From positions 164,656 to 228,655 of the forward strand of contig KQ965739.1 in assembly GCA_001574975.1 (NCBI GenBank): DNA of 64,000 nucleotides, in the 5' to 3' direction. How positions within the stretch are numbered: the stretch's first letter is position 1; each line of letters starts with the position of its first letter. This document shows positions 1-64,000 of the stretch, piece by piece. The position numbers and the translations under genes were made by a program. The notes under the pieces are model-generated. The model ran no database searches and had not been told where the DNA came from. It saw only the letters and a program-made list of their open reading frames with translations. The stretch comes from Gonapodya prolifera JEL478. Lineage: Eukaryota > Monoblepharomycota > Monoblepharidomycetes > Monoblepharidales > Gonapodyaceae.

Positions 1-96
1 ATCTAAATACATGACCACAGTAGTGGCACAGCACTTAACACCTCACACTATATATACCATGTCAATGGATGTCACCTGAGGCTATGGTGACAGTGG
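1..96 (-). repeat. End of a U-family small DNA transposon (cut by window start)
   Basis: The first ~96 bases match, with small gaps, one end of the U repeat seen complete at 17385-17622, read in reverse. Shared landmarks are the block gaccacagtagtggcacag, the TA-rich string near 46-58 and the terminal ggatgtca..gtgacag. The copy is more diverged than the others and its other end lies outside the window. Confidence 0.6.
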
Positions 97-2361
97 ATCC
101 TCTTTACAAGGATGGACAAATTCTTTACCCATATGCCTGACACCCCCTGTTCCTCCTTGTATTCTAGGATGTAATCTGGAGACATCAAGTGCTTGATTTG
201 TCTACCATCTTTCTGAAAAAGAACCCCGGCAACAAGACAATGGATGGTATTAAGCTATGCAACATTTTGCTTGGTGGTGGGAGAGAGTCTACAGAACTTC
301 TCAAGCATATGGCTCCTTATCAGGCCAATGTGACCAGTTCAAATTAGTACTGGTGAGCTGCGTTGTGACTTCTTTCTTTGTCATGCGCCTCATGCTTCCC
401 CTCTGCTGCAGGTACCAGCAGTGTCAAAACCTTCAAGCTGCAATGGCACAGTAGAGCGCCACTGCCTTTGTCACATTCATGTTTGCCAACTTCCATCTGT
501 TTGAACTCCACTGTCTGGTGGTTTCTTGGTTGATGTGATAGTGTCCAGAAGGCACTGGATAATCCTCATCTGTGGGACTGGTTCTTCACTGAGGTGTTTA
601 AGCTCCTTTTGAAGCACATCATTGTTCCTGTTCTTGGAGCCAATTGGTACTGGGCATGGTACAAGTACCAAGTATGCACTGCAATTCATGTCCATGGGGA
701 CTACGGCTTGAACAATGATCCTGGTTTGCATGGGCTGGTCCAGCAAACCTATCAGGGATGCATGGCCATTGCAAGCCTCCAGGAGCATTGACTTGAAGTG
801 ACTGCCCTTCATGATGAGTACATGAACAAGCTCCTTTGGCACAAGCAGGAAGGTGAGGAGGCTGCCAAATGGGTGGTGTCCTTTTGTGATACACTTGTGA
901 CAGCCTGGAACCCTGAACCTCCTTGCCCTGGTGTACCTGACCCACACCCATGTGCAATTGGCGCAGAGGTGGACAAGGACGGGCACTATGTTCTCCTTAT
1001 TATTGCTGTTCAGAGACATGTCTGCTGGAAAGATGGATACTGTGGGGATCCATGTCGCTTTGGATTTGAGAAGACTCTCTTATCAGAGATGCAGATTATT
1101 TTTGAAGAGTTTTCTGGTGGCATGGTGAAGGCCAAGATCCAGTTGAAAAGGCAAGGAGTCAACTTGGATCTGTTCTGACAGCTCTTGCAAAAACTTTTCT
1201 GCAAGTGACTCTACCAGACCCAACCTGAAGTGAGTTTCTCTGCTTGACTGAACAGCATGACATTGGCAAGGCTTAAGCATTGAGGCTCATAGTGGTGCCC
1301 TCACTGCTACTGACTTGACTTTCACTAGGGTAAATGTGTCACTGGATAGTGTTGGTTTCCAGAGACTTGCTGATGGGGAAATTGAGCACCAGACATCCTT
1401 TGCCTGACGAAAGGATTCCGAGCTTGGAGAACTCTATCCTGGGTTCCAGCTAAGTCAGCCATCGCTTTTCATGTTTGTTAAGGTGTTCTAAGTGGTCAAG
1501 AATGCCTTGCACCTGAACAATGACTTTGAGAAGGTTACACCTGTTCTCTTTGCACAACTCTGCATCTGACTGGCAGAAGCATGTGTAGTTCTGCTGCAAT
1601 TCCTTTCTTAAGGGTGCACCGTGTATGGTGGAAGAGCTCCCAGCAATTGAAGAAGGGGATGCTGTTGTTACAATGTGGGAGCAGTTTGTTCAATTGGGAT
1701 TGTCTGATGCCCTCTTTGTGTTCAAGGATAGTTGCGTCTAACAGGACAGCATCCAAAAGGCACAGGAGTGTGGGGAGCATCTGGTGCCTGATGGCTTTGA
1801 CCAAGTTGCCCAGAGGGAGGGCTGGATGGAGCTTGCCAAAATGGGACCAGCATTCGACACTGACAATATCTATCTGCTTGGGGATGGCCTGTGCATGGAT
1901 GAGATACATGACTGGATCATGTTGTGTGCTCACAGTGCACTAATGAGCAACTTGGCCTAGCAACAGGTTTTTAGGAAGCTGCAAAGCGATCTGAGGCTGG
2001 GCAGGCTCTGGTGCAGGGGGCAGTGCCTGAGGTCACACAACAACAGCTGAACCTGTCCCAGCAATTGGCTTTTGACGTTGTGGAACATTTCAGGGAGAAA
2101 TCTTATCAGCAGCTAATGATCCTTAGCAGCACTGCAGGCACCAGAAAGACTCACACCATTAATGCTATAGCACTTGTGCATCACCACACAGTACTGTTTG
2201 AGCTGCCTTCACAGCCAAAACAGCCCTCCTCAATAGTGGTCAAACCCTCCATTCCCTGCTGAAGCTTTCCAGATGAGCCACAAAGTTCAAGAGCCTGTCA
2301 AGTGTTATGCTCAAGGGGTTGCAGGAGAGTTTTCCCAATGTCAAGACACTGATCATAGATG
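97..2361 (+). mobile_element. Decayed Helitron fragment
   Basis: This stretch carries the remains of a Helitron replication-initiator/helicase gene (described separately) and no other recognisable content. The part before about 540 gives only broken short reading frames. The element is cut at its helicase by another repeat at about 2362, and neither Helitron terminus (5' TC, 3' hairpin plus CTRR) is visible here. Helitrons are rolling-circle DNA transposons; this copy cannot encode a working protein. Confidence 0.75.
545..2361 (+). pseudogene. Helitron Rep/Pif1-helicase relic
   Basis: Translating the + strand with frame changes gives the usual order of a fungal Helitron protein. Near 600-760 there is a Rep segment with a WYW..YKYQV pattern and an IHVHG string, which fits the HUH (His-x-His) metal site of the rolling-circle nuclease, followed by LNNDPGL. 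Near 1010-1180 comes a Cys-rich segment ending CRFGFEKTL and LKRQGVNLD, matching the conserved C..CRFGFP..L..R..N block. Near 2040-2350 comes the helicase start: QQLAFDVVEHF, a Walker A remnant STAGTRKTHTINAI (the usual GxGGTGKS is altered), TLHSLLKLS, and NVKTLIID, the Walker B position without the usual following Glu. Several in-frame stops and frameshifts separate the pieces. The gene stops abruptly at the Walker B region, where element E begins on the opposite strand. Confidence 0.75.
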
Positions 2362-3188
2362 CACCCTTCACACCCCTCAAGTCTCATCTTCCAAACCAGT
2401 AATGTTCACCTTCAAGAGTTGTACTTATCTGTCACAGTAACGTGGAAGAACCGACCAAGAATCTGGACCATTTCCTTGGGGTTCACAATGCAGCCAGCCC
2501 TTGCACATGATTGGAAGGTTGGCTTCCTAATAACAATTATTTGGGCATCAACAACAAGGTTTTTGCACACATACTCCTTTGTGCTCTTCCTCCAATCTGC
2601 CCTTTGCTCTTCTGATGGCGTCCACTGCGGCGGGTGCTTTGCATGCTCTTCTGCTTCAAACTACTCCACCACATCCTCAGCATGAGCTGCATCATCCACA
2701 GCAAATATTTGGTTCTCTACTGCCATTGTGAACCACTGGAGCTGGCAAAACGTTCTTTTGCAGAGCCACAGGTGGCATTTGGAACAGTGGTTGGCAACAA
2801 TGGCATTAAATCAATCTTTTTGGACTGCGGTGTTGACGGCATATTCCTCTGGAGTCATTACCTGCAAGCTGTTCTGCAAGAGTGTTGCTAAGTGCTCCTT
2901 GTGCGTGCTCTGCAGTTCCTCTGTCACCACTTTCATCCAAGCGCTCTGGCCAGTTCCGGCATCCTTGTCCCCACCAGAGATTTGGAATGGGATCAAATAG
3001 ATTCAGAACTTTCTGTTTGCATTGATGTGGACCATGGAGCACATGCCATGGATAAAATCTTTCTCTCCTAGAGTGCAGAATGAGAGGATAGCAAGTGAGA
3101 AACCAATGGGTTGGCTTAATGTTGGCAGGAAGACATCTGAGGACAAGAAACAGAACAAGACTCATGAAGGTGAGTCAATGGATATTGT

Positions 3189-3435
3189 TACCCGACCTAG
3201 GGTGCTCCATGAGACCTGTGTGCTGCAGGACCATGATGATGTATGAGTATGTGATACATGTGGGGTCTCAGATAGTCTCACCTGCAGGACCATGACACCA
3301 AACGTGCAGTCTGTCCTGCAGGTGTGCTTATGTATCACTACTATGGCCTACTGTGGTCACACTCGCCTATTGCTGCGCCACACTCGCCCACTGCTGTGGC
3401 CACATGTGTGGCTGTCCCCAGCTGGCTGGGTGACA
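3189..3435 (-). repeat. U-family MITE-like element inserted in element E
   Basis: A 247-bp block absent from the matching place in the right E copy (empty site around 19530). It shares with other U copies the terminal cc-acctagg string, two cacctgcagga / tcctgcaggtg blocks and the inner ccacactcgcc..gtggcc region, but is the most diverged complete copy. It is flanked by gatattgt (3181-3188) and gatatgat (3436-3443), 6 of 8 identical, as expected for an aged 8-bp target site duplication. Confidence 0.7.
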
Positions 3436-3670
3436 GATATGATGTGGCGGCCCAACATCATTAGTTGGACTGCATCTAAACTTCCCACATTGGCCCATTC
3501 TGGTATCTTGTCAAGGTAGCAGACACCCTTGCCAGAGATGTGCTGGTGGCCCTCAAACACAATCTGGGTGACAGAAGTTCCAGGTCCAAAATTGATCTTG
3601 CATGCAGCATATCCAAAGATGTTAAGCCTTCTTGCTGGTCAGGCATTGCAAACTCTAGTTCAACATGCAG

Positions 3671-4163
3671 ATGTCACACTGACATCCACTAACGTGAAGT
3701 ATATAGTGTAGTATGAGTGTTGGGTATTAGCTGCTGTGCCACTACTGTGGCCGCGGGTTAGATGTGCACACCTGCAGGACGTGCCTACTACACAACCTAG
3801 GTGAGCTGCACGAGCCTGTAAACTGCAGGAACGTGTAAATGTGATCAAATATACATAACAAGTTGTAATGTGCATGGAACTCACCTGCAGGAATGTGATG
3901 CCAAACTTAGGGCACGTCCTGCAGGTGTGCACATCTAAACCCGCGGCCACAGTAGTGGCACAGCAGCTAATACCCAACACTCATACTACACTATATACTC
4001 CACGTTAGTGTCGTTAGTGGATGTCAGTGTGACAGTGCCCTAAGTTTGGCATCACGTTCCTGCAGGTGAGTTCTATGCACATTACGTCTTGCTATGTACA
4101 TCTGATCATATATACATGTTCCTGCAGATTACAGGCTTGTGCAGCTCACCTAGGTTGTGTAGC
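3671..4163 (+). repeat. U-family element carrying a nested U copy
   Basis: The outer copy runs + strand from gtcacactgacatcc to cctaggttgtgtag, like the complete copy at 17385-17622. It is split at 3787/4035 by a second U in the opposite orientation. The right E copy (around 19300) lacks the whole block, giving an empty site; the flanks catgcag(a) and agcatag look like a worn 8-bp duplication. Both parts of the outer copy are close to the 17385 copy, so this insertion is fairly young. Confidence 0.75.
3788..4034 (-). repeat. U-family element nested inside another U
   Basis: A 247-bp reverse-orientation copy beginning ctacacaacctagg and ending gtcagtgtgaca. It interrupts the outer U between gtgccta (3781-3787) and gtgcccta (4035-4042), a near-perfect 8-bp duplication of a sequence that is single in the uninterrupted copy at 17385-17622. 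Length, short imperfect ends (CTACACA-C / CTGTCACAC) and 8-bp duplication resemble hAT-type non-autonomous elements. No coding capacity. Confidence 0.8.
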
Positions 4164-5485
4164 AGCATAGATGTGCAGAGTGTAGCTATGAAGGGATAAT
4201 AAACCATAGAAGCAATTTTTTGTCAGCTTCAACAAGTGAGCACAGAAAACATGAAACACTGCAGAAAAGGAGAGAGGATACCCACAATGACCTTCATCAG
4301 CTGCTACAGAGGGGACATCTACATCCATAGGATTGTCTTGCCCTTGCGCTATCTGTGGTTGATCAGCTACCATCAAGGACTTGTATAATTCAACATCACT
4401 GGGATGCAGCTAAAAAGTTTATGCAAATTTGTATTCAATGTTATTGCTGGATTTAATGCCCATATGTTTTACCATTCCTCACACAGAGACTCACTACAAA
4501 AAGACTCTTCCAATACCTATCAGTCCCTTCCATGGGATCCAACTTATAACCAGTTACGGCAACTGAACTGGCCTTTTGAGCAGTGCTGGAATCAGGGTTA
4601 AAGAATAGAATACAGGCACCATGGCCATCCATTTCAACAAAAAAATGTTGGGTAGAGGTGCTGTTGTTGGGTTGAACGCTCATCCACAAAGCACAAGACC
4701 TGGTGCAAAGATCCAGTGGAAGAATCCAATGAAAGGGGTCCAAAATTTAGTGGAAGTGTTTAACATGCCAGTCTTATTAAGAGTTTGTGCAGGATCTGCC
4801 ATGTAAAGGGGGAAGACAAGCAAACAATGTTTGGTGGCACTCTACCAGCCAGGAAACCTGAATCTGGGAACTCCGATTCTGGGTGGTGTCCCATCCTTGG
4901 ACTTGCGGTCCATTTGCCATTAGCGTTGCTCTTCAATGTACTCTGCCATCCTCAGCTTGACAAAATCCCCTGAGGGAACTTCTCCACCATCTGTGGAAAG
5001 GTTCAATGGATCAATTGGTTCCATAGAGATCTTGCTCGATGGGACCCTCTGCTTCCAAATGTTGACTAAGTCAAGTATATGGCAGTGGACAAAACAATCA
5101 ACAGTCTCATGTGTGCCCACTGGCAGGATAATCCCAGAGACACCATCTCCAAACTGAAACCTAGTGGATTTATCCTTGGTGAGTGTCAACAATTGAATCC
5201 TGACGAGTATATCACACATGGTCGACACAAAGTCACTTCCTGTGTTCTTGACAAACAAAGAATCGATATTTGTGGACATGATGACCACAGCACGTAAGTC
5301 CACGATGCCGGCAGCAGGCCAAATGCGTCTTTATCGGACAAGTCGAGTCCAAGGTGCTGCGATGTGGCCCTCAGCCAAGCCAAGCTGCGGGTGAAGGAGT
5401 GAAAAGATGACCTTGATGTGTCGGCTTGGGATGTGTGGCGCGAACAATTCTGCCGGTGAAGCCCAGCAAATCGAACAACATCGTG

Positions 5486-8235
5486 ATGGACAAACTGTTC
5501 AAGAAGATCGAACAGAAGGTGGAACGCCTGGAGCAGAAAGTGGAGCATAAGCTGGCGGAAAAGATCCCCGACATCTTTGGGAAAAAGGAAGATAGAGTCG
5601 ATAAGAAGCACTCGCACACCCATCTAGGCTACGATTGCAATAGCCTCCACCCGGGGAGCAATCGTTACGAATCTTTCGCTCCAGAGAGCTCTGGCCTCGC
5701 AAAATGGCACGTTGATGGCGCCAGCTACTTCTGGGCTCTGTCGGAGTCGCTCGAAGGTGAGGCATTGAGGTTTTGCTAATAACCCCACTAACTCTCAACG
5801 ATGACCAAACCACATCCAGAGGCTCGGGAAAGCATCTACATCATGGATTGGTGGCTTAGTCCTGAACTGTATCTGAGACGCCCCCCATCGCAAAACGGGC
5901 GATACCGCCTCGACACAATGTTGAAAGCTGCTGCCGAGAGGGGTGTCCAAGTCCGAGTGATGGTCTACAAGGAAGTGCCGCAAGCGCTCACCCTGAACAG
6001 TGAACACACGAAGCACGCACTAGAAGCGCTACACCCAAACATCAAGGTCTTCCGGCACCCGGAACATGTCATCACGGGCTCGTCCGTCGTCTCAGAGGTC
6101 ACAACGGGTATTCACAATGCCTTCACTTTGGCCAGGATGCCAGCAGACCGTCTCAAGATCCTCTTCGGAACCATCAATGACGACGATACGGTACTGTTTA
6201 GTGGTTCTCAGAATACAAACGCTATGCTAAATAAACCTCCTCCCGTTTTTCCGTCGTAGGTTCTCTTTTGGGCGCACCATGAAAAGCTCTGCATTATCGA
6301 CCGGAGAATCGTGTTCATGGGCGGACTTGATGCGTGCTTTGGTCGCTGGGACACAACCAGCCACCCCATCGCCGATTTCCACCCCAACAACCCAAACGAC
6401 CTAATTTTCCCAGGCCAGGACTACAACAATGCTCGTGTGTACGATTTTGAAGGCGTCGACAAATGGGACCACAACAAACTCGATCGCAGCCTTATTCCGA
6501 GAATGGGGTGGAGCGACATCAGCATCAGCATGTCAGGCCCAATCGTCGACAGTCTTCTCGCACACTTTGTGTCCCGCTGGGATTTTATCTACGGCCAGAA
6601 GTACAACACTGAAGACGGGAGAAAAAAGTACGCGCCCATTGGAAATGGATCTCAAACTGCGGCAGCCGCCGAAACTCACGGCCACCACGGCAACCTTCTT
6701 GAAGAGAGCCGAAGGAAAGCGGCCGAAGCGTTGGGTGGTCTTGAACATCACCTTCGAAAACACGCACCAGCAAGTTTTCCGAACCTCCCCAATTTTATGG
6801 GGGACTCTGGGTTGGAGGAGCGCAGAGCAAATATTCGAGGTGCCATGGACATTCAATTGATTCGAAGGTTGGTGATTGCTGCGCAAGTGCAGTTCTTCAT
6901 TGTGGAATAATACTGCCGCCAACTTATCGGATAGCTCCTGCAACTGGTCTCACGGTCTCTCTCACACCGAGCACTCAATTGCTAATGCTTATATATCGAT
7001 CATTAACAGTGCTGAGCACTTCATTTACATTGAGAACCAGGTAATGTTGCTCAAACTACCATTCTTGACCAAATATTGACGCCTCCTCATAGTTTTTCAT
7101 CACTGCCTCGGACGACAAGCAAAGACCCGTGCACAACAAAATCGGTGCCGCACTCGTTTCTCGCATCATTCGCGCCTACAAGAACGGCGAAGATTTCCGC
7201 GTCATCGTGATCATGCCTGCTGTCCCTGGATTCGCTGGTGACCTAAAAGCGGATGGTGCCCTCGGCACCCGGGGAATCATGGAGTTCCAGTACAACTCGA
7301 TTTGCCGCGGAGGGAACTCCATCCTTGAGAAACTTGCCCAGGCCGGTATCACACGGCCAGACAAGTACATTTCATTCTACAACCTTCGCAATTACGACCG
7401 CATTAGGAAGCAGCCTGGCAACCCCAGGTTCGACTCTGTCAGCGCAGCCTCCATGACTGGCGGACCCGACCTTAACGCCATCCCGTGGGAGGGAAATCCG
7501 GCCGAGGAGCTCGATTCATTCGTGTCGGAGCAGCTGTACATCCACACCAAAGTCTTGATCGCCGACGATCGGCGTGTCATCTGTGGAAGTGCAAACCTCA
7601 ACGACCGCTCACAGCTCGGAGACCACGACAGTGAGATTGCCGTCGTCATCGAAGACTCGGCGAATCCCGTCAACATCCAAGTTGCTGGGAGATCCTACAC
7701 CGCAAACCGATTTGCTGCCTCCCTCCGACGCTACCTGTTCCGCAAGCATCTTGGCCTTCTCCCAGACCAAAGGCACGACCTTCCGGATGGAAACTTCCAC
7801 CCCATAAACCGGGGCTTGAACGAGTACGATTGGGACAGCCCTGCTGATAGACTCGTCGTAGATCCCCTAAGCCCTGAGTTTGATAAGTTGTGGCGTGGCA
7901 CAGCCAAGACAAACACCGAAGTGTTCAGCAAAGTTTTCCACAACGTGCCAAATGACGCCGTGCGAACATGGAAAGCGTACGAGGACTTCTTCACCAAATA
8001 CTTCTACTTTCCTGGATCTGAAGAGGAGAAGGATATCACGATCAAGGCTAAAAAGGTGCTGTACGGTCACGTTGTGAAAAGCGAATTCCCGGGTGGCGCG
8101 CCAGAAGTGAAGAAGTGGCTAGGTCGCGTGAGAGGCTCGCTGGTGGAGATGCCACTCTGCTTCCTCGCAGACGTGAAAGACATAGCAAAGGAAGGTCTCG
8201 CTTTGAACGACCTCACCGATGAGCTGTACACGTGA
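5486..8235 (+). CDS. Phospholipase D (PLD1/Spo14-type)
   Basis: Hydrolyses phosphatidylcholine to phosphatidic acid and choline at membranes. Proposed exons: 5486-5756, 5820-6190, 6260-6867, 6935-7040, 7093-8235, giving 832 residues with frame kept at every junction. Both catalytic HKD motifs are intact: HHEKLCIIDRRIVFMGG about 220 residues in, and HTKVLIADDRRVICGSANLN in the last exon. Other family landmarks are ESIYIMDWWLSPELYLRRPP, TEHSIANAYISII and HFIYIENQ. The N terminus is a short Lys/Glu-rich segment. No PX or PH domain is seen, so it resembles the shorter plant/fungal PLDs rather than full Spo14. The start was chosen at the ATG before DKLFKKIEQ, because the upstream in-frame codons run toward the repeat ending near 5290, only about 200 bp away. 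Introns are 52-69 bp. Confidence 0.93.
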
Positions 8236-8407
8236 ATGCGCATCGTTTCTTCGGTTTGAGGAGAGAGTCGTGAAGTATCAGAAAAATGTTATTCCCTCCT
8301 TCCTCTTTTTTTCTTTTCATTCTCATGTCTATGTGATATGTACACGTAAATGACGATATGTTATTTAGTTGTCCAGTCTAATGATTTGCGTGCTAAGCTG
8401 TCCGTCC

Positions 8408-10409
8408 CTAAGCATCTTTCTTCTCCTTTCCCCGCAACCATTCGCTTGCAGACTGGAAGAATCCATGTTTACCCGAGGGCCCCTCCTTTTCCTCCGTGGC
8501 TGATTCGTTACCACCGTTGTCATTGTTCGTCTTTGGTTGCTTGTCAGATGAGGGTTTCTTTGTGCTGGTTTTGGTTGTGCCCGATGGCGCGCTGGTGGAA
8601 AACGTTCGGCCTGAGGATGCCGAACTAGAGCCGCTAGCCGTCGCTCGTCCTTTGCTCTTATCATCCGGAGCACCAGAGTCCCCGAGCGCACGTTCATCTT
8701 CCGCAATCCACTCCTTCAGCAGCTCTTGCTGCCTCGACGTCAGTCGCTTTGGAACTTGAACCTTCAATGTTACCCATTGATCGCCGCGGTCTCCCATGGC
8801 CGAGCGACCAACGATGGGGGCACCTCGTTTGGTAAGTCTCTTCCGGGCCTCCGGTTGTGTTCCGGGCTCAACTTTGAGCTCAACGTCACCGTCCACAGTT
8901 GGGATTCGGATCGAGCCGCCGAGGATAGCCGTCGTGAAAGGGAGAGGAACGTCGAGATGGATATCGTTCCCTTCACGACGGAACGTAGGGTGAGGAGAAA
9001 CCTAAACGAAAATTTCCTCGGGTAGAAGGTTGTCCGCTTACACCATCCGGAATCGGTCATCAACTCACAGTAATCGAAACATACAGGTCTCCGGGGGAAC
9101 CATTTCCTTGGAGCGGCGCATCGCCTTGGCCAGCTAGCCTCACTTTCATTCCATCATCGATACCTGGATGACCAAGAATCACCGACAATCGCAAAATAAC
9201 CAATTTCAGTTAGACGAACCAGCAGGTATGCTGACCATTACCGTGCGCTTGTCTCGAACTCGACCGTGTCCCTCACAGCTGGTGCAGCGCGAGTCTTTCG
9301 GGATGATTGTTCCCGCGCCTTGACATGTAGGACATTCGGAGACCATTTGAAACCCTCCACGTACAAACACTTTCTGTGAAACGTTCAAAAATCATGCGGC
9401 GAGCCGTAATGTGACTATCGCGAATGAGATTCTCACCCGTCCAGTGCCGCCGCATCCTTCACACGCCTTCAATTTCTGCCCAGTTTTGAGACCAGAACCG
9501 CTACATGTAGAGCACTTGATGATACTCTGGAAGGTGAGAGGTCGCTGAACACCCTTAATTGCATCCATAAAGCCTATCCTCAGTGCTGCATTGATATCTT
9601 CGCCAGCCATGTCCATTCCCATTCCACCGCCTCGACCACCAGCCGCTCCACCCATACCAAACCCGCGAAAGAGTTGCTCAAATAGGTCCGATGTGAATTG
9701 TTGACCTCCAGGAAATCCGCCACCGGGGAACCCTCCGGGAAATCCACCTCCGAATCCACCGCCAGACGGATCGCCACCAGGGCCAGAAAATGCTGAATGC
9801 CCAAATTGATCGTAAGCCGCTCTCTTTTGTTCGTCGGATAGAATCTAGAGGCGTGAACGGTTAATGTCGTTCTGTGAAAGTATAGCGACAGAACACACCT
9901 CATACGCCTCTTGGATCTCAACAAACTTTTCGTGTGCTCCTTCGTCTTTGTTTGTGTCGGGGTGATATTGCTTCGCGAGTGCGTAGTAGGCCTTCTTTAT
10001 GTCAGAAGCAGCTGCATTCCGTTGGACACCCAAAATCTTTCTCGGTATCTATGAGTCCACTTTGTTCAAAATCTGTGCCGGACGAATTCGTACCTCGTAT
10101 GCGTCCCGTTTCGGAGCTCTTGTTGGGGCTAAAATCCTAGTCTTTAGCATCACAACAATGATCACTTCGCTGAGCGAATCACTTACCGGTCGAGTGAAAC
10201 GTTTGCCGATCACTTGGTCGAGCTTCTTCTTTCTGCGGTCTGAATCCCGAGAAACGCTCATGACTGTAACGGGTATCTGAATGTAGTTCCCGTTGCGCGA
10301 CTCCGGGACTCAGGTGGACGATTGGTCCAGGAAGGGGAAAACAGGCAGATGTAACGCGGCATACGGGAGTGAAAATCCTGGTGGATGCGACCCGCTGGCA
10401 AGACTGCAT
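8408..10409 (-). CDS. MDJ1: Mitochondrial DnaJ/Hsp40 co-chaperone (Mdj1-type)
   Basis: Type I Hsp40 that stimulates mitochondrial Hsp70 in the matrix. Seven exons read 10409-10187, 10128-10094, 10036-9899, 9844-9437, 9373-9220, 9163-9069, 9001-8408 (548 residues). In order: a basic, Ser/Arg-rich presequence ([19 protein letters not shown]), a J domain with [26 protein letters not shown] (HPD intact), a Gly/Phe-rich linker ([17 protein letters not shown]), a zinc-finger region with [24 protein letters not shown] and CTSCEGHG (four CxxCxGxG repeats), and the substrate-binding beta domains ([19 protein letters not shown]). A long Lys/Ser-rich tail of about 100 residues after the core is unusual for Mdj1. 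Introns are 54-67 bp. The 3' end faces the end of the PLD gene, with about 170 bp between them. Confidence 0.93.
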
Positions 10410-10504
10410 CGGAAATTTTCTCTACACGTCGATTTGCTTCGGTCAGGCACGTCACGAACGAACGAACCTTCAAAAACTATGATTTCATTAAAATGTCGCT
10501 AACT

Positions 10505-12175
10505 TCAATCAACAATCTCAGAACTTCTACGCCTGTCTTTGTGCGACCAGTCTCGACTTGTTCGTCTTTTGTGAGCGCCGTCATTATACTTCATGTTCTC
10601 GCTGTCTCCTCGCCCTTCTTCACTGTCACGTTTCCGGTGCGTACGTTTACGGTCATCCCGCCTTTTATCATCGTCCCGTCGCTTTTCATGATGCCGATCG
10701 TCGTGCCTATCACGTTTATGACGATCTCGGCTGTCGTCGCGACTTCGACGCTTCCGGTCCCTGCCGTCATGACTACGGTCCCGACTTCTGGTTCGACTCC
10801 TGGTTCGCCGTCTCTTGTGATCACGGTCACGGCTTCCTGAGCGGCTGCGCGATCGAGATCTGCTACGACTTCGGCTCAAACTGATCCACTGTTTTCGGAG
10901 CTGACGTTTGCGAACTGGGTCACGTCCACGAGAATATTCTACACTCTTGGTTGACTGCAAAATGGAAAGGAACTTCTCTCCATTAGTATTGACAAGTCTC
11001 TTGGGTGGCTCAATGGGCGCTTCATCGTCAACAAAAGCATCGCCCCAAGTAATCGGTCCAGCATTCGCATCTGGAGGAGGCTAAAGAAACCAATCGTTGG
11101 ACAGATAACAAGAAAATTGTTGGATGACAGCTCACTTGGGATCTTCGCTCCGTCGCTCGTGGCTCAGGTGTCTGTTCTTCATCAGGTGTGATTGGCATAA
11201 TTTCAACATTTTCCGGGTGCTCTGTGGACGGTTTTGTGGTTACACGCAAGTCCCCATTTCTCTTACTTCCTCCAGCTGTGTCGTTCCGGCCTGGGGTATC
11301 ATTTGTTGAACCCCCTCCACGATTACCCGGCCGTCTGTCAGAAGCGACGTTGTGAGATTGTACCGGCACTTTATTGTTCTCAGAGGGCTCCATACGCTGC
11401 GACCCTGCTCGGGACTCTTCGAGAGAACGTTTCGCCTTCTCAGTGGACTTGGATGCTGCTGTTTTTGGCTGTGCCAAAGTCCGCTGCTTCAGCGGGGCTG
11501 TTTCGGCAACCTTTGATTCGGCTACATGAACAGGATTGATTTCGGTCTGAGAAAAACTCTGGTGAGGCGCGTTGCGTGAAGGATAACACGAAGCTTCCAA
11601 TACCTGGGGGACTTCCGAATTCCCAGCATTCCCAACCGCTTCATCAGATTTTTGTTTATCGAGAGCAATATTCACCGCGAGGGAATGTGCATAAGAAGCT
11701 GAGCGCAGGAAGAATTACAAAAGCATTTTTGGGAAAGATGTTAAAAATTGAGCGAACCTGCAGAATCTCCCTGCGCGCCAAGGTAACCAAACCATCCATT
11801 TGCAGCTGCAACTCCGGCACCTGGATCATATTTCATTCCGTAATATGTATAGACAGCTTCAACGGGATTCTTGCCCTCCTTTTCGGCCTCCTCCATTATC
11901 TTTTTGTGAAGAGCAAATTGTCGAGCCGCGACAGCGACGGGGTCTGGTGCAATATGATGACAGTTACAGTGTGAAAAGTGGATCCAGGAGTGTTCAAACC
12001 AACCACTCGTGTCAATCGATTGATCCGCATGGGTGGGCGCCCCTGCGGTAGTTCCAACAGGCGAGGCACCCGCATAGTACGCCGATTGATCTGTAGAGGG
12101 ATATCCATAAGAGCTTCCGTAGTATTGCTGATAGTTCGCCCAATAGGAGGATTGGTCGGTTGTTGAGCCCCACAT
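10505..12175 (-). CDS. RS-domain (Arg/Ser-rich) protein, splicing-factor-like
   Basis: Proposed exons 12175-12004, 11943-11758, 11698-11136, 11080-10505 give 498 residues. The N terminus is Tyr/Ser/Gln/Gly-rich (YWANYQQYYGSSYGYPS), followed by a short helical segment (QFALHKKIMEEAEKEGKNP) and NGWFGYLGAQGD, then a long low-complexity Ser/Pro/Thr/Glu region. A conserved-looking stretch GPITWGDAFVDDEAPIEPPK precedes a C-terminal RS/RD/RDR-rich tail of about 110 residues. No RNA-recognition motif is visible. RS tails of this kind occur in nuclear pre-mRNA splicing proteins and are phosphorylated by SR kinases, so a nuclear splicing role is likely but inferred. I cannot assign an orthologue. Confidence 0.8.
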
Positions 12176-12546
12176 TTTGCAGAGTCAACAAAAGCAAGTC
12201 TGAGAGGTGGTATCAAAGAAGGAGATGTTAGTAATGATTATCAAGCACGTGGAACCTCCAAGGTTCACCGCGACGCATGTCCGTACAGCATTGCTCGATG
12301 GGATCACTTCCGAACGGTCGAGGAGCTCCAAGAGCGGCAGCAAAAGTCATCAACAACATATCATGGAGCGGGCGCAGCAAGACTCACGACACGCGATTGC
12401 AGTGTGGCCCTTTTGGAGTTTTCACTCGGTTTCTACAAGGGAGCGCTGTGCCACAACTGAACTCCGTCAAGTCGTGGAAACTTCCGTTATTCAATGCAAA
12501 AAGTTATGGCTCCTACATACAAAAATACTCTGCGCACGCACAATGT
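12176..12546. other. Intergenic, nothing recognised
   Basis: Lies between the 3' end of the CBM1/transmembrane gene and the start of the RS-protein gene, both on the - strand. It should hold the terminator of the first and the promoter of the second. No conserved motif or repeat was seen. Confidence 0.5.
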
Positions 12547-14997
12547 TCACCATTTTGACCACCCACGGATATCCTGGCGATCCTTTACATCTGCTTCGAG
12601 GCGATCGAATACCTCCTGGAGCTTCACCACAACGTCACTTTCTTCTGTTCCCTGAGAGTTCACACTGGCCCCGCTCGGGTTGGGGTATCCAATGGGGTAC
12701 CCAGGGGTGGTGAAATTGGAGTTCTCATTCAGCGGGGACGGCACTGGTAGCTTCGCTCCTGAACCACTCGACCATCCCCGACCGTATTCAGGTATGCCTT
12801 GCCACAGACTGGAATGCGTTGACGGTTTCGTTGTATTCCGCCCACTATCTGCAGACGAAGACACCGAGTGACCTGTGAAGCTTGGTGACGATTGAGGTAT
12901 ATAGGAAGACGAGGATCCACTAAATGTGGGTGATTTGAATCCGGGCTGCTCGGCGGAAGTCATGGAGACCGCGGGTTCGGGTGAGGGCAGGGCGTACGTG
13001 GGTGGATATGCAATCGACGATCCAAATGATGGGGCGCCAGTCTGAAGCATGGGAAGAACTGGCGAGACCGCCGGATGTTCCATGCTCGACATTTCGTCAA
13101 CGTTGCCGCGGCGGGTAAAAAAACGTGCGATGGACGATTCCCGCGATGGCGCTTCTCGCGATGGCGCTCGACGATAACCCCGTGCCGCGGCAGCTTCTCG
13201 AGCATCCCAAGGTTGAGCGGGTTCAAACTGAGGTGCTTTGCCTGACGAAGTGAAGGAATACGGTAGAGTACGTCAGACCGAGTACATCAGACCAGACAAT
13301 TCACGACATATCACAATGCCCGCGAGCAAGCAATAAACGCCTGCACGTACTTGCTTTCATCCTTCTTGCAACGACGACTCCCAATCCAGACAGCACAAGC
13401 AAAAGTGCAGCGATCCCTCCTCCAACGGCAGCATAGGTTATCCATCCTGGACTATTGTTGGGCGATCCCGGATCTACAGCTCTCGTGCCTGCGTCACCGC
13501 CGCCACCACTTTGACTTGACGGCGGCAACGAGGTGGTACCAGTTCGACCACCCACGGAATTGGCCGCTGCGGTCACCCCCGCAGCACCTCTGCTCGTAGT
13601 TGTTGACGAGGTGCCGTAGTGGGCGAGGAGTGGGTTCCCGGCGTCATCCGTTGCTTCAGGATCTGGTGTACTCGAGGTTGAAGGTGACTGTGGATTCCTG
13701 ACTGTTTGCGTCGCACCATCTGTCGCTGCGGGAGGTGGTTCCTGTGTCACGGGTGCAACACCCGAGGTGGCAGTAGCCGGAGGGGGAGGTAGCGGTGGAG
13801 GGGCACCAGGAGGAGGAGGGGGTGGGGGGGTGGGGCTGCATTGAGCGATTCAGTTGCAAAGTCGGCTTAACAGAAAATGAAGAAGAAAATCTCACGGCGG
13901 CGGCACTCTAATGCGCATTGGTAAAGAAAACAACTGTGTGATCAGGCGACGTAAACAGGCACAAAGGTGGAATAAAACACTCACATTACAGGAGGAGGTC
14001 TTCGGGATGTAATCGCGAAATTGGGATGAAGGCACTATGTAAGCACCATATGAATGCCAAGGAATGCAGCACTTACGGAGGAGGTGGCAGTGCCGGTCTG
14101 CCGATCCCGCAGATGTAAAAGGAGTGAAGCGGTTGAGATTTTGTGAAATTCACGGGCAGCAGCAACTCGACGTTCCAAACTCACGGAGGCGGTGGGGGTG
14201 GGGGTGGGGGTGGAGGGCTTCAACAAACGAACGGATGTGGGTCTCCGAAGAACTGATAAACCAACTTAGTACTTACGGTGGGGATGGAGGTGGGGGCGGT
14301 GGACTTTTAGAAGTGGCGGGAAAGATTGGTCAAGATGATTTTGAGAGCATCTCTTCGTTGATAAGACTTACGGAGGGGGTCGAGGCGGTGGTGGGCTGAC
14401 GAATGGCAGGAAAGTTGGCGTGAGCAAAGCATTGAGACTTTTGAAACCGAGACATACTCACGGCGGCGGTGGTGGTGGCGGCGGCGGAGGTGGATTTCCC
14501 GCCTGAGGAATTGCGAGATGTGAGATAGATGAATGTCGCCCTCCTCCCACCACGGGTCCACATCTTCACGCCCCCAACTAGCGACATCAACTGCCACCGA
14601 ACTCCGCAGTATCACTGAGTCTCCCTTCCACCCCCTTCACGAATCCGAGACACCCGTCAACCTACGACGCATTGGTAGTAGTATGGATTCTTGCAAAATC
14701 AACAAGGTTAGCGAGGAAGAAAAGGTGCGTGTATGCGCCTCAAATCACCTGTACCACACAAGTTGAACCCGCTTGACAACAAGTGGCCCCATTCCAGTTT
14801 ATCCCCCCACATTGATAGTACAGCGCCGAGCACGGTGCACGAGCAAAAATCCTTCGCTCTTGTAACGAAAATTGAGACGATATTTCGGGGTGTTCGTTGT
14901 CAGACTTGCGATCGGTCCCAGCGGTCAAGACCAAGACAGGGATGGACAGCGCAACGACGAGCACCGCCAGTCGCCGCCATGCAGGTGTGGACGCCAT
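12547..14997 (-). CDS. CBM1 cellulose-binding, polyproline-stalk, single-pass membrane protein
   Basis: Eleven exons keep one frame for 541 residues: 14997-14749, 14689-14666, 14502-14462, 14395-14372, 14303-14277, 14217-14185, 14097-14077, 13999-13985, 13907-13896, 13835-13351, 13241-12547. The protein begins with a signal peptide (MASTPAWRRLAVLVVALSIP), then a complete fungal CBM1 (CSALYYQCGGINWNGATCC, AGSTCVVQ, NPYYYQC) whose aromatic and Cys spacing fits cellulose binding. Exons 3-9 are tiny (12-41 bp) and encode almost only proline. Exon 10 continues with PPP-rich and Thr/Ser-rich residues and a membrane span (ITYAAVGGGIAALLLVLSGL, then VVVARRMK). The ~230-residue Ser/Pro-rich tail should be cytoplasmic. 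CBM1 is normally on secreted enzymes. Here it sits on a membrane anchor without a catalytic domain, suggesting a wall/cellulose sensor or adhesin. Micro-exon borders are inferred from phase. Confidence 0.8.
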
Positions 14998-16170
14998 CGT
15001 CCGACCTCGCCGGGTGGTGGAATTTCTGTGGTGCAATCGCAGGAAAATCGTGACAACTGGATAATTCCGGTTTTGGAAGACCTGTGCGTGGTGTGGCGTA
15101 ACTGGCAACCGCAGGACAAAAAAAGACCTGATGAGATGGACTCTGATGGCAACGAAGACATACTGTTGCAATAGTGTCTCCGGACCAAGCTATCGCATCA
15201 TTTCAGAATCCAAAATCGGTGTGGTCAATATGGTACAAGTAAAATTAAACTACTGGGTAATGCTTTCAGTCAACGTCCTTGGGTATGTCCAATGGATTGC
15301 TCTGAGTGGAGCACCACTGGTGGGCGCACAATTGCATATTGCAAGTTGTGAAGGCTCTGAGGTTCCTCCACAGGTCCTTGCACATCCTGAAACAATTTTA
15401 CAGATTGAGACACTTGGTGGTAATTGTTCCAGTGCCAATTATGACTAAAAAAACTTTGGCAAATGGAACTCACCTTTGACTCAACATTTCCAGTGTATTG
15501 CACCAGGTACCATATTTGAAGATGGCATCATCATTGGGATCCCATACGAACCCTCTTGTTGCAAGAGTATGGACCTTGTGACAGTGCACAAGCAAGATTC
15601 ATACTGACTTGGAGGACTGTCTGTATGCGCAGGGGATGTTGCCAAGACACAAAATCACCAGCAGTGAGTTGAATTTCATTGGTGGCAGTGGGTTCATACT
15701 AAACAGGCATGTCATCAGGAGAGCATAGAATCATACAGGAAGGTTCTACCCACGTACTCAATTACCAAGAATGGTTGAGGATGGGACTATACCACTTTTG
15801 TTTCATGTTGCATTTGCATTGGACCTGCGACACGAATGAAGTTCCACTTTCATGGAACCAATATTAGTGAGCCCCAAAGCAATGCTAGAATGCTTCCTTA
15901 CATGAGCCTAATAATTGAGTTCCGCGTAAACATCAGTGTAATGGAAATTACTCAGGAACAATTTGCACTCACTGAAGTAGAGTTTGGCAGACATTTTTTT
16001 TTCTTTCCTTTCTCCCTCTTCTCCTTTTTTGTGGTGCTGGAACCTCCAGCACTTGTTTGACTCATTGGGGGTGATGCCTGCCTCCCAGTTTGCACAGAGA
16101 ATCTGGACTCTGGTGCAGCAAGGAGTTCAACTGTGCTGGAGAATAATGTGGTGGGATCAGCTCTTGGGTA
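14998..16170. other. Promoter side of the CBM1 gene, then decayed repeat-like DNA
   Basis: The first ~200 bp are the 5' flank of the CBM1 gene. From about 15220 the base composition and word usage change to that of the repeat blocks (long runs of tgg/ctg words, no host-like frames). Short frames on both strands are broken. Peptides such as CARTCGGTSEP on the - strand hint at an eroded Cys- or Leu-rich ectodomain but are not assignable. Confidence 0.45.
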
Positions 16171-16650
16171 TCAAGTGGGGGTTCTGAGTCTGTGCACAAC
16201 ATTAGCTGAACAACTCTTGCTCATGAATGGCAAGGACTTACTCTGCAAAGACTTTGGCCTTCTTTTCCACCAGTTAATTAAAAGGGCCCCAACAATTGCC
16301 CCTAAAAGTACAACACCACCAATGATCACTGCAATAAGAGGAATCAATTGTTTGGGCTTCCCATCCTCCTTGTCTCCTCCAGTCAAAGGTGCCATTGAGG
16401 GAGTAGATGATGAATTCCCTTTCTTTTTTGTGTCTATGCACGCATCAGCAGTACCAATGGGGAGCTCAGTCTGTCTGATACTGTTGTAAGGGGATCAAGG
16501 GGTTCTGGGGGGTTTGTCTTGACTGCTACAACTTTATTGGCATTCTTCCACTAAAGCTATTTGAGATTAATGGGTTAATTGTGGACTTTGCCACCAATCA
16601 TGCTAGAGCCACTGACCAGGCTGGGTGGGTACCACTTCCAATCTATCTTG
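16171..16650 (-). pseudogene. Remnant of a leucine-rich-repeat/transmembrane receptor-like gene
   Basis: On the - strand an LRR-like string SNSFSGRMPIKL (about 16580-16520) is followed, after a break, by PIGTADACIDTKKKGNSSS, an acidic/basic juxtamembrane stretch, a 22-residue membrane span (LIPLIAVIIGGVVLLGAIVGALL) split here as LIPLIAVIIGGVVLLGAI and VGALLINWW, and a basic stop-transfer KRRPKS. The open frame ends at 16171. No signal peptide or kinase domain can be joined, and stops lie between the LRR piece and the span. It sits between transposon fragments, so it is best read as a dead host gene or a captured gene fragment. Confidence 0.5.
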
Positions 16651-17384
16651 CAGCAAAAGAGCTCCTTTGTAAGATTGCTGACCAGTTTGCCAATCAGCAA
16701 CAAAGACTGGTACACCTGCAGGGCAATTCTGATGCAAGAATTGAACCATGTCCACAAAGCTGTCAAGAATGAGATTGCAAAAACGCCTAAGGCAGATTGG
16801 CAATGTTCCATGTGCACCACCTTCTTCTCAATGCTGAGCTATGATGTGCCCTGGACATTGTTGAAAAGAGTGAAGATGACAGAAACTGACTTGGTGAGTA
16901 TGACTCCTTCAAATTTTTGTTTTTGAGAAAGAGCAACTTATTAGAACATTTGAGTTGGGCAATCAGGAAATGAGGAGCAGTGGGGAAAAACCAATCAAAC
17001 TGGGACATGCAGACATGGATTATTGAGGAGTTTGGCATACGCAAGGTTTTTCTGACTGACACATGAACTCATCCACTGTTTTTTCCTCTACATGACAGTT
17101 GGGCAGCACAGCCATTTCCTTGCTCCATGCCATCATGCACTTGTGAGAAAAGAGTTGTGGTGCAATTGCCAATCCAAAGGTGCTGCACAAGCTGCCAAAT
17201 ATGGAGTATTGGAACTTTACATGATTTGCAAGGAGGCTATCCCTAAGTTGCAGTTGCTGCCCTGTGATGGAACAATAAGGAGATAAACAGCATTCTAACC
17301 AGTATTAACTGTCAGTGTGCATATGGGGATCTTCACAGGTACATTGCAGGGATTTTCTCATCTCTGAGCTGCACAAAGCTGCAG
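16651..17384. other. Unassigned repeat-block sequence
   Basis: Only short open frames with no recognisable domain. A 64-codon + strand frame at 17092-17286 is the longest and has no family resemblance I can name. The style of sequence matches the flanking mobile DNA. Confidence 0.4.
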
Positions 17385-17622
17385 TGTCACACTGACATCC
17401 ACTAATGTGGAGTGTATAGTGTAGTATGAGTGTTGGGTATTAGCTGCTGTGCCACTACTGTGGCCGCGGGTTTAGATGTGCACACCTGCAGGACGTGCCC
17501 TAAGTTTGGCATCACGTTCCTGCAGGTGAGTTCTATGCACATTACGTCTTGCTATGTACATCTGATCATATATACACATTCCTGCAGTTTACAGGCTTGT
17601 GCAGCTCACCTAGGTTGTGTAG
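17385..17622 (+). repeat. Complete U-family MITE-like element
   Basis: This 238-bp uninterrupted copy serves as reference for the family. It starts tgtcacactgacatcc, has an internal near-palindrome around cacctgcaggacgtgccc / cgttcctgcaggtgag, and ends cctaggttgtgtag. Flanks agctgcag (17377-17384) and gcatgcag (17622-17629, shifted by one base) are 6/8 identical, fitting an 8-bp duplication. It has no coding capacity. Confidence 0.75.
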
Positions 17623-18224
17623 CATGCAGGTCCCAATGTCAAGCTAAGCAAGTAGACCATGGAGAGATTGCTCTCTTCCCTCACCTGAATTCTTCTTGGC
17701 ACTTCAGACCCTGGTGCTATGCCAAAAAGGATGAGGAGGAATCTGTTCTGGCTGGTTTAATTGCTGGGGTGAACAATAAACTGGAGGACCCAGATATCAG
17801 CGCAGACATAAGGGCAACTGTTGATGCAGTGCCGGGACCATTTGGAGAATTGAGACAGTGACAGTGACTACAATTATGAGAGTGAAGGAGGTGATGCCAA
17901 GGACATGGGTGAAGACGCAGATGGCACAGACATTCCATCTTTCATTGGCTGGCTTGACTGCATGTGGTCAAGGAGCCAGATGACCACAAATGAGTGGAAA
18001 CTTCATGAAAGATTGACAAAGAATTACACAGATTTGGGTGAAATTGATGGGCTGTCCAAGCTGCAAGATGACATGTTGCATCCTCTGATCAAGGAAAGGG
18101 GGCTATACTGCACTCCAAAGAGATCTTTGGCAAATGCCTTGAACAAGGCTCCCTTGGGAAAGCACTCAAAGTCATTGCTGCCATGGTGCAAAAGGAAGGG
18201 GTGAAACTGCTCCCAGCCAAAGGT
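17623..18224 (+). other. Fragment of an unidentified mobile-element gene
   Basis: A + strand frame to 17861 encodes VLAGLIAGVNNKLEDPDISA and nearby residues, and another at 17905-18204 encodes IGWLDCMWSRSQMTTNEWKL and onward. They read like neighbouring parts of one acidic/helical protein interrupted by frame breaks. This part precedes element E on the right side and has no counterpart in the left copy within the window. Family unknown. Confidence 0.4.
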
Positions 18225-20342
18225 TCAAAGGAAGTGACTTTGCATGCACCATGTGTGATATACTCATCAGGATACAATCATTGACACATACCAAGGATAA
18301 ATCCACTAGGTTTCAGTTTGGAGATGGTGTCTCTGGGATTATCCTGCCAGCAGGCACATATAAGACTGTTGATTGTTTTGTCTGCCACCATATACTTGAC
18401 TTAGTTGAAATTTGGAAACAGAGGGTCCTGTCAAGTGAAATCTCTATGGAACCATCTGATCCATTGAACCTTTCCATAGATGGTGGTGAAGTTCCCTTGT
18501 GAGATTTTGTTAAGCTGAGAATGGGAGAGTACTTTGAAGTACAACACTGATGCAAAAAAGTCTGCAAGTCCAAGGATGGGGCACCACCATAATTGGAGTT
18601 TCTGGATTCAGGTTTCCTGGCTGGGAGAGTGCCACCAAACATTGTTTGCTTGTCTTCCCCCTTTACATGGCCAACCCTGCACAAATTCTTAACAAGACTG
18701 GCATGTTAAACACTTCCACTAAATTTTGGACCCCTTTCATTGGATTCTTCCACTAGATCTTTGCACCAGGTCATGCGCTTTGTGGACAAGTGTTGGACCC
18801 AACAATAGCACCTCTACCCAAGATTTTTCTTTGAGACAGATGGTCATGGTGCCCGTTTTCTATTCTTTAACCCTGATTCCAGCACTGCTCAAAAGGCCAG
18901 TTCAGTTGCCATAACTGGTTATAAGTTGGATCCCATGGAAGGGACTGATAGGTATTGGAAGTGTCTTTTTGTAGTGAGTCTCTGTGTGAGGAATGGTAAA
19001 ACATATGGGCATTAAATCCAGCAATAGCATTGAATACAAATTTGCATAAACTTTTTAGCTGCATCCCAGTGATGTTGAATTATACAAGTCCTTGATGGTA
19101 GCTGATCAACCACAGATAGCGCAAGGGCAAGACAATCCTATGGATGTAGATGTCCCCTCTGTAGCAGCTGATGAAGGTCATTGTGGGTATCCTCTCTCCT
19201 TTTCTGCAGTGTTTCATGTTTTCTGTGCTCACTTGTTGAAGCTGAGAAAAAATTGCTTCTATGGTTTATTATCCCTTCATAGCTACACTCTGCACATCTC
19301 TGCATGTTGGACTAGAGTTTGCAATGCCTGACTGGCAAGAAGGCTTAACGTCTTTGGATATGGTGATGCACAAGATCAATGTTGGACCTGGAACTTCTGG
19401 CACCCAGATTGTGTTTGAGGGCCACCAGCACATCTCTGGAAAGGGTTTCTGCTACCTCAACAAGATACCAGAATGGGCCAGTGTGGGAAGTTTAGATGTA
19501 GTCTGATTAGTGACGTTGGGCAACCACATCATATCCATTAAGAGGAGTGAGTCTCACTCCTCTTGTTTTTGGCCATCTTCCTGGCAACACTGATCCAACC
19601 CATTGGCTTCTCACTCACTGTCCTCTGATTCTGCACCCCAGGAGAGAAAGATTTTATCCATGGCATGTGCTCCACAGTGCACATTGACGCAGATGGAAGG
19701 TTTCAAATCCATTCCATCCCATTTCAGAATTCTGGTGGGGACAAGAATGTTGCACTGGCCAGAGCACTTGGATGAAGGCAGTGACAGAGGAACTGCAGAG
19801 CATGCACAAGGAGCACTTGGCACCACTCTTGCAGAACAGCTTGCAGGTAATGACTCCAGAGGAATACACCGTTAACACTGCAGCCTGTAAAGATTCATTT
19901 AATGCCATTGTTGCCAACCACTGTTCCAAACACCACCTGCGGCTCTGCAAAAGAAAGTTTCACCAGTTCCAGTGGTTCACAGTGTCAGTGGTGAACAAAA
20001 TATTGGCTGTGGATGATGCAGCTCATGCTGAGGATGTGGTGGAGCAGTTTGAAGCAGAAGAGTGGGCAAAGCACCTGCTGCAGTGGACCCCATTGGAAGA
20101 GCAAAGGGCAGATTAGAGGAAGAGCACAAAGGAGTATGAGTGCAAAAACCTTGTTGTTGATGCCCAAATAATTGTTATCAGGAAGCCAACCTTCCAATCA
20201 TGTGCAAGGGCTGGCTGCATTGTGAACCCCAAGGAAATGGTCCAGCTTCTTGGTTGGCTCTTCCATGTTACTGTGACAGTACAACTCTTCAAAGGTGAGC
20301 ATTACTGGTTTGGAGGATGAGACTTGGGGGGCATGAAGGGTG
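18225..20342 (+). mobile_element. Unclassified element E, right copy
   Basis: This + strand copy matches 5245-2362 on the - strand for its full length once the two U insertions in the left copy are removed (about 2.1 kb each). Conserved conceptual pieces in order are TRFQFGDGVSGIILPAGTY, WKQRVLSSEISMEP, IAQGQDNPMDVDVPSVA, INVGPGTSGTQIVFEGHQ and a 115-codon open frame at 19772-20116 (TEELQSMHKEHLAPLLQNSL). Homology stops at about 20342. No transposase, polymerase or other known domain is visible. Together the two copies form an inverted pair around four host genes. Confidence 0.65.
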
Positions 20343-21763
20343 TGGGACAGTGCGAGTTGGAAGCAACCCACCAGTTCAAACCATGTGGCAACTCAACGTG
20401 AGCAAAACTGACAATGTCTCTTACCACACAGACCTGCCCCCATTGCATGGGAGAGTTGACACCAATCAAAGACGATATCTGACATAAACTCTGCAAGAAC
20501 TGCCAGCACTCACCTCAGACCCCAGATCCCACTAGCAGCCATGGCGGTAGCAGTGCTGGCAGCCAGGTGAGTGACATTGCGTGACAGAATGACAAGAGGT
20601 TACCTCTACTGTGCCAACATCACAACTCGCTAGATCCAGATGACACCAACCCTTGCTGACCTTCCACTCAAAGTCAATAAAAATTCAAGTACTGCGCTAA
20701 TCTTTATGATGAAGCTTTGGACTGTCGTGGCCACTGGACATTTGCGCGGACGTTAAAGGCGACCAGACTCTGCGAAATCCAGTTGGCCACTCGTCCCAAG
20801 GAAACGTAACAAGCCGCACAACACAAGGAAGGCGGCAATTAATTCCGAAGGTAAGTCATCATTGCGTGATGGGGTGGGAGATAGAAACCCGACAATGTGG
20901 CCGCAACAGACATATCAACGCCACCTAGATTTTTTTTCTTTTGCGTACAGGCCTAATGTGCAGAAACTAACACGATCTTCGGATAATGTGGAACGATTTC
21001 ATTTTAAATCAGGGGATCGAAGTTATTACCTTGTAATTCACGCTGCCGTGTTAATGTGACACATTATTCTACATTGATCTATTCTTCGATGGGGAGCAAA
21101 CGCGGATGGGGAAGTAAGTTGGTGAGGGACAACATTTTTGTGCCGAGCCTGGAGTGCGGTGCATTGGATTCTCTGACCGCACTGAGATCCAATACCGTCC
21201 ACTTGAGAGTGAGTCTCTGGGATCGACAGGGGAAGGGATAAGGAAGACCGATGCCTGCTCTGGGATGGATGTAGAGAGGGGAGTGCGGACAACGTTCGGA
21301 GACTTCAGCCACCGCCGGGATGGAGCGGAGGCTTATGACAGAGGACGCAACACAGGAGCAGGGAAAGCTCAGAGAAGCACTCTCGTATATATTTATAGGA
21401 GCGACTGAGAGTGCGGAAGTAGTGGGGGAAGTTGGTGGCTTGGTGGACAGGACGGAAGAGGGTTTATGGACAGAAGAGCTGAGAAGCTGAGACCAACAGC
21501 GCTAGTCGATGGCGCGCGGACAGTTACGACTACAACTCTCCCTTTGAGCGTGTGTAGCTTGAGTCTGGACGTGGGTCGGGAAGTCGTTTTGCCCGCTGCG
21601 GTGGGTCTTGACAGAGGATCGTGATCTAAGTTACCAGCAACTGGAACACGGTTGAGACACGTTTGCACGCGCTGCTCGATGACAGTACGGCGCGTTGATA
21701 CCTTGTGATCGTGTCAATATGCGTTCGTTGGAATTCCAGCTTCACTTCTCCCCTCTCTGAAGC
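20343..21763. other. Junction of repeat block with CK1 upstream region
   Basis: From 20343 to about 20600 the sequence still resembles mobile DNA but has no partner in the window. From about 20700 it changes to host-like sequence and contains the promoter and 5' leader of the casein kinase gene. No gene is supported on either strand. Confidence 0.5.
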
Positions 21764-24507
21764 TTGCATAAACTTCCTCCAAACAGCTTGTCGGTCTCAG
21801 CCGGCGCTTCCTTCAATCGTCGCCCCGCGTCTGCGCACCCTGCAGCGCGTCTTCGCTCCTCCAACGTCCGCCACTGCATGTCACATCCCCCCTCTCCTAT
21901 TCCAACCACTTCAACTTCTCCCCTCGTCGCCCCTCAGAACCTTGCGATGCAGCAGTCGTCGAACTCTCAACCTGTCCTTGCTGGACAACCTGGACAACTA
22001 CCATCTTCTGGGCATCACCAACACATATCGGGCTCTTCCTCCCATCCCCAAATCGCTGGACAACCTGGCGCAGCTCCGCAGGGCGGAAGCTCACCTCACC
22101 AGGGCGCAACAGCGCTCACGGGATCTTCGAGTAAAGTTGGACATGGTGGTGGGCCTAATGTCGTGGGAGTCCATTACAAGGTTGGCAAGAAGATCGGAGA
22201 GGGTAGTTTTGGAATCATATACGAGGGTAAGTTCTTTTTTTTCTTGCCTTTGATCAAGCTTCGTGGTATGGTGAACTGGATGCACGGATGGGGAAATGGG
22301 TATTCGGCAACCGAGAGCTAAGCTTTCTAATGCTGCAATCGATGGATTCGTTGGTTTAAACTTCAACGAGGGCTTAAGAGATACGATGGTATTTTGCGCA
22401 GTATCTGCGAATTCTTGGAGAGGTTTTCCCCGATCGTTGTGTTTTGTTTGCCTAGCTCATCGCTACTCTTCCTCTTTCCCTTCTAATTTAACTACAACAA
22501 CAACCTCACCTGTTACATTCAGGTGTCAACTTGCTGAACAATGGTCCCGTTGCTATCAAGTTTGAGCCACGCAAGTCGGACGCACCACAGTTGCGTGACG
22601 AATACAGAACATACAAAATTCTTGCGGGTTGTGGTGAGTACTCGATGTGAACTGAACGTTCGAAGCTCACAACCCTGACACATGATCCAATAGTGGGCAT
22701 CCCAAATGTGTACTACTTTGGTCAGGAAGGCCTTCACAACATTCTTGTGATCGACTTACTGGGACCGTCTCTGGAAGACTTGTTTGACATCTGCGGAAGA
22801 AGATTTTCGGTGAAAACTGTGTGCATGGCAGCAAAGCAGATGGTGAGTGTTTGAAATGGAAGTGGTGTTTGCAGGATGTTTTGTTCACCGCTGCGCCCTC
22901 GTCGTCCACAACCATGCGACTACATTCACTCTAAGGTCACCCGCGTTCAAACAATTCACGACCGCAATCTGATCTACCGTGATATCAAACCGGACAACTT
23001 CCTTATCGGACGCTTGCCCAAGTATTCTTCGTCATCTGCGACGGCGTCGGATGGGCATACGTTGATTCCATCTTCTGCCTCAACGGGGTCGTCGCTCTCT
23101 GGGGTCTCCACTTTAACGAATGGAACGGGTGGAACCCCACAAGCGCCACGAGACCCAAACTCTATCCTTCAAAACCATTCTAAGGAGCACCCTCACCCAG
23201 CTTCCATGATTTACATGGTTGACTTCGGAATGGCGAAGCAGTACCGGGACCCAAAGACGAAGCAGCACATTCCGTACCGGGAGCGAAAGTCTTTGAGTGG
23301 AACTGCACGCTACATGAGTATCAACACACATTTAGGGCGAGAGCAGAGTAGACGCGATGATTTGGAAGCTCTCGGCCATGTGTTTATGTACTTCTTGAGG
23401 GGTGGCTTACCTTGGCAGGGTCTGAAGGCCGCCACCAACAAGCAGAAGTACGAGAAGATTGGAGAAAAGAAACAGACTACGGGAATCAAGGAGCTGTGTG
23501 AGGGTTATCCGGGTAAGTCGGGAGGGCTTTTGTAATGCTGTTTGTGGCCGACGTTCTCAACCACCACCCGATATTTTTCAGATGAGTTTGCAACCTACCT
23601 GACATACGTCCGCAAGCTTGGCTTCGAAGAAACCCCCGATTATGACTACCTCCGCGGCCTCATGAACAAAGTTCTGGCAAAGATTGGGGAGCAAGATGAT
23701 GGCGTTTTCGATTGGATGATTGTTATGGAGCGCCAGCGTCTTGAGAAGGAGCGCGATCGGGAACGGGAACGCGAACGCGAAAGAGCTCGTCAAGCCGCAG
23801 CTCAAGCAGCGGCCCAACAGGCTATGATGCAGCAGCCTGAGAGAGGGCGTGACGGAATTCCAGGATCAGGCTTGCTCTCAGGATCCCCCGTACTTGGCAG
23901 CCACCCCACCCAACAGCCTGGGAGCCCGAACGCACTTGCTCCACACGGAGGCCTGCGGGATAGCGGCTCTCTCTCGCCGTCACATGATCGTTTCGGATCA
24001 CACTTGCAGAGCGGTGGCGCCCACGGGATCCAGAGCGCCACAGCTTCGGTTCAAGTGCTTGTTGGGTCAACCATTTTTGGCAATGAGGGGGGCTCTGGAC
24101 GTCTCACAGACCGACAACCGCAGCAGATAAACGAAGACGGTTCAGGCCGAATGTCACGCGGCGGGAATGCTTCCCGCGAACAGCAGTACTCACCTGTGCA
24201 GCCACCCGATGACATGCGGTACGAGGCCCACCGCCGTTCCGGAGGTACACCTGCGGCAGTGAACCCCGCCCTCGCTCCGAGTGGCGCTGCGTCTCCTGTA
24301 AACAAGGCGCTGGCTGGGCAACAAGTGAGCACGGTCCAGGCTGCGCAACAATATCAACAGCAGCAGACTGCGTCGTCCGCAGGAGGACAGCAGCAGCAGG
24401 CCGGCCAGAGGCGAAAAAAAAACTTTTTTCAGAAAGTTTTCGGATGTTGTGGAGGCGGTGACGACTCGGATGGCCCAGAATTAAATGGACAAGGTGGCAA
24501 CCGGTAG
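21764..24507 (+). CDS. Casein kinase I, plasma-membrane Yck/Cki1-type
   Basis: Ser/Thr kinase acting at the plasma membrane in nutrient sensing, endocytosis and morphogenesis in yeasts. Exons: start-22226, 22523-22633, 22694-22842, 22936-23512, 23582-24507. Motifs: [16 protein letters not shown] (P-loop), PVAIKFEPR (catalytic Lys), [39 protein letters not shown] and LPWQGLKA, all CK1-specific. Between DNFLIGR and the DFG strand lies an unusual Ser/Thr-rich insertion of about 55 residues, in an exon without a stop or obvious splice signals. The C terminus is Gln/Ser-rich and ends [17 protein letters not shown]; paired Cys near the end are palmitoylated in Yck proteins. The first 90 residues are low-complexity and the start is uncertain: ATGs at 21764, about 21878 and about 21947 are all in frame. 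The first intron (296 bp) is long for this region. Confidence 0.93.
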
Positions 24508-25049
24508 AGAAGGGTTGGTTGGTCAGAGATGGGTGTGTGCGGATGCGTGGTGGAACCTGGATGCTCGGTTTATTTGGGAGAAGAGGAGTGAAGGGGGGCG
24601 GAATTTCACAGGAGTGACAACACATCAAGCCTAGTGGAGCCACTTTAGGGACACTTGGTTGTGGGCACCTATTTTCCCCCTTTGATTCAAATAGTTTTCT
24701 TTTACAAGCTGGTCCGTAGATTATGTTTGCAATGGACTCTCGTACTCTCTGCTCTTTCCCTATTGGCTAAAAAGAAAAGAGAGGGGAAGTGGTGTCCCGT
24801 GGGGGGTAGGTATCTGGTGGGGGAGGAGGTGCCAGGTAAGAAGTGGTACTAAATGGGCTTGAGGGCAACATGAGCAAGATTCGCATCAAATAGTTCATGA
24901 ACAGATGGGAGATATGTGCGTGCAATATTCAACAATCCACCACCTCGCATACATCAAAGAACTGCCGACCAGCCAAAATGCCGACCAAACATAAGCCAGC
25001 CCCAAGCTCTCAGAACAGCCCCGATCCCTCACCACGAACCGATGCCTGC
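24508..25049. other. Intergenic between two convergent genes
   Basis: Contains the 3' ends of CK1 (+) and RPLP1 (-). There are T-rich and purine-rich patches but no gene or repeat is supported. Confidence 0.5.
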
Positions 25050-26045
25050 TTAGTCGAACAGACCTAAGAAGTGACGAAGGGAGTTCAAGTTGACTGCCAA
25101 GGTTTCCAAGAAAAGCAGGAAACGTACCGAAGCCCATGTCGTCATCTTCCTCTTCTTCCTTCTTTTCCTCCTTCTTCTTCTCCTCCTTCTTGCCCCCCTT
25201 TTTGTCATCGGCGGGAGCTAATAGAAAGGTCGTCATGGAACCAGTCAGGGCGACAAAGCAGGTTCTGAGGTTCAAAAAACATCGCGTCTCGCATCTGAGT
25301 GTCCATTTTGTATCGCTTCCTCATCCAGCTGTATGTCCACTGTTGTTCTAAGTTTATTTGAGCATGCAGGGCGATTCTCCAGCAATGAACCTCTCGAAAG
25401 TCCACCTGTCACGCGCCAATCGCACACAACGCTCACCATCGGCTGCTGGCGCTGCCGCAACAGGTGCAGCTACGGATACCGACGCGGTAGGGGCCTCGGA
25501 GAAGTTGGTGAAGTGGGCGGCGAGGTCGCGGCCCTCCAGCGCCTTGGCGAAGAGTTTGGCCCAAATGCCCTCCATCTCAATGCCGGCTGCCTCCACAAGC
25601 TTGATGATCTTGTCAGCCTGAGAAGAAAGCAATTGAAGAATTGAGGCAGTGTCGTTGAACGGGTTCATTGAAAAGCGGGGAAGGTGGTTCAGAGCCCGGA
25701 CTTGACCAAGAGCAACCTTCCCATCTTCGCGTAGGATTCCCAGCGTAGCCGTTCCCCACCATCGCCCGCTCCTTGTCCATGAACGGGGACGGAAGACAGT
25801 CTCATTGAGTCTCCAGGCAGTGAGTGTTCCCCGTAGTCCAATAGTCCTGGCCTCCATTGGCACCTTCTCAATGTCCATCGCATAACAGTCCACGCACCGT
25901 GACAGGGAGGCCCTCATCGACGAGAATCAAGGCGGCGTCTGATTCCAGAAATCAGGTCAATGTCGTGCGATTGGAGTCACGTCAACTTCACAACGAGGCA
26001 CTCACAAGCGCACGCCTGCTCGTTGGGTCCGAATTCAGCAGCCAT
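25050..26045 (-). CDS. 60S acidic ribosomal protein P1
   Basis: Component of the ribosomal stalk that recruits translation factors. Five exons, 26045-26006, 25938-25898, 25617-25437, 25217-25128 and 25063-25050, give 121 residues. The N terminus (CAYAALILVDEGLPVTADKI) and LVEAAGIEMEGIWAKLFAKA are typical of P1. An Ala-rich hinge follows, then a long Lys/Glu run, and the universal stalk terminus DDDMGFGLFD. The charged hinge (KKGGKKEEKKKEEKKEEEE) is longer than usual. The intron before exon 4 (219 bp) and the one after exon 2 (279 bp) are long for this genome, as is often seen in ribosomal protein genes. The last exon is only 14 bp. Confidence 0.95.
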
Positions 26046-26456
26046 TAGATACGCTAGTATGAACCACCGGGGAGGGAAAATACGGAGGCGAAGTGATGGA
26101 TGGATGCAAAGGTCGAACTCGTCGAAACACCGGCTAAACTGTTTCCTCCACCACCACTTCTCAGGTTCAAAAATTTGCGCTTATCCTCTGGGACATCCGG
26201 CTATACATTAAAATTGTCAAGACCGTATGCATGCATACAAAGTTCTTTCCCCCCCCATCCGTCAACTCTGTCTTCGTCGCTATTAAATTTTCGCTTGGTC
26301 TTTACAGGGCAGCAAACGCCTAGCCACCACCAGGACCCGCACCCTCCTTGTAGAGCCTTGCAGTTAGGGAAGCACTGAGTAGGTCACGTCGCCAGTCGTG
26401 CCCATGACCCATTCAAGCATTTGACCATCGTCACGGCAAAATCCACCGGCACACTT
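26046..26456. other. Intergenic, nothing recognised
   Basis: Promoter side of RPLP1 and 3' side of the F-box gene, both on the - strand. A pyrimidine-rich run (ccccccc near 26250) is the only notable feature. Confidence 0.5.
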
Positions 26457-27833
26457 TCAGTCATCTTCTCCTTCGATGGCACAGAACACAGTCTTCCCCG
26501 CACGCTTTCCTACCCTTTTCATCTCTGGCAAAAAGCAGTCTCTCCACCCAGAGGACATCCAGGGTTGGCCAGGTTCCGGCATGTACGTTCTCTGGATGAC
26601 AAATCTTATGGTATCCGATGGTAGAAGGCCCACCACGGTACCCCACGATTCCATAAGAATATTGCTCTCGGATAAGTCAGGGTCCATGCGCCCACCAGGG
26701 TCAACAAGGCCAACACAGACTGTTCGCAGATATGGGAAAAGCCACCCAAGGACCCGAGCAGCCGCCGAGGCGTCGTCAGTATAACGGCCACCAATATTTC
26801 GGAAGCTAGCGGTGCCGACAAGGTTAACTTGGACTACTTTGCAGTTCAGGGTGAGGCGGCGCAGAGTTGCCAGGCCAGGCAGGTCGGTGAAGGAGTCCCA
26901 GAGAGGATCAAAGACATGGAATTCACCAAGGTGGCGGAGGTTTGGGAGTGCGGACAGAACTGAGGTGATGAGGGCAAAGAATGTCGCAGGCGGTGTATGA
27001 CTGTCGGTGAAAGGAAAGGAAAGGCATGTGATGGAAGTGAGCATGACTTCAGAACAGTTCATGGGTATGGGTAATAGGGTCCTCGTGTTGCCGTGGAAGA
27101 CCACGTGTCGTACAGCTGGGAAGACGTTCTTCGCTTGGCACATTGCCTTCACAAAGTTGGGACCCACAGAGTCCGCGTTGTCACAAATGTCCACTCTTTT
27201 CACAGATGTGATACGTGCGGCCTCCTTGGAAACTCCCCACGCTGAGAAGTCGGCCGGGGATGCAAGCACTCGCAAGGGTCTCTGCATCCTGACGATATTT
27301 AAGGCGCTGGCAAGAGAAGGCCCATTTCTTTGAGTATCCCCTGTCATGTTGAGAAATGTAATGGCGACGCGCACGCCGCGGCGAAATGCAGCCACTCCAG
27401 GGAAGTGACGAGCGAGAAGTTGGGAGACGTAGACACTCAAAGCAGCCCCGAGCTCTGGCGTCTCCATAAGTTCGACTTTCAATCCCCGTATTCCAAGACG
27501 AGCCACTGCCATGGCTCTTCCTCCGCCGTTTACAGTAACCCTTCGAAACGTTGTGAAGGTGTGCAGCTTCCAAACGTCACACTCCAGAAGATCACTCGAG
27601 TTGACAACTATCTCGACTTCAGCAGCTAGTTGGGCAGATTCGCCCAGCAGAGCAGCCGAGAGAGCATTCCAGTGTCGGGATATGATTGGGATTGTGCGAA
27701 AAAAGTGGCCTGGGTTGAGATACTCGAACGCGGCGAGGAGGAGTTCATCGGGGAGTGTCTGTGTTTGATAAGCACGAAGCATGTAGTTCACGTCCTGGGA
27801 GGAAAAGATGGGCAAAAGATCACGGTTTGGCAA
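26457..27833 (-). CDS. F-box protein
   Basis: Single open frame of 458 codons. Residues about 26-65 (LPDELLLAAFEYLNPGHFFR, then IIPISRHWNAL-like text) fit an F-box, the Skp1-binding part of SCF ubiquitin ligases. The rest has scattered leucine-rich segments (LPNLRHLGEFHVFD, LATLRRLTLNCKVVQ) like the degenerate LRR-type substrate-binding parts common in fungal F-box proteins. Substrate unknown. The start could also be the in-frame Met about 17 codons later (MLRAYQTQTLPDE). No intron signals were needed. Confidence 0.75.
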   Translation of the reverse strand: MPNRDLLPIFSSQDVNYMLRAYQTQTLPDELLLAAFEYLNPGHFFRTIPIISRHWNALSAALLGESAQLAAEVEIVVNSSDLLECDVWKLHTFTTFRRVTVNGGGRAMAVARLGIRGLKVELMETPELGAALSVYVSQLLARHFPGVAAFRRGVRVAITFLNMTGDTQRNGPSLASALNIVRMQRPLRVLASPADFSAWGVSKEAARITSVKRVDICDNADSVGPNFVKAMCQAKNVFPAVRHVVFHGNTRTLLPIPMNCSEVMLTSITCLSFPFTDSHTPPATFFALITSVLSALPNLRHLGEFHVFDPLWDSFTDLPGLATLRRLTLNCKVVQVNLVGTASFRNIGGRYTDDASAAARVLGWLFPYLRTVCVGLVDPGGRMDPDLSESNILMESWGTVVGLLPSDTIRFVIQRTYMPEPGQPWMSSGWRDCFLPEMKRVGKRAGKTVFCAIEGEDD

Positions 27834-28035
27834 GATCGGCTAGTCCGGAAAGCCAGACGAGACTTCCGCCCGTATAAACACGCTGTTCCAATCTGCGACA
27901 TTCACCCCGCCAACAAATCTGCCACATGCCCACTCGAATGCCCTCACGACGAAACAACCATTTTCAATTGTCGATTACAAGATAATTAATTATTTCATAG
28001 GTAGCCCCGCAAAAAGAACCCGATGTCAGTCAGCC

Positions 28036-30945
28036 CTAAACACCGCCCACTTTCCCTTCTTGTCCTCCGGCGGTCCCTTCCACCACCTTTCCAACACCCG
28101 CAGTTCCTCCCACCATCTCCCTCAGGTAGCTCAAACTTTCCTTCCGAGGTCTTGGTCCTGTCCTCCTCGCGGGCGTTCCCACACCTCCAGGTGATCCCTG
28201 AATTGTCGGTGTTCCCCTTCCTTGTTGCGGCGGTGGGGTACCCCGTACGGATGGTGTGCTGACTCGTACTGGCGGTGGGGATGGCAGTACGGCGGGCGCC
28301 GAAGCGACAGCAGCAGCAGGTGTTTCCACGGTGAAGGCAGCAGACAATGGAGCCGGACTGCGTTTTCTCATGAGCGCAGACATGCGCCGCTCCGAAAACT
28401 CCAAGTAGGCGTCCTCGTCTTCGTCCGTGTCGTCCGCGAGAGGGAGTGGAAGCGGTGGTCGAGAAGGGGAAGGATGGGATAAGGGTGGGGCAGGTTGGAC
28501 CACCACGGCGACGGCACTGGGCACAAGTGGACTACCAATCTCTCCTTCCTGCGCAACGCCACGCTTCGCCTTCGCCATGAACCACGCCTCGTCCTCTCCG
28601 CTCCCAGAGTCTGCAGAAACTTCAAGCTTGGGCACCGACGGAGTTCCGGGTCCTCCTGCCCTCGTCGGGGTGTCCTCCAAGTTGCCGCCACTTTTACTTT
28701 CGTCATCGGATCCAGACGATGCACCGTCCGGCTTGATTTCAGCACTCAAGGCGGACTTACGACGCATTCCCCCAAGCCCCGGCGTTCCCGAATGCCCGTT
28801 CCCATTTGAGGTGGACCCAGTCGGAGAGAACGATGCAGGAGCTGAGCCCCTGCGGTCACCTTCCCCCCCGTGCCCTGATATGGCACCTGTCCCTGACGCT
28901 GCGCTCATCTTCCTCCAAGCCCACCCTGGCCTGTCTTTCTCCTTCTCTCTGTCCTCCTCTGTCCCTTCTGGCCCATTAACAGCGGCCCCTTCCACATGCG
29001 CCTTGACCATCTCCGCGTCGCCGCCGACAAGCTCGCTCACGCACCGACCACCTCGCCACACTTGTGTTGTGGGAGTGTATGCGACGCCGAGCTCGGCGCA
29101 CAAAGAGGGCAAGTGGTCCACTGACAGCCGGCACAGGTGGAATAGCGGTGGGGGAAGTGAAAGGGAGAGGTGTGTAAATTTTGGGTCGAGAAAGCGGCAG
29201 GGAGGACACCTTTCGAAAAGATAGGTCAGTCAAACCTTGCGGTGACAATCACATTCACTTGAACCACAAAGACCCTCAAACTAACCACTCCGCATAGTAC
29301 ATAACCGCCACGACCTTCCTATAGCTCGTCTCAACCACGTGCTTCTCAAACGCCCTCTCCGTCTCGATCGTGGGCACAGGATCGTCCTCTCCATTTCCGT
29401 CATCTTCGCTCCCATCACCCTGTCCCACCTCTCCATCCGCCGTCCACACCCGATAGGGAATACGATCACCATCGTTGTCCGGGGGGGTTTCGGGCCGGCG
29501 GGGAGGAAAGGCGGGGAAAGGGAACGACATTCCTGCAGAGGCGAGACGAGGGGTGGGTGTACGGGGCGGAAACGGAAAGGTTACACCGTCAGGAGTAGAT
29601 GCGGGGGTTGAGTCCATTGAAGTGGAGGATGGGGGTCGCTGGGGACGGTGACGTGGTCAATGTGACGTAAAATTGGGACTCTCAACATCCGTCATTGTCG
29701 TAGATTCCCCTTTGATGTCCAATAACCGCCGGCGCAGGCTCTTCAAGAGCACAACACTGTTCCAGCGTGACTCACTTTGATATCCGAGGGAGCCCCAGCC
29801 GCCGTTGTGGACCCCCCGTACGTGAATGGAAAGGGAAGCCTCGATGGCGGCTGAGCAGCTGCTGCGGCGTTCGCGGGTGAGTGTATAAGGGCGTTCGATG
29901 ACTGCGTGCGGCCTATCGGCGCAGACTGTGCGACTACTGACGAGGACGTCTTGAAGAACCCGAGAAGATTCGACTGAGACCCGCCCGGTCTCGACATGCG
30001 GAGCGCAAGCGGAGCAATCGGGCCGTCCGTGCGTGATCTGTCAATTGGGGCGCGTGGTCCGAATGATCCGGCGAAGTGGTCCAGGGAAGGACGACGGGTC
30101 TGGTGAGAAGAAACATCAAGTGATGGACGAGAAGAGAGGGTGAGGAGTTGGGAAGGTGTCGGCTCGGCATGGATTGCAGCTGCTGCCTCTGCAGCACGTT
30201 CCCTTAGTCGCTGAGCGACCTCGAGCCTTTGCCTGGCAGAAGGAGTAAGCAAAGCATTTCTGGTGTTCGCCGCCGTAATCTCCGTGTATGCTGGTCTGAA
30301 CGATGCGGAGTCGAGGGGAGGGGGAACAGGGGCGTTGACGGCATTCATGGGGTTCGGTGGCCGTGACTGAGAGAAGTCCACAGAGGGTCTATGCACAGAG
30401 TGCACGTCTCGGTCTTTGTCCTCTCGGTCTTCGACACCTCCCATCCCCGCCCGTCCAGCCATTCCAATCATGGATGCCCCACCTCCTCCCACACTCGTAG
30501 TTCCAAACCCGTCACCTCCCATACCCTCGCCCGACCCCTTCCCCTCCCGTACGCCAAGTGGACCGCTGTGCGTCTGCCGACGAATAGCCCGTCGGTCACC
30601 CCCATCTTCACCTGAGTGGTCTCCGGACAGCATGGTTCTCAGCGACTGCAGCAGGCCCCTTCGCACACCGTTTCCATTTCCCCGCTCATCTCGCACTTCT
30701 GTCTGCCCGAAGCGCCCTCGCGGAGGACTCCCCTTGGTCCCGGGGAGGCCCAAGTCGCCACCACTTTTGGACCGGCCCATACCGCGCATCCCAAACTTCT
30801 TTTCCACGTGCTCAGTGCGCTCTGTAAAGTCTGGATGAAGCACGAGCGAGTCCGCCGGGGACGTAGGCCGCTGCTCGTACTCGGTCGCCATTGCGATTGT
30901 GGGATGCACCCTCGGCTCGCGGCAGGGACAGCAACTTTGCCACAC
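28036..30945 (-). CDS. Large protein with a thioredoxin-fold domain (WCPPC)
   Basis: Proposed exons 30945-29776, 29638-29286, 29209-28036 join in frame to 898 residues. The first ~500 residues are low-complexity (Gly, Ser, Pro, Arg) without a known domain. A thioredoxin domain follows at about residues 480-590: VPTIETERAFEKHVVETSYR, VVAVMYYAEWCPPCRFLDP (active site across an intron) and VAYTPTTQVWRGGRCVSEL with the cis-Pro. The last ~300 residues are again Ser/Pro-rich and acidic. Redox exchange or disulfide reductase activity is expected from the CPPC centre; partner and location are unknown, and there is no signal peptide. The joining of the first exon rests on one phase-0 intron of 137 bp, so two separate genes are possible. 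The start may be the Met of MATEYEQRP at about 30889. Confidence 0.65.
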
Positions 30946-31013
30946 ATGTCATCCGAAGGTGGCTAATGTAGCTCACTTCAAAGCAATTGCAACAGAGGCT
31001 CTATTAATCTAAA

Positions 31014-32207
31014 TCAGATCTTTGCGCCAACTTTTACTTTCCTCCCTCCTTTGCTCCCATCGCGCGTTCTCCCCCTCATCATTCGTGTTTGACCCCCTGT
31101 GACGAGCAGTTTCCCCTCCGCGTTCCAAACCTCGCATACGCAATCGTACCATCCTGAAGTAAGGTGTCCTGAGTGTGCCCGTACAAGGACCCACTCGTCG
31201 CTCCCCCCCGCAGCAGGAGCGGCGTTCCCTCGCCGGTGCATGCGTCGGCGGACCCTCAAGTGTGCGTCCAGAGTCAAGCCCCGAAAACTACGAGCTTGTA
31301 TCTCCGGAATTCGACGAAGTGGGGTTGAGAAAGCGTCCGTGAAGAAGGCAAGGGATCGGGCGTCGACCGGCCGGCCAGGTATCCGAAGTGCGTACCGAAC
31401 TTCCGGGAGGTTCTGGAACGGCCCTGCGAGTGGAGGAAACGGGAGGGCGACACGGTCGAGGAGGTTCTTTCGTGATTTGTGCGGCGTATGTTGTAAAATT
31501 TAACTCTGAGGTGGCCGGAAACTATAAAACTTACCCCGAATGACATCCATGGTTCAGTCTTTTCTTTCAGCTCAGTAAAGTTCATGCTATCGAACGGGGG
31601 ATGAGCTGGGACTGCGTCCGTGATGTGGTCCTCGTCATCAAAACTCGCGAGTTCAGGAAGAACGTCATATGTGCCGTAGAACCTCAGAAGCTCGATATGT
31701 TGACTATGGAACAATTTACTTGTCGATTTTCAAGGCAAACGCACGAAACGCGTACTCTCACCAGTCTGACGTTTGCTGTCCCAGCACACCTTGTGCAACC
31801 ACGGAACCGCCCTCCCTGACGCGGGACAAATCGACCCAGCACGCGCCCTCCTTTCCTCCCTCCAGGAACACAACCTGAAGTCCCGCAACCTCCCGCTCCT
31901 TCTTTTCTTTCCCAGGCTTGTCTACCGGTGGGAACTCCTCGAGGTCATATTCAAGCGCGGCTACCGCGAGCGCCAGGAGAAATCCCCCGAACGGTATACC
32001 TCCGGCTGAAAACTCGGGCGGTATGCGCGCTGAAAATCGGCGGACGTTCGGGCGGGAAGAATTCGATTGCGAAGTTAGATCCGATGCGATTGGCGATGGC
32101 CCCGAGTAGACGCAACGCAGGAGTCTGTCGAATGTGTGCTCGCGAGATGCGCTTGGCTGCATCTCGCGCTGAATGGGATCCGGATGGCGCGCGATTCCGT
32201 CGTTCAT
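31014..32207 (-). CDS. Thioesterase-like (hot-dog fold, 4HBT_3-type) protein
   Basis: Three exons, 32207-31762, 31703-31535 and 31466-31014, give 355 residues. Two hot-dog halves are suggested: FSARIPPEFSAGGIPFGGFL and VVFLEGGKEGACWVDLSRV in the first, and LRIPGRPVDARSLAFFTDAF plus HSGHLTSGWYDCVCEVWN with KLLVTGGQTRMMRG in the second. This arrangement matches the fungal/actinobacterial acyl-CoA thioesterase-like family (double hot-dog). Substrate unknown. The second acceptor was chosen because it opens a frame with VALPFPPLAGPFQNLPEV. The N-terminal ~45 residues are poorly conserved-looking, so the start is provisional. Confidence 0.7.
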
Positions 32208-32503
32208 CGTCGGAAAGAGTGGCCGATCGGAGTTTGTGGACGGAGGCGACCGCAGCCCGGGCAGGTTCTATGACTGGCGAAATGTCTGAATGGCTTGTCC
32301 TGCTCTTTGGGCAGAGGCGCAAGTGCTCTCAGGTCTGTCGTATTGCTGGCATAAATTAGTTCTGTGCCCAAATGCGCAGGTGATGATAAAACGTTGATTG
32401 TATGTTTGACTCTTCAACGGATGCTCAACGTCACATGCAATTGTCGCTCAAGCAATGAAATACGAGCCAAAAGTATCACCCCAATCCCAACAGCGCCAAA
32501 TGC

Positions 32504-33797
32504 TCACGAATTAAATGTCAGTTTGGCTTTTGCTTTGAGTCCCACGCAAACAAGGTAACTCTCAGAAGAATCCTTTCGCGTGGCCGGGGGCACCCGCCTG
32601 TGCACCGTGTAGAACAGAGAGCGGAGGAGAAGCACAAAGTCTGTCAAGGTCTGATGTGTCACTCGCAACGACGATTTCCATTGTGACACAACATCGAATC
32701 ACCTTTTTCGTCCGGTCCACCGAAAGATTTACATATAAAAAGTGACATTTTGAAAGGGTCTCGGGTGAGAAGTTCCAGCGCTACTTCCAGGGCTGCCTGG
32801 CAGAGCTCCTGTGGAAGGTGTCGAATGTCGCAGAAATGAGTGTTTGCCGTGAGTGTTGCACCAAAGGCGAGTGTGCTCACTACGCTTCGCGCTGTGTCTG
32901 CCGTGCGCACACCGGAAATGTTAGGCGCCATGTCAGATATCACCGCGTTGACAACCCCCTGTGGTTGAAGGTTGTTCTTCGTTTTCGTCCCGCCTTTCGG
33001 TGGTGAGCTGGCGGCCTCCGTGTCCTGTGCCCCAGCTTCCACTTCTACTCCAGTCCGAGTGTGCTGTCGTACAACCTCACGAACAAGGTCCAGGGTTTCA
33101 TGGGACGTCATGTCCCGTTGTAAGAACGTCGTTCCGGGGATGGGGTCTGGAGGTGTCAGGGGGAGCAAGTCGATGGACACAACATGGCCATCTTTGTTAA
33201 GGTTGGGAGAGCATGAGGTAGAGGCATAGTTGGACGGCGGTCAGGAAGGATGGTCGACATGAAGAAAACTAAGCACGATGACCTGATGAGAACAGCCACT
33301 CACTATCTGGATGAGAAAGAGGGAGCAACGGGTTGATGACCAGCTCAGCTGCAACCTAAATATCGAAACGTTGATGCGTTTGGCGTGCTTGCCAATCTGG
33401 AAATGAGAAATGGGAATCTTACCTGCGACCATCCACCCGGCGCCGCGCCGCAATCCACCACAATCATTCCCTTTTTCAACAGCGGTGCACGCTTTGCGGC
33501 GTCCACGTGGAACCCAGGGTCACCGCGGTTCGTGTGCATGTACATGTCGACGATATCCTTCAACTTGAAGGCAGCCCGCGACCTGTATTTCCCGCGTTTT
33601 TTGACATAAGGGTCCCGTGATTGGCGATCAGCCCACTGCGCGGAAGATTTGGAGGATGCGAGGCGGATTGATTTGGGTGCGAGTGGAGTTGGAGGGTGGA
33701 GAGTTGTTGGTACGAGGCGGGGACCGATTTGATGGCTTCCACGCAGAAGAAGATAAGCAGCAGAGTTGGGGACGACAGCACAAGCCCCGAATCGCAT
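32504..33797 (-). CDS. MRM2: Mitochondrial 21S rRNA 2'-O-methyltransferase (Mrm2/FtsJ family)
   Basis: Methylates ribose in the peptidyl-transferase loop of mitochondrial large rRNA using S-adenosylmethionine. Exons 33797-33423, 33355-33304, 33191-32703 and 32640-32504 give 350 residues. A Leu/Arg-rich presequence ([20 protein letters not shown]) leads into [20 protein letters not shown], the hallmark RrmJ start, then [19 protein letters not shown] (SAM-binding), [28 protein letters not shown] and [14 protein letters not shown]; the K-D-K-E catalytic set is plausible. An insertion with [18 protein letters not shown] in the middle is unusual. The tail [12 protein letters not shown] is typical. 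The start is about 130 bp from the divergent gene at 33929, so the two share a short bidirectional promoter. Confidence 0.92.
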
Positions 33798-33928
33798 GAC
33801 GAAAAGTCTGTGACATAAAACGAACCCAGGGGCGACCAAAGTAAAACGTGTCAGGCCACAGACATACATCATGCACACGTTGCCCGGAAGACTTAAAGTC
33901 GTGTCGTACCATTGCAGACATCGCCAGC

Positions 33929-34630
33929 ATGTCCAGCGCAGTGTCGATGCTTCGCACCCCGCTCTTTGTTCTCGTCGTTGCCCCGACTGTCGTCGTTTCC
34001 GCGTACTCCTTGCAAGTCTTCCTCTGGTACTTGCGAAACAAAGACCTCATCCGAGAGATTGATCCTCCAGAGGGCTCGTTTCTCGCAAACCCCTCTGACC
34101 TACCCGAAGGAGGACATCCATTCGTCGATTGCGTGGAGTACGCTATCCCTGAGTCATCGCTTCCCCCACAGTACCGCGGCGACGAATCCACCCATCGCCT
34201 CCTATCGAGCTATGCGAGACACTGCATGGCAACATTCATGACCACTCCGCAGTCCTATCTCATTCGGTCCTCCCAGCCTCTGCCTGCGCGACTCACATTC
34301 ACGGCGGAGCATGTACGGAGCCTTGCGATGGAGCCAGGGGACAAAATTGGCTCGGCGTATGAGATCCTAAGGAGGACAGACGACCAGCTGGAGTACAGGC
34401 AGTCGGATGGGAAGGACATCCAAGGAACAATATGTGTTCAAATTGTTTGGGAGAAGAAGAAACAGCACGATGCCACTGTGCGCTTCCGTAATGGGGTGAC
34501 GATGTGGAGTCGCAAGACCGGGACTGTTGAAGGAACGCCCATGTTGTACACCGTACCTCGCCTGGCGCATTTCGTCACGAGCATGTACTTGGTTAAAACT
34601 GCAGTGGACACTTTGCAGCAGGAGCTGTGA
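33929..34630 (+). CDS. Small membrane-anchored protein of unknown function
   Basis: Single-exon frame; from the Met at 33929 it gives 233 residues (upstream in-frame Met at 33848 would add 27 codons but overlaps the shared promoter). An N-terminal hydrophobic segment ([20 protein letters not shown]) acts as anchor or signal. The remainder is soluble with a mix of charged residues and a region [20 protein letters not shown]. No family is recognised. Tight divergent pairing with MRM2 might mean co-expression, possibly a mitochondrial role, but this is inference only. Confidence 0.6.
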
Positions 34631-35089
34631 TTGAAAACGGGACGTTCTCTGAGAACTTTCCCCAAATGCACTGACATCATACTAGTGATCATGAAAACTC
34701 TTTTTCGGGTCGGCAGATTGCAAGTCATACGTGTATTTCACAATGCAAAAGAAGGTACCCGTGGGTTGTATAATCTGTATGAAAATGTCCATTCCACCCA
34801 CTCGCCACGCACTCCCCCAAAACACCCAAAACCACAGTTCGCACAGGGGAATCGTAACCCAAAACCACTGCCGTTTTTTTGTTTCGATGCAAATCCGAAT
34901 CCAACACATCCGTTGTATGCCAACCGGACTCTGTCCTGCAAAGCCCGCATGTCCACAAGCCCATCTTGCGTCCGAGACCTGCTCGTGTTCGTGCTTCTGC
35001 TTCTGCCCCATTCCCGTCTCACCCTCCACCCACGTACCGCCATCCGTGCTCCCAATTGTACAGTGCATTGTCCTTCCCCATTTCAATCC
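34631..35089. other. Intergenic between convergent genes
   Basis: Lies between the 3' ends of the membrane-protein gene (+) and the C2H2 factor gene (-). A + strand frame runs through here into the C2H2 gene but shows no protein-like features. Confidence 0.5.
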
Positions 35090-38000
35090 TCATGCATTGC
35101 CACCGACATAACCACCCTCCATCTTGAACCCATCTTTTTCGTACACGACATGGGCAGTCGGGTGGTCTCCATTCCCGTACTCCTCCCCATCATCCTCTTC
35201 GTGCTCATGCTCAAGGTCATCTTCCTCGTGGCCCTCGTCATGAACCCCGTCCTCCTCCCCCTCAGCCGCTCTTGCGGTACCGTCGCGCTCGCTCATGGGG
35301 CTCCGGCTCCTGCTCACGCCGCGCCCGCCAATGATACTACCCATGTCCAGCGGGCGGAACTTGTTGGGAACGCAGTGCTGGGCTTTGCCGGCGCTGTCCA
35401 TGCGCTCGTGACGGCGAAGGGCGTCTGTGGGAGTAACGCCACAGTATGTCAAGGTAGAACGAATGGCTTTGCGTCAGATAAGGCGCAGGAGCTCCAAAAC
35501 GAAACAAGCACCCACCAAGCCGCGCAAACGCCTTCCCGCAACGATGACACACGTTGGGCTTCTGTCCCGAATGCACGCGCTCGTGTCTGTTGTTTTTCAA
35601 CGTCAGTCACAAGCATAATCCAGCACGTCCCATTCCCACCTACCTCGTCAAATCATGCTTCCTCGTAAACGTCATCTCGCAGCTGCCACACGCGTACGGC
35701 TTCTCGCCCTCATGGCTACGCTCGTGGTTGCGCAGGGTGCCGCTCCTATCAAACGTGCGTCCGCACCGGGCACAGCGATAGGGGCCTTGGACAGATCCGT
35801 CACCTGCTGCTCCTCCTGCACCTGGGGAGCTCCCACCCGCGGTGCCGGGACTGTATGCGGTCACAGGGATAGGTGCAGAGACAGACCCGCTCCTGGCCTC
35901 CCCGGGCGCCGCCGCCGCGGCCTTTCCGCGGCGGCCACGACTTCCTCCTGCGCCGCCTCGCTTCACCCTCTTCGCACTACCGCCGGTGCCGCTCCCACCG
36001 CCGCGGGTCCGCACGCTCCTCGGCTTGTACGTTTCGTCCCTATCTGCCTCTCCCTCGCCCTCGGCTTCCTCCGCATCCCCTTCCTCATCACCATCATCCT
36101 TTCCCCCCCCCGCGACGTCTTCATCCTCGTCGTCGCTCGGATCAGCCTCCGCGCGGCGTTTGACGCTCGCGCTCGGACCGCGGTGCGCGTGGGGTGCTCC
36201 TGCTCCTGCTCCACCTCCTGCTGACACGGGGTGCTGGGGCGCCATCGGCACAGGCCCAGGCGCCGACTGGCTGCTGCCGTAAGTGTAGTAGCCTTGTGCT
36301 TGCCCCTGCCCTTGCACCTGGACCTGCCCCTGTAACTGCCCCTGCCCTGGCCCTCCCCCATACGGCGCCCCTGGGGTGCCGTAAACATCATATCCGGTCT
36401 CGTACTGCACATACCCCCCACCGCCGACGCCAACGCCCTCGTATTGCATGCCGAGCGGGCGCTGGTGCGGGTGGTGCAGGGCTAGCAGGGGTTGTTGGAA
36501 GGGCAGGCTCACGGGGATGAGACCGGGCGGGAACGCGTGCGCGTGCTGGAGCCCGTGGTGCGGGTGCACTTGCGCGTGCGGGTGGTGAGGGTGCATCTCG
36601 GACGGGGCGTGCATGGGTCCAGACGGCGGCGCGAAAGGCTGCATTCCGCCTACTCCTCCGACACCGCCGTACGGGTAGATGATGAACTGCCCCGGTCCGG
36701 CCGGGGGAGGTGGGGGCGGGTACGGCGCGTGCTGGTGGCCGCTTTGGTGGAACACGGGCGCGTGCGCGTGCGGGAGCGGGAGGGGTGCGTGTGGGGCCAG
36801 TTGGGTGTGTGGCGGTTGGAGGGGTTGCAAGTGTTGCGGTTGGAGTGATGATGGGGGCGGCGGTTGCGCGTACGAGTGAGTGGGAGGGAGCATTTGGGCG
36901 TGTTGCTGAGCGTGCGGGTGTAACGGTTGTGGCGGGGGTATGTGCAGGCTCACGGGGACGGGTTGTGTGTTCTGCACGGCAGGGAAGCCCTGGTCCTGTA
37001 CTTGCACCTGTACTTGCCCCTGTTGTGGCTGCTGCGAGTACACCGGGGACTGGTAGGACTGCTGCTGCTGGTGCGGGAAGGGTGATGAGGCCGCGTAGTG
37101 TTGTTGTTGGAATGAGGACGTGGTTGCAGAAGATGAAGGTGTAGGTGCAGGTGAGAAGGATATGTGGGATGGCGCGTTCGAGGTGGCGGTGTAGGTTTGT
37201 AACGGCGCCCCCGTTGCCGATCCCGACGCTCCCGAGAACGAGATAGATGTCGGTGTCGAGGCCTGGGTGGGCGTTGAGGGCGCGAAGGAGGTGTAGCCCG
37301 GCAAGGAGGACAGCGGGACTGCCTGTGGGGTATGCAAGGGTTGCTGCAGGTGGAGTGGTTGGTGCGGCGAGATGGAAAAGGAAGGAGAGTTGTTTGTGAA
37401 GTATGAGGAGGACATGCTGAGGTTGAGCGAGGGCGAGTTTGTGATGTACGAAGTCGCACCCGGGGCGGATCCGGATCCGGATCCGATGGGCGTGCCTATG
37501 ACGGGGGAGTGCATCTGGGTCATGTGCTGCCCCTGCCCGCCGGACGAGAGAGCGAGCGAGGGCGAGTTTGTGATATATGCCACTCCCCGATCCCCACCCC
37601 CTGTCATGGCAAGACCCTGCGCGCTCCCAGCACCCGACCCCGTGATGTAGGCCTGCGAGGGCGAGTTTGTGATGTACGACACCTCCCCATTCCCCGACAA
37701 GGCGATGCCATGGCCCTGCCCGCCCGCACCGCCACCGCCCGACCCAGTGATGTAGGCCTGCGACTGGGCCTGCGACTGGGCCTGCGCAACGGGCGTGGCG
37801 ACGCCGGGAGACGCGAGCGCGGTGGCGGTGGGCGTGCCGGGCGTTACGATGTGGTAGGACGGGAGTGCGGAGATTTGCAGGGGAAGGGGAACGGAGACGG
37901 AGGGCGAGGCTACTGCGTATGCCCCTGCACGTGAAGGTGTGGACGCGAGTTGCGGGGAGGAATGGTCGAAGTGCTGCTGCTGTGAGGGGTCGAAGTGCCG

Positions 38001-38974
38001 TGTAGGGTCGGATGTGGAGTCGTTTGGGATCAGCGGGGCTGACGGCGGGCGTGACGGTGGCGAGGGCAGGGGATGCGCAAGGTGGGCGTGAGCCGCGTCT
38101 GCGAGGGCCGAGTCCAGTCTGCGCGGATCCAGCGAGGAGGGCGATACGGCGGGTGACAGGGGCGACTGTGCCGACGCCGACACTGTGCGCTGGAGTAGGA
38201 CGAGCGGGCGTGGGTGGGGCGAGTTGAGTCCGGTGTGGGGGTGCGGGTGTGGTTGTTCGTGGGAGGTGTCGAGGAGGAGGGGCGAGGAGAGTGGAATGCC
38301 GGCTGCGGTCGCGGCTGCGTGGATGCCCGGGATGGACACCAGGCCGTGCGAGAGGGCCTGTGCGTGGGAGGAGAGTGTGTCAGTGTGTGTCAGTGTGTGC
38401 TTGTGCGTGGGAATGGGAGGAGGGGGAGTGTGCGTGTGCAGGGTGCGTGGTGTATGACTGTGCGTCCGACACTGCACACTGCCTCGCTTTCCTCTCCCTG
38501 CACACCACTCGCGCTTCCCACACCCCGCACTTCCTCCCTGCGATCGCCGATCCCCTCCGCCTTGTTCCCAGCGTGGCTGCGGCGCCACATTTGCGCCACT
38601 CTCCCATCCCCGACCGGCTCTCCCTCCCGCTCTGCCCTCTCGCTCTCCCTCTGCCCCGCCCCACTCACCAGCTGCACCAGCTCCGGCTTGCCCATAAACG
38701 CCGCGATGTGCGGTCCCAGCACGCCCAGCTGGGCGCCACCCGCCTCTTCGCCACCCGCGTGCAAGTCTTGCGTACCGCCACGTGGCGCTTCTCCCTGAGC
38801 CTCAACGGCAATTGTGCCCCCAAAAGTGCTTTGCCCGCTCGAGTCCACCGATGCGCCGTCCATCGTCGCACTGCCCTTGCGTGTCGCGGCCGATGCCGTC
38901 GTTTTTCCCTTCCTGTCCGAGGTGTCCAAAGGCAGGCTGGCGAAAAGGGTTGATTTCTGCCGGAGACGCCACAC
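35090..38974 (-). CDS. C2H2 zinc-finger transcription factor with Crz1-like third finger
   Basis: Exons 38974-38669, 38357-35644, 35586-35516 and 35424-35090 give 1141 residues in one frame. The long second exon is Ser/Pro/Gln/His/Gly-rich and carries four copies of YITNSPS plus two YITGSG at about residues 390-490. Near the C terminus lie an acidic patch, basic clusters (SAKRVKRGG, SRGRRGK) as possible nuclear signals, and three fingers: YRCARCGRTFDRSGTLRNHE, YACGSCEMTFTRKHDLTRHE and CHRCGKAFARLDALRRHERM. The third finger's ARxDALRRH..xSG..C spacing resembles the last finger of calcineurin-responsive Crz1, but the assignment is tentative. Fingers 2 and 3 are each split by an intron. An acidic His/Glu/Asp-rich tail ends the protein. 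The start may instead be the in-frame Met of MDGASVDSSG. Confidence 0.82.
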
Positions 38975-39090
38975 AGTTCACCCGACGAACCTCGTCCCTG
39001 CTTGACCGCTCTTTTTTTTGCGGCGTCCCGGTCCGGTAAAGGAATGTCGCGAGGCGGAGTGACAAGGAGAGACACTGAGCGAACCAAAGG

Positions 39091-39132
39091 GAATGAACGG
39101 AATAGAATGAACGGAATAGAATGAACGGAGTG
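39091..39132. repeat. Tandem repeat, three 14-bp units
   Basis: Unit gaatgaacggaata repeated three times, the third unit ending gagtg instead of gaata. It lies 117-158 bp upstream of the chosen start of the C2H2 gene, so it may be part of its promoter or leader. Confidence 0.8.
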
Positions 39133-39640
39133 GAACGGCACAAAGTGCATGAACATCTGGAAATTCGCAACGCCGATAACCGCAGTGTCCGACGAACCGT
39201 GCTTGCGTGATACAGCGGGCTCGACGGTTGGCCTCTTGTTCGAACCGCACTTCAAGGGTGGTTCACCGCGTTTCAACGACCCTCATATGTGGTCCAACTG
39301 GCTTCCGTACCTCTTTTTTGCAAAGATTTAGCACATCACCCTCCTTACAATTAGTGGCGTACGGCTCAACACCAGGCTCCCGCATATCGTCAAGTTGTCA
39401 ACGATACCTTGGTCTCTTCACCTGCAACACCCACTTTCTCCTGTTCCAAATTCGACCATGTCCCTTTCTTCTGCTTTTTCTTCTTCTGCATTACAAAACA
39501 GCTCATTAAAAAGCTATTGTTGAAATGATTGGGAGAGAAGTGGTTTGCTCGAAGGTGGCACAAGTCCGCACGTCCGTGAAATGCACAGTGCCACCCAAAT
39601 TCTCTATACTTGATCTATTCAAACCTTTAAATTTGACAGA

Positions 39641-39736
39641 TGCACCTTGTCTACCGAGAGTGGTTGCCTTGGAAGATTCACGGGGGATTTGAGGGGTTCA
39701 AACCCTCGAGGTCGCCTGTTCGAACCCCAGGGTGCA
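39641..39736 (+). other. tRNA-like structured segment, not a clear tRNA gene
   Basis: The ends tgcaccttg and cagggtgca can pair over nine bases (one G-T). Inside is a perfect hairpin gaggg-gttcaaa-ccctc at 39691-39707 and two B-box-like strings (ggttcaaaccc and gttcgaacccc). The hairpin loop would read UCA if it were an anticodon. The D arm and T stem do not fold in the canonical way, and the spacing between the hairpin and the 5' end is too long. It may be a decayed tRNA, a tRNA-derived repeat, or chance. See findings. Confidence 0.3.
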
Positions 39737-40242
39737 GACTGACTTTGTCGCGGACCAGATCCGCGATGGAGACGGTTTGGGCTGCCCTTTTGATGGAATT
39801 TTGATTATCCAACTCAATTTTTTTCATTTGTGGAATTGGACGAACGTTGCAACCAATCTCGTTGCTCACATCTTCAACTAACTTGAACATGTGAAGTAGG
39901 AGAAATCTAACGGCAGCAGTAAATTGCATTTTACTGCTCTCAAGCCTCAGCTGAAAGGCGGTAAATGCCATTGAAGTGCACAGGTGAATCGTTGTAAGGC
40001 GCAACGACAGAGCGTTGAAACAGCACTTTTACGTTGTGTACCACCTTTCTGGTGAACCGCATTCTATTGCGGTTCAATAATTTTGCAAATTTCTAGATGA
40101 AGTTGATGGAGTGAATGAGGTGAAATTGGACGGTGTGAAACGAGATGAAGGAATCCGCAAGAGGCAAATGTGAAATGCCCAAGCCCCAGGCGGCCAATTA
40201 CATTATACGCAATGATTCACACCATTATAAGACAAACAAAGC

Positions 40243-41802
40243 TCACAATCTACCACTAGGCTCGCTCCCACCACTCTTTGCTCTCTCCCACCTCTTCACA
40301 ACCGCCTCGGGGTCTATCCCATACACTGTGCACGCATTCTTCCAAAGCACTTTCTCCAACACGTCCGTGCTCAAGTCCATTCCTCTCGACCCGCGCTCCT
40401 CCCACGCTCGTGACGAATCACCATTCCCTGTTGTATGCGAGACAAGACACCGAAGCTCCTTGTCCCACCGGTACCCGATGTTGGGGAAGTCGGAGCCGTA
40501 CAAGACGTTGTCTGGAAAGCGAAGGATGGCGGCGCGCAGGGGGGAGGGATCGAGTGAGAGGTCAGAGTATGTTGGTGATGTGAAGCATGTGGTGGTGTCG
40601 AGGTAGAGATTGGGGTGCTTGAGAAGAGGAGCGAATGTAGATTTAAGTTGCAACTGCATTGCGACCCGGTTCTGCACGACACAAGAAACAGCTCCACTCT
40701 TCACCTTGTCCATGAGTTTCAAGTACTCCTCCGTCTCTCCTCTTCCTAAATGCGGAATCACCATTTTGAGCGTCGGGAACCGCTCCAGCACTTCCCTGAC
40801 AAAGTCTGGGTGACACACGTCGCGAGTATCGTCGAGTTGCTTTGCAGGGATGGCAACGTTTGGAAGCGTTCCGGCGTGAACAAGGATCTTTTGTTGGGTT
40901 GAGGTGGGGGGCGGTGTCATAGGCAAAACTAACAAAGCAGATGTGGAAGGAACTCAAACGGTTACCTACCGGCGCATTGTGCTTCACCAGAACAGGGTAA
41001 ATTTCCATCATGCGAGGATCATTCACACGACATGCTTGCACGTGAGCGTGCATTTTGATCCCCTTGAGGCCAGACCGGATTGCCTAGTTTTCGTAAGCAC
41101 ACAGTTCAGCATTTCCCCCTGTTCTCCTCCCCCCACCAACCCCACCCACCTCATCAACAACCCCCGCCGCCCCCTTCTCACCCGGATGCACCGTGGCAAG
41201 GCCCGTCGCCGCACCCGCACCAAACACCTTTTCGTATTCCTTAACAAGACTCAACGTGTACTCATTGAGTCCCTGTGCGATCCCATCCTTGTGCGCGTAC
41301 GAGATCAGCACCACGTGGGAGACCCCGTGAGAAAGAAGGAAGGAGCCCGTGTGGCCTTCGTAGGCTACGGGGGCATAGAATTGGCGGAAGAAGCTGAAGT
41401 GGGACGGAAGGGAATCGGGAGGGGGGAATCCTCCAGAGGTTATGCTCATTGCTTTTTTGAGAATTAAATGTCTCGAGAAACTCACGCCTGCACCGCTTTC
41501 ATGAGTTTCTCCGGAAATACATGCACGTGAGCATCCACGACCGGGCACTGAAGCTTGCTTCGGAAGTACTCATCGCCAAGGTGCGCTTCGACTTCCGGCC
41601 GCGGGCCCACTGGCAAAACACGAGCTCCCGATGTGAGGAGGGAGTGGATTTCTTGAGACATGGGTAGATCGTGCTCGTAAGAGGAGAGGAAGGCTTCGTC
41701 AGGGAATGCACAGCAGGGGAGGTGCGGAACGCCGCTGTGGTGATTGTGAGACTTTGAACGGCATGATCGAGCAGAGACGCTATGGGCCGATGACGGATCC
41801 AT
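40243..41802 (-). CDS. Amidohydrolase-2 family (TIM-barrel metal hydrolase)
   Basis: Exons 41802-41486, 41444-41150, 41083-40966 and 40928-40243 give 471 residues. The family start VVDAHVHVFPE (HxH metal site) is followed by GLATVHPGEKGAAG, KGIKMHAHVQACRVNDPRMM (Lys and His positions), KILVHAGTLPN, FPTLKMVIPHLGRGE, NLYLDTTTCF and NVLYGSDFPNIGYRWD (terminal Asp ligand). This fits amidohydrolase-related proteins that hydrolyse or decarboxylate small ring or ester compounds; the substrate is not apparent. Two introns are only 41 and 37 bp, the shortest in the window, and both splice choices were forced by frame. The N-terminal ~70 residues are less typical. Confidence 0.85.
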
Positions 41803-41912
41803 TTTCGGAGAGCGATGGAGAACGATAGGTCGGTTATCGGCTCGTTAGTGAGTGGTGTCGGCCGGCCGCAGCTTGCAACTTTGGTTCTATTTTCATCTTC
41901 AAAGCGATCAAC

Positions 41913-42866
41913 ATGACTCAAGAGAAGGACCAATCCCCGATTGTAGATGCCAATCTCTTGGACGCGATCGAAAAGAACGACCTCGCTGCCGTTGAAGCCG
42001 CGCTTCTCTCCGGAGCAAACCCCGATACACGAAAGTCCATCACCCTCAGCTGTTTCGTGTACCCCTCGTGGGACGAAGACGATTTCGGGGAAGTCGTTGG
42101 TATAGGAAACCCGCAATTGCTCTCGGACACTGTTCTGGGCGAAACTGCCCTTGCGCTCGCAATCGTTCGGGCAAAATCGGTCCAAATCGTCACAGCGCTG
42201 CTCAATTCTGGAGCAAACCCCGATGCTCCACCCAGTTGGCGTCTACCTGCCACAAACCCAGTCTGGTGCCGTGAGGACTGGGACCAGCGCTGGTCCTACA
42301 CTCTATCGTTTCCCTCTCTCCTCGCTCTCGCCATGGCACGTGGTGGGCGCGCTATTGAAGCGAGCGAGCTTCCCGCGTATTGGCAAGACGAGCTGGACAG
42401 TGGGCGAGTGAGGGTCAGCAAGCCCGGGGCAGTTGTGCACTTTGAAGGGGGCGACGATTTCAACCTTGTTTGTGATGAGGCCCTCCTTGCGCCCAGAAAG
42501 GACTTGGTGGAGGTGCTCCTCTCGCACGGGGCGCGCGTTGTTGATGCGGACTTGAGTGCGGCGAGGAGCACTGGCTATGATGATGTGGTTGCGATGGTGG
42601 AGGCTGCGTTCGAGGAGCAGATGGCAAGAGAAAGGAAACAGGGTCCAGCGAGCAATTTTGCCATTGCTTCAGGGGAAACGGTTGAAAACAAGGTTTCGGC
42701 GCTCTTAGGGGAACGAGCGGAACTGCGTCAGAGAAATGAAGACCTGGAAAGGAAGAACGAGGTCCTCACTCGGGAACTTGCAGAAGTGCGCGAAGAACTC
42801 GAAGCGCTGCGAGCAGAGCTGAAAGCGAAGGACAGAACACTGGCAGAAGGCCAGGAGATGTTATGA
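41913..42866 (+). CDS. Ankyrin-repeat protein with C-terminal coiled coil
   Basis: Intronless frame of 317 residues. Ankyrin-like repeats are visible as LLDAIEKNDLAAVEAALLSG ANPD, then GETALALAIVRAKSVQIVTA with LLNSGANPD, and later APRKDLVEVLLSHGARVVDA. The last ~60 residues (about 255-317) form a heptad-rich coiled coil dense in Glu, Arg and Leu. It is probably a protein-interaction scaffold; the partner is unknown. It starts about 110 bp from the start of the divergent amidohydrolase gene. Confidence 0.8.
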   Translation: MTQEKDQSPIVDANLLDAIEKNDLAAVEAALLSGANPDTRKSITLSCFVYPSWDEDDFGEVVGIGNPQLLSDTVLGETALALAIVRAKSVQIVTALLNSGANPDAPPSWRLPATNPVWCREDWDQRWSYTLSFPSLLALAMARGGRAIEASELPAYWQDELDSGRVRVSKPGAVVHFEGGDDFNLVCDEALLAPRKDLVEVLLSHGARVVDADLSAARSTGYDDVVAMVEAAFEEQMARERKQGPASNFAIASGETVENKVSALLGERAELRQRNEDLERKNEVLTRELAEVREELEALRAELKAKDRTLAEGQEML

Positions 42867-43069
42867 TACACGGTTTATCTGTCGGTCATCGTGAAGCTTT
42901 GCAAGAGTCGGTCCAGAGGAATTGAGTCAGAACCCATAGAATGCATCCAGGATTGCTTACTAAAAATGTTAATTTCGCCTGTGAAGTTTTGAATACATCT
43001 TTCCCTGTTCAGATTATTCTCGCCACCCTCATACCCCGTGCTGACTAAGATATGTTCAGAAGCCATGGC

Positions 43070-44875
43070 TTAACCGCCAAGGGCCTTGATGAGAGGACCA
43101 ATGATGGGAATCGAAGACAAACCGCCAGAGGACGCTTGACCACGCTGTAGGAACGAACAACAGGAAGAATTAAACGCCAGAGTCCAGTCACGACGGAACT
43201 CTAATATTTCTCACGGTCACTCCGAGCTCGAGGAGCTTGCCGAAAGACTTGGAGAAGTCCTCGAAGAAGAGTTTCTCGTCACGAGCGTAGGCCACCACCC
43301 ACTTCTTGAAAACGGGGTCTGCGAGGAGGGCCTGGAAGAAAACGGTAACTGGATTTCATTTCCGAAAATAACCCCCCACATCACTTGCGCTTACCAGGTC
43401 AGACGGCAACATCATGATGGTGTCGTCGGGGTCCCGGTATTGAAGGACTCCGTTGGGAAGCTTCTTCTCGATCCAGAAGTTCTCGAGCAACTCCACGTAG
43501 TACAGGTTGGAGAAAGTGATGGGAGAGTGGGTCCAGGCTGCGATGAAGAAATCAGACGACATCAGATTGTCAGGGTGAGACTCAGATCCAGGCGAAAGCA
43601 CTCACGTCCGTCAAAGCCGGAGCGGTCGGGGTGGCAACGACCCAAGGCGTGCGCTCCGGAAAGGGCAACGATATCGCGGTCATCCAGGCCCATCTTGTGG
43701 AAGATGAATCTGAGGTGGTCAACACCGTTCACGCCAGGGCCTGATAAATGAGAAGAGTAGATCAGCAAATCGCGGATAAGTCACTTGGGTCTCTACACAC
43801 CTTTCGAGGCATCAGGAAGACGGCCGTTAGGTGGGATCTTGGCAGAGGCTACACCAGGAGCAGGTGCGGGGAGGTCGGTTCGGCCTTGGTGACGTGAAGT
43901 ATTTGGAGATGCCTCTCATTTGGTACATAATCCATTTCAATTGAGCTCACCAGGCTTCCAATTGATTTTGGGGCCACCCATAGCCTCAATTGCTGTGGCG
44001 CCAGCCAGCGTCCACAAATCGGCGTAAGAGATCCAAGGGTGCTTCGCCTTGACAGCCTCGAGCTTCGCGCGGGCCTTGTCGAGTCCAGCGTTTGCGCCGT
44101 CCGTAGACTCTGGCGCATACCGCATCGTGGCTCCGTCGGAACCGCCGGTCTTGGACTTCTTCTCATAGGTCTGATCGGGTAAATCGGATGTTGCTTTATC
44201 CGCTGCGGGGATGGATATCGACCCGACACTCAGAAGAAACACGTACCCCAGACGCATGCCACGCGAGGCGGACGAGAACGGGACCCCACGATCCGTCGTC
44301 CCAGTCTGAGTCGTCGAGGGTGTCGATGATGTCCTGTCAACGTTGTACAAACGGCAAGAAGGATCGAGGGAATGATTTAGAATCCAAATATCACAAAAGA
44401 ATGCCAGTGATCGGATAAATTCGTCGTGAATGTGTGTAATCCAATAAGCCACGCAACAACCCCGGCGAAAAGTCGGACCGCCAGGAGCGGGAATCAATTC
44501 CCTCTGAATCTCCGACAGAATGTCCGGACTATGACAGATTCGAAAGGAAAACACCATTTTCCGGTCTCTCGACGGGAAAGTTGGCGAGAAACGAGTGTCC
44601 CCCAAACCTGGAGGCGACGGTTTGCAAACACGCACCTTCTTGACAGCCTCGTAGTCACCAGCTTTGCTCTCCGAAAACACCGTCGCTACGCCAAATGCGG
44701 CCACTGCTGCGGCGCCCAAGGCGAATCCAGCCGCAGGTTTGAATGCGCTCTGAGATGACCCCTGGCCTCCATGAGCGAATCTTCGCGCGACAGTGAGCGC
44801 GGCAGGGCGGGAGGCTCGAGAGACAGTAGCGATTGAAGAAGCGCGAAGCGCAAGACGTGCTGCAGGGCGAGACAT
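43070..44875 (-). CDS. CCP1: Mitochondrial cytochrome c peroxidase
   Basis: Reduces hydrogen peroxide with electrons from cytochrome c in the intermembrane space. Eight exons (44875-44636, 44333-44247, 44170-43951, 43884-43801, 43740-43606, 43537-43395, 43331-43215, 43144-43070) give 366 residues. A basic presequence ([20 protein letters not shown]) is followed by a hydrophobic sorting segment ([20 protein letters not shown]). Then come the distal site [13 protein letters not shown], the proximal haem ligand site [34 protein letters not shown] and the C-terminal [16 protein letters not shown]. The final exon adds a short Gly/Ile-rich tail ([15 protein letters not shown]) beyond the usual end. 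Intron 1 is 302 bp, the others 63-76 bp. Confidence 0.95.
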
Positions 44876-45549
44876 TTGGATGTGATTTGTGGTCGTGTGT
44901 TGGAAAGGTGACAGGAAACCACCGCCCTTTTATCGCCTTCCGTTTGTCAGCATTTTTTGAAATCCGCATGCGACTCCAAACCAGGACAAAAGTTCGTCAA
45001 TGAAAATGGGAGATTTGAGCAATTTGAAGCCTGATTGACATATTCACATCCTTTCCCAAAGCCAGACGGTTTTTTGAAGATTGTGAAGTGCGGTTTTTTA
45101 CTCCCCCGTTTTCGGCTCGCACGTTTCCATATTCCCAGTTCTTTTGTGTGGGTAACGGGCAAGTACATTGCAAAGGCGAACAGCGAAGTAGAGGTTGTTC
45201 GTCCATTTCTGACAGCGCGTTCACCGTCGCATCAAGTTGAATGTGTGCCATGGATGCTATGAATGAAGCGGGATTCGGTCAAAATAAACCTGTCTTTGTA
45301 CTTGGTTGGAATACTTCATCGAGATGAGCAAGGAACTCATAAATACAAACGATGAAAGTTCAATAAATGAACAACTTCTCCTCTCTCTCCTTCTTCAAAG
45401 GAAAACGTGAGAACAACGTGAGCAAGGCCCCAGCAAGGCAACCCTCGCCATTGAGGGTTCGGGATGGCTTTCTTCCCTAACACTTCCACCATCTATTTCC
45501 TCTGCCCGCGTCTGTCACAAGAGAGTTCGGTACCCGGAGTGTCACTGGA
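44876..45549. other. Shared upstream region of CCP1 and the lipase gene
   Basis: Divergent promoters are expected here. Several caacgtgag-like words occur near 45400, but no feature can be assigned. Confidence 0.5.
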
Positions 45550-47358
45550 GTGAAGGAGCTGGAGACATCATTTCCCCACCGTGAGGTTTCAATGCTCTCT
45601 GTGAAGAAGGCTGTGGAACTCATCCGTTCGCCGCCATCATTCAATCACGACTCAATGGGACACATTCACACCGCCATTTTCTACTTCTCTGAAGTACCAC
45701 GTTCGCTGATGGAAGTCTCTGGCTCTCTCGCGGTGCTGGCAAGATCCGCGTCCCGGTTTTCCCCGACTCCATTGCATCCCCGGCACCGTTTCCGCCTGGG
45801 GCCTACGCGATGTAGGCACCTGACACATACTTCCGAGCCGCTCTCGCGGGCTTTGCTGGCTCGCCAGAGAGATGGTGGGGAATGGGAAACGTCCTCGCGG
45901 TCCCGAACCCGGTCAACCTGGTGGAAAGACTCACTTCGCAAATTTAAATTGCTACGGAATAGCTTGAAAGGAGCTGCCGTTGTCGTATCCGGAAGCATCA
46001 ACACTTCAGCCAGTAATGGCATCGCCGAAGGGGACGTGAAGCCAGACTCTGCATCTCCCGAAATCCCCCACGACGCCAAAGCACAGGTTGTCTCACTACC
46101 ACAAAATAGCAACGCTGCTAGCGCCATTCCGTCAGAAGCACCAAGCAATTACGCACCTCCACACGCCCATGACATGACAGGAGTTCTCCGGAACGCACTT
46201 CCTCTCGCAGCGGGCTCTGGTTATCATGCCTGTCGACATCCCGTCGTGTTGTGCCACGGTACGTTTTTTTTGCAGGGCATGTGTCGCAGTGAAGGACAAT
46301 ATTCACACGAAGTATAGGGCTCTTTGGGTTTGACACACGAGGCCCATCGTCCGTTCCATTCCTACAAGTTCACTACTGGAACTCCATTATCGTGGCGCTT
46401 CGTCGCCTTGGTTGCACTGTGCACGCGGCGCGCGTTCCCCGTACCGGTGGTGTTCGATCAAGAGCTCTGGCACTCCACGATCTCTTGATGGAGCGGGTCA
46501 GCGGTCAAGGATCCGAGGAAGTAAATCTGGTTGCCCACTCAATGGTGCGTGGTCTTCAAACATTGCACCGTTGGGAATTTTTATGAAAACGTTTTGCAGG
46601 GAGGGTTAGATTGCCGTTTCCTCATCACACACCTTCACCGTCCGAACTCATCCCAATCTCAAACACATCCCTACCGTGTTCGATCTCTTACGACAGTTGC
46701 GACCCCTCACAGGGGCTCCAGCTTCATGGTAAGAGATTGGGTTGAACCTAGTTTTCCAATTATGGACTAAATCCATTGCAACCCAGGACTACCTACACGA
46801 AAATTTTGGCCTGGGGCGTGTGCACGACACTGACTACAGCCGCTTGCTCGGTGTAAATGGCAGCTATTCCCCTGCACCAACGCAAACCAGACAGTCACGG
46901 CAGTCGCCGCCGAGCTGGTTATTGGGTGTGCTGGCAACTCTTGATCGACCGGGTTACTCTCACTTGACAACGGATTTCTGTACGCGCTTCTTCAATGAAC
47001 ATGTTACGCCAGACGACCCTTCCGTTACATAGTGAGAGACAGGTCGTGTGCCATTATTCAGCAAAGTCTGATGTCAACTTCCCTCCAACACAGCTTCTCG
47101 TACGCTTCGCACCTTCCTACCCCCCCTATGTCGAACCCGTTGCACTTTTCACATGCAGTGATATCTCGACGGGAAGGCGCGAATGACGGTTTGGTGTCGG
47201 TGGACTCTGCTCGATGGGGCAAAGTCGTCAAAGTTATCGAAGGAGTTGACCACTGGGACTTGAATGGACGGTGGCGAATTACTGGGAAGCGGGAGGGATG
47301 GCGAGTCGAAGATTTTTGGGTGGAAGCTGTTGGTAGACTGTGGCAGGAAGGGTACTAA
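45550..47358 (+). CDS. TGL2-like triacylglycerol lipase (alpha/beta hydrolase)
   Basis: Exons 45550-46258, 46318-46544, 46600-46728, 46787-47031 and 47094-47358 give 524 residues. After a long Ser/Arg-rich N terminus that could act as a mitochondrial presequence, the catalytic part starts HPVVLCHGLFGFDTRGP (oxyanion loop). The nucleophile elbow EEVNLVAHSMGGLDCR is split by an intron after SM. LTTVATPHRGSSFMDYLHE, GANDGLVSVDSARWG (Asp region) and VEGVDHWDLNGR-like text (catalytic His) complete the triad. Yeast Tgl2 is a mitochondrial lipase of this type. The start is uncertain: a later in-frame Met (MGHIHTAIFYFSE) is possible. It is divergent from CCP1. Confidence 0.85.
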
Positions 47359-47629
47359 ACTAAATTTCGGCGAAATTGGAAGTGTACGTATGGCACTCGA
47401 CTCTCTTATTAGAGATGTAACGCCCTTCTCACGCAATTCTTGTATTTGAATATCACGTAAGATGACCAAGTGAAGGGACTCGTGACATAGTATCGCCGAA
47501 GAATAATCAATTGATTGTTTACGAACTTTCCAAGCGGTTTTGAGTGAGATACTCAACTCCCCAACGTCGGGAAGGAGATGCTACCAACCAAATAATTATT
47601 AGCTTATGCTATAGCAGGCTTTGTCGTCA

Positions 47630-49080
47630 TTATAAAGAGGAACGCTTTTGATGGGCGTCGGCCCATGCAAACTCCACGAGTTTGCCGATTAATTGCTCAG
47701 CTCGTTCTTTTTCTTTTGCAGGGAGAGTTTTCAAACTACCAAGAGGGTTGAAGGTCTCATTCACAACCATCATCTCTGCAGGATGTGCTCCGTGACCACC
47801 GTTAATGGGGGACGGCGGCAACGGAGGTGCAAGGACTGGTCTAAAACACGGTCTGGTCCGCGACTTGTCATAGGCGAGGAGTGCCGACGAGCTTGGGGCG
47901 GTTCCTACGAACAAACATTGACATTAACGCATTGCAACAATCCACCCCGAAAGTAAAATCACCGCCCAAAGCTGTCAACATCGAGTCCCAGTCTTGATGA
48001 GCGTCGTCAAGGGTTTGGACGGGTACGTCGACACAATTGATCCGCAGAAGTCGCGGATTTCTCCCATCGGTGAAGGACTCGGTCGACGCAGGTAGCGGTA
48101 GCAGCGAGAGGAGAGAGACAGCAGCTGAGAACGAGGGCATACTCAGTTTGTACGAACCACACCCCATGTCAAAGGTAACACCGACACACCTGCTCCTTCA
48201 CCTGCACTGGCGATCACCAAACGCGACGGATCACCGCCAAACGCCTCCGCGTTCTCAATGACCCATTCCAGCGCCGCCTGCATATCTAAAAGCGCGAGGT
48301 TCCACTCGCTGCCATCCTTCGTCTCAGGAGGACATCGGCTGAAACTGCCAAACCTCACGTGCGCCTCGACCAAAACAATGTCCTGACTAGATACGAGGCT
48401 GGGAGGGTCTATAGGGGAAATGAATGGATGCTGAACGTTGGTGGAGAAGACGTGGAGGTACAGCTTGTAGGGCCCGCGGATGTGAGGCACTTCCTCGGGA
48501 AGGACTGATATTGTGTGCTCACAATGACGGGAACTCCTCGTGATTTTCTGAGATTTTTGACGGGAGCGATTCTTCTGAGCCACGGTGACCACACCTTGTT
48601 TGAGTTGAACATTTGAGCTGTACTTCACCACGAACGTCCACGGACCCAAGCACCTCGAACTCACATTCACGTATAAAATATCTTCAACATTGTTGGTCCA
48701 ATCGCTTTGCTCGATCCCTCTCCGGACCTTCCCGTCGAATATGCCGTCAGAATGTGTCCGATCGACGTACCCTCCACCAGGAGCAGGAGACGCTTCACTA
48801 TCGTCCTGGAACCAGTGATCTGGGCTGAGAGGTTGAGGTGGCTTCCATCGCAGACTTCCGAGCGGTGGGAGTGCATAACTTGACGATGTAAAGTATAGGG
48901 ATTGGAATGATTTCACTTTCACAGTTGGATCGGATTTTGTCACGATTTCAGCACATACGGTACGCCTAGGAACGACATGTATCCAGTCTGATGAATTGTC
49001 CCACGTATGTAGCCATATTTCGTGGGAACAAGACTGGGATCGGACGCTGCGATCGTCGAATTGAGAATTGAGAGATCCAA
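47630..49080 (-). CDS. Carboxylesterase type B-like protein, probably non-catalytic
   Basis: The N-terminal exon reads TIHQTGYMSFLGVP and continues after a short intron as YALPPLGSLRWKPPQPLSPD, the usual carboxylesterase/cholinesterase opening. EDILYVNV, DPPSLVSSQDIVLVEAHVRF, ALEWVIENAEAFGGDPSRLV and ASAGEGAGVSV follow; the last is the nucleophile elbow, where the usual GESAG is GEGAG, so the Ser is Gly. The acidic residue region (TALGGDFTFGVDC) and the His motif (GGHGAHPAEMMVV) come soon after. The stretch between elbow and acidic region is over 100 residues shorter than in active family members. Internal splice sites in the middle are unclear and no starting Met is evident. It could be a pseudoesterase (as in neuroligins) or a decaying gene. 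Confidence 0.65.
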
Positions 49081-49776
49081 AGCCCTGAACACCGCCTGGG
49101 CGATTCCTAACCTGGTGGATGTCGCTCGTTCGGTCGTAAGCGGACAGCTGCCTGACTCTCCCTCTTCGACTGGTCCCGCGATTGCATTTCAGGGGATCGC
49201 TCGATTCTGCAACCGACTGACTTTGGACACCACTTCAAGAGTTCAAAGTTCCCCCCGTTTCCTCCGCCTCTTTGCGAAATTTTATCCGTTTAAATACTTT
49301 ATCGTAGTTCAATGAGTCGAATAGGTACCTGGTCGCTGAAGAACCCATTGTCTCACCACGATCCGGTGGGTTCATCGGGGAAGGATGTTGAGAAGCGAGC
49401 AAAGCGACGGATCCTTGTTAGTTGCCTCTCTCTCGCATGATGGTGGATAGCTTGTCCAAAACCTTGTCCAACATGATCTCATGCGCCAGTTCCATTCATA
49501 TAGTCGGACATCCGGACCTCCGTTCTTTCAGGTCATTGGTTACCCAGCTCTCCCGCTCCCGCCTATCTTTTATGATGTTTGACATTCCAGTGCGTGTTCG
49601 CGACATTCCAACTTCAGTTCGAGCTTTGATTCAAGTTCGATAGCATGGGACAAAGGATCAGTGATACCCTTGGGATTTTGGTTATTGTTCTTTGAATTAT
49701 TTTACACTGAACTTTACAAATGAGAATTAGCAAAATCTTGCATGTCAAATTTAGTCAAAATTGTTGTCCCCAACGT
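49081..49776. other. Intergenic, nothing recognised
   Basis: Between the 5' side of the carboxylesterase-like gene and the 3' end of the GATA gene, both on the - strand. The true first exon of the esterase-like gene may lie here, since the frame with FRALDLSILN stays open upstream. An AT-rich part near 49680-49760 fits the GATA gene 3' region. Confidence 0.45.
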
Positions 49777-50886
49777 TCACGGCCGTCGTCCATTCGACTC
49801 CCGGCGTTGTTTCTGTCCATTCACTTGGTTCCTTCGACGGAAGCGCAACCCACAGGCGTTACAAAGTCTTTGAAGCGAAACCAACATATCAGCATCGAAT
49901 CACCAAAAAGAGAGCCGTGGTCGTGAAGCTCACTTTGTTCCCCCAGGACCCGATCGCCATTCAGGAGAGCTCTGCGTGCCGCACTCGTGGCAAAACTTCT
50001 TCGGCGCAGAGTCGGACGGGGCGTTGTGGACGGGATGTCCAAACGAGCTCGGTTGTTGCTCGGTGAAGTAGTCGGTCGGGTACCATTGCGGGGGGGAAGC
50101 GTTGTACCTGAAGAGAAGAGTTGACCATTAGGTGGTGACGAAACCGTTTCGGGAGATCTGAACTTACCCAAAGGAAGGCACTCCCATCATCATGGGGGCA
50201 GGTTGTTGGAATGATGGTGATGAGGTGGCAGCTGGAGGCATGGTGTTGCCTAAAAATATTACGACCGTTTAGTGACATGTTCGGATTAGTTTATCATCCT
50301 TAAAACACATACCTGGCCAGTCTGCTTGAACGATGATGAACTGACGGTTGTCGGGTTGACCGCCAGTCTGGTTTTCACGGAGGGCTAGCTCATCGAGCAT
50401 CCATTTCGCGAGCTCTTTGACAGACCGTTCGCAATCTTGCTCGAGCACAAGGAGGATAACCCTCAAGCGGGATCGGAGCTCCTCGTTGTAATTGATGGCG
50501 ACGGCGAAGGCGTTGGAGTTTCGGTTGAGGGCGGTGATGAATGTCATGCGGCAGTTTTTGTAGTCGGAGAGAAGGCGTTGCAGGGTCACGTAGACGTGTT
50601 TGGTGATGGGAGGGAGTTGCTGGGACGAATTGTTGTTGATGCCCCAGAGGATGCGCGAGACGCGGTCGACCTCGCCCTTGCGCTCTTCGCGGGTGTCGAG
50701 GGTGATGCCCTGCAGGATGTTTGCGACTTCGAGCGACGGATGGGAGATTTCGAGCGGGTGGAGCTTGAACATCTCGTGCAGCTCGCGCACGAAATGTCTG
50801 CGCACTTTGTCAAAGGCATCGAGCAGCGCGTTTGGGTCTGCGATGGCGCCGGAGAGCGTGAGTTGCGGGTGGGAGTGTGTTGCCAT
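49777..50886 (-). CDS. GATA-type zinc-finger protein
   Basis: Exons 50886-50313, 50249-50168, 50107-49934 and 49867-49777 give 306 residues. The C terminus is a GATA finger, CHECGTQSSPEWRSGPGG then TKLCNACGLRFRRRNQ, with the C-x2-C-x17-C-x2-C spacing of fungal GATA factors and an intron inside the finger. Only 14 residues follow, so the basic tail after the finger is short. The first ~190 residues are a helical domain (DKVRRHFVRELHEMFKLHP, ITKHVYVTLQRLLSDYKNC, LVLEQDCERSVKELAKWML) that I do not recognise. The middle is Pro/Gln/Met-rich. It is likely a DNA-binding regulator of (A/T)GATA(A/G) sites. The open frame continues upstream to 51336, but the Met at 50886 begins the protein-like sequence. 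Confidence 0.85.
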
Positions 50887-52101
50887 TGCGGGTGGGTTGC
50901 ACGAGGAGTGTGTGTGCCAGGTGTTGATATTCGATCTGGCGTGCGGCGTGAGGACGCCTCCCATGCGGCAGGCTGCGGACAAGAGCGGCGTACAGAATCC
51001 CTGACCACCACCGACAAACAAAAACATGCAGCGCTTGGCGGTACAAATAGGTACAGATGCAGCCACGAGCTTTTGGTAGCGTAAGTGGTCGAATTCGAGG
51101 CCACCAAGTGGATGTGCCGAATAGATTTGGGGGGTCCTGTTCAAGTGGTCGGCATTCGACACCAAACATTGCTGCTTTACCCACCGCCCACGCTTGACGG
51201 AGACGCCATGATTTAGCAAAGAGACGTGGGCAAAATGAAATTGGGAAATGAAGTTTAATTCCATACAAGATCGTGTCCTCGTTGAAACCTCTCCATACCA
51301 GATCACTGCTCCGCTTTGATAAGAGACACGGCGCACTCAAAAAATTGTCACGAGCTATTTTGATTTGACGCTAGGACTCGTGGGGATGCACTCGAAATGG
51401 ATTGGACAGGTCGTTCCGTTTTTCGTTCATGGTCGAATGTGGAGAACCAAAAACAATCCCCATAGAAATATGCAGAAATTTGACATCTTTGCTGCAGAAT
51501 AATCCTTGGTCAGACGCCATAAGGTCTCAGCTAGTCCGTTTTCGCTGCATGGTCACGGTCGGGTTTCGGGTGACGAGAGTGCTCGAGCGTGCCAAGACCT
51601 GCTTGGCGGCGGCCACACGAGCACAAAGCATAAGTCACGAGACTGCCACAACGTGGAAAAAATTTACGCCAATGTTTATTTTTCGTTCTATTTGCTATTC
51701 GGTTCAGTTGATTGTGACGGTCGGTCACAAAAGCATGGCGATGTGGCGGAACACTGGCAACGACTCTGGACCTTCATTTCCTTCCTTAATCCGGACCCAT
51801 GCCCCAAAATTCCTATCAACTTTTCTTTTCAACACAACAAGCGAGTTAGAGAGCTTTGGGGGATGGAGAGCTCAATTGGGACAGAAAGTGGCACATTTCT
51901 ATGTGATTCATCCGTCCAACCTGTTGATGCCCTTGAATACATACATAAAAATCGCTGTCCCCAGACTTCCTTGCCGCCATGGGGGCGTAAGGGGAGCACT
52001 CCAGAAAGATTGGCTCGCGTTCACCTTCACAAAATTCAGCCATTGTCGGCCATAGCTCCCACATTCAGCCGGACCCCCACCGCCCTTTCCACACCCCAAC
52101 G
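50887..52101. other. Divergent upstream region of GATA and Maf genes
   Basis: About 1.2 kb without a supported gene. A 217-codon + strand frame at 51402-52055 overlaps another frame and lacks protein-like composition or recognisable motifs; it was not accepted. Confidence 0.5.
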
Positions 52102-53502
52102 ATGTCCACGCTCCAGCTGCCATGTGTACAGCATTTGAATTCGCTGTCAAAGTCCACGGGCCGACCCATCGTGCTGGCCTCGGCGTCCCCGAGAAGAAAA
52201 GACATCCTCGACAAGCTGGTGAGTGGCTCCACGCAAACCACCTCAACTTTTTATCTCCTGCTCATGCCTGCCTCTGCAAGCGCCCATTAGAATCTGTCGC
52301 ATAAGATCATTCCCAGCACTTTCCCCGAAACCCTCGACCACTCCGCGTTCGGCGATGCTGCGTGAGTTGATGCAATTCTCGCGTCATGACATGGAAGAGC
52401 AGAGCGATCCTTAACCTGGAACACCGCACGACAGGGCCTACGCGCTCACCAACGCCTCCGAGAAGGCCAAGGACGTGTATCGCACGCTCTCGGCCAGCTC
52501 AGGCTCCTCGGACGAGCCGCGTCCTCTCCTCATCATATCCGCAGATACCGTCGTCGTCACGCTCGACACCCACCCGCCAACGAGGTCCGCGTCGAGTCAG
52601 CAGACGTTTACCATCCTCGAGAAACCGCGTGACGCGGACCACCACCGTGCGATGCTCAAGAAGCTGAGCGGGAGAAGTCATGCAGTTGTCACGGGGGTTA
52701 CGTGAGTCTTTCTGTCCGAGCGTAGCGAGACCCGAGGTCTAAGCGCCTCAAGGAGCTGACCGAGGACACGAGCGACGAAGGAGCGAGCTCGAGGCCTAAG
52801 TGCGATAGCACTGACGGAGACCGAGGCCTAAGCGCGCCGCAAGGCGCTGACCGAGGAGTCCGCGGGAGGCGATTGCACCGCGAAGCGGAGTACTCTCGCG
52901 GAGCGTATATCGAGGTCTACGCTTTTGTCTGTCTGATGGAGGAGGACGCCGGAATCTCTACTTTCACACTATGAATTGGTGCGACGGTGTCGATGTCATT
53001 TTCGGTTTCTGAACACCGTTCCATTATTTCTCTCCCTCCCTGACTCCAACCAACCTGCTTTCTTGACGCAAGCCTCCTCATTCCCTCCAACTCCCCATCC
53101 GGCAAAGACTCCTTCCGCCTGCGCTCATTCCAATCAACCACGGTCGTGCACTTTGCAAAGCTGCCTGACCCATGGATCGACGCGTATGTCGAAAGCGGGG
53201 ATGGGAGGTGAATCATGGACGCACCCATTTTTTTCGCTGTGTCTTTGTGTCAATTCAACGTTACCGTCGACTTCCTGTTCCTGTTCCTGACAGTGACAAG
53301 GCAGGAGGGTACGGGTACCAGTCCCTTGGCCTCTTTTTGGCAACGTCCATTGAAGGGTGTGCGTACAATGTTGCAGGTACGTCAGTCTAGGTTTTAACAA
53401 GTCCCCACACCACAAGTAACGGGTAACACTTTTGACAAAGGTTTTCCCGCGCACGACTTTGTAGTAAAGTTGGACCAGATCATAAAAGATGGGGAACTGT
53501 GA
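52102..53502 (+). CDS. Maf/Ham1-like nucleotide pyrophosphatase
   Basis: Maf proteins hydrolyse non-canonical or excess nucleoside triphosphates. Exons approximately 52102-52218, 52291-52361, 52434-52701, 53073-53207, 53294-53376 and 53441-53502 give about 244 residues. The signature RPIVLASASPRRKDILDKL is in exon 1, then ISADTVVV (catalytic Asp) with ILEKPRDADHHRAMLKKLSG and HAVVTGVT. Exon 4 has RSFQSTTVVHFAKLPDPWID and AYVESGDG, exon 5 DKAGGYGYQSLG and IEGCAYNVAG, exon 6 FPAHDFVVKLDQIIKDG. All conserved blocks are present. Exon 2 starts with a sequence not well conserved. Intron 3 is long (about 371 bp) and carries the hairpin repeat array. The 3' end is 33 bp from the convergent eIF2B gene. 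Confidence 0.9.
52718..52920 (+). repeat. GC-rich hairpin repeat array inside a Maf intron
   Basis: The word cgagg(c/t)ctaag occurs at 52733, 52790 and 52822, with a fourth partial cgaggtctac at 52911. Each full unit continues into a small hairpin and then tgac-(c/g)-gag. The hairpin stems differ between units but stay paired: agtgc/gcact in one, agcgc/gcgct in another, agc..cc/gg..gct in the first. Neighbouring DNA is also dense in short palindromes (gagcgtagcgag, accgcgaagcgg). See findings. Confidence 0.7.
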
Positions 53503-53535
53503 TACCATGACAATACACAATATAGCGTCTCTATG

Positions 53536-56500
53536 TCATTCGTCATCCTCCTCTTCTTCTTCACTCTCTTCTTCCTCCTCCTCGTCTTCCTCTTCTTCCT
53601 CTTCTTCCTCTTCTTCCTCCTCCTCTTCTTCTTCCTCCTCGGCTTGGTCGAGCCACGAAATAAACGGCGCCACCTGACGTTGACGTGACCAGACACGAAA
53701 TTTTCAATCATCAGACATACAAGGATCGACCTGACGACGACGACGACGACGCTGAAACCCACCTTACTTCGCAGCCTCTGCTTCTCTTCGGTCCACCCCT
53801 GCTCACCCTCCTCAATTTCCCTCTTCGTCCGACTCCACCAACGCCTGACGACATCCTCTGGCAGCACGTTCAGGTCGTAGAGCTGCTTCAGGAAAAGGGG
53901 AAGAACGCGGTCACAAGATGGGGTTGGGTTGGGGGGGGTCGAAGAGGCGATTGACGACACCGAGGTTTGAGACTCGGTGGAAGACAGGGGCGGAACGGCC
54001 ACCAAATAATTCTAGGTGGCGGGGGAAACAAAAACACAAAAAAAGCGGCTCAGTGGTGGCACACGGTGCCCGAACAAACAAAGTTTACCAACCAAAGTTA
54101 AATCAATCACTTCTTCTCGATCCTTGGCGTCGAAGACCATGAGTCCGATGAGTTTACCCCATTTGGCCACAAACTTCTCCCATTCCTTTCCTCCTCTGGA
54201 GTGCAAGGACACCACTTCTTCCACAATTCGAGGGACTACCACTCTCCGAACTTCGTCCCAACTCGTGTTCTCGGCCATTTTCGTCGTGGAGAGCTCAGAG
54301 TGAGCGTCAACGTACGAGTGGTTTTCTCGGATCGCGCGGCTGATTGTTTCCAAGATCTCGCGTCGGATACGCTTGGGCAGCGTCGTGGTGATTGTCCTCG
54401 AAAACTCGGCCTCGTCCGAATCATCGTCAATGTCTGAATCATCCTCCTCTGATGAATCGTCTGAAAGCTCGTCCTCGGATGACGCCGAGTAGTATCCCAT
54501 GGGATCGACTGTGGAAATCTGGGATGACGTGCGAGTGCCTCGCGATGCAGTTGTTGCGTTTGGTGGGCTCGTCGCGGTAGGTGTCGTGGGGGGTGCGGGT
54601 AGAAGAGTCCCGGGAGCCATCACCAGGTCATAAATGTTGCGACCTGTAATGTTAAAATTGACGAATGGACCTAAAAAAGGGAATACTGGGACGCTGAACT
54701 CACCGATTTCGTCGATTAATAGATTTCGCGCGTCGAAATCTTCAGTCTCTTCTTCTTCGCCATACCGCGTAGCAAACACCCAGCCTTTGCCCTGTTCACC
54801 CGGTGCTTTCTGGTGTACTAACTCGTCCTCCTCCTTGACGGTCGCTTCGTCCTCCTCGTCCGCTTCATCTTCGTCATCAAGATCACCACCCATCACCCGT
54901 TCTTGTTGTCGCGGGCTTAGACGTGTCAACTTTGTGAAAGGCGGAACCACCACGTTCGGTCCCACAGCAGTGCCCGCTCCAAGAACGCATCCGCGATCAA
55001 CAGTGCTTCCCGCTTCTATGGTGACGTCCTCCGCCAGTATCGACTTGTATATGACGCAGCCGTCTTGTACGACACACCCATCCCACAGGTAACTTCCTTC
55101 GATGACACACTTTGCGCCGACGGTGACATTCTTGCCCAAAACAGAGTCCCGTATCACTGTGTCAGCACCAACCACAGTTCCTGGTCCGACCTGTACATTC
55201 GCTGCGAGAAGAGTGGTCCGAGCTAGAGTAACTTCGTGCGCCTTCTTATCCAGGTTTATTGGAGAGAGCGCTTGCATGGATCCCTTGCGGCCACCTGGCA
55301 TTTGCTTTGAAGGCGCCGCATTTCCAGCTGGTGGAACACGCGACGCACTAGGACGATACACATTGCCGCGATGATGACGATAGGCATCCCCAGGAAGGAA
55401 ATTAGAGTCTGGGACGAGTGGGTACGTCAGCCGGGTCAGCATGTCTTGACTGCAGTCAGTCAAAACAACAATCAAATCAGTTTTAGTTGTTGAAATCGCT
55501 TATCACATCGTGCGACACAGACCTTACTCCGGCATACATTGCCGTGCTCGTGACCCGAGCACCATAGGTTCCGTACCCAGCAACGCTGTTGTCGTTCACA
55601 ACGAAAGCCGAAAATGTCTTCCCCAAAATCTCTGACATCATTACACCACGCACAAAGTCTGCGCGAACATCAGCGTAATCGAAGTTCTCCGTAAACAAGG
55701 GTGGAATATCGATAGAGCAAATATCCACCCCAAGATCCAAAAGGTCCGACCGAAGGCTGAAGGTAGTGGGACGGTACGTCGCATTTGGCGGTGTCACGAA
55801 GTGTGTTCCGGGGAGAGTAATGGACGACTCTTTGGAGTGAGGCCCGGTTGCGCCAGGTGAGAAAAGAGGGAGGGAGGTGTAGTGATGGCATTGACCTGTA
55901 GAAGAGTCGATCATGTACAGCGGAGTGGACCCGCGCGGGCGTGATCGAGTGGGAGCAGGTTGGTGTGCAAGGCACATCGTCATGATGAGGTTTTTGTCTA
56001 CAGTGCGTCGCTTCCTTTCAGACAAGACATTCAGATCCAGCGAATCCATCAATGTGAACGCTTGTGAGTCAAAAGAGGAGGAACACGGAACCCTGAGTCG
56101 ACTCTCACTTGTGATACTCCAAAGCCGCTTTCAAATTCCAGTTCCCGACAATGTCAGCACAATGAACGAGCACAAAGTCCGCTTTCACAATGCCTTGTCG
56201 TCGATCGATTTCCCTTAAAGCGTCTCCGACAGAAAATAATTGTTGAACCTGGATAACGTGGATGCGCGGGATGCCTGCTGGCAGAGCCGATTGGGGAGGG
56301 TAGTACCATTTCGAAGAGCTGGTGCAATAACTCAATCAGGATACATAGACCATTGATGGTAATGGAGAAACTTCCGAATCATCGGTCCATCATTCCGCGG
56401 TTGCCATTCACTTCGTCGTGTCTGAAGAAGACCGCCTATGACCAAAACGAACCTTATATATGCCGATATTTGCTCTCCATGTGCACAACAAACGACATAA

Positions 56501-56824
56501 ATCTCCTGAACTCCATTAGCTGCGAGAAACTCCAACGAATACTCGATGATGGGAACGTTGGCGAGTGGTAACAAGGCCTGGACGTGGAATGGTAGATTAA
56601 ATGATATTCACATGAATCTCACATCAGTTGATAAGATGGAGTCTCACCCGGGGCTTCTCCAATGAGACGGGCCTGAATCGATTGTTGAATGAATCGGCAA
56701 CCACGATCGCAAGGAGGGGGATCTCCTCGGGCTCAAGGCCATCAACAGGGCCTCCTGATGATTTATCGCGGCCACTACTCGCGCCTGATGCGTTGGCTCC
56801 ACCAGATGCAGCCCCACTGGACAT
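53536..56824 (-). CDS. Translation initiation factor eIF2B subunit epsilon
   Basis: Catalytic subunit of the guanine-nucleotide exchange factor for eIF2 (yeast Gcd6). Exons are about 56824-56648, 56577-56453, 56318-56109, 56014-55523, 55449-54704, 54643-54093, then two more ending at 53536. The nucleotidyl-transferase-like N domain has ALLPLANVPIIEYSLEFLAA and VQEIYVVCCAHGEQISAYI. The left-handed beta-helix follows (NVQVGPGTVVGADTVIRDS, CVIEGSYLWDGCVVQDGCVI, EAGSTVDRGCVLGAGTAVGP). An acidic linker precedes the catalytic W2/HEAT domain (ILETISRAIRENHSY, EVVSLHSRGGKEWEKFVAKW). The end is APFISWLDQAEEEE, the AA-box that contacts eIF2, extended into a run of about 35 residues that is nearly all Glu. 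The donor after exon 4 is weak (gtctgt). The acidic tail is encoded by a long ctt/cctc repeat. Confidence 0.93.
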
Positions 56825-56911
56825 TTTGGAAAAATTGGAATGCGCTCTGGAGCCAACAACCAAATGAACCTTTCCAGCAAATTGGGCCTTTTATTTGCAC
56901 AAAGCGTACGA

Positions 56912-57857
56912 CTAATATATCATCTCCTTAGCGTCCGGCTGTGCTTCAATGGCACTCCAGTCGAGCATTCTAAACGTGAAAGCTATTGGTGATTGTTGTA
57001 AACTGCTTACAACGAGCTCCAGACGGCCAAAGAACCTGGGGGTTGTTTCGATAAAATGAACATAGAGCGGATCGTTATTCGAATCGCACACCCACCGATA
57101 TTGTTGCCCTTCATAACGGCAGAAAAGGAGTACCGGGTCTTTCTTCTCCACTATTCGTTGGATCACTGGTGTTTCTGAATGTTGGGAAGGTTTTCCAAAA
57201 AACGAAACTGTTCTTTCAGTTGTCGAGAAAGCATTTTCGTACGACGATGCCGGAGCACGCTTCCCTTTGTTGTCATGGCTTGGGGGGAGGGGGACGTTTA
57301 CAAACAAAAAGATACAGTTCGTCCATTCAACTATGGAGCAGTCAGGAGACAGAACTCTTTAGATTACAGAATAATAATAGCAGCTGACCCAACTCACTGA
57401 TACCAGCATACTTGTTGAAAGATATGTCACTTGTTCCCGCTCCCATCGCCACGACAGCTGCTTTGTTTCCACCATTCGCGGGAATCAATTTACCCAGATA
57501 GTCATCAAACGAGTCTAGTTTTGCAATTCTAATTCGAGTCGATTTTGGGTTGGCTTCAGTCGGAGCAGAGATCCCCGAGCGTTTCGTGGTCGTTCTTTGT
57601 GTCTTGGAAGGTTTTTCTGATCGAGAGATTCGATCGTCGATATCGTCTGCTAGTGGCTCAGAAGGAGGAGTTACTCCAAGTATGCGATCCGATCGGCGAC
57701 TTGGTCGAGGAGGAGGCCCTTCACGAGTCCGTTTCCGCGAACGCGATGGCCCGTTGGTCCCACTGATTGAGGGTATGTCTAATGACGCAAGGAGAGCTTG
57801 ATTCGATCGAATACGCTCTGTGCGTAAAGTCTCAAAGTCAATGCCCGAATCAACCAT
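56912..57857 (-). CDS. Uncharacterised protein with basic N terminus
   Basis: A Met at 57857 opens MVDSGIDFETLRTERIRSNQ and ALLASLDI, then an Arg/Pro/Ser-rich stretch (RSRKRTREGPPPRPSRRSDR) that looks nuclear. The opening resembles the N termini of Cmr1/WDR76-type and related fungal proteins, but no WD repeats follow. After a segment TRIRIAKLDSFDDYLGKLIP an intron near 57300-57400 leads to a second exon ending at 56912 with LFCRYEGQQYRWVCDSNNDP. Function unknown; the splice border is not resolved. The gene starts about 215 bp from the divergent CHASE receptor gene. Confidence 0.5.
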
Positions 57858-58072
57858 TGCAGGACAAAAGGCAGCTTCGCAACAACTGGCTGATCCATCC
57901 TCACTCCAAAATATCCTGAAAACTTCCAATCTTCTTCCAATTTAACGATATTCAGATGGATCAAGATAGAATCCAGAAATCCTCCAGCAAATGGAGTATT
58001 GCTGGTCTGCCAGGTGAACTCAACTGTGGAGGACTCAGAATGCCACCACTGCAGCACTAAAGGCTCCGTGCG

Positions 58073-59655
58073 ATGACAGCTCCCGTCAGACGATTGCTAC
58101 CGTCCAAAGCATCGACGTACGTCTCACTTATATCCTCCTCGATATCCGTCATCCTTGCTGCTTTCGCATTTCTGAGGTCTCGTTCCACTCAATACGGTCA
58201 GCAAGAATTATCTTTCTTTATTTAGCCGACGTTGAGTCTTCTTTTCAGGCATTGCGTCAGATGAATTCCACACTGCTGCTATAACGACCTTCACACAATT
58301 GGAAGCGGGGATCATCTTGTCTCTGGTGACATCGTGTTGTTTGCTCACATAACTTCCTTGTTTCTCACTCAAATTGAACTGACTGGATCAGCTTCCTGCA
58401 GAATTGTGTACCTCCTACCTCATATCCAACTCGAGCATCACACGATCCAGCTTCCGGCGTTTTGTGTCAGACTCTCCCGCCTTCTTTCGAAACTCAAGTC
58501 TCCAGGCAATTTCAGTTGTGCCCCGTGTTCAAGGTCCTTCTGAGAGGATGGATTGGGAGGCCGAAGGACGACAATATCTCTCAACTTTTAGAATCACCGA
58601 ACGCAACGCATCAAACAGCCTCGTAACAGCTGCAAATCGATCAGAGTACTATGTGGTCCAGTGGATTGAGCCATACGTCGGAAATGAAGCGGCTCTTGGA
58701 TTCGACTTGTATTCAAATCCAACGCGGCAGGGCGCGATCGACATTGTGAAATTGCGAGGTGTCCCAACGATGACCGAACGAATAACCTTGGTTCAAAGCA
58801 CGAAAAGCCAGTTTGGATCACTGTACTTCGTTCCCTTCTTTTACGTCAACGACTCCAGTTGGGGAACCCCTATTGGTGCCAGTGGCCCGAGACCTGGACG
58901 AACAGTAGCCTTCACCGGTACTGCAAATCTTGGAGGATTCACTTCAGCCGTTTTCAAATTGGACGAGGTTCTCTATAACGCTCTCAAATCTCTCACCTTG
59001 GCTGATGTGGATATTTTTCTGTGGGTGGTCGGTCACGGTGTCGGATTCATTTTTCTCATTCGAGATTAGTTTCGACCGGACGCCACCTCTGGACGCAACC
59101 AAGCCATCGCAATCAGGACTCTCGCTTCCAAATAACTCATTTCTCGCTGCATACATCAACCCTTCTGGCAATGTTAGCTCTCCATACCAAAACACATCCT
59201 TCAACGAGTTCCAATCCCTTGTGCTAGAGTCTGTCATCTCTGATTTGACTAGTACCAAAGATCTACTGGTTGGGGACAGAATCTGGACGATCACAGTTTC
59301 TGCAAGACCTGGATACTTTGCGCAAAGAGGAAGCGTGTTGTTGCCGACACTATTCCTAGTTTGCTCTCTCCTCGAACCGGTTGCGATGTATTCCTTCCTT
59401 TTGATTGTTGTTGCTTGGGAACTCCAGCGAGTGGACTGGAAAAACAACGTTAGCCGGCCAATTGCTCGCCGCTTTACAATTCCATCGACGTTGATGCAGT
59501 CAAGGAGATCCAATATTGGACAAGGCTCAATTACAAATGAAGGCAGCAAGAAGAACACGCTGTCTAGGAGAAAAGAAGGAGATGGTAGCTCGGTTGCGCC
59601 ACAAATCGCCGGAACTGCTGGTTTGGAGGCGGGCAGTATGACACAGTATTTATAG
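58073..59655 (+). CDS. CHASE-domain membrane receptor without a visible output domain
   Basis: Exons 58073-58196, 58249-58325, 58392-59020 and 59070-59655 give 471 residues. A first membrane span (STYVSLISSSISVILAAFAF) is followed by an extracellular CHASE domain: AISVVPRVQGPSERMDWEAE, FRITERN, EYYVVQWIEPYVGNEAALGF, GRP-like RGVPTMTERITLVQ and LYFVPFFYV. A second span lies near residue 370 (LLPTLFLVCSLLEPVAMYSF with LLIVVAWEL). Only about 75 Ser/Arg/Gly-rich residues follow, with no kinase, cyclase, GGDEF or receiver domain. CHASE domains bind cytokinins or other small ligands and normally control an attached enzyme. Here signalling would need a partner. The downstream gene at 59896 encodes an unrelated enzyme and begins 240 bp later. 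Confidence 0.85.
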
Positions 59656-59737
59656 TGAAAACTGAGTTATGATGGGTGAATCTCTGATATATCAGGAGAT
59701 GGATTCCCATTTTGATAAAACCCTTGATGACGGGAGC

Positions 59738-59796
59738 GTGACGTGAGCTGAGCGTGACGTGAGCGTGACGTGAGCGTGACGTGAGCGTGACGTGAG
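59738..59796 (+). promoter_or_regulatory. Five phased TGACGTGAG motifs upstream of the decarboxylase gene
   Basis: The string gtgacgtgag starts at 59738, 59754, 59765, 59776 and 59787, the last four exactly 11 bp apart. The core TGACGT is the half-CRE/bZIP (ATF/CREB-type) recognition sequence. The array ends 100 bp before the chosen start codon at 59896 and 83 bp after the stop of the CHASE gene. Related gtgagc words continue to 59826. Confidence 0.6.
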
Positions 59797-59895
59797 CGTT
59801 ATAAACGTGAGCTTATAAACGTGAGCGTTAGCGTTATAATTTTGAGGCACACTCAATACTCAAAATCTCAAGACGTTATCCTCGCTGTCGATAAA

Positions 59896-62803
59896 ATGAC
59901 TCAAGACTTTAAGAGAAGCCTTGACGACGAACTCGCCTTCTGGGCCCCAGGTGAAAGCAAGCAAGTGACCTTCTCACGTGAAACCCACACCGTCGGCTCG
60001 TACTTGGCGTACCGAATGGAAGAGCTCGGAATCACGGACTACTTTGCAGTGTACGTAAATATGTCCTCCCATCAGACCATGTGGCTGATCCTGGATGCTA
60101 CCAGTCCCGGTGATTTCAATTTCTCAATCCTTGATGAGATTCTCCAAAATCCCCGGCTGCGGCTTGTCGGTTGCTGTAACGAGGTAATTTAGATGTACTA
60201 CTCGTCGTTGCTCCAATATTTTGGTGCAAACGTCATTTCATTTACATAAGCTTAACGCCGCGTACGCTGCGGATGGCTATTCTCGCGCAAGGGGTCTGGC
60301 ATTTCTCTTTGTTACGTTTAACGTCGGAAGTCTTTCATGCGTGAATGCGTGCGCTGGGATGTTTGCAGAAAATCTACCCGTTGTCATCGTTTCTGGATGG
60401 TGAGTAATTTGTCTCCCCCGAGTAATCTCGTGATGAAATTCGACCAGCGAATCTTTTGAAATAGCATGAACACCAGGGATATTTCGATAACGGAGCGTGT
60501 TTTACATCACACGACTGTAAGATGCACGAAGCGAACGTCTCTTTGCTAAAGCTGACCTTGGTTCTACAAGGGCCTCGCACACGACAAAGATCAATCCTTG
60601 CGCATCTTCAAAGAAGTCACATGCCACACCACAAGAATTGGCAAGTTGCCGAGTTTGTAAAATTTTGGCTTCGAGCAACTGACGGACCGGTGACTCAGTC
60701 AACCCAAGTACTGCTGCATTCCACATTGATATGGCAATTCACGCGGCACTTCGTCATCGAAAGCCCGTTTGTGAGGTTGCTTCTTTAAATCACATCTTCC
60801 TTCACTAAAAGTGTTTCCAATCAAGACATTGAGATACCGTACGACATCTCTCAGGCACCAGTGCAAAGTCCCGCAAAGCCGTTACCTCTTCGGATTCCAC
60901 GGCACCCGATCAGGTCGAACCCGACGGCACTACAAGAAGCCGTTGAGGTCACCGCCCGCCGTTGGAGCGAAAGCAAAAGCGCCGTATTCGTCGTCGGAGG
61001 TAGATCACGCATGGAAGAGGGCGCCGTGGATGAGGTTGTTGCTATATCGAAGCAAACGGGATGTGGTGTCGCAGGTGGGGTCACGGTAGTGTTACGAATG
61101 TTGACGATCGTAGAATCAACTTGTCTTTCATTTGTACAGTGATGCCCGATGCAAAAGGCTTGGTTCCAGAAAACTTGAACGAGTTCTTGGGTGTATACTG
61201 GGGTGCAATTTCCTACCCGCGCTCAGTGCGACAAGTTGTTGAAGAAGCGGACCTTGTGTGAGTGGTCCAGCGTTTCCGCACTCCCACAAATCCATCACTT
61301 CAATTGTCATGTAACAACAGAATTTGGGTCTGTCCGGTATTCTCCGACTACTCGACGGTGGGATTCGCGATGCCACAAGACGGCATCATCATTTACGCGT
61401 CACAGGAACGTCCCTCGGTTCACATCGCCCCGGCAGACTATCATTTGCTCGCAGCTGTGACTTTCTTAAAAGCTCTGAGGCAAGTGGGGCTACCCAAGAG
61501 ACCAGCTCCACCTCGAAGCACCGAGAGTGTCCCACATGCGATCAAGAGAGGAGACGGTGTGGAGAAGCTTACCAGAAGCAAAGTGTACGCGGAGGTGGAG
61601 AGACTTGTCGGCGGTGGCTACGCAAGCACAGATGGAAAGAACGGGTTTGGGAAGGATAGTTGGGGGCTGGTCGTGGAAGTGAGCGTAGTCATCCCCCTAA
61701 GTCGGGATTTCTTTTGGCTCAATCTCGGTGTTTGTAAGGTCGGCGACTCGTGGTTTTCCGCAATCGGGGTCCACTTGCCGCAGAGCACTGGGTAAGTCCC
61801 ACACATGATGCTTGGTGCTGTTTGAATGTGACCCGTTGGTTCGGTTGCCACCAAGCTTCGAGATGCAATTCCTCTATGGGAGCATTGGTGAGAAGCGTTC
61901 TTTTTGACAGACGCTGCAACTCGAAGTCACGCGCGAGATCTCGTCTTGCCCACCAGGATGGTCTGTCGGCGCTTACCTCGGATACGCCCTGGGCATTGCT
62001 TCCGGCGGAAAGCCATTGTCACTCTCCGGGGCGTCACCTCAGGCCAAAAGTGATCAAAATAATACCAAGCGCAACAGAGTGATGGCAATCGTGGGCGACG
62101 GAAGCTTTCAGGTGCAGTTCAATGACTCACGGAGCGGTCTCTCGAACGCAAAAGTTTTGTGGTTTACAAATAGGTCGGAGCTCAAGAACTCAGCACGGCA
62201 ATCAGGTACGGCGCGGCAGGAGTTATGATGGTCGTGAATAACGGCGTGAGTGAGCGTGTGTCGTCGTTACGATTATGTATGCCTGATGGAAATGCCTGCT
62301 GTCATTTTATCAGGGATACGCTATTGAGGACCAGCTCCACGAGTAAGCGCAGTGCCTTGAAGACGGATGCGACCGCTTTGTCTCACCAGCTCACGCATTC
62401 TAGTGGCCCGTACAATCGGATCCAGGTATATACTGCGGTTCGTCTCCCTTGCACAAATGTAATGCTCAAGGCACCACCCTTCGCGCTCCCCGGCCCCTCA
62501 CAGAACTGGCGCTTCGCAGACCTCGTCTCCCTCTTCTCTTCCGCGCCCACCGCCCTGAACCCCGCACACGCGTGGTCTGCGGTGTGCCACACGGGCGCAG
62601 ATCTAGAGCGTGTCATGGAGCGCGTTCACGGAGATCCGGATGGCCTGGCACTGATCGAGGTGGTCATTCCGACCGACGATGTCACCAAGGAGTTGGCGGA
62701 GTGGGGCGGCAAGGTGCGTGCGGACGGGGGTGGAGGGGAAGTGGGTATGTAAAGGTGACGGTTTTGTGGATAGGTCGGAGCGTATACGAAGCGGGTGGGG
62801 TGA
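59896..62803 (+). CDS. Thiamine-diphosphate 2-oxo-acid decarboxylase (pyruvate/indolepyruvate decarboxylase type)
   Basis: Converts a 2-oxo acid, probably pyruvate, to an aldehyde and CO2 in the cytosol. Seventeen exons keep frame to 632 residues; borders include 59896-60050, 60105-60183, 60251-60399, 60465-60516, 60571-60644, 60710-60771, 60826-61074, 61140-61257, 61321-61678, 61739-61791, 61856-61887, 61957-62111, 62174-62245, 62314-62342, 62404-62425, 62504-62713 and 62774-62803. Motifs: VPGDFNFSILDEIL, GCCNELNAAYAADGYSRARG (catalytic Glu at NE), ERVLHHTT (His-His), FEMQFLYGSIGWSVGAYLGY, VGDGSFQ then VVNNGGYAIEDQLHE (TPP/Mg site), YNRIQNWRFADLV. Slightly longer than usual because of an insertion after SLSGASPQAKSDQ. 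Indolepyruvate as substrate cannot be excluded from sequence. Confidence 0.92.
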
Positions 62804-63003
62804 GAGGTCTCCATTTCATGGGGAGGGGGGTTCTTTCTGCAACAGCTTTTGCATAGTTTAGTTTTGCCTGTCTTCTCAATTCAACCGAACGTCTTCGCAA
62901 TTTTGCAACCCACTACGACGGACAGCGGATCGTGCTTAAAGCATCACTACGGAAAGACGCAGCGCATTTCGAGACAGCCAGTTGCTGCAGCTCTATCACC
63001 GAA
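62804..63003. other. Short intergenic region
   Basis: 3' end of the decarboxylase gene and promoter of the adenosine deaminase gene; nothing specific is seen. Confidence 0.5.
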
Positions 63004-64000
63004 ATGCCGCCACTCCCCGTACAGCCGGTGGACCATCAACACCTCAGCGAGGTCCAGCTGGTAACAGTTGAGCAACACGACGTCGTCAGACACGTCACCA
63101 AAGGCGAGGTGGGGCTCCTTCGCGGAACAGAAGCAGCGATGCTGGAGATGGAGATGGTGGCGAGGGCGATGCCCAAGGTGCTACTTCACGAACATCTCGA
63201 GTGGGTGAGCACGAGGGGTGGAGTACGGAAGAAGATTTTATGTACTCACCGCTGCTGCGTCTTTTGTGACGTTGACTCGCCTCAGCGGCGGTCTCCGGCC
63301 GTCCACGCTTCTCGAACTTCTCGTCTCCCGTAACATGGCCACCCCAGCTCCGTGCGCAACCACGCTGACCACCTGGTTCCGCGACCGGGCGCACTCGGGG
63401 TCCCTTCCTGCGTACCTATCGTCCTTTGCGCTGACCATTGCGGCCATGGCGTCCCCCGAAGCCCTCGAGCGGGTCGCGTTCGAGGCGGCCGAGGACGCGT
63501 GGCATGACGGCGTGGTACTCGCTGAGTTCCGCGCGGATCCGCTCGCGTTTGAGGCCTATGGCGTATCGGGAGAGGATGCTGTTGAGGCCATGCTGCGCGG
63601 GTTGGCAAGGAGCGAGCTCCCCAACGGTCTGATTGTGTGCGGGATGCGGGAGACCCCCGAGGAAAGGGTCATGCGCGCGGCGGAGCTAGCGGCGCGGTAT
63701 GCGGGAATGGGAGTTGTTGGGTTCGACCTTGCCGGGCCCGAGTTTGGGTTCCCTGCGACAACGCATGCCCGCGCGCTGCGGGTGGCGCTGGACGCGGGGC
63801 TGGGGCTCACGCTGCATGCAGGCGAGGCAGATGGACCCGAGCGAGTGTTGGAAGCTGTGCGGTTGGGCGCGCGGCGGGTCGGACATGGAGTGAGGCTCGG
63901 GGATGTGCTAATGGACCCGGGGATGGCGTCGTTACTGGAAGAAGCCAAGGCGAAGGACGTGCACCTGGAGGTATGCCCTACGAGCAACGTGCATACAGGA
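63004..64000 (+). CDS. Adenosine deaminase family protein (3' end outside window)
   Basis: Deaminates adenosine (or a related purine nucleoside) to inosine. Exon 1 is 63004-63200, exon 2 from 63286 to the window end. An N-terminal extension (PVQPVDHQHLSEVQLVTVEQ) precedes MPKVLLHEHLDGGLRP, the HxH zinc site split by an 85-bp intron. Then come VVLAEFRADP, GVVGFDLAGPEFGFP, LTLHAGEADGPE (His zinc ligand and catalytic Glu), ARRVGHGVRLGD and HLEVCPTSNVHTG, just before the end. These are all diagnostic. The remaining zinc-ligand Asp region would lie beyond 64000. Confidence 0.92.

Follow-up and report, generated by a model that had tools for sequence, protein, structure and literature searches.

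The window, that is, the whole 64,000-nucleotide stretch of Gonapodya prolifera JEL478 contig KQ965739.1 analyzed here, carries on its minus strand (14997-12547) a gene predicted to encode a membrane protein with a CBM1 domain. The predicted model has 11 exons, and its exon-by-exon translation is open over 541 residues with zero internal stops. Exon 1 (14749..14997, 249 nt) encodes a hydrophobic N terminus and most of the CBM1 and is followed by intron 1 in phase 0, with donor gtgatt; exon 2 (14666..14689, 24 nt) supplies the final part of the domain, NPYYYQCV, and also ends in phase 0, at donor gtaggt. Exon 3 (14462..14502, 41 nt), in which the stalk begins, is an asymmetric adapter leading from phase 0 to phase 2, and behind it lie six micro-exons bounded by phase 2 on both sides, namely, exons 4 (14372..14395, 24 nt), 5 (14277..14303, 27 nt), 6 (14185..14217, 33 nt), 7 (14077..14097, 21 nt), 8 (13985..13999, 15 nt), and 9 (13896..13907, 12 nt). 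Exon 10 (13351..13835, 485 nt) encodes the end of the polyproline stalk, a Ser/Thr-rich linker, and the predicted transmembrane helix, and exon 11 (12547..13241, 695 nt) encodes the predicted cytoplasmic tail and contains the stop codon.

The lengths, coordinates, and phases of exons 3 to 9 (13896-14502) agree exactly with those given in the initial annotation, which had also correctly described the junctions: all of the seven exons except exon 8, which ends GTA AT, have CC as their last two bases, the first base of each of exons 4 to 8 completes a Pro codon (that of exon 9 completes an Ile codon, ATA), and the donors are nearly identical (GTGAGT in three introns, GTAAGT in three, and GTGAGA in one). 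Introns 3 to 9 measure 66, 68, 59, 87, 77, 77, and 60 nt, so that the range of about 40 to 90 bp stated earlier has to be narrowed to 59 to 87 nt, and all seven are in phase 2. Exon 2, at 24 nt and in phase 0, constitutes an additional micro-exon outside the array of seven, and intron 2 (14503-14665, minus strand), at 163 nt, is twice as long as the stalk introns, with no proline island seen inside it. In exons 8 and 9, the proline run is interrupted by Val-Ile-Val.

Other features of the window were also recorded. The CBM1 gene region lies between the two copies of an ∼3-kb repeat (2362-5244 and 17381-20342), which are mostly in opposite orientations, 88 to 92% identical over their longest pieces, and partly rearranged, with an internal inverted repeat at 3672-4034; this repeat is possibly a transposable element. 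A 60S acidic ribosomal protein gene (25050-25668, minus strand; Pfam E value, 2.8e-22) has a predicted last coding exon of 14 nt that encodes the conserved C terminus and may represent an independent case of a micro-exon in this genome. An eIF2B epsilon gene (53536-56824, minus strand; LbH domain E value, 2.4e-29), with a long glutamate run at its predicted end, and a cytochrome c peroxidase-type peroxidase are encoded as well. Together with the CBM1 and others, these two genes indicate a fungal gene content.

The predicted domain order of the CBM1 protein comprises a hydrophobic N terminus, the CBM1, the polyproline stalk, the Ser/Thr linker, a transmembrane helix, and the tail. The CBM1 at residues 59 to 87 belongs to PF00734, matching the Pfam profile over its full length (positions 1 to 29 of 29) with 46.9 bits against a gathering cutoff of 20.6 (E value, 2.5e-12), and it aligns with the solved CBM1s of cellobiohydrolase I (1cbh and 5x39) with the tyrosines retained, suggesting a head that would bind cellulose. 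The stalk consists of 74 residues, 63 of which are Pro, and the linker consists of 111 residues, 33 of which are Ser or Thr. Hydropathy peaks at 2.33 over residues 285 to 305, the predicted transmembrane helix, and the predicted cytoplasmic tail begins near residue 306 and extends for ∼235 residues. No Pfam family besides CBM1 was detected in the whole protein; the tail is without a match, and neither a WSC nor a sensor domain was found. Searches of prokaryote and viral sequence collections returned no relatives. The hydropathy profile supports both the hydrophobic N-terminal segment and one transmembrane segment and is consistent with a predicted topology in which the product would be a single-pass (type I) fungal surface protein.

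Several lines of evidence indicated that the C-rich islands are coding. The first two bases of the stalk Pro codons are fixed as CC, while the third base is free (A in 19, T in 19, G in 13, and C in 12 codons), a pattern showing that the islands code for proline and expected under selection on the protein, not from a C-rich tract as such. A pure microsatellite was rejected, given the roughly even use of all four Pro codons. Moreover, all islands share one common frame, which continues into the transmembrane exon, and exon 2 cannot be joined directly to exon 10 in phase, which makes at least exon 3 necessary. The window contains nine copies of the motif CCGTRAGT, where 2.8 would be expected, and stalk donors account for five of the nine. 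In the target region, seven micro-exons form a frame-compatible chain, and six of the seven have equal phase and a length divisible by three. The longest chain was four (three when equal phase and a length divisible by three are required) among the 752 other windows of 670 nt, counting both strands, and three (two) in 1,000 dinucleotide shuffles of the region. A different reading, in which exon 2 would use donor gttgac and the following junctions would be in phase 0, converts the islands into linker-like Ser/Thr/Ala/Pro sequence; this candidate failed, with a stop in exon 10 and the transmembrane frame missed. Overall, the frame, the codon pattern, the splice sites, and the chance tests support well, at the level of sequence, the earlier proposal that a CBM1 membrane protein carries a polyproline stalk encoded by micro-exons, and the predicted gene structure is very probably real.

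Some splice-site and gene-finder results count against this structure. According to our own splice-site profile, learned from 72 predicted, unverified introns in the window, introns 1, 5, and 6 have weak acceptors, which rank within the top 40 to 65% of all AG dinucleotides. A simple gene finder trained on the remaining window with an ordinary intron cost left the micro-exons out, which is expected of exons so short that none of them singly outweighs the cost of an intron; when that cost was set low, far too many introns were predicted, and the result was discarded. The gene finder also placed the start of a downstream gene at 13918, and the unspliced CBM1 reading meets a stop after six bases of intron 1, both of which would fit two separate genes, one for a secreted CBM1 protein and one for a downstream membrane protein starting near 13918, with the islands being nonexonic. 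We regard this arrangement as highly improbable: the final part of the CBM1 requires the removal of intron 1 (40.8 bits and 25 of 29 profile positions with intron 1 unspliced versus 46.9 bits and 29 of 29 with it removed), the downstream product alone would be without a signal peptide, and in-frame CCN islands with matched donors would be left unexplained.

The initial annotation had stressed that exons 4 to 9 are each a multiple of three. This is true but is not independent of the phases, because equal intron phase necessarily makes these exons multiples of three, and the single fact needing explanation is that seven consecutive introns are in phase 2. Of the introns predicted in the rest of the window, 28 are in phase 0, 22 in phase 1, and 22 in phase 2, giving a chance of 2.5e-4 for seven of seven in phase 2 and of 1.8e-3 for any common phase, which is notable but not overwhelming. 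The donors also stand out, with GTRAGT in six of the seven stalk introns compared with 18 of the 72 predicted introns elsewhere in the window (binomial P = 0.0013), and such donors would offset the unfavorable CC that precedes them in the exon. In our donor profile, phase 2 is the lowest-scoring donor position in a CCN tract; thus, the phase lock is unexplained by splice-site preference.

That splice-site preference does not favor phase 2 in a CCN tract, together with the common phase, the common CC ends, and the alike donors, would be accounted for if a single proline exon had been duplicated in tandem together with its intron, in which case the exon number may vary among strains. This account concerns origin and is compatible with either a fixed or a variable stalk. 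We consider it possible, though less probable than not, as all exon lengths differ and no intron pair among 21 is alike beyond chance (smallest P value against shuffled sequence, 0.01, which is not above chance after allowing for 21 pairs); any duplication would have to be old, and the description of the array as an exon-level repeat finds little in its favor. Repeated insertion of introner-like elements into a polyproline tract appears distinctly improbable. Fungi do have such elements, which after a short time can no longer be told apart from ordinary introns (PMC4457414), but the stalk introns match neither one another nor other sites in the window beyond short chance matches, and the mutual similarity that defines introner-like introns was thus absent within the window. 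The lack of intron similarity leaves both recent duplication and recent introner insertion unsupported; older events of either kind may have occurred.

A further property of the array concerns intron retention. All seven stalk donors are GTRAG, and behind a phase-2 junction, a GTRA donor causes the intron to open with TAA or TGA as its first complete codon, so that each of the seven introns, if retained, reads Pro-stop at once (Met-stop for intron 8). In introns 3 to 7, no in-frame stop other than this donor-derived one is present within the intron; for introns 3 and 6, whose lengths are divisible by three, retention would escape notice without it. Because introns this short fairly often lack further stops by chance, the immediate stop is a consequence of the lock and weak evidence of its cause. 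Farlow et al. (2010) described in Drosophila that phase 2 combined with GT(A/G)A produces an immediate stop on retention and argued that nonsense-mediated decay helps to establish new introns (PMC2809761). The same phase-2 stop rule has been described in Yarrowia, in which loss of UPF1 or UPF2 leads to the accumulation of unspliced transcripts and alternative splicing consists mostly of intron retention (PMC2911113). Judged from the predicted introns, the immediate stops would point to decay of unspliced transcripts at least as well as to isoform variation.

Isoform variation was the earlier proposal, in which the array was seen as a built-in means of varying stalk length, with any of exons 4 to 9 skippable without a change of frame. 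The frame statement was borne out in that all 64 of the 64 skipping combinations stay open, with stalks of 30 to 74 residues containing 26 to 63 prolines and steps of 4 to 11 residues per exon; exon 3 (41 nt) is the only stalk exon whose skipping shifts the frame. Such variation would be permitted by the frame; the same lock gives a stop on retention. Combinatorial skipping of exons 4 to 9, producing a family of stalk lengths from one gene, would be aided by the CC/N codon split, which preserves Pro at nearly every junction after skipping, and has parallels in the alternatively spliced micro-exon arrays of schistosome MEGs (PMC10526429) and in titin PEVK, whose length is determined by splicing (PMC8553726). 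Nevertheless, we hold it to be rather unlikely: frame preservation follows automatically from shared intron phase, without any need for selection for skipping; the Yarrowia fungal comparison shows mainly intron retention (PMC2911113); and the stalk donors are closer to the intron-side consensus than other donors in the window. The fuller proposal, that the fungus tunes the reach of the CBM1 head by micro-exon skipping and that retained introns, by ending translation after a given exon, also give rise to soluble CBM1-polyproline forms, seems quite unlikely.

We favor, with about even confidence, a CBM1 surface protein with a largely constitutive polyproline stalk, whose phase lock would stem from old common descent or from selection for visibility to nonsense-mediated decay. 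In this protein, the CBM1 cellulose-binding head would be held off the membrane by an extended, presumably stiff polyproline stalk of ∼74 residues, and the seven stalk micro-exons would be spliced across their short introns via intron definition, probably routinely, yielding one main stalk length. The common phase 2 might have arisen because the introns derive from one old exon-intron unit; alternatively, introns may have been gained in a growing CCN tract and retained preferentially where GTRAG gives a stop, with transcripts carrying unspliced introns being destroyed. Intron-retaining transcripts would either be destroyed or yield short secreted forms. If spliced as read, the gene would offer a compact natural test of why adjacent introns share a phase, considering that the predictions differ, within one 600-base region, among shared descent, selection for decay of unspliced transcripts, and exon skipping that is of use. 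It may also exemplify a type of gene that automatic annotation breaks, given that the simple gene finder missed the micro-exons.

Fungal wall sensors of the WSC/Mid2 type combine a signal peptide, an extracellular head, a Ser/Thr-rich region, one transmembrane helix, and a cytoplasmic tail, and the predicted layout of the CBM1 protein is alike, except that a CBM1 replaces the WSC domain, a polyproline stalk is present, and the tail has no Pfam match. Phase-2 GTRA introns visible to nonsense-mediated decay share with the stalk introns the immediate in-frame stop when retained (PMC2809761, PMC2911113), whereas here seven such introns are consecutive and lie inside one low-complexity segment. The array further resembles the MEGs of Schistosoma mansoni, in which a secretory-pathway protein is likewise encoded by an array of very short exons, the majority of them multiples of three (PMC10526429), and it shows the corresponding architecture, with exons 4 to 9 of 12 to 33 nt, all multiples of three, behind a hydrophobic N terminus. 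However, with introns 3 to 9 of 59 to 87 nt and CBM1 as the sole Pfam domain, the gene falls outside the schistosome MEG family proper and has a MEG-like layout only; it is fungal, its stalk introns contrast with MEG introns of 0.1 to 5 kb (PMC10526429), and its predicted product is a low-complexity polyproline protein with a CBM1 head and a transmembrane anchor. The titin PEVK exon array is similar in that exon choice governs the length of a proline-rich spacer (PMC8553726), which in the present gene the frame would allow; the titin PPAK repeats comprise 26 to 28 residues and their splicing was shown experimentally (PMC8553726), compared with 4 to 11 residues per exon and predicted splicing here. 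Micro-exon arrays and length-variable, proline-rich exon arrays are thus already known, while the predicted fungal polyproline array, of which no other example was found in literature searches covering openly available papers, appears to be new.
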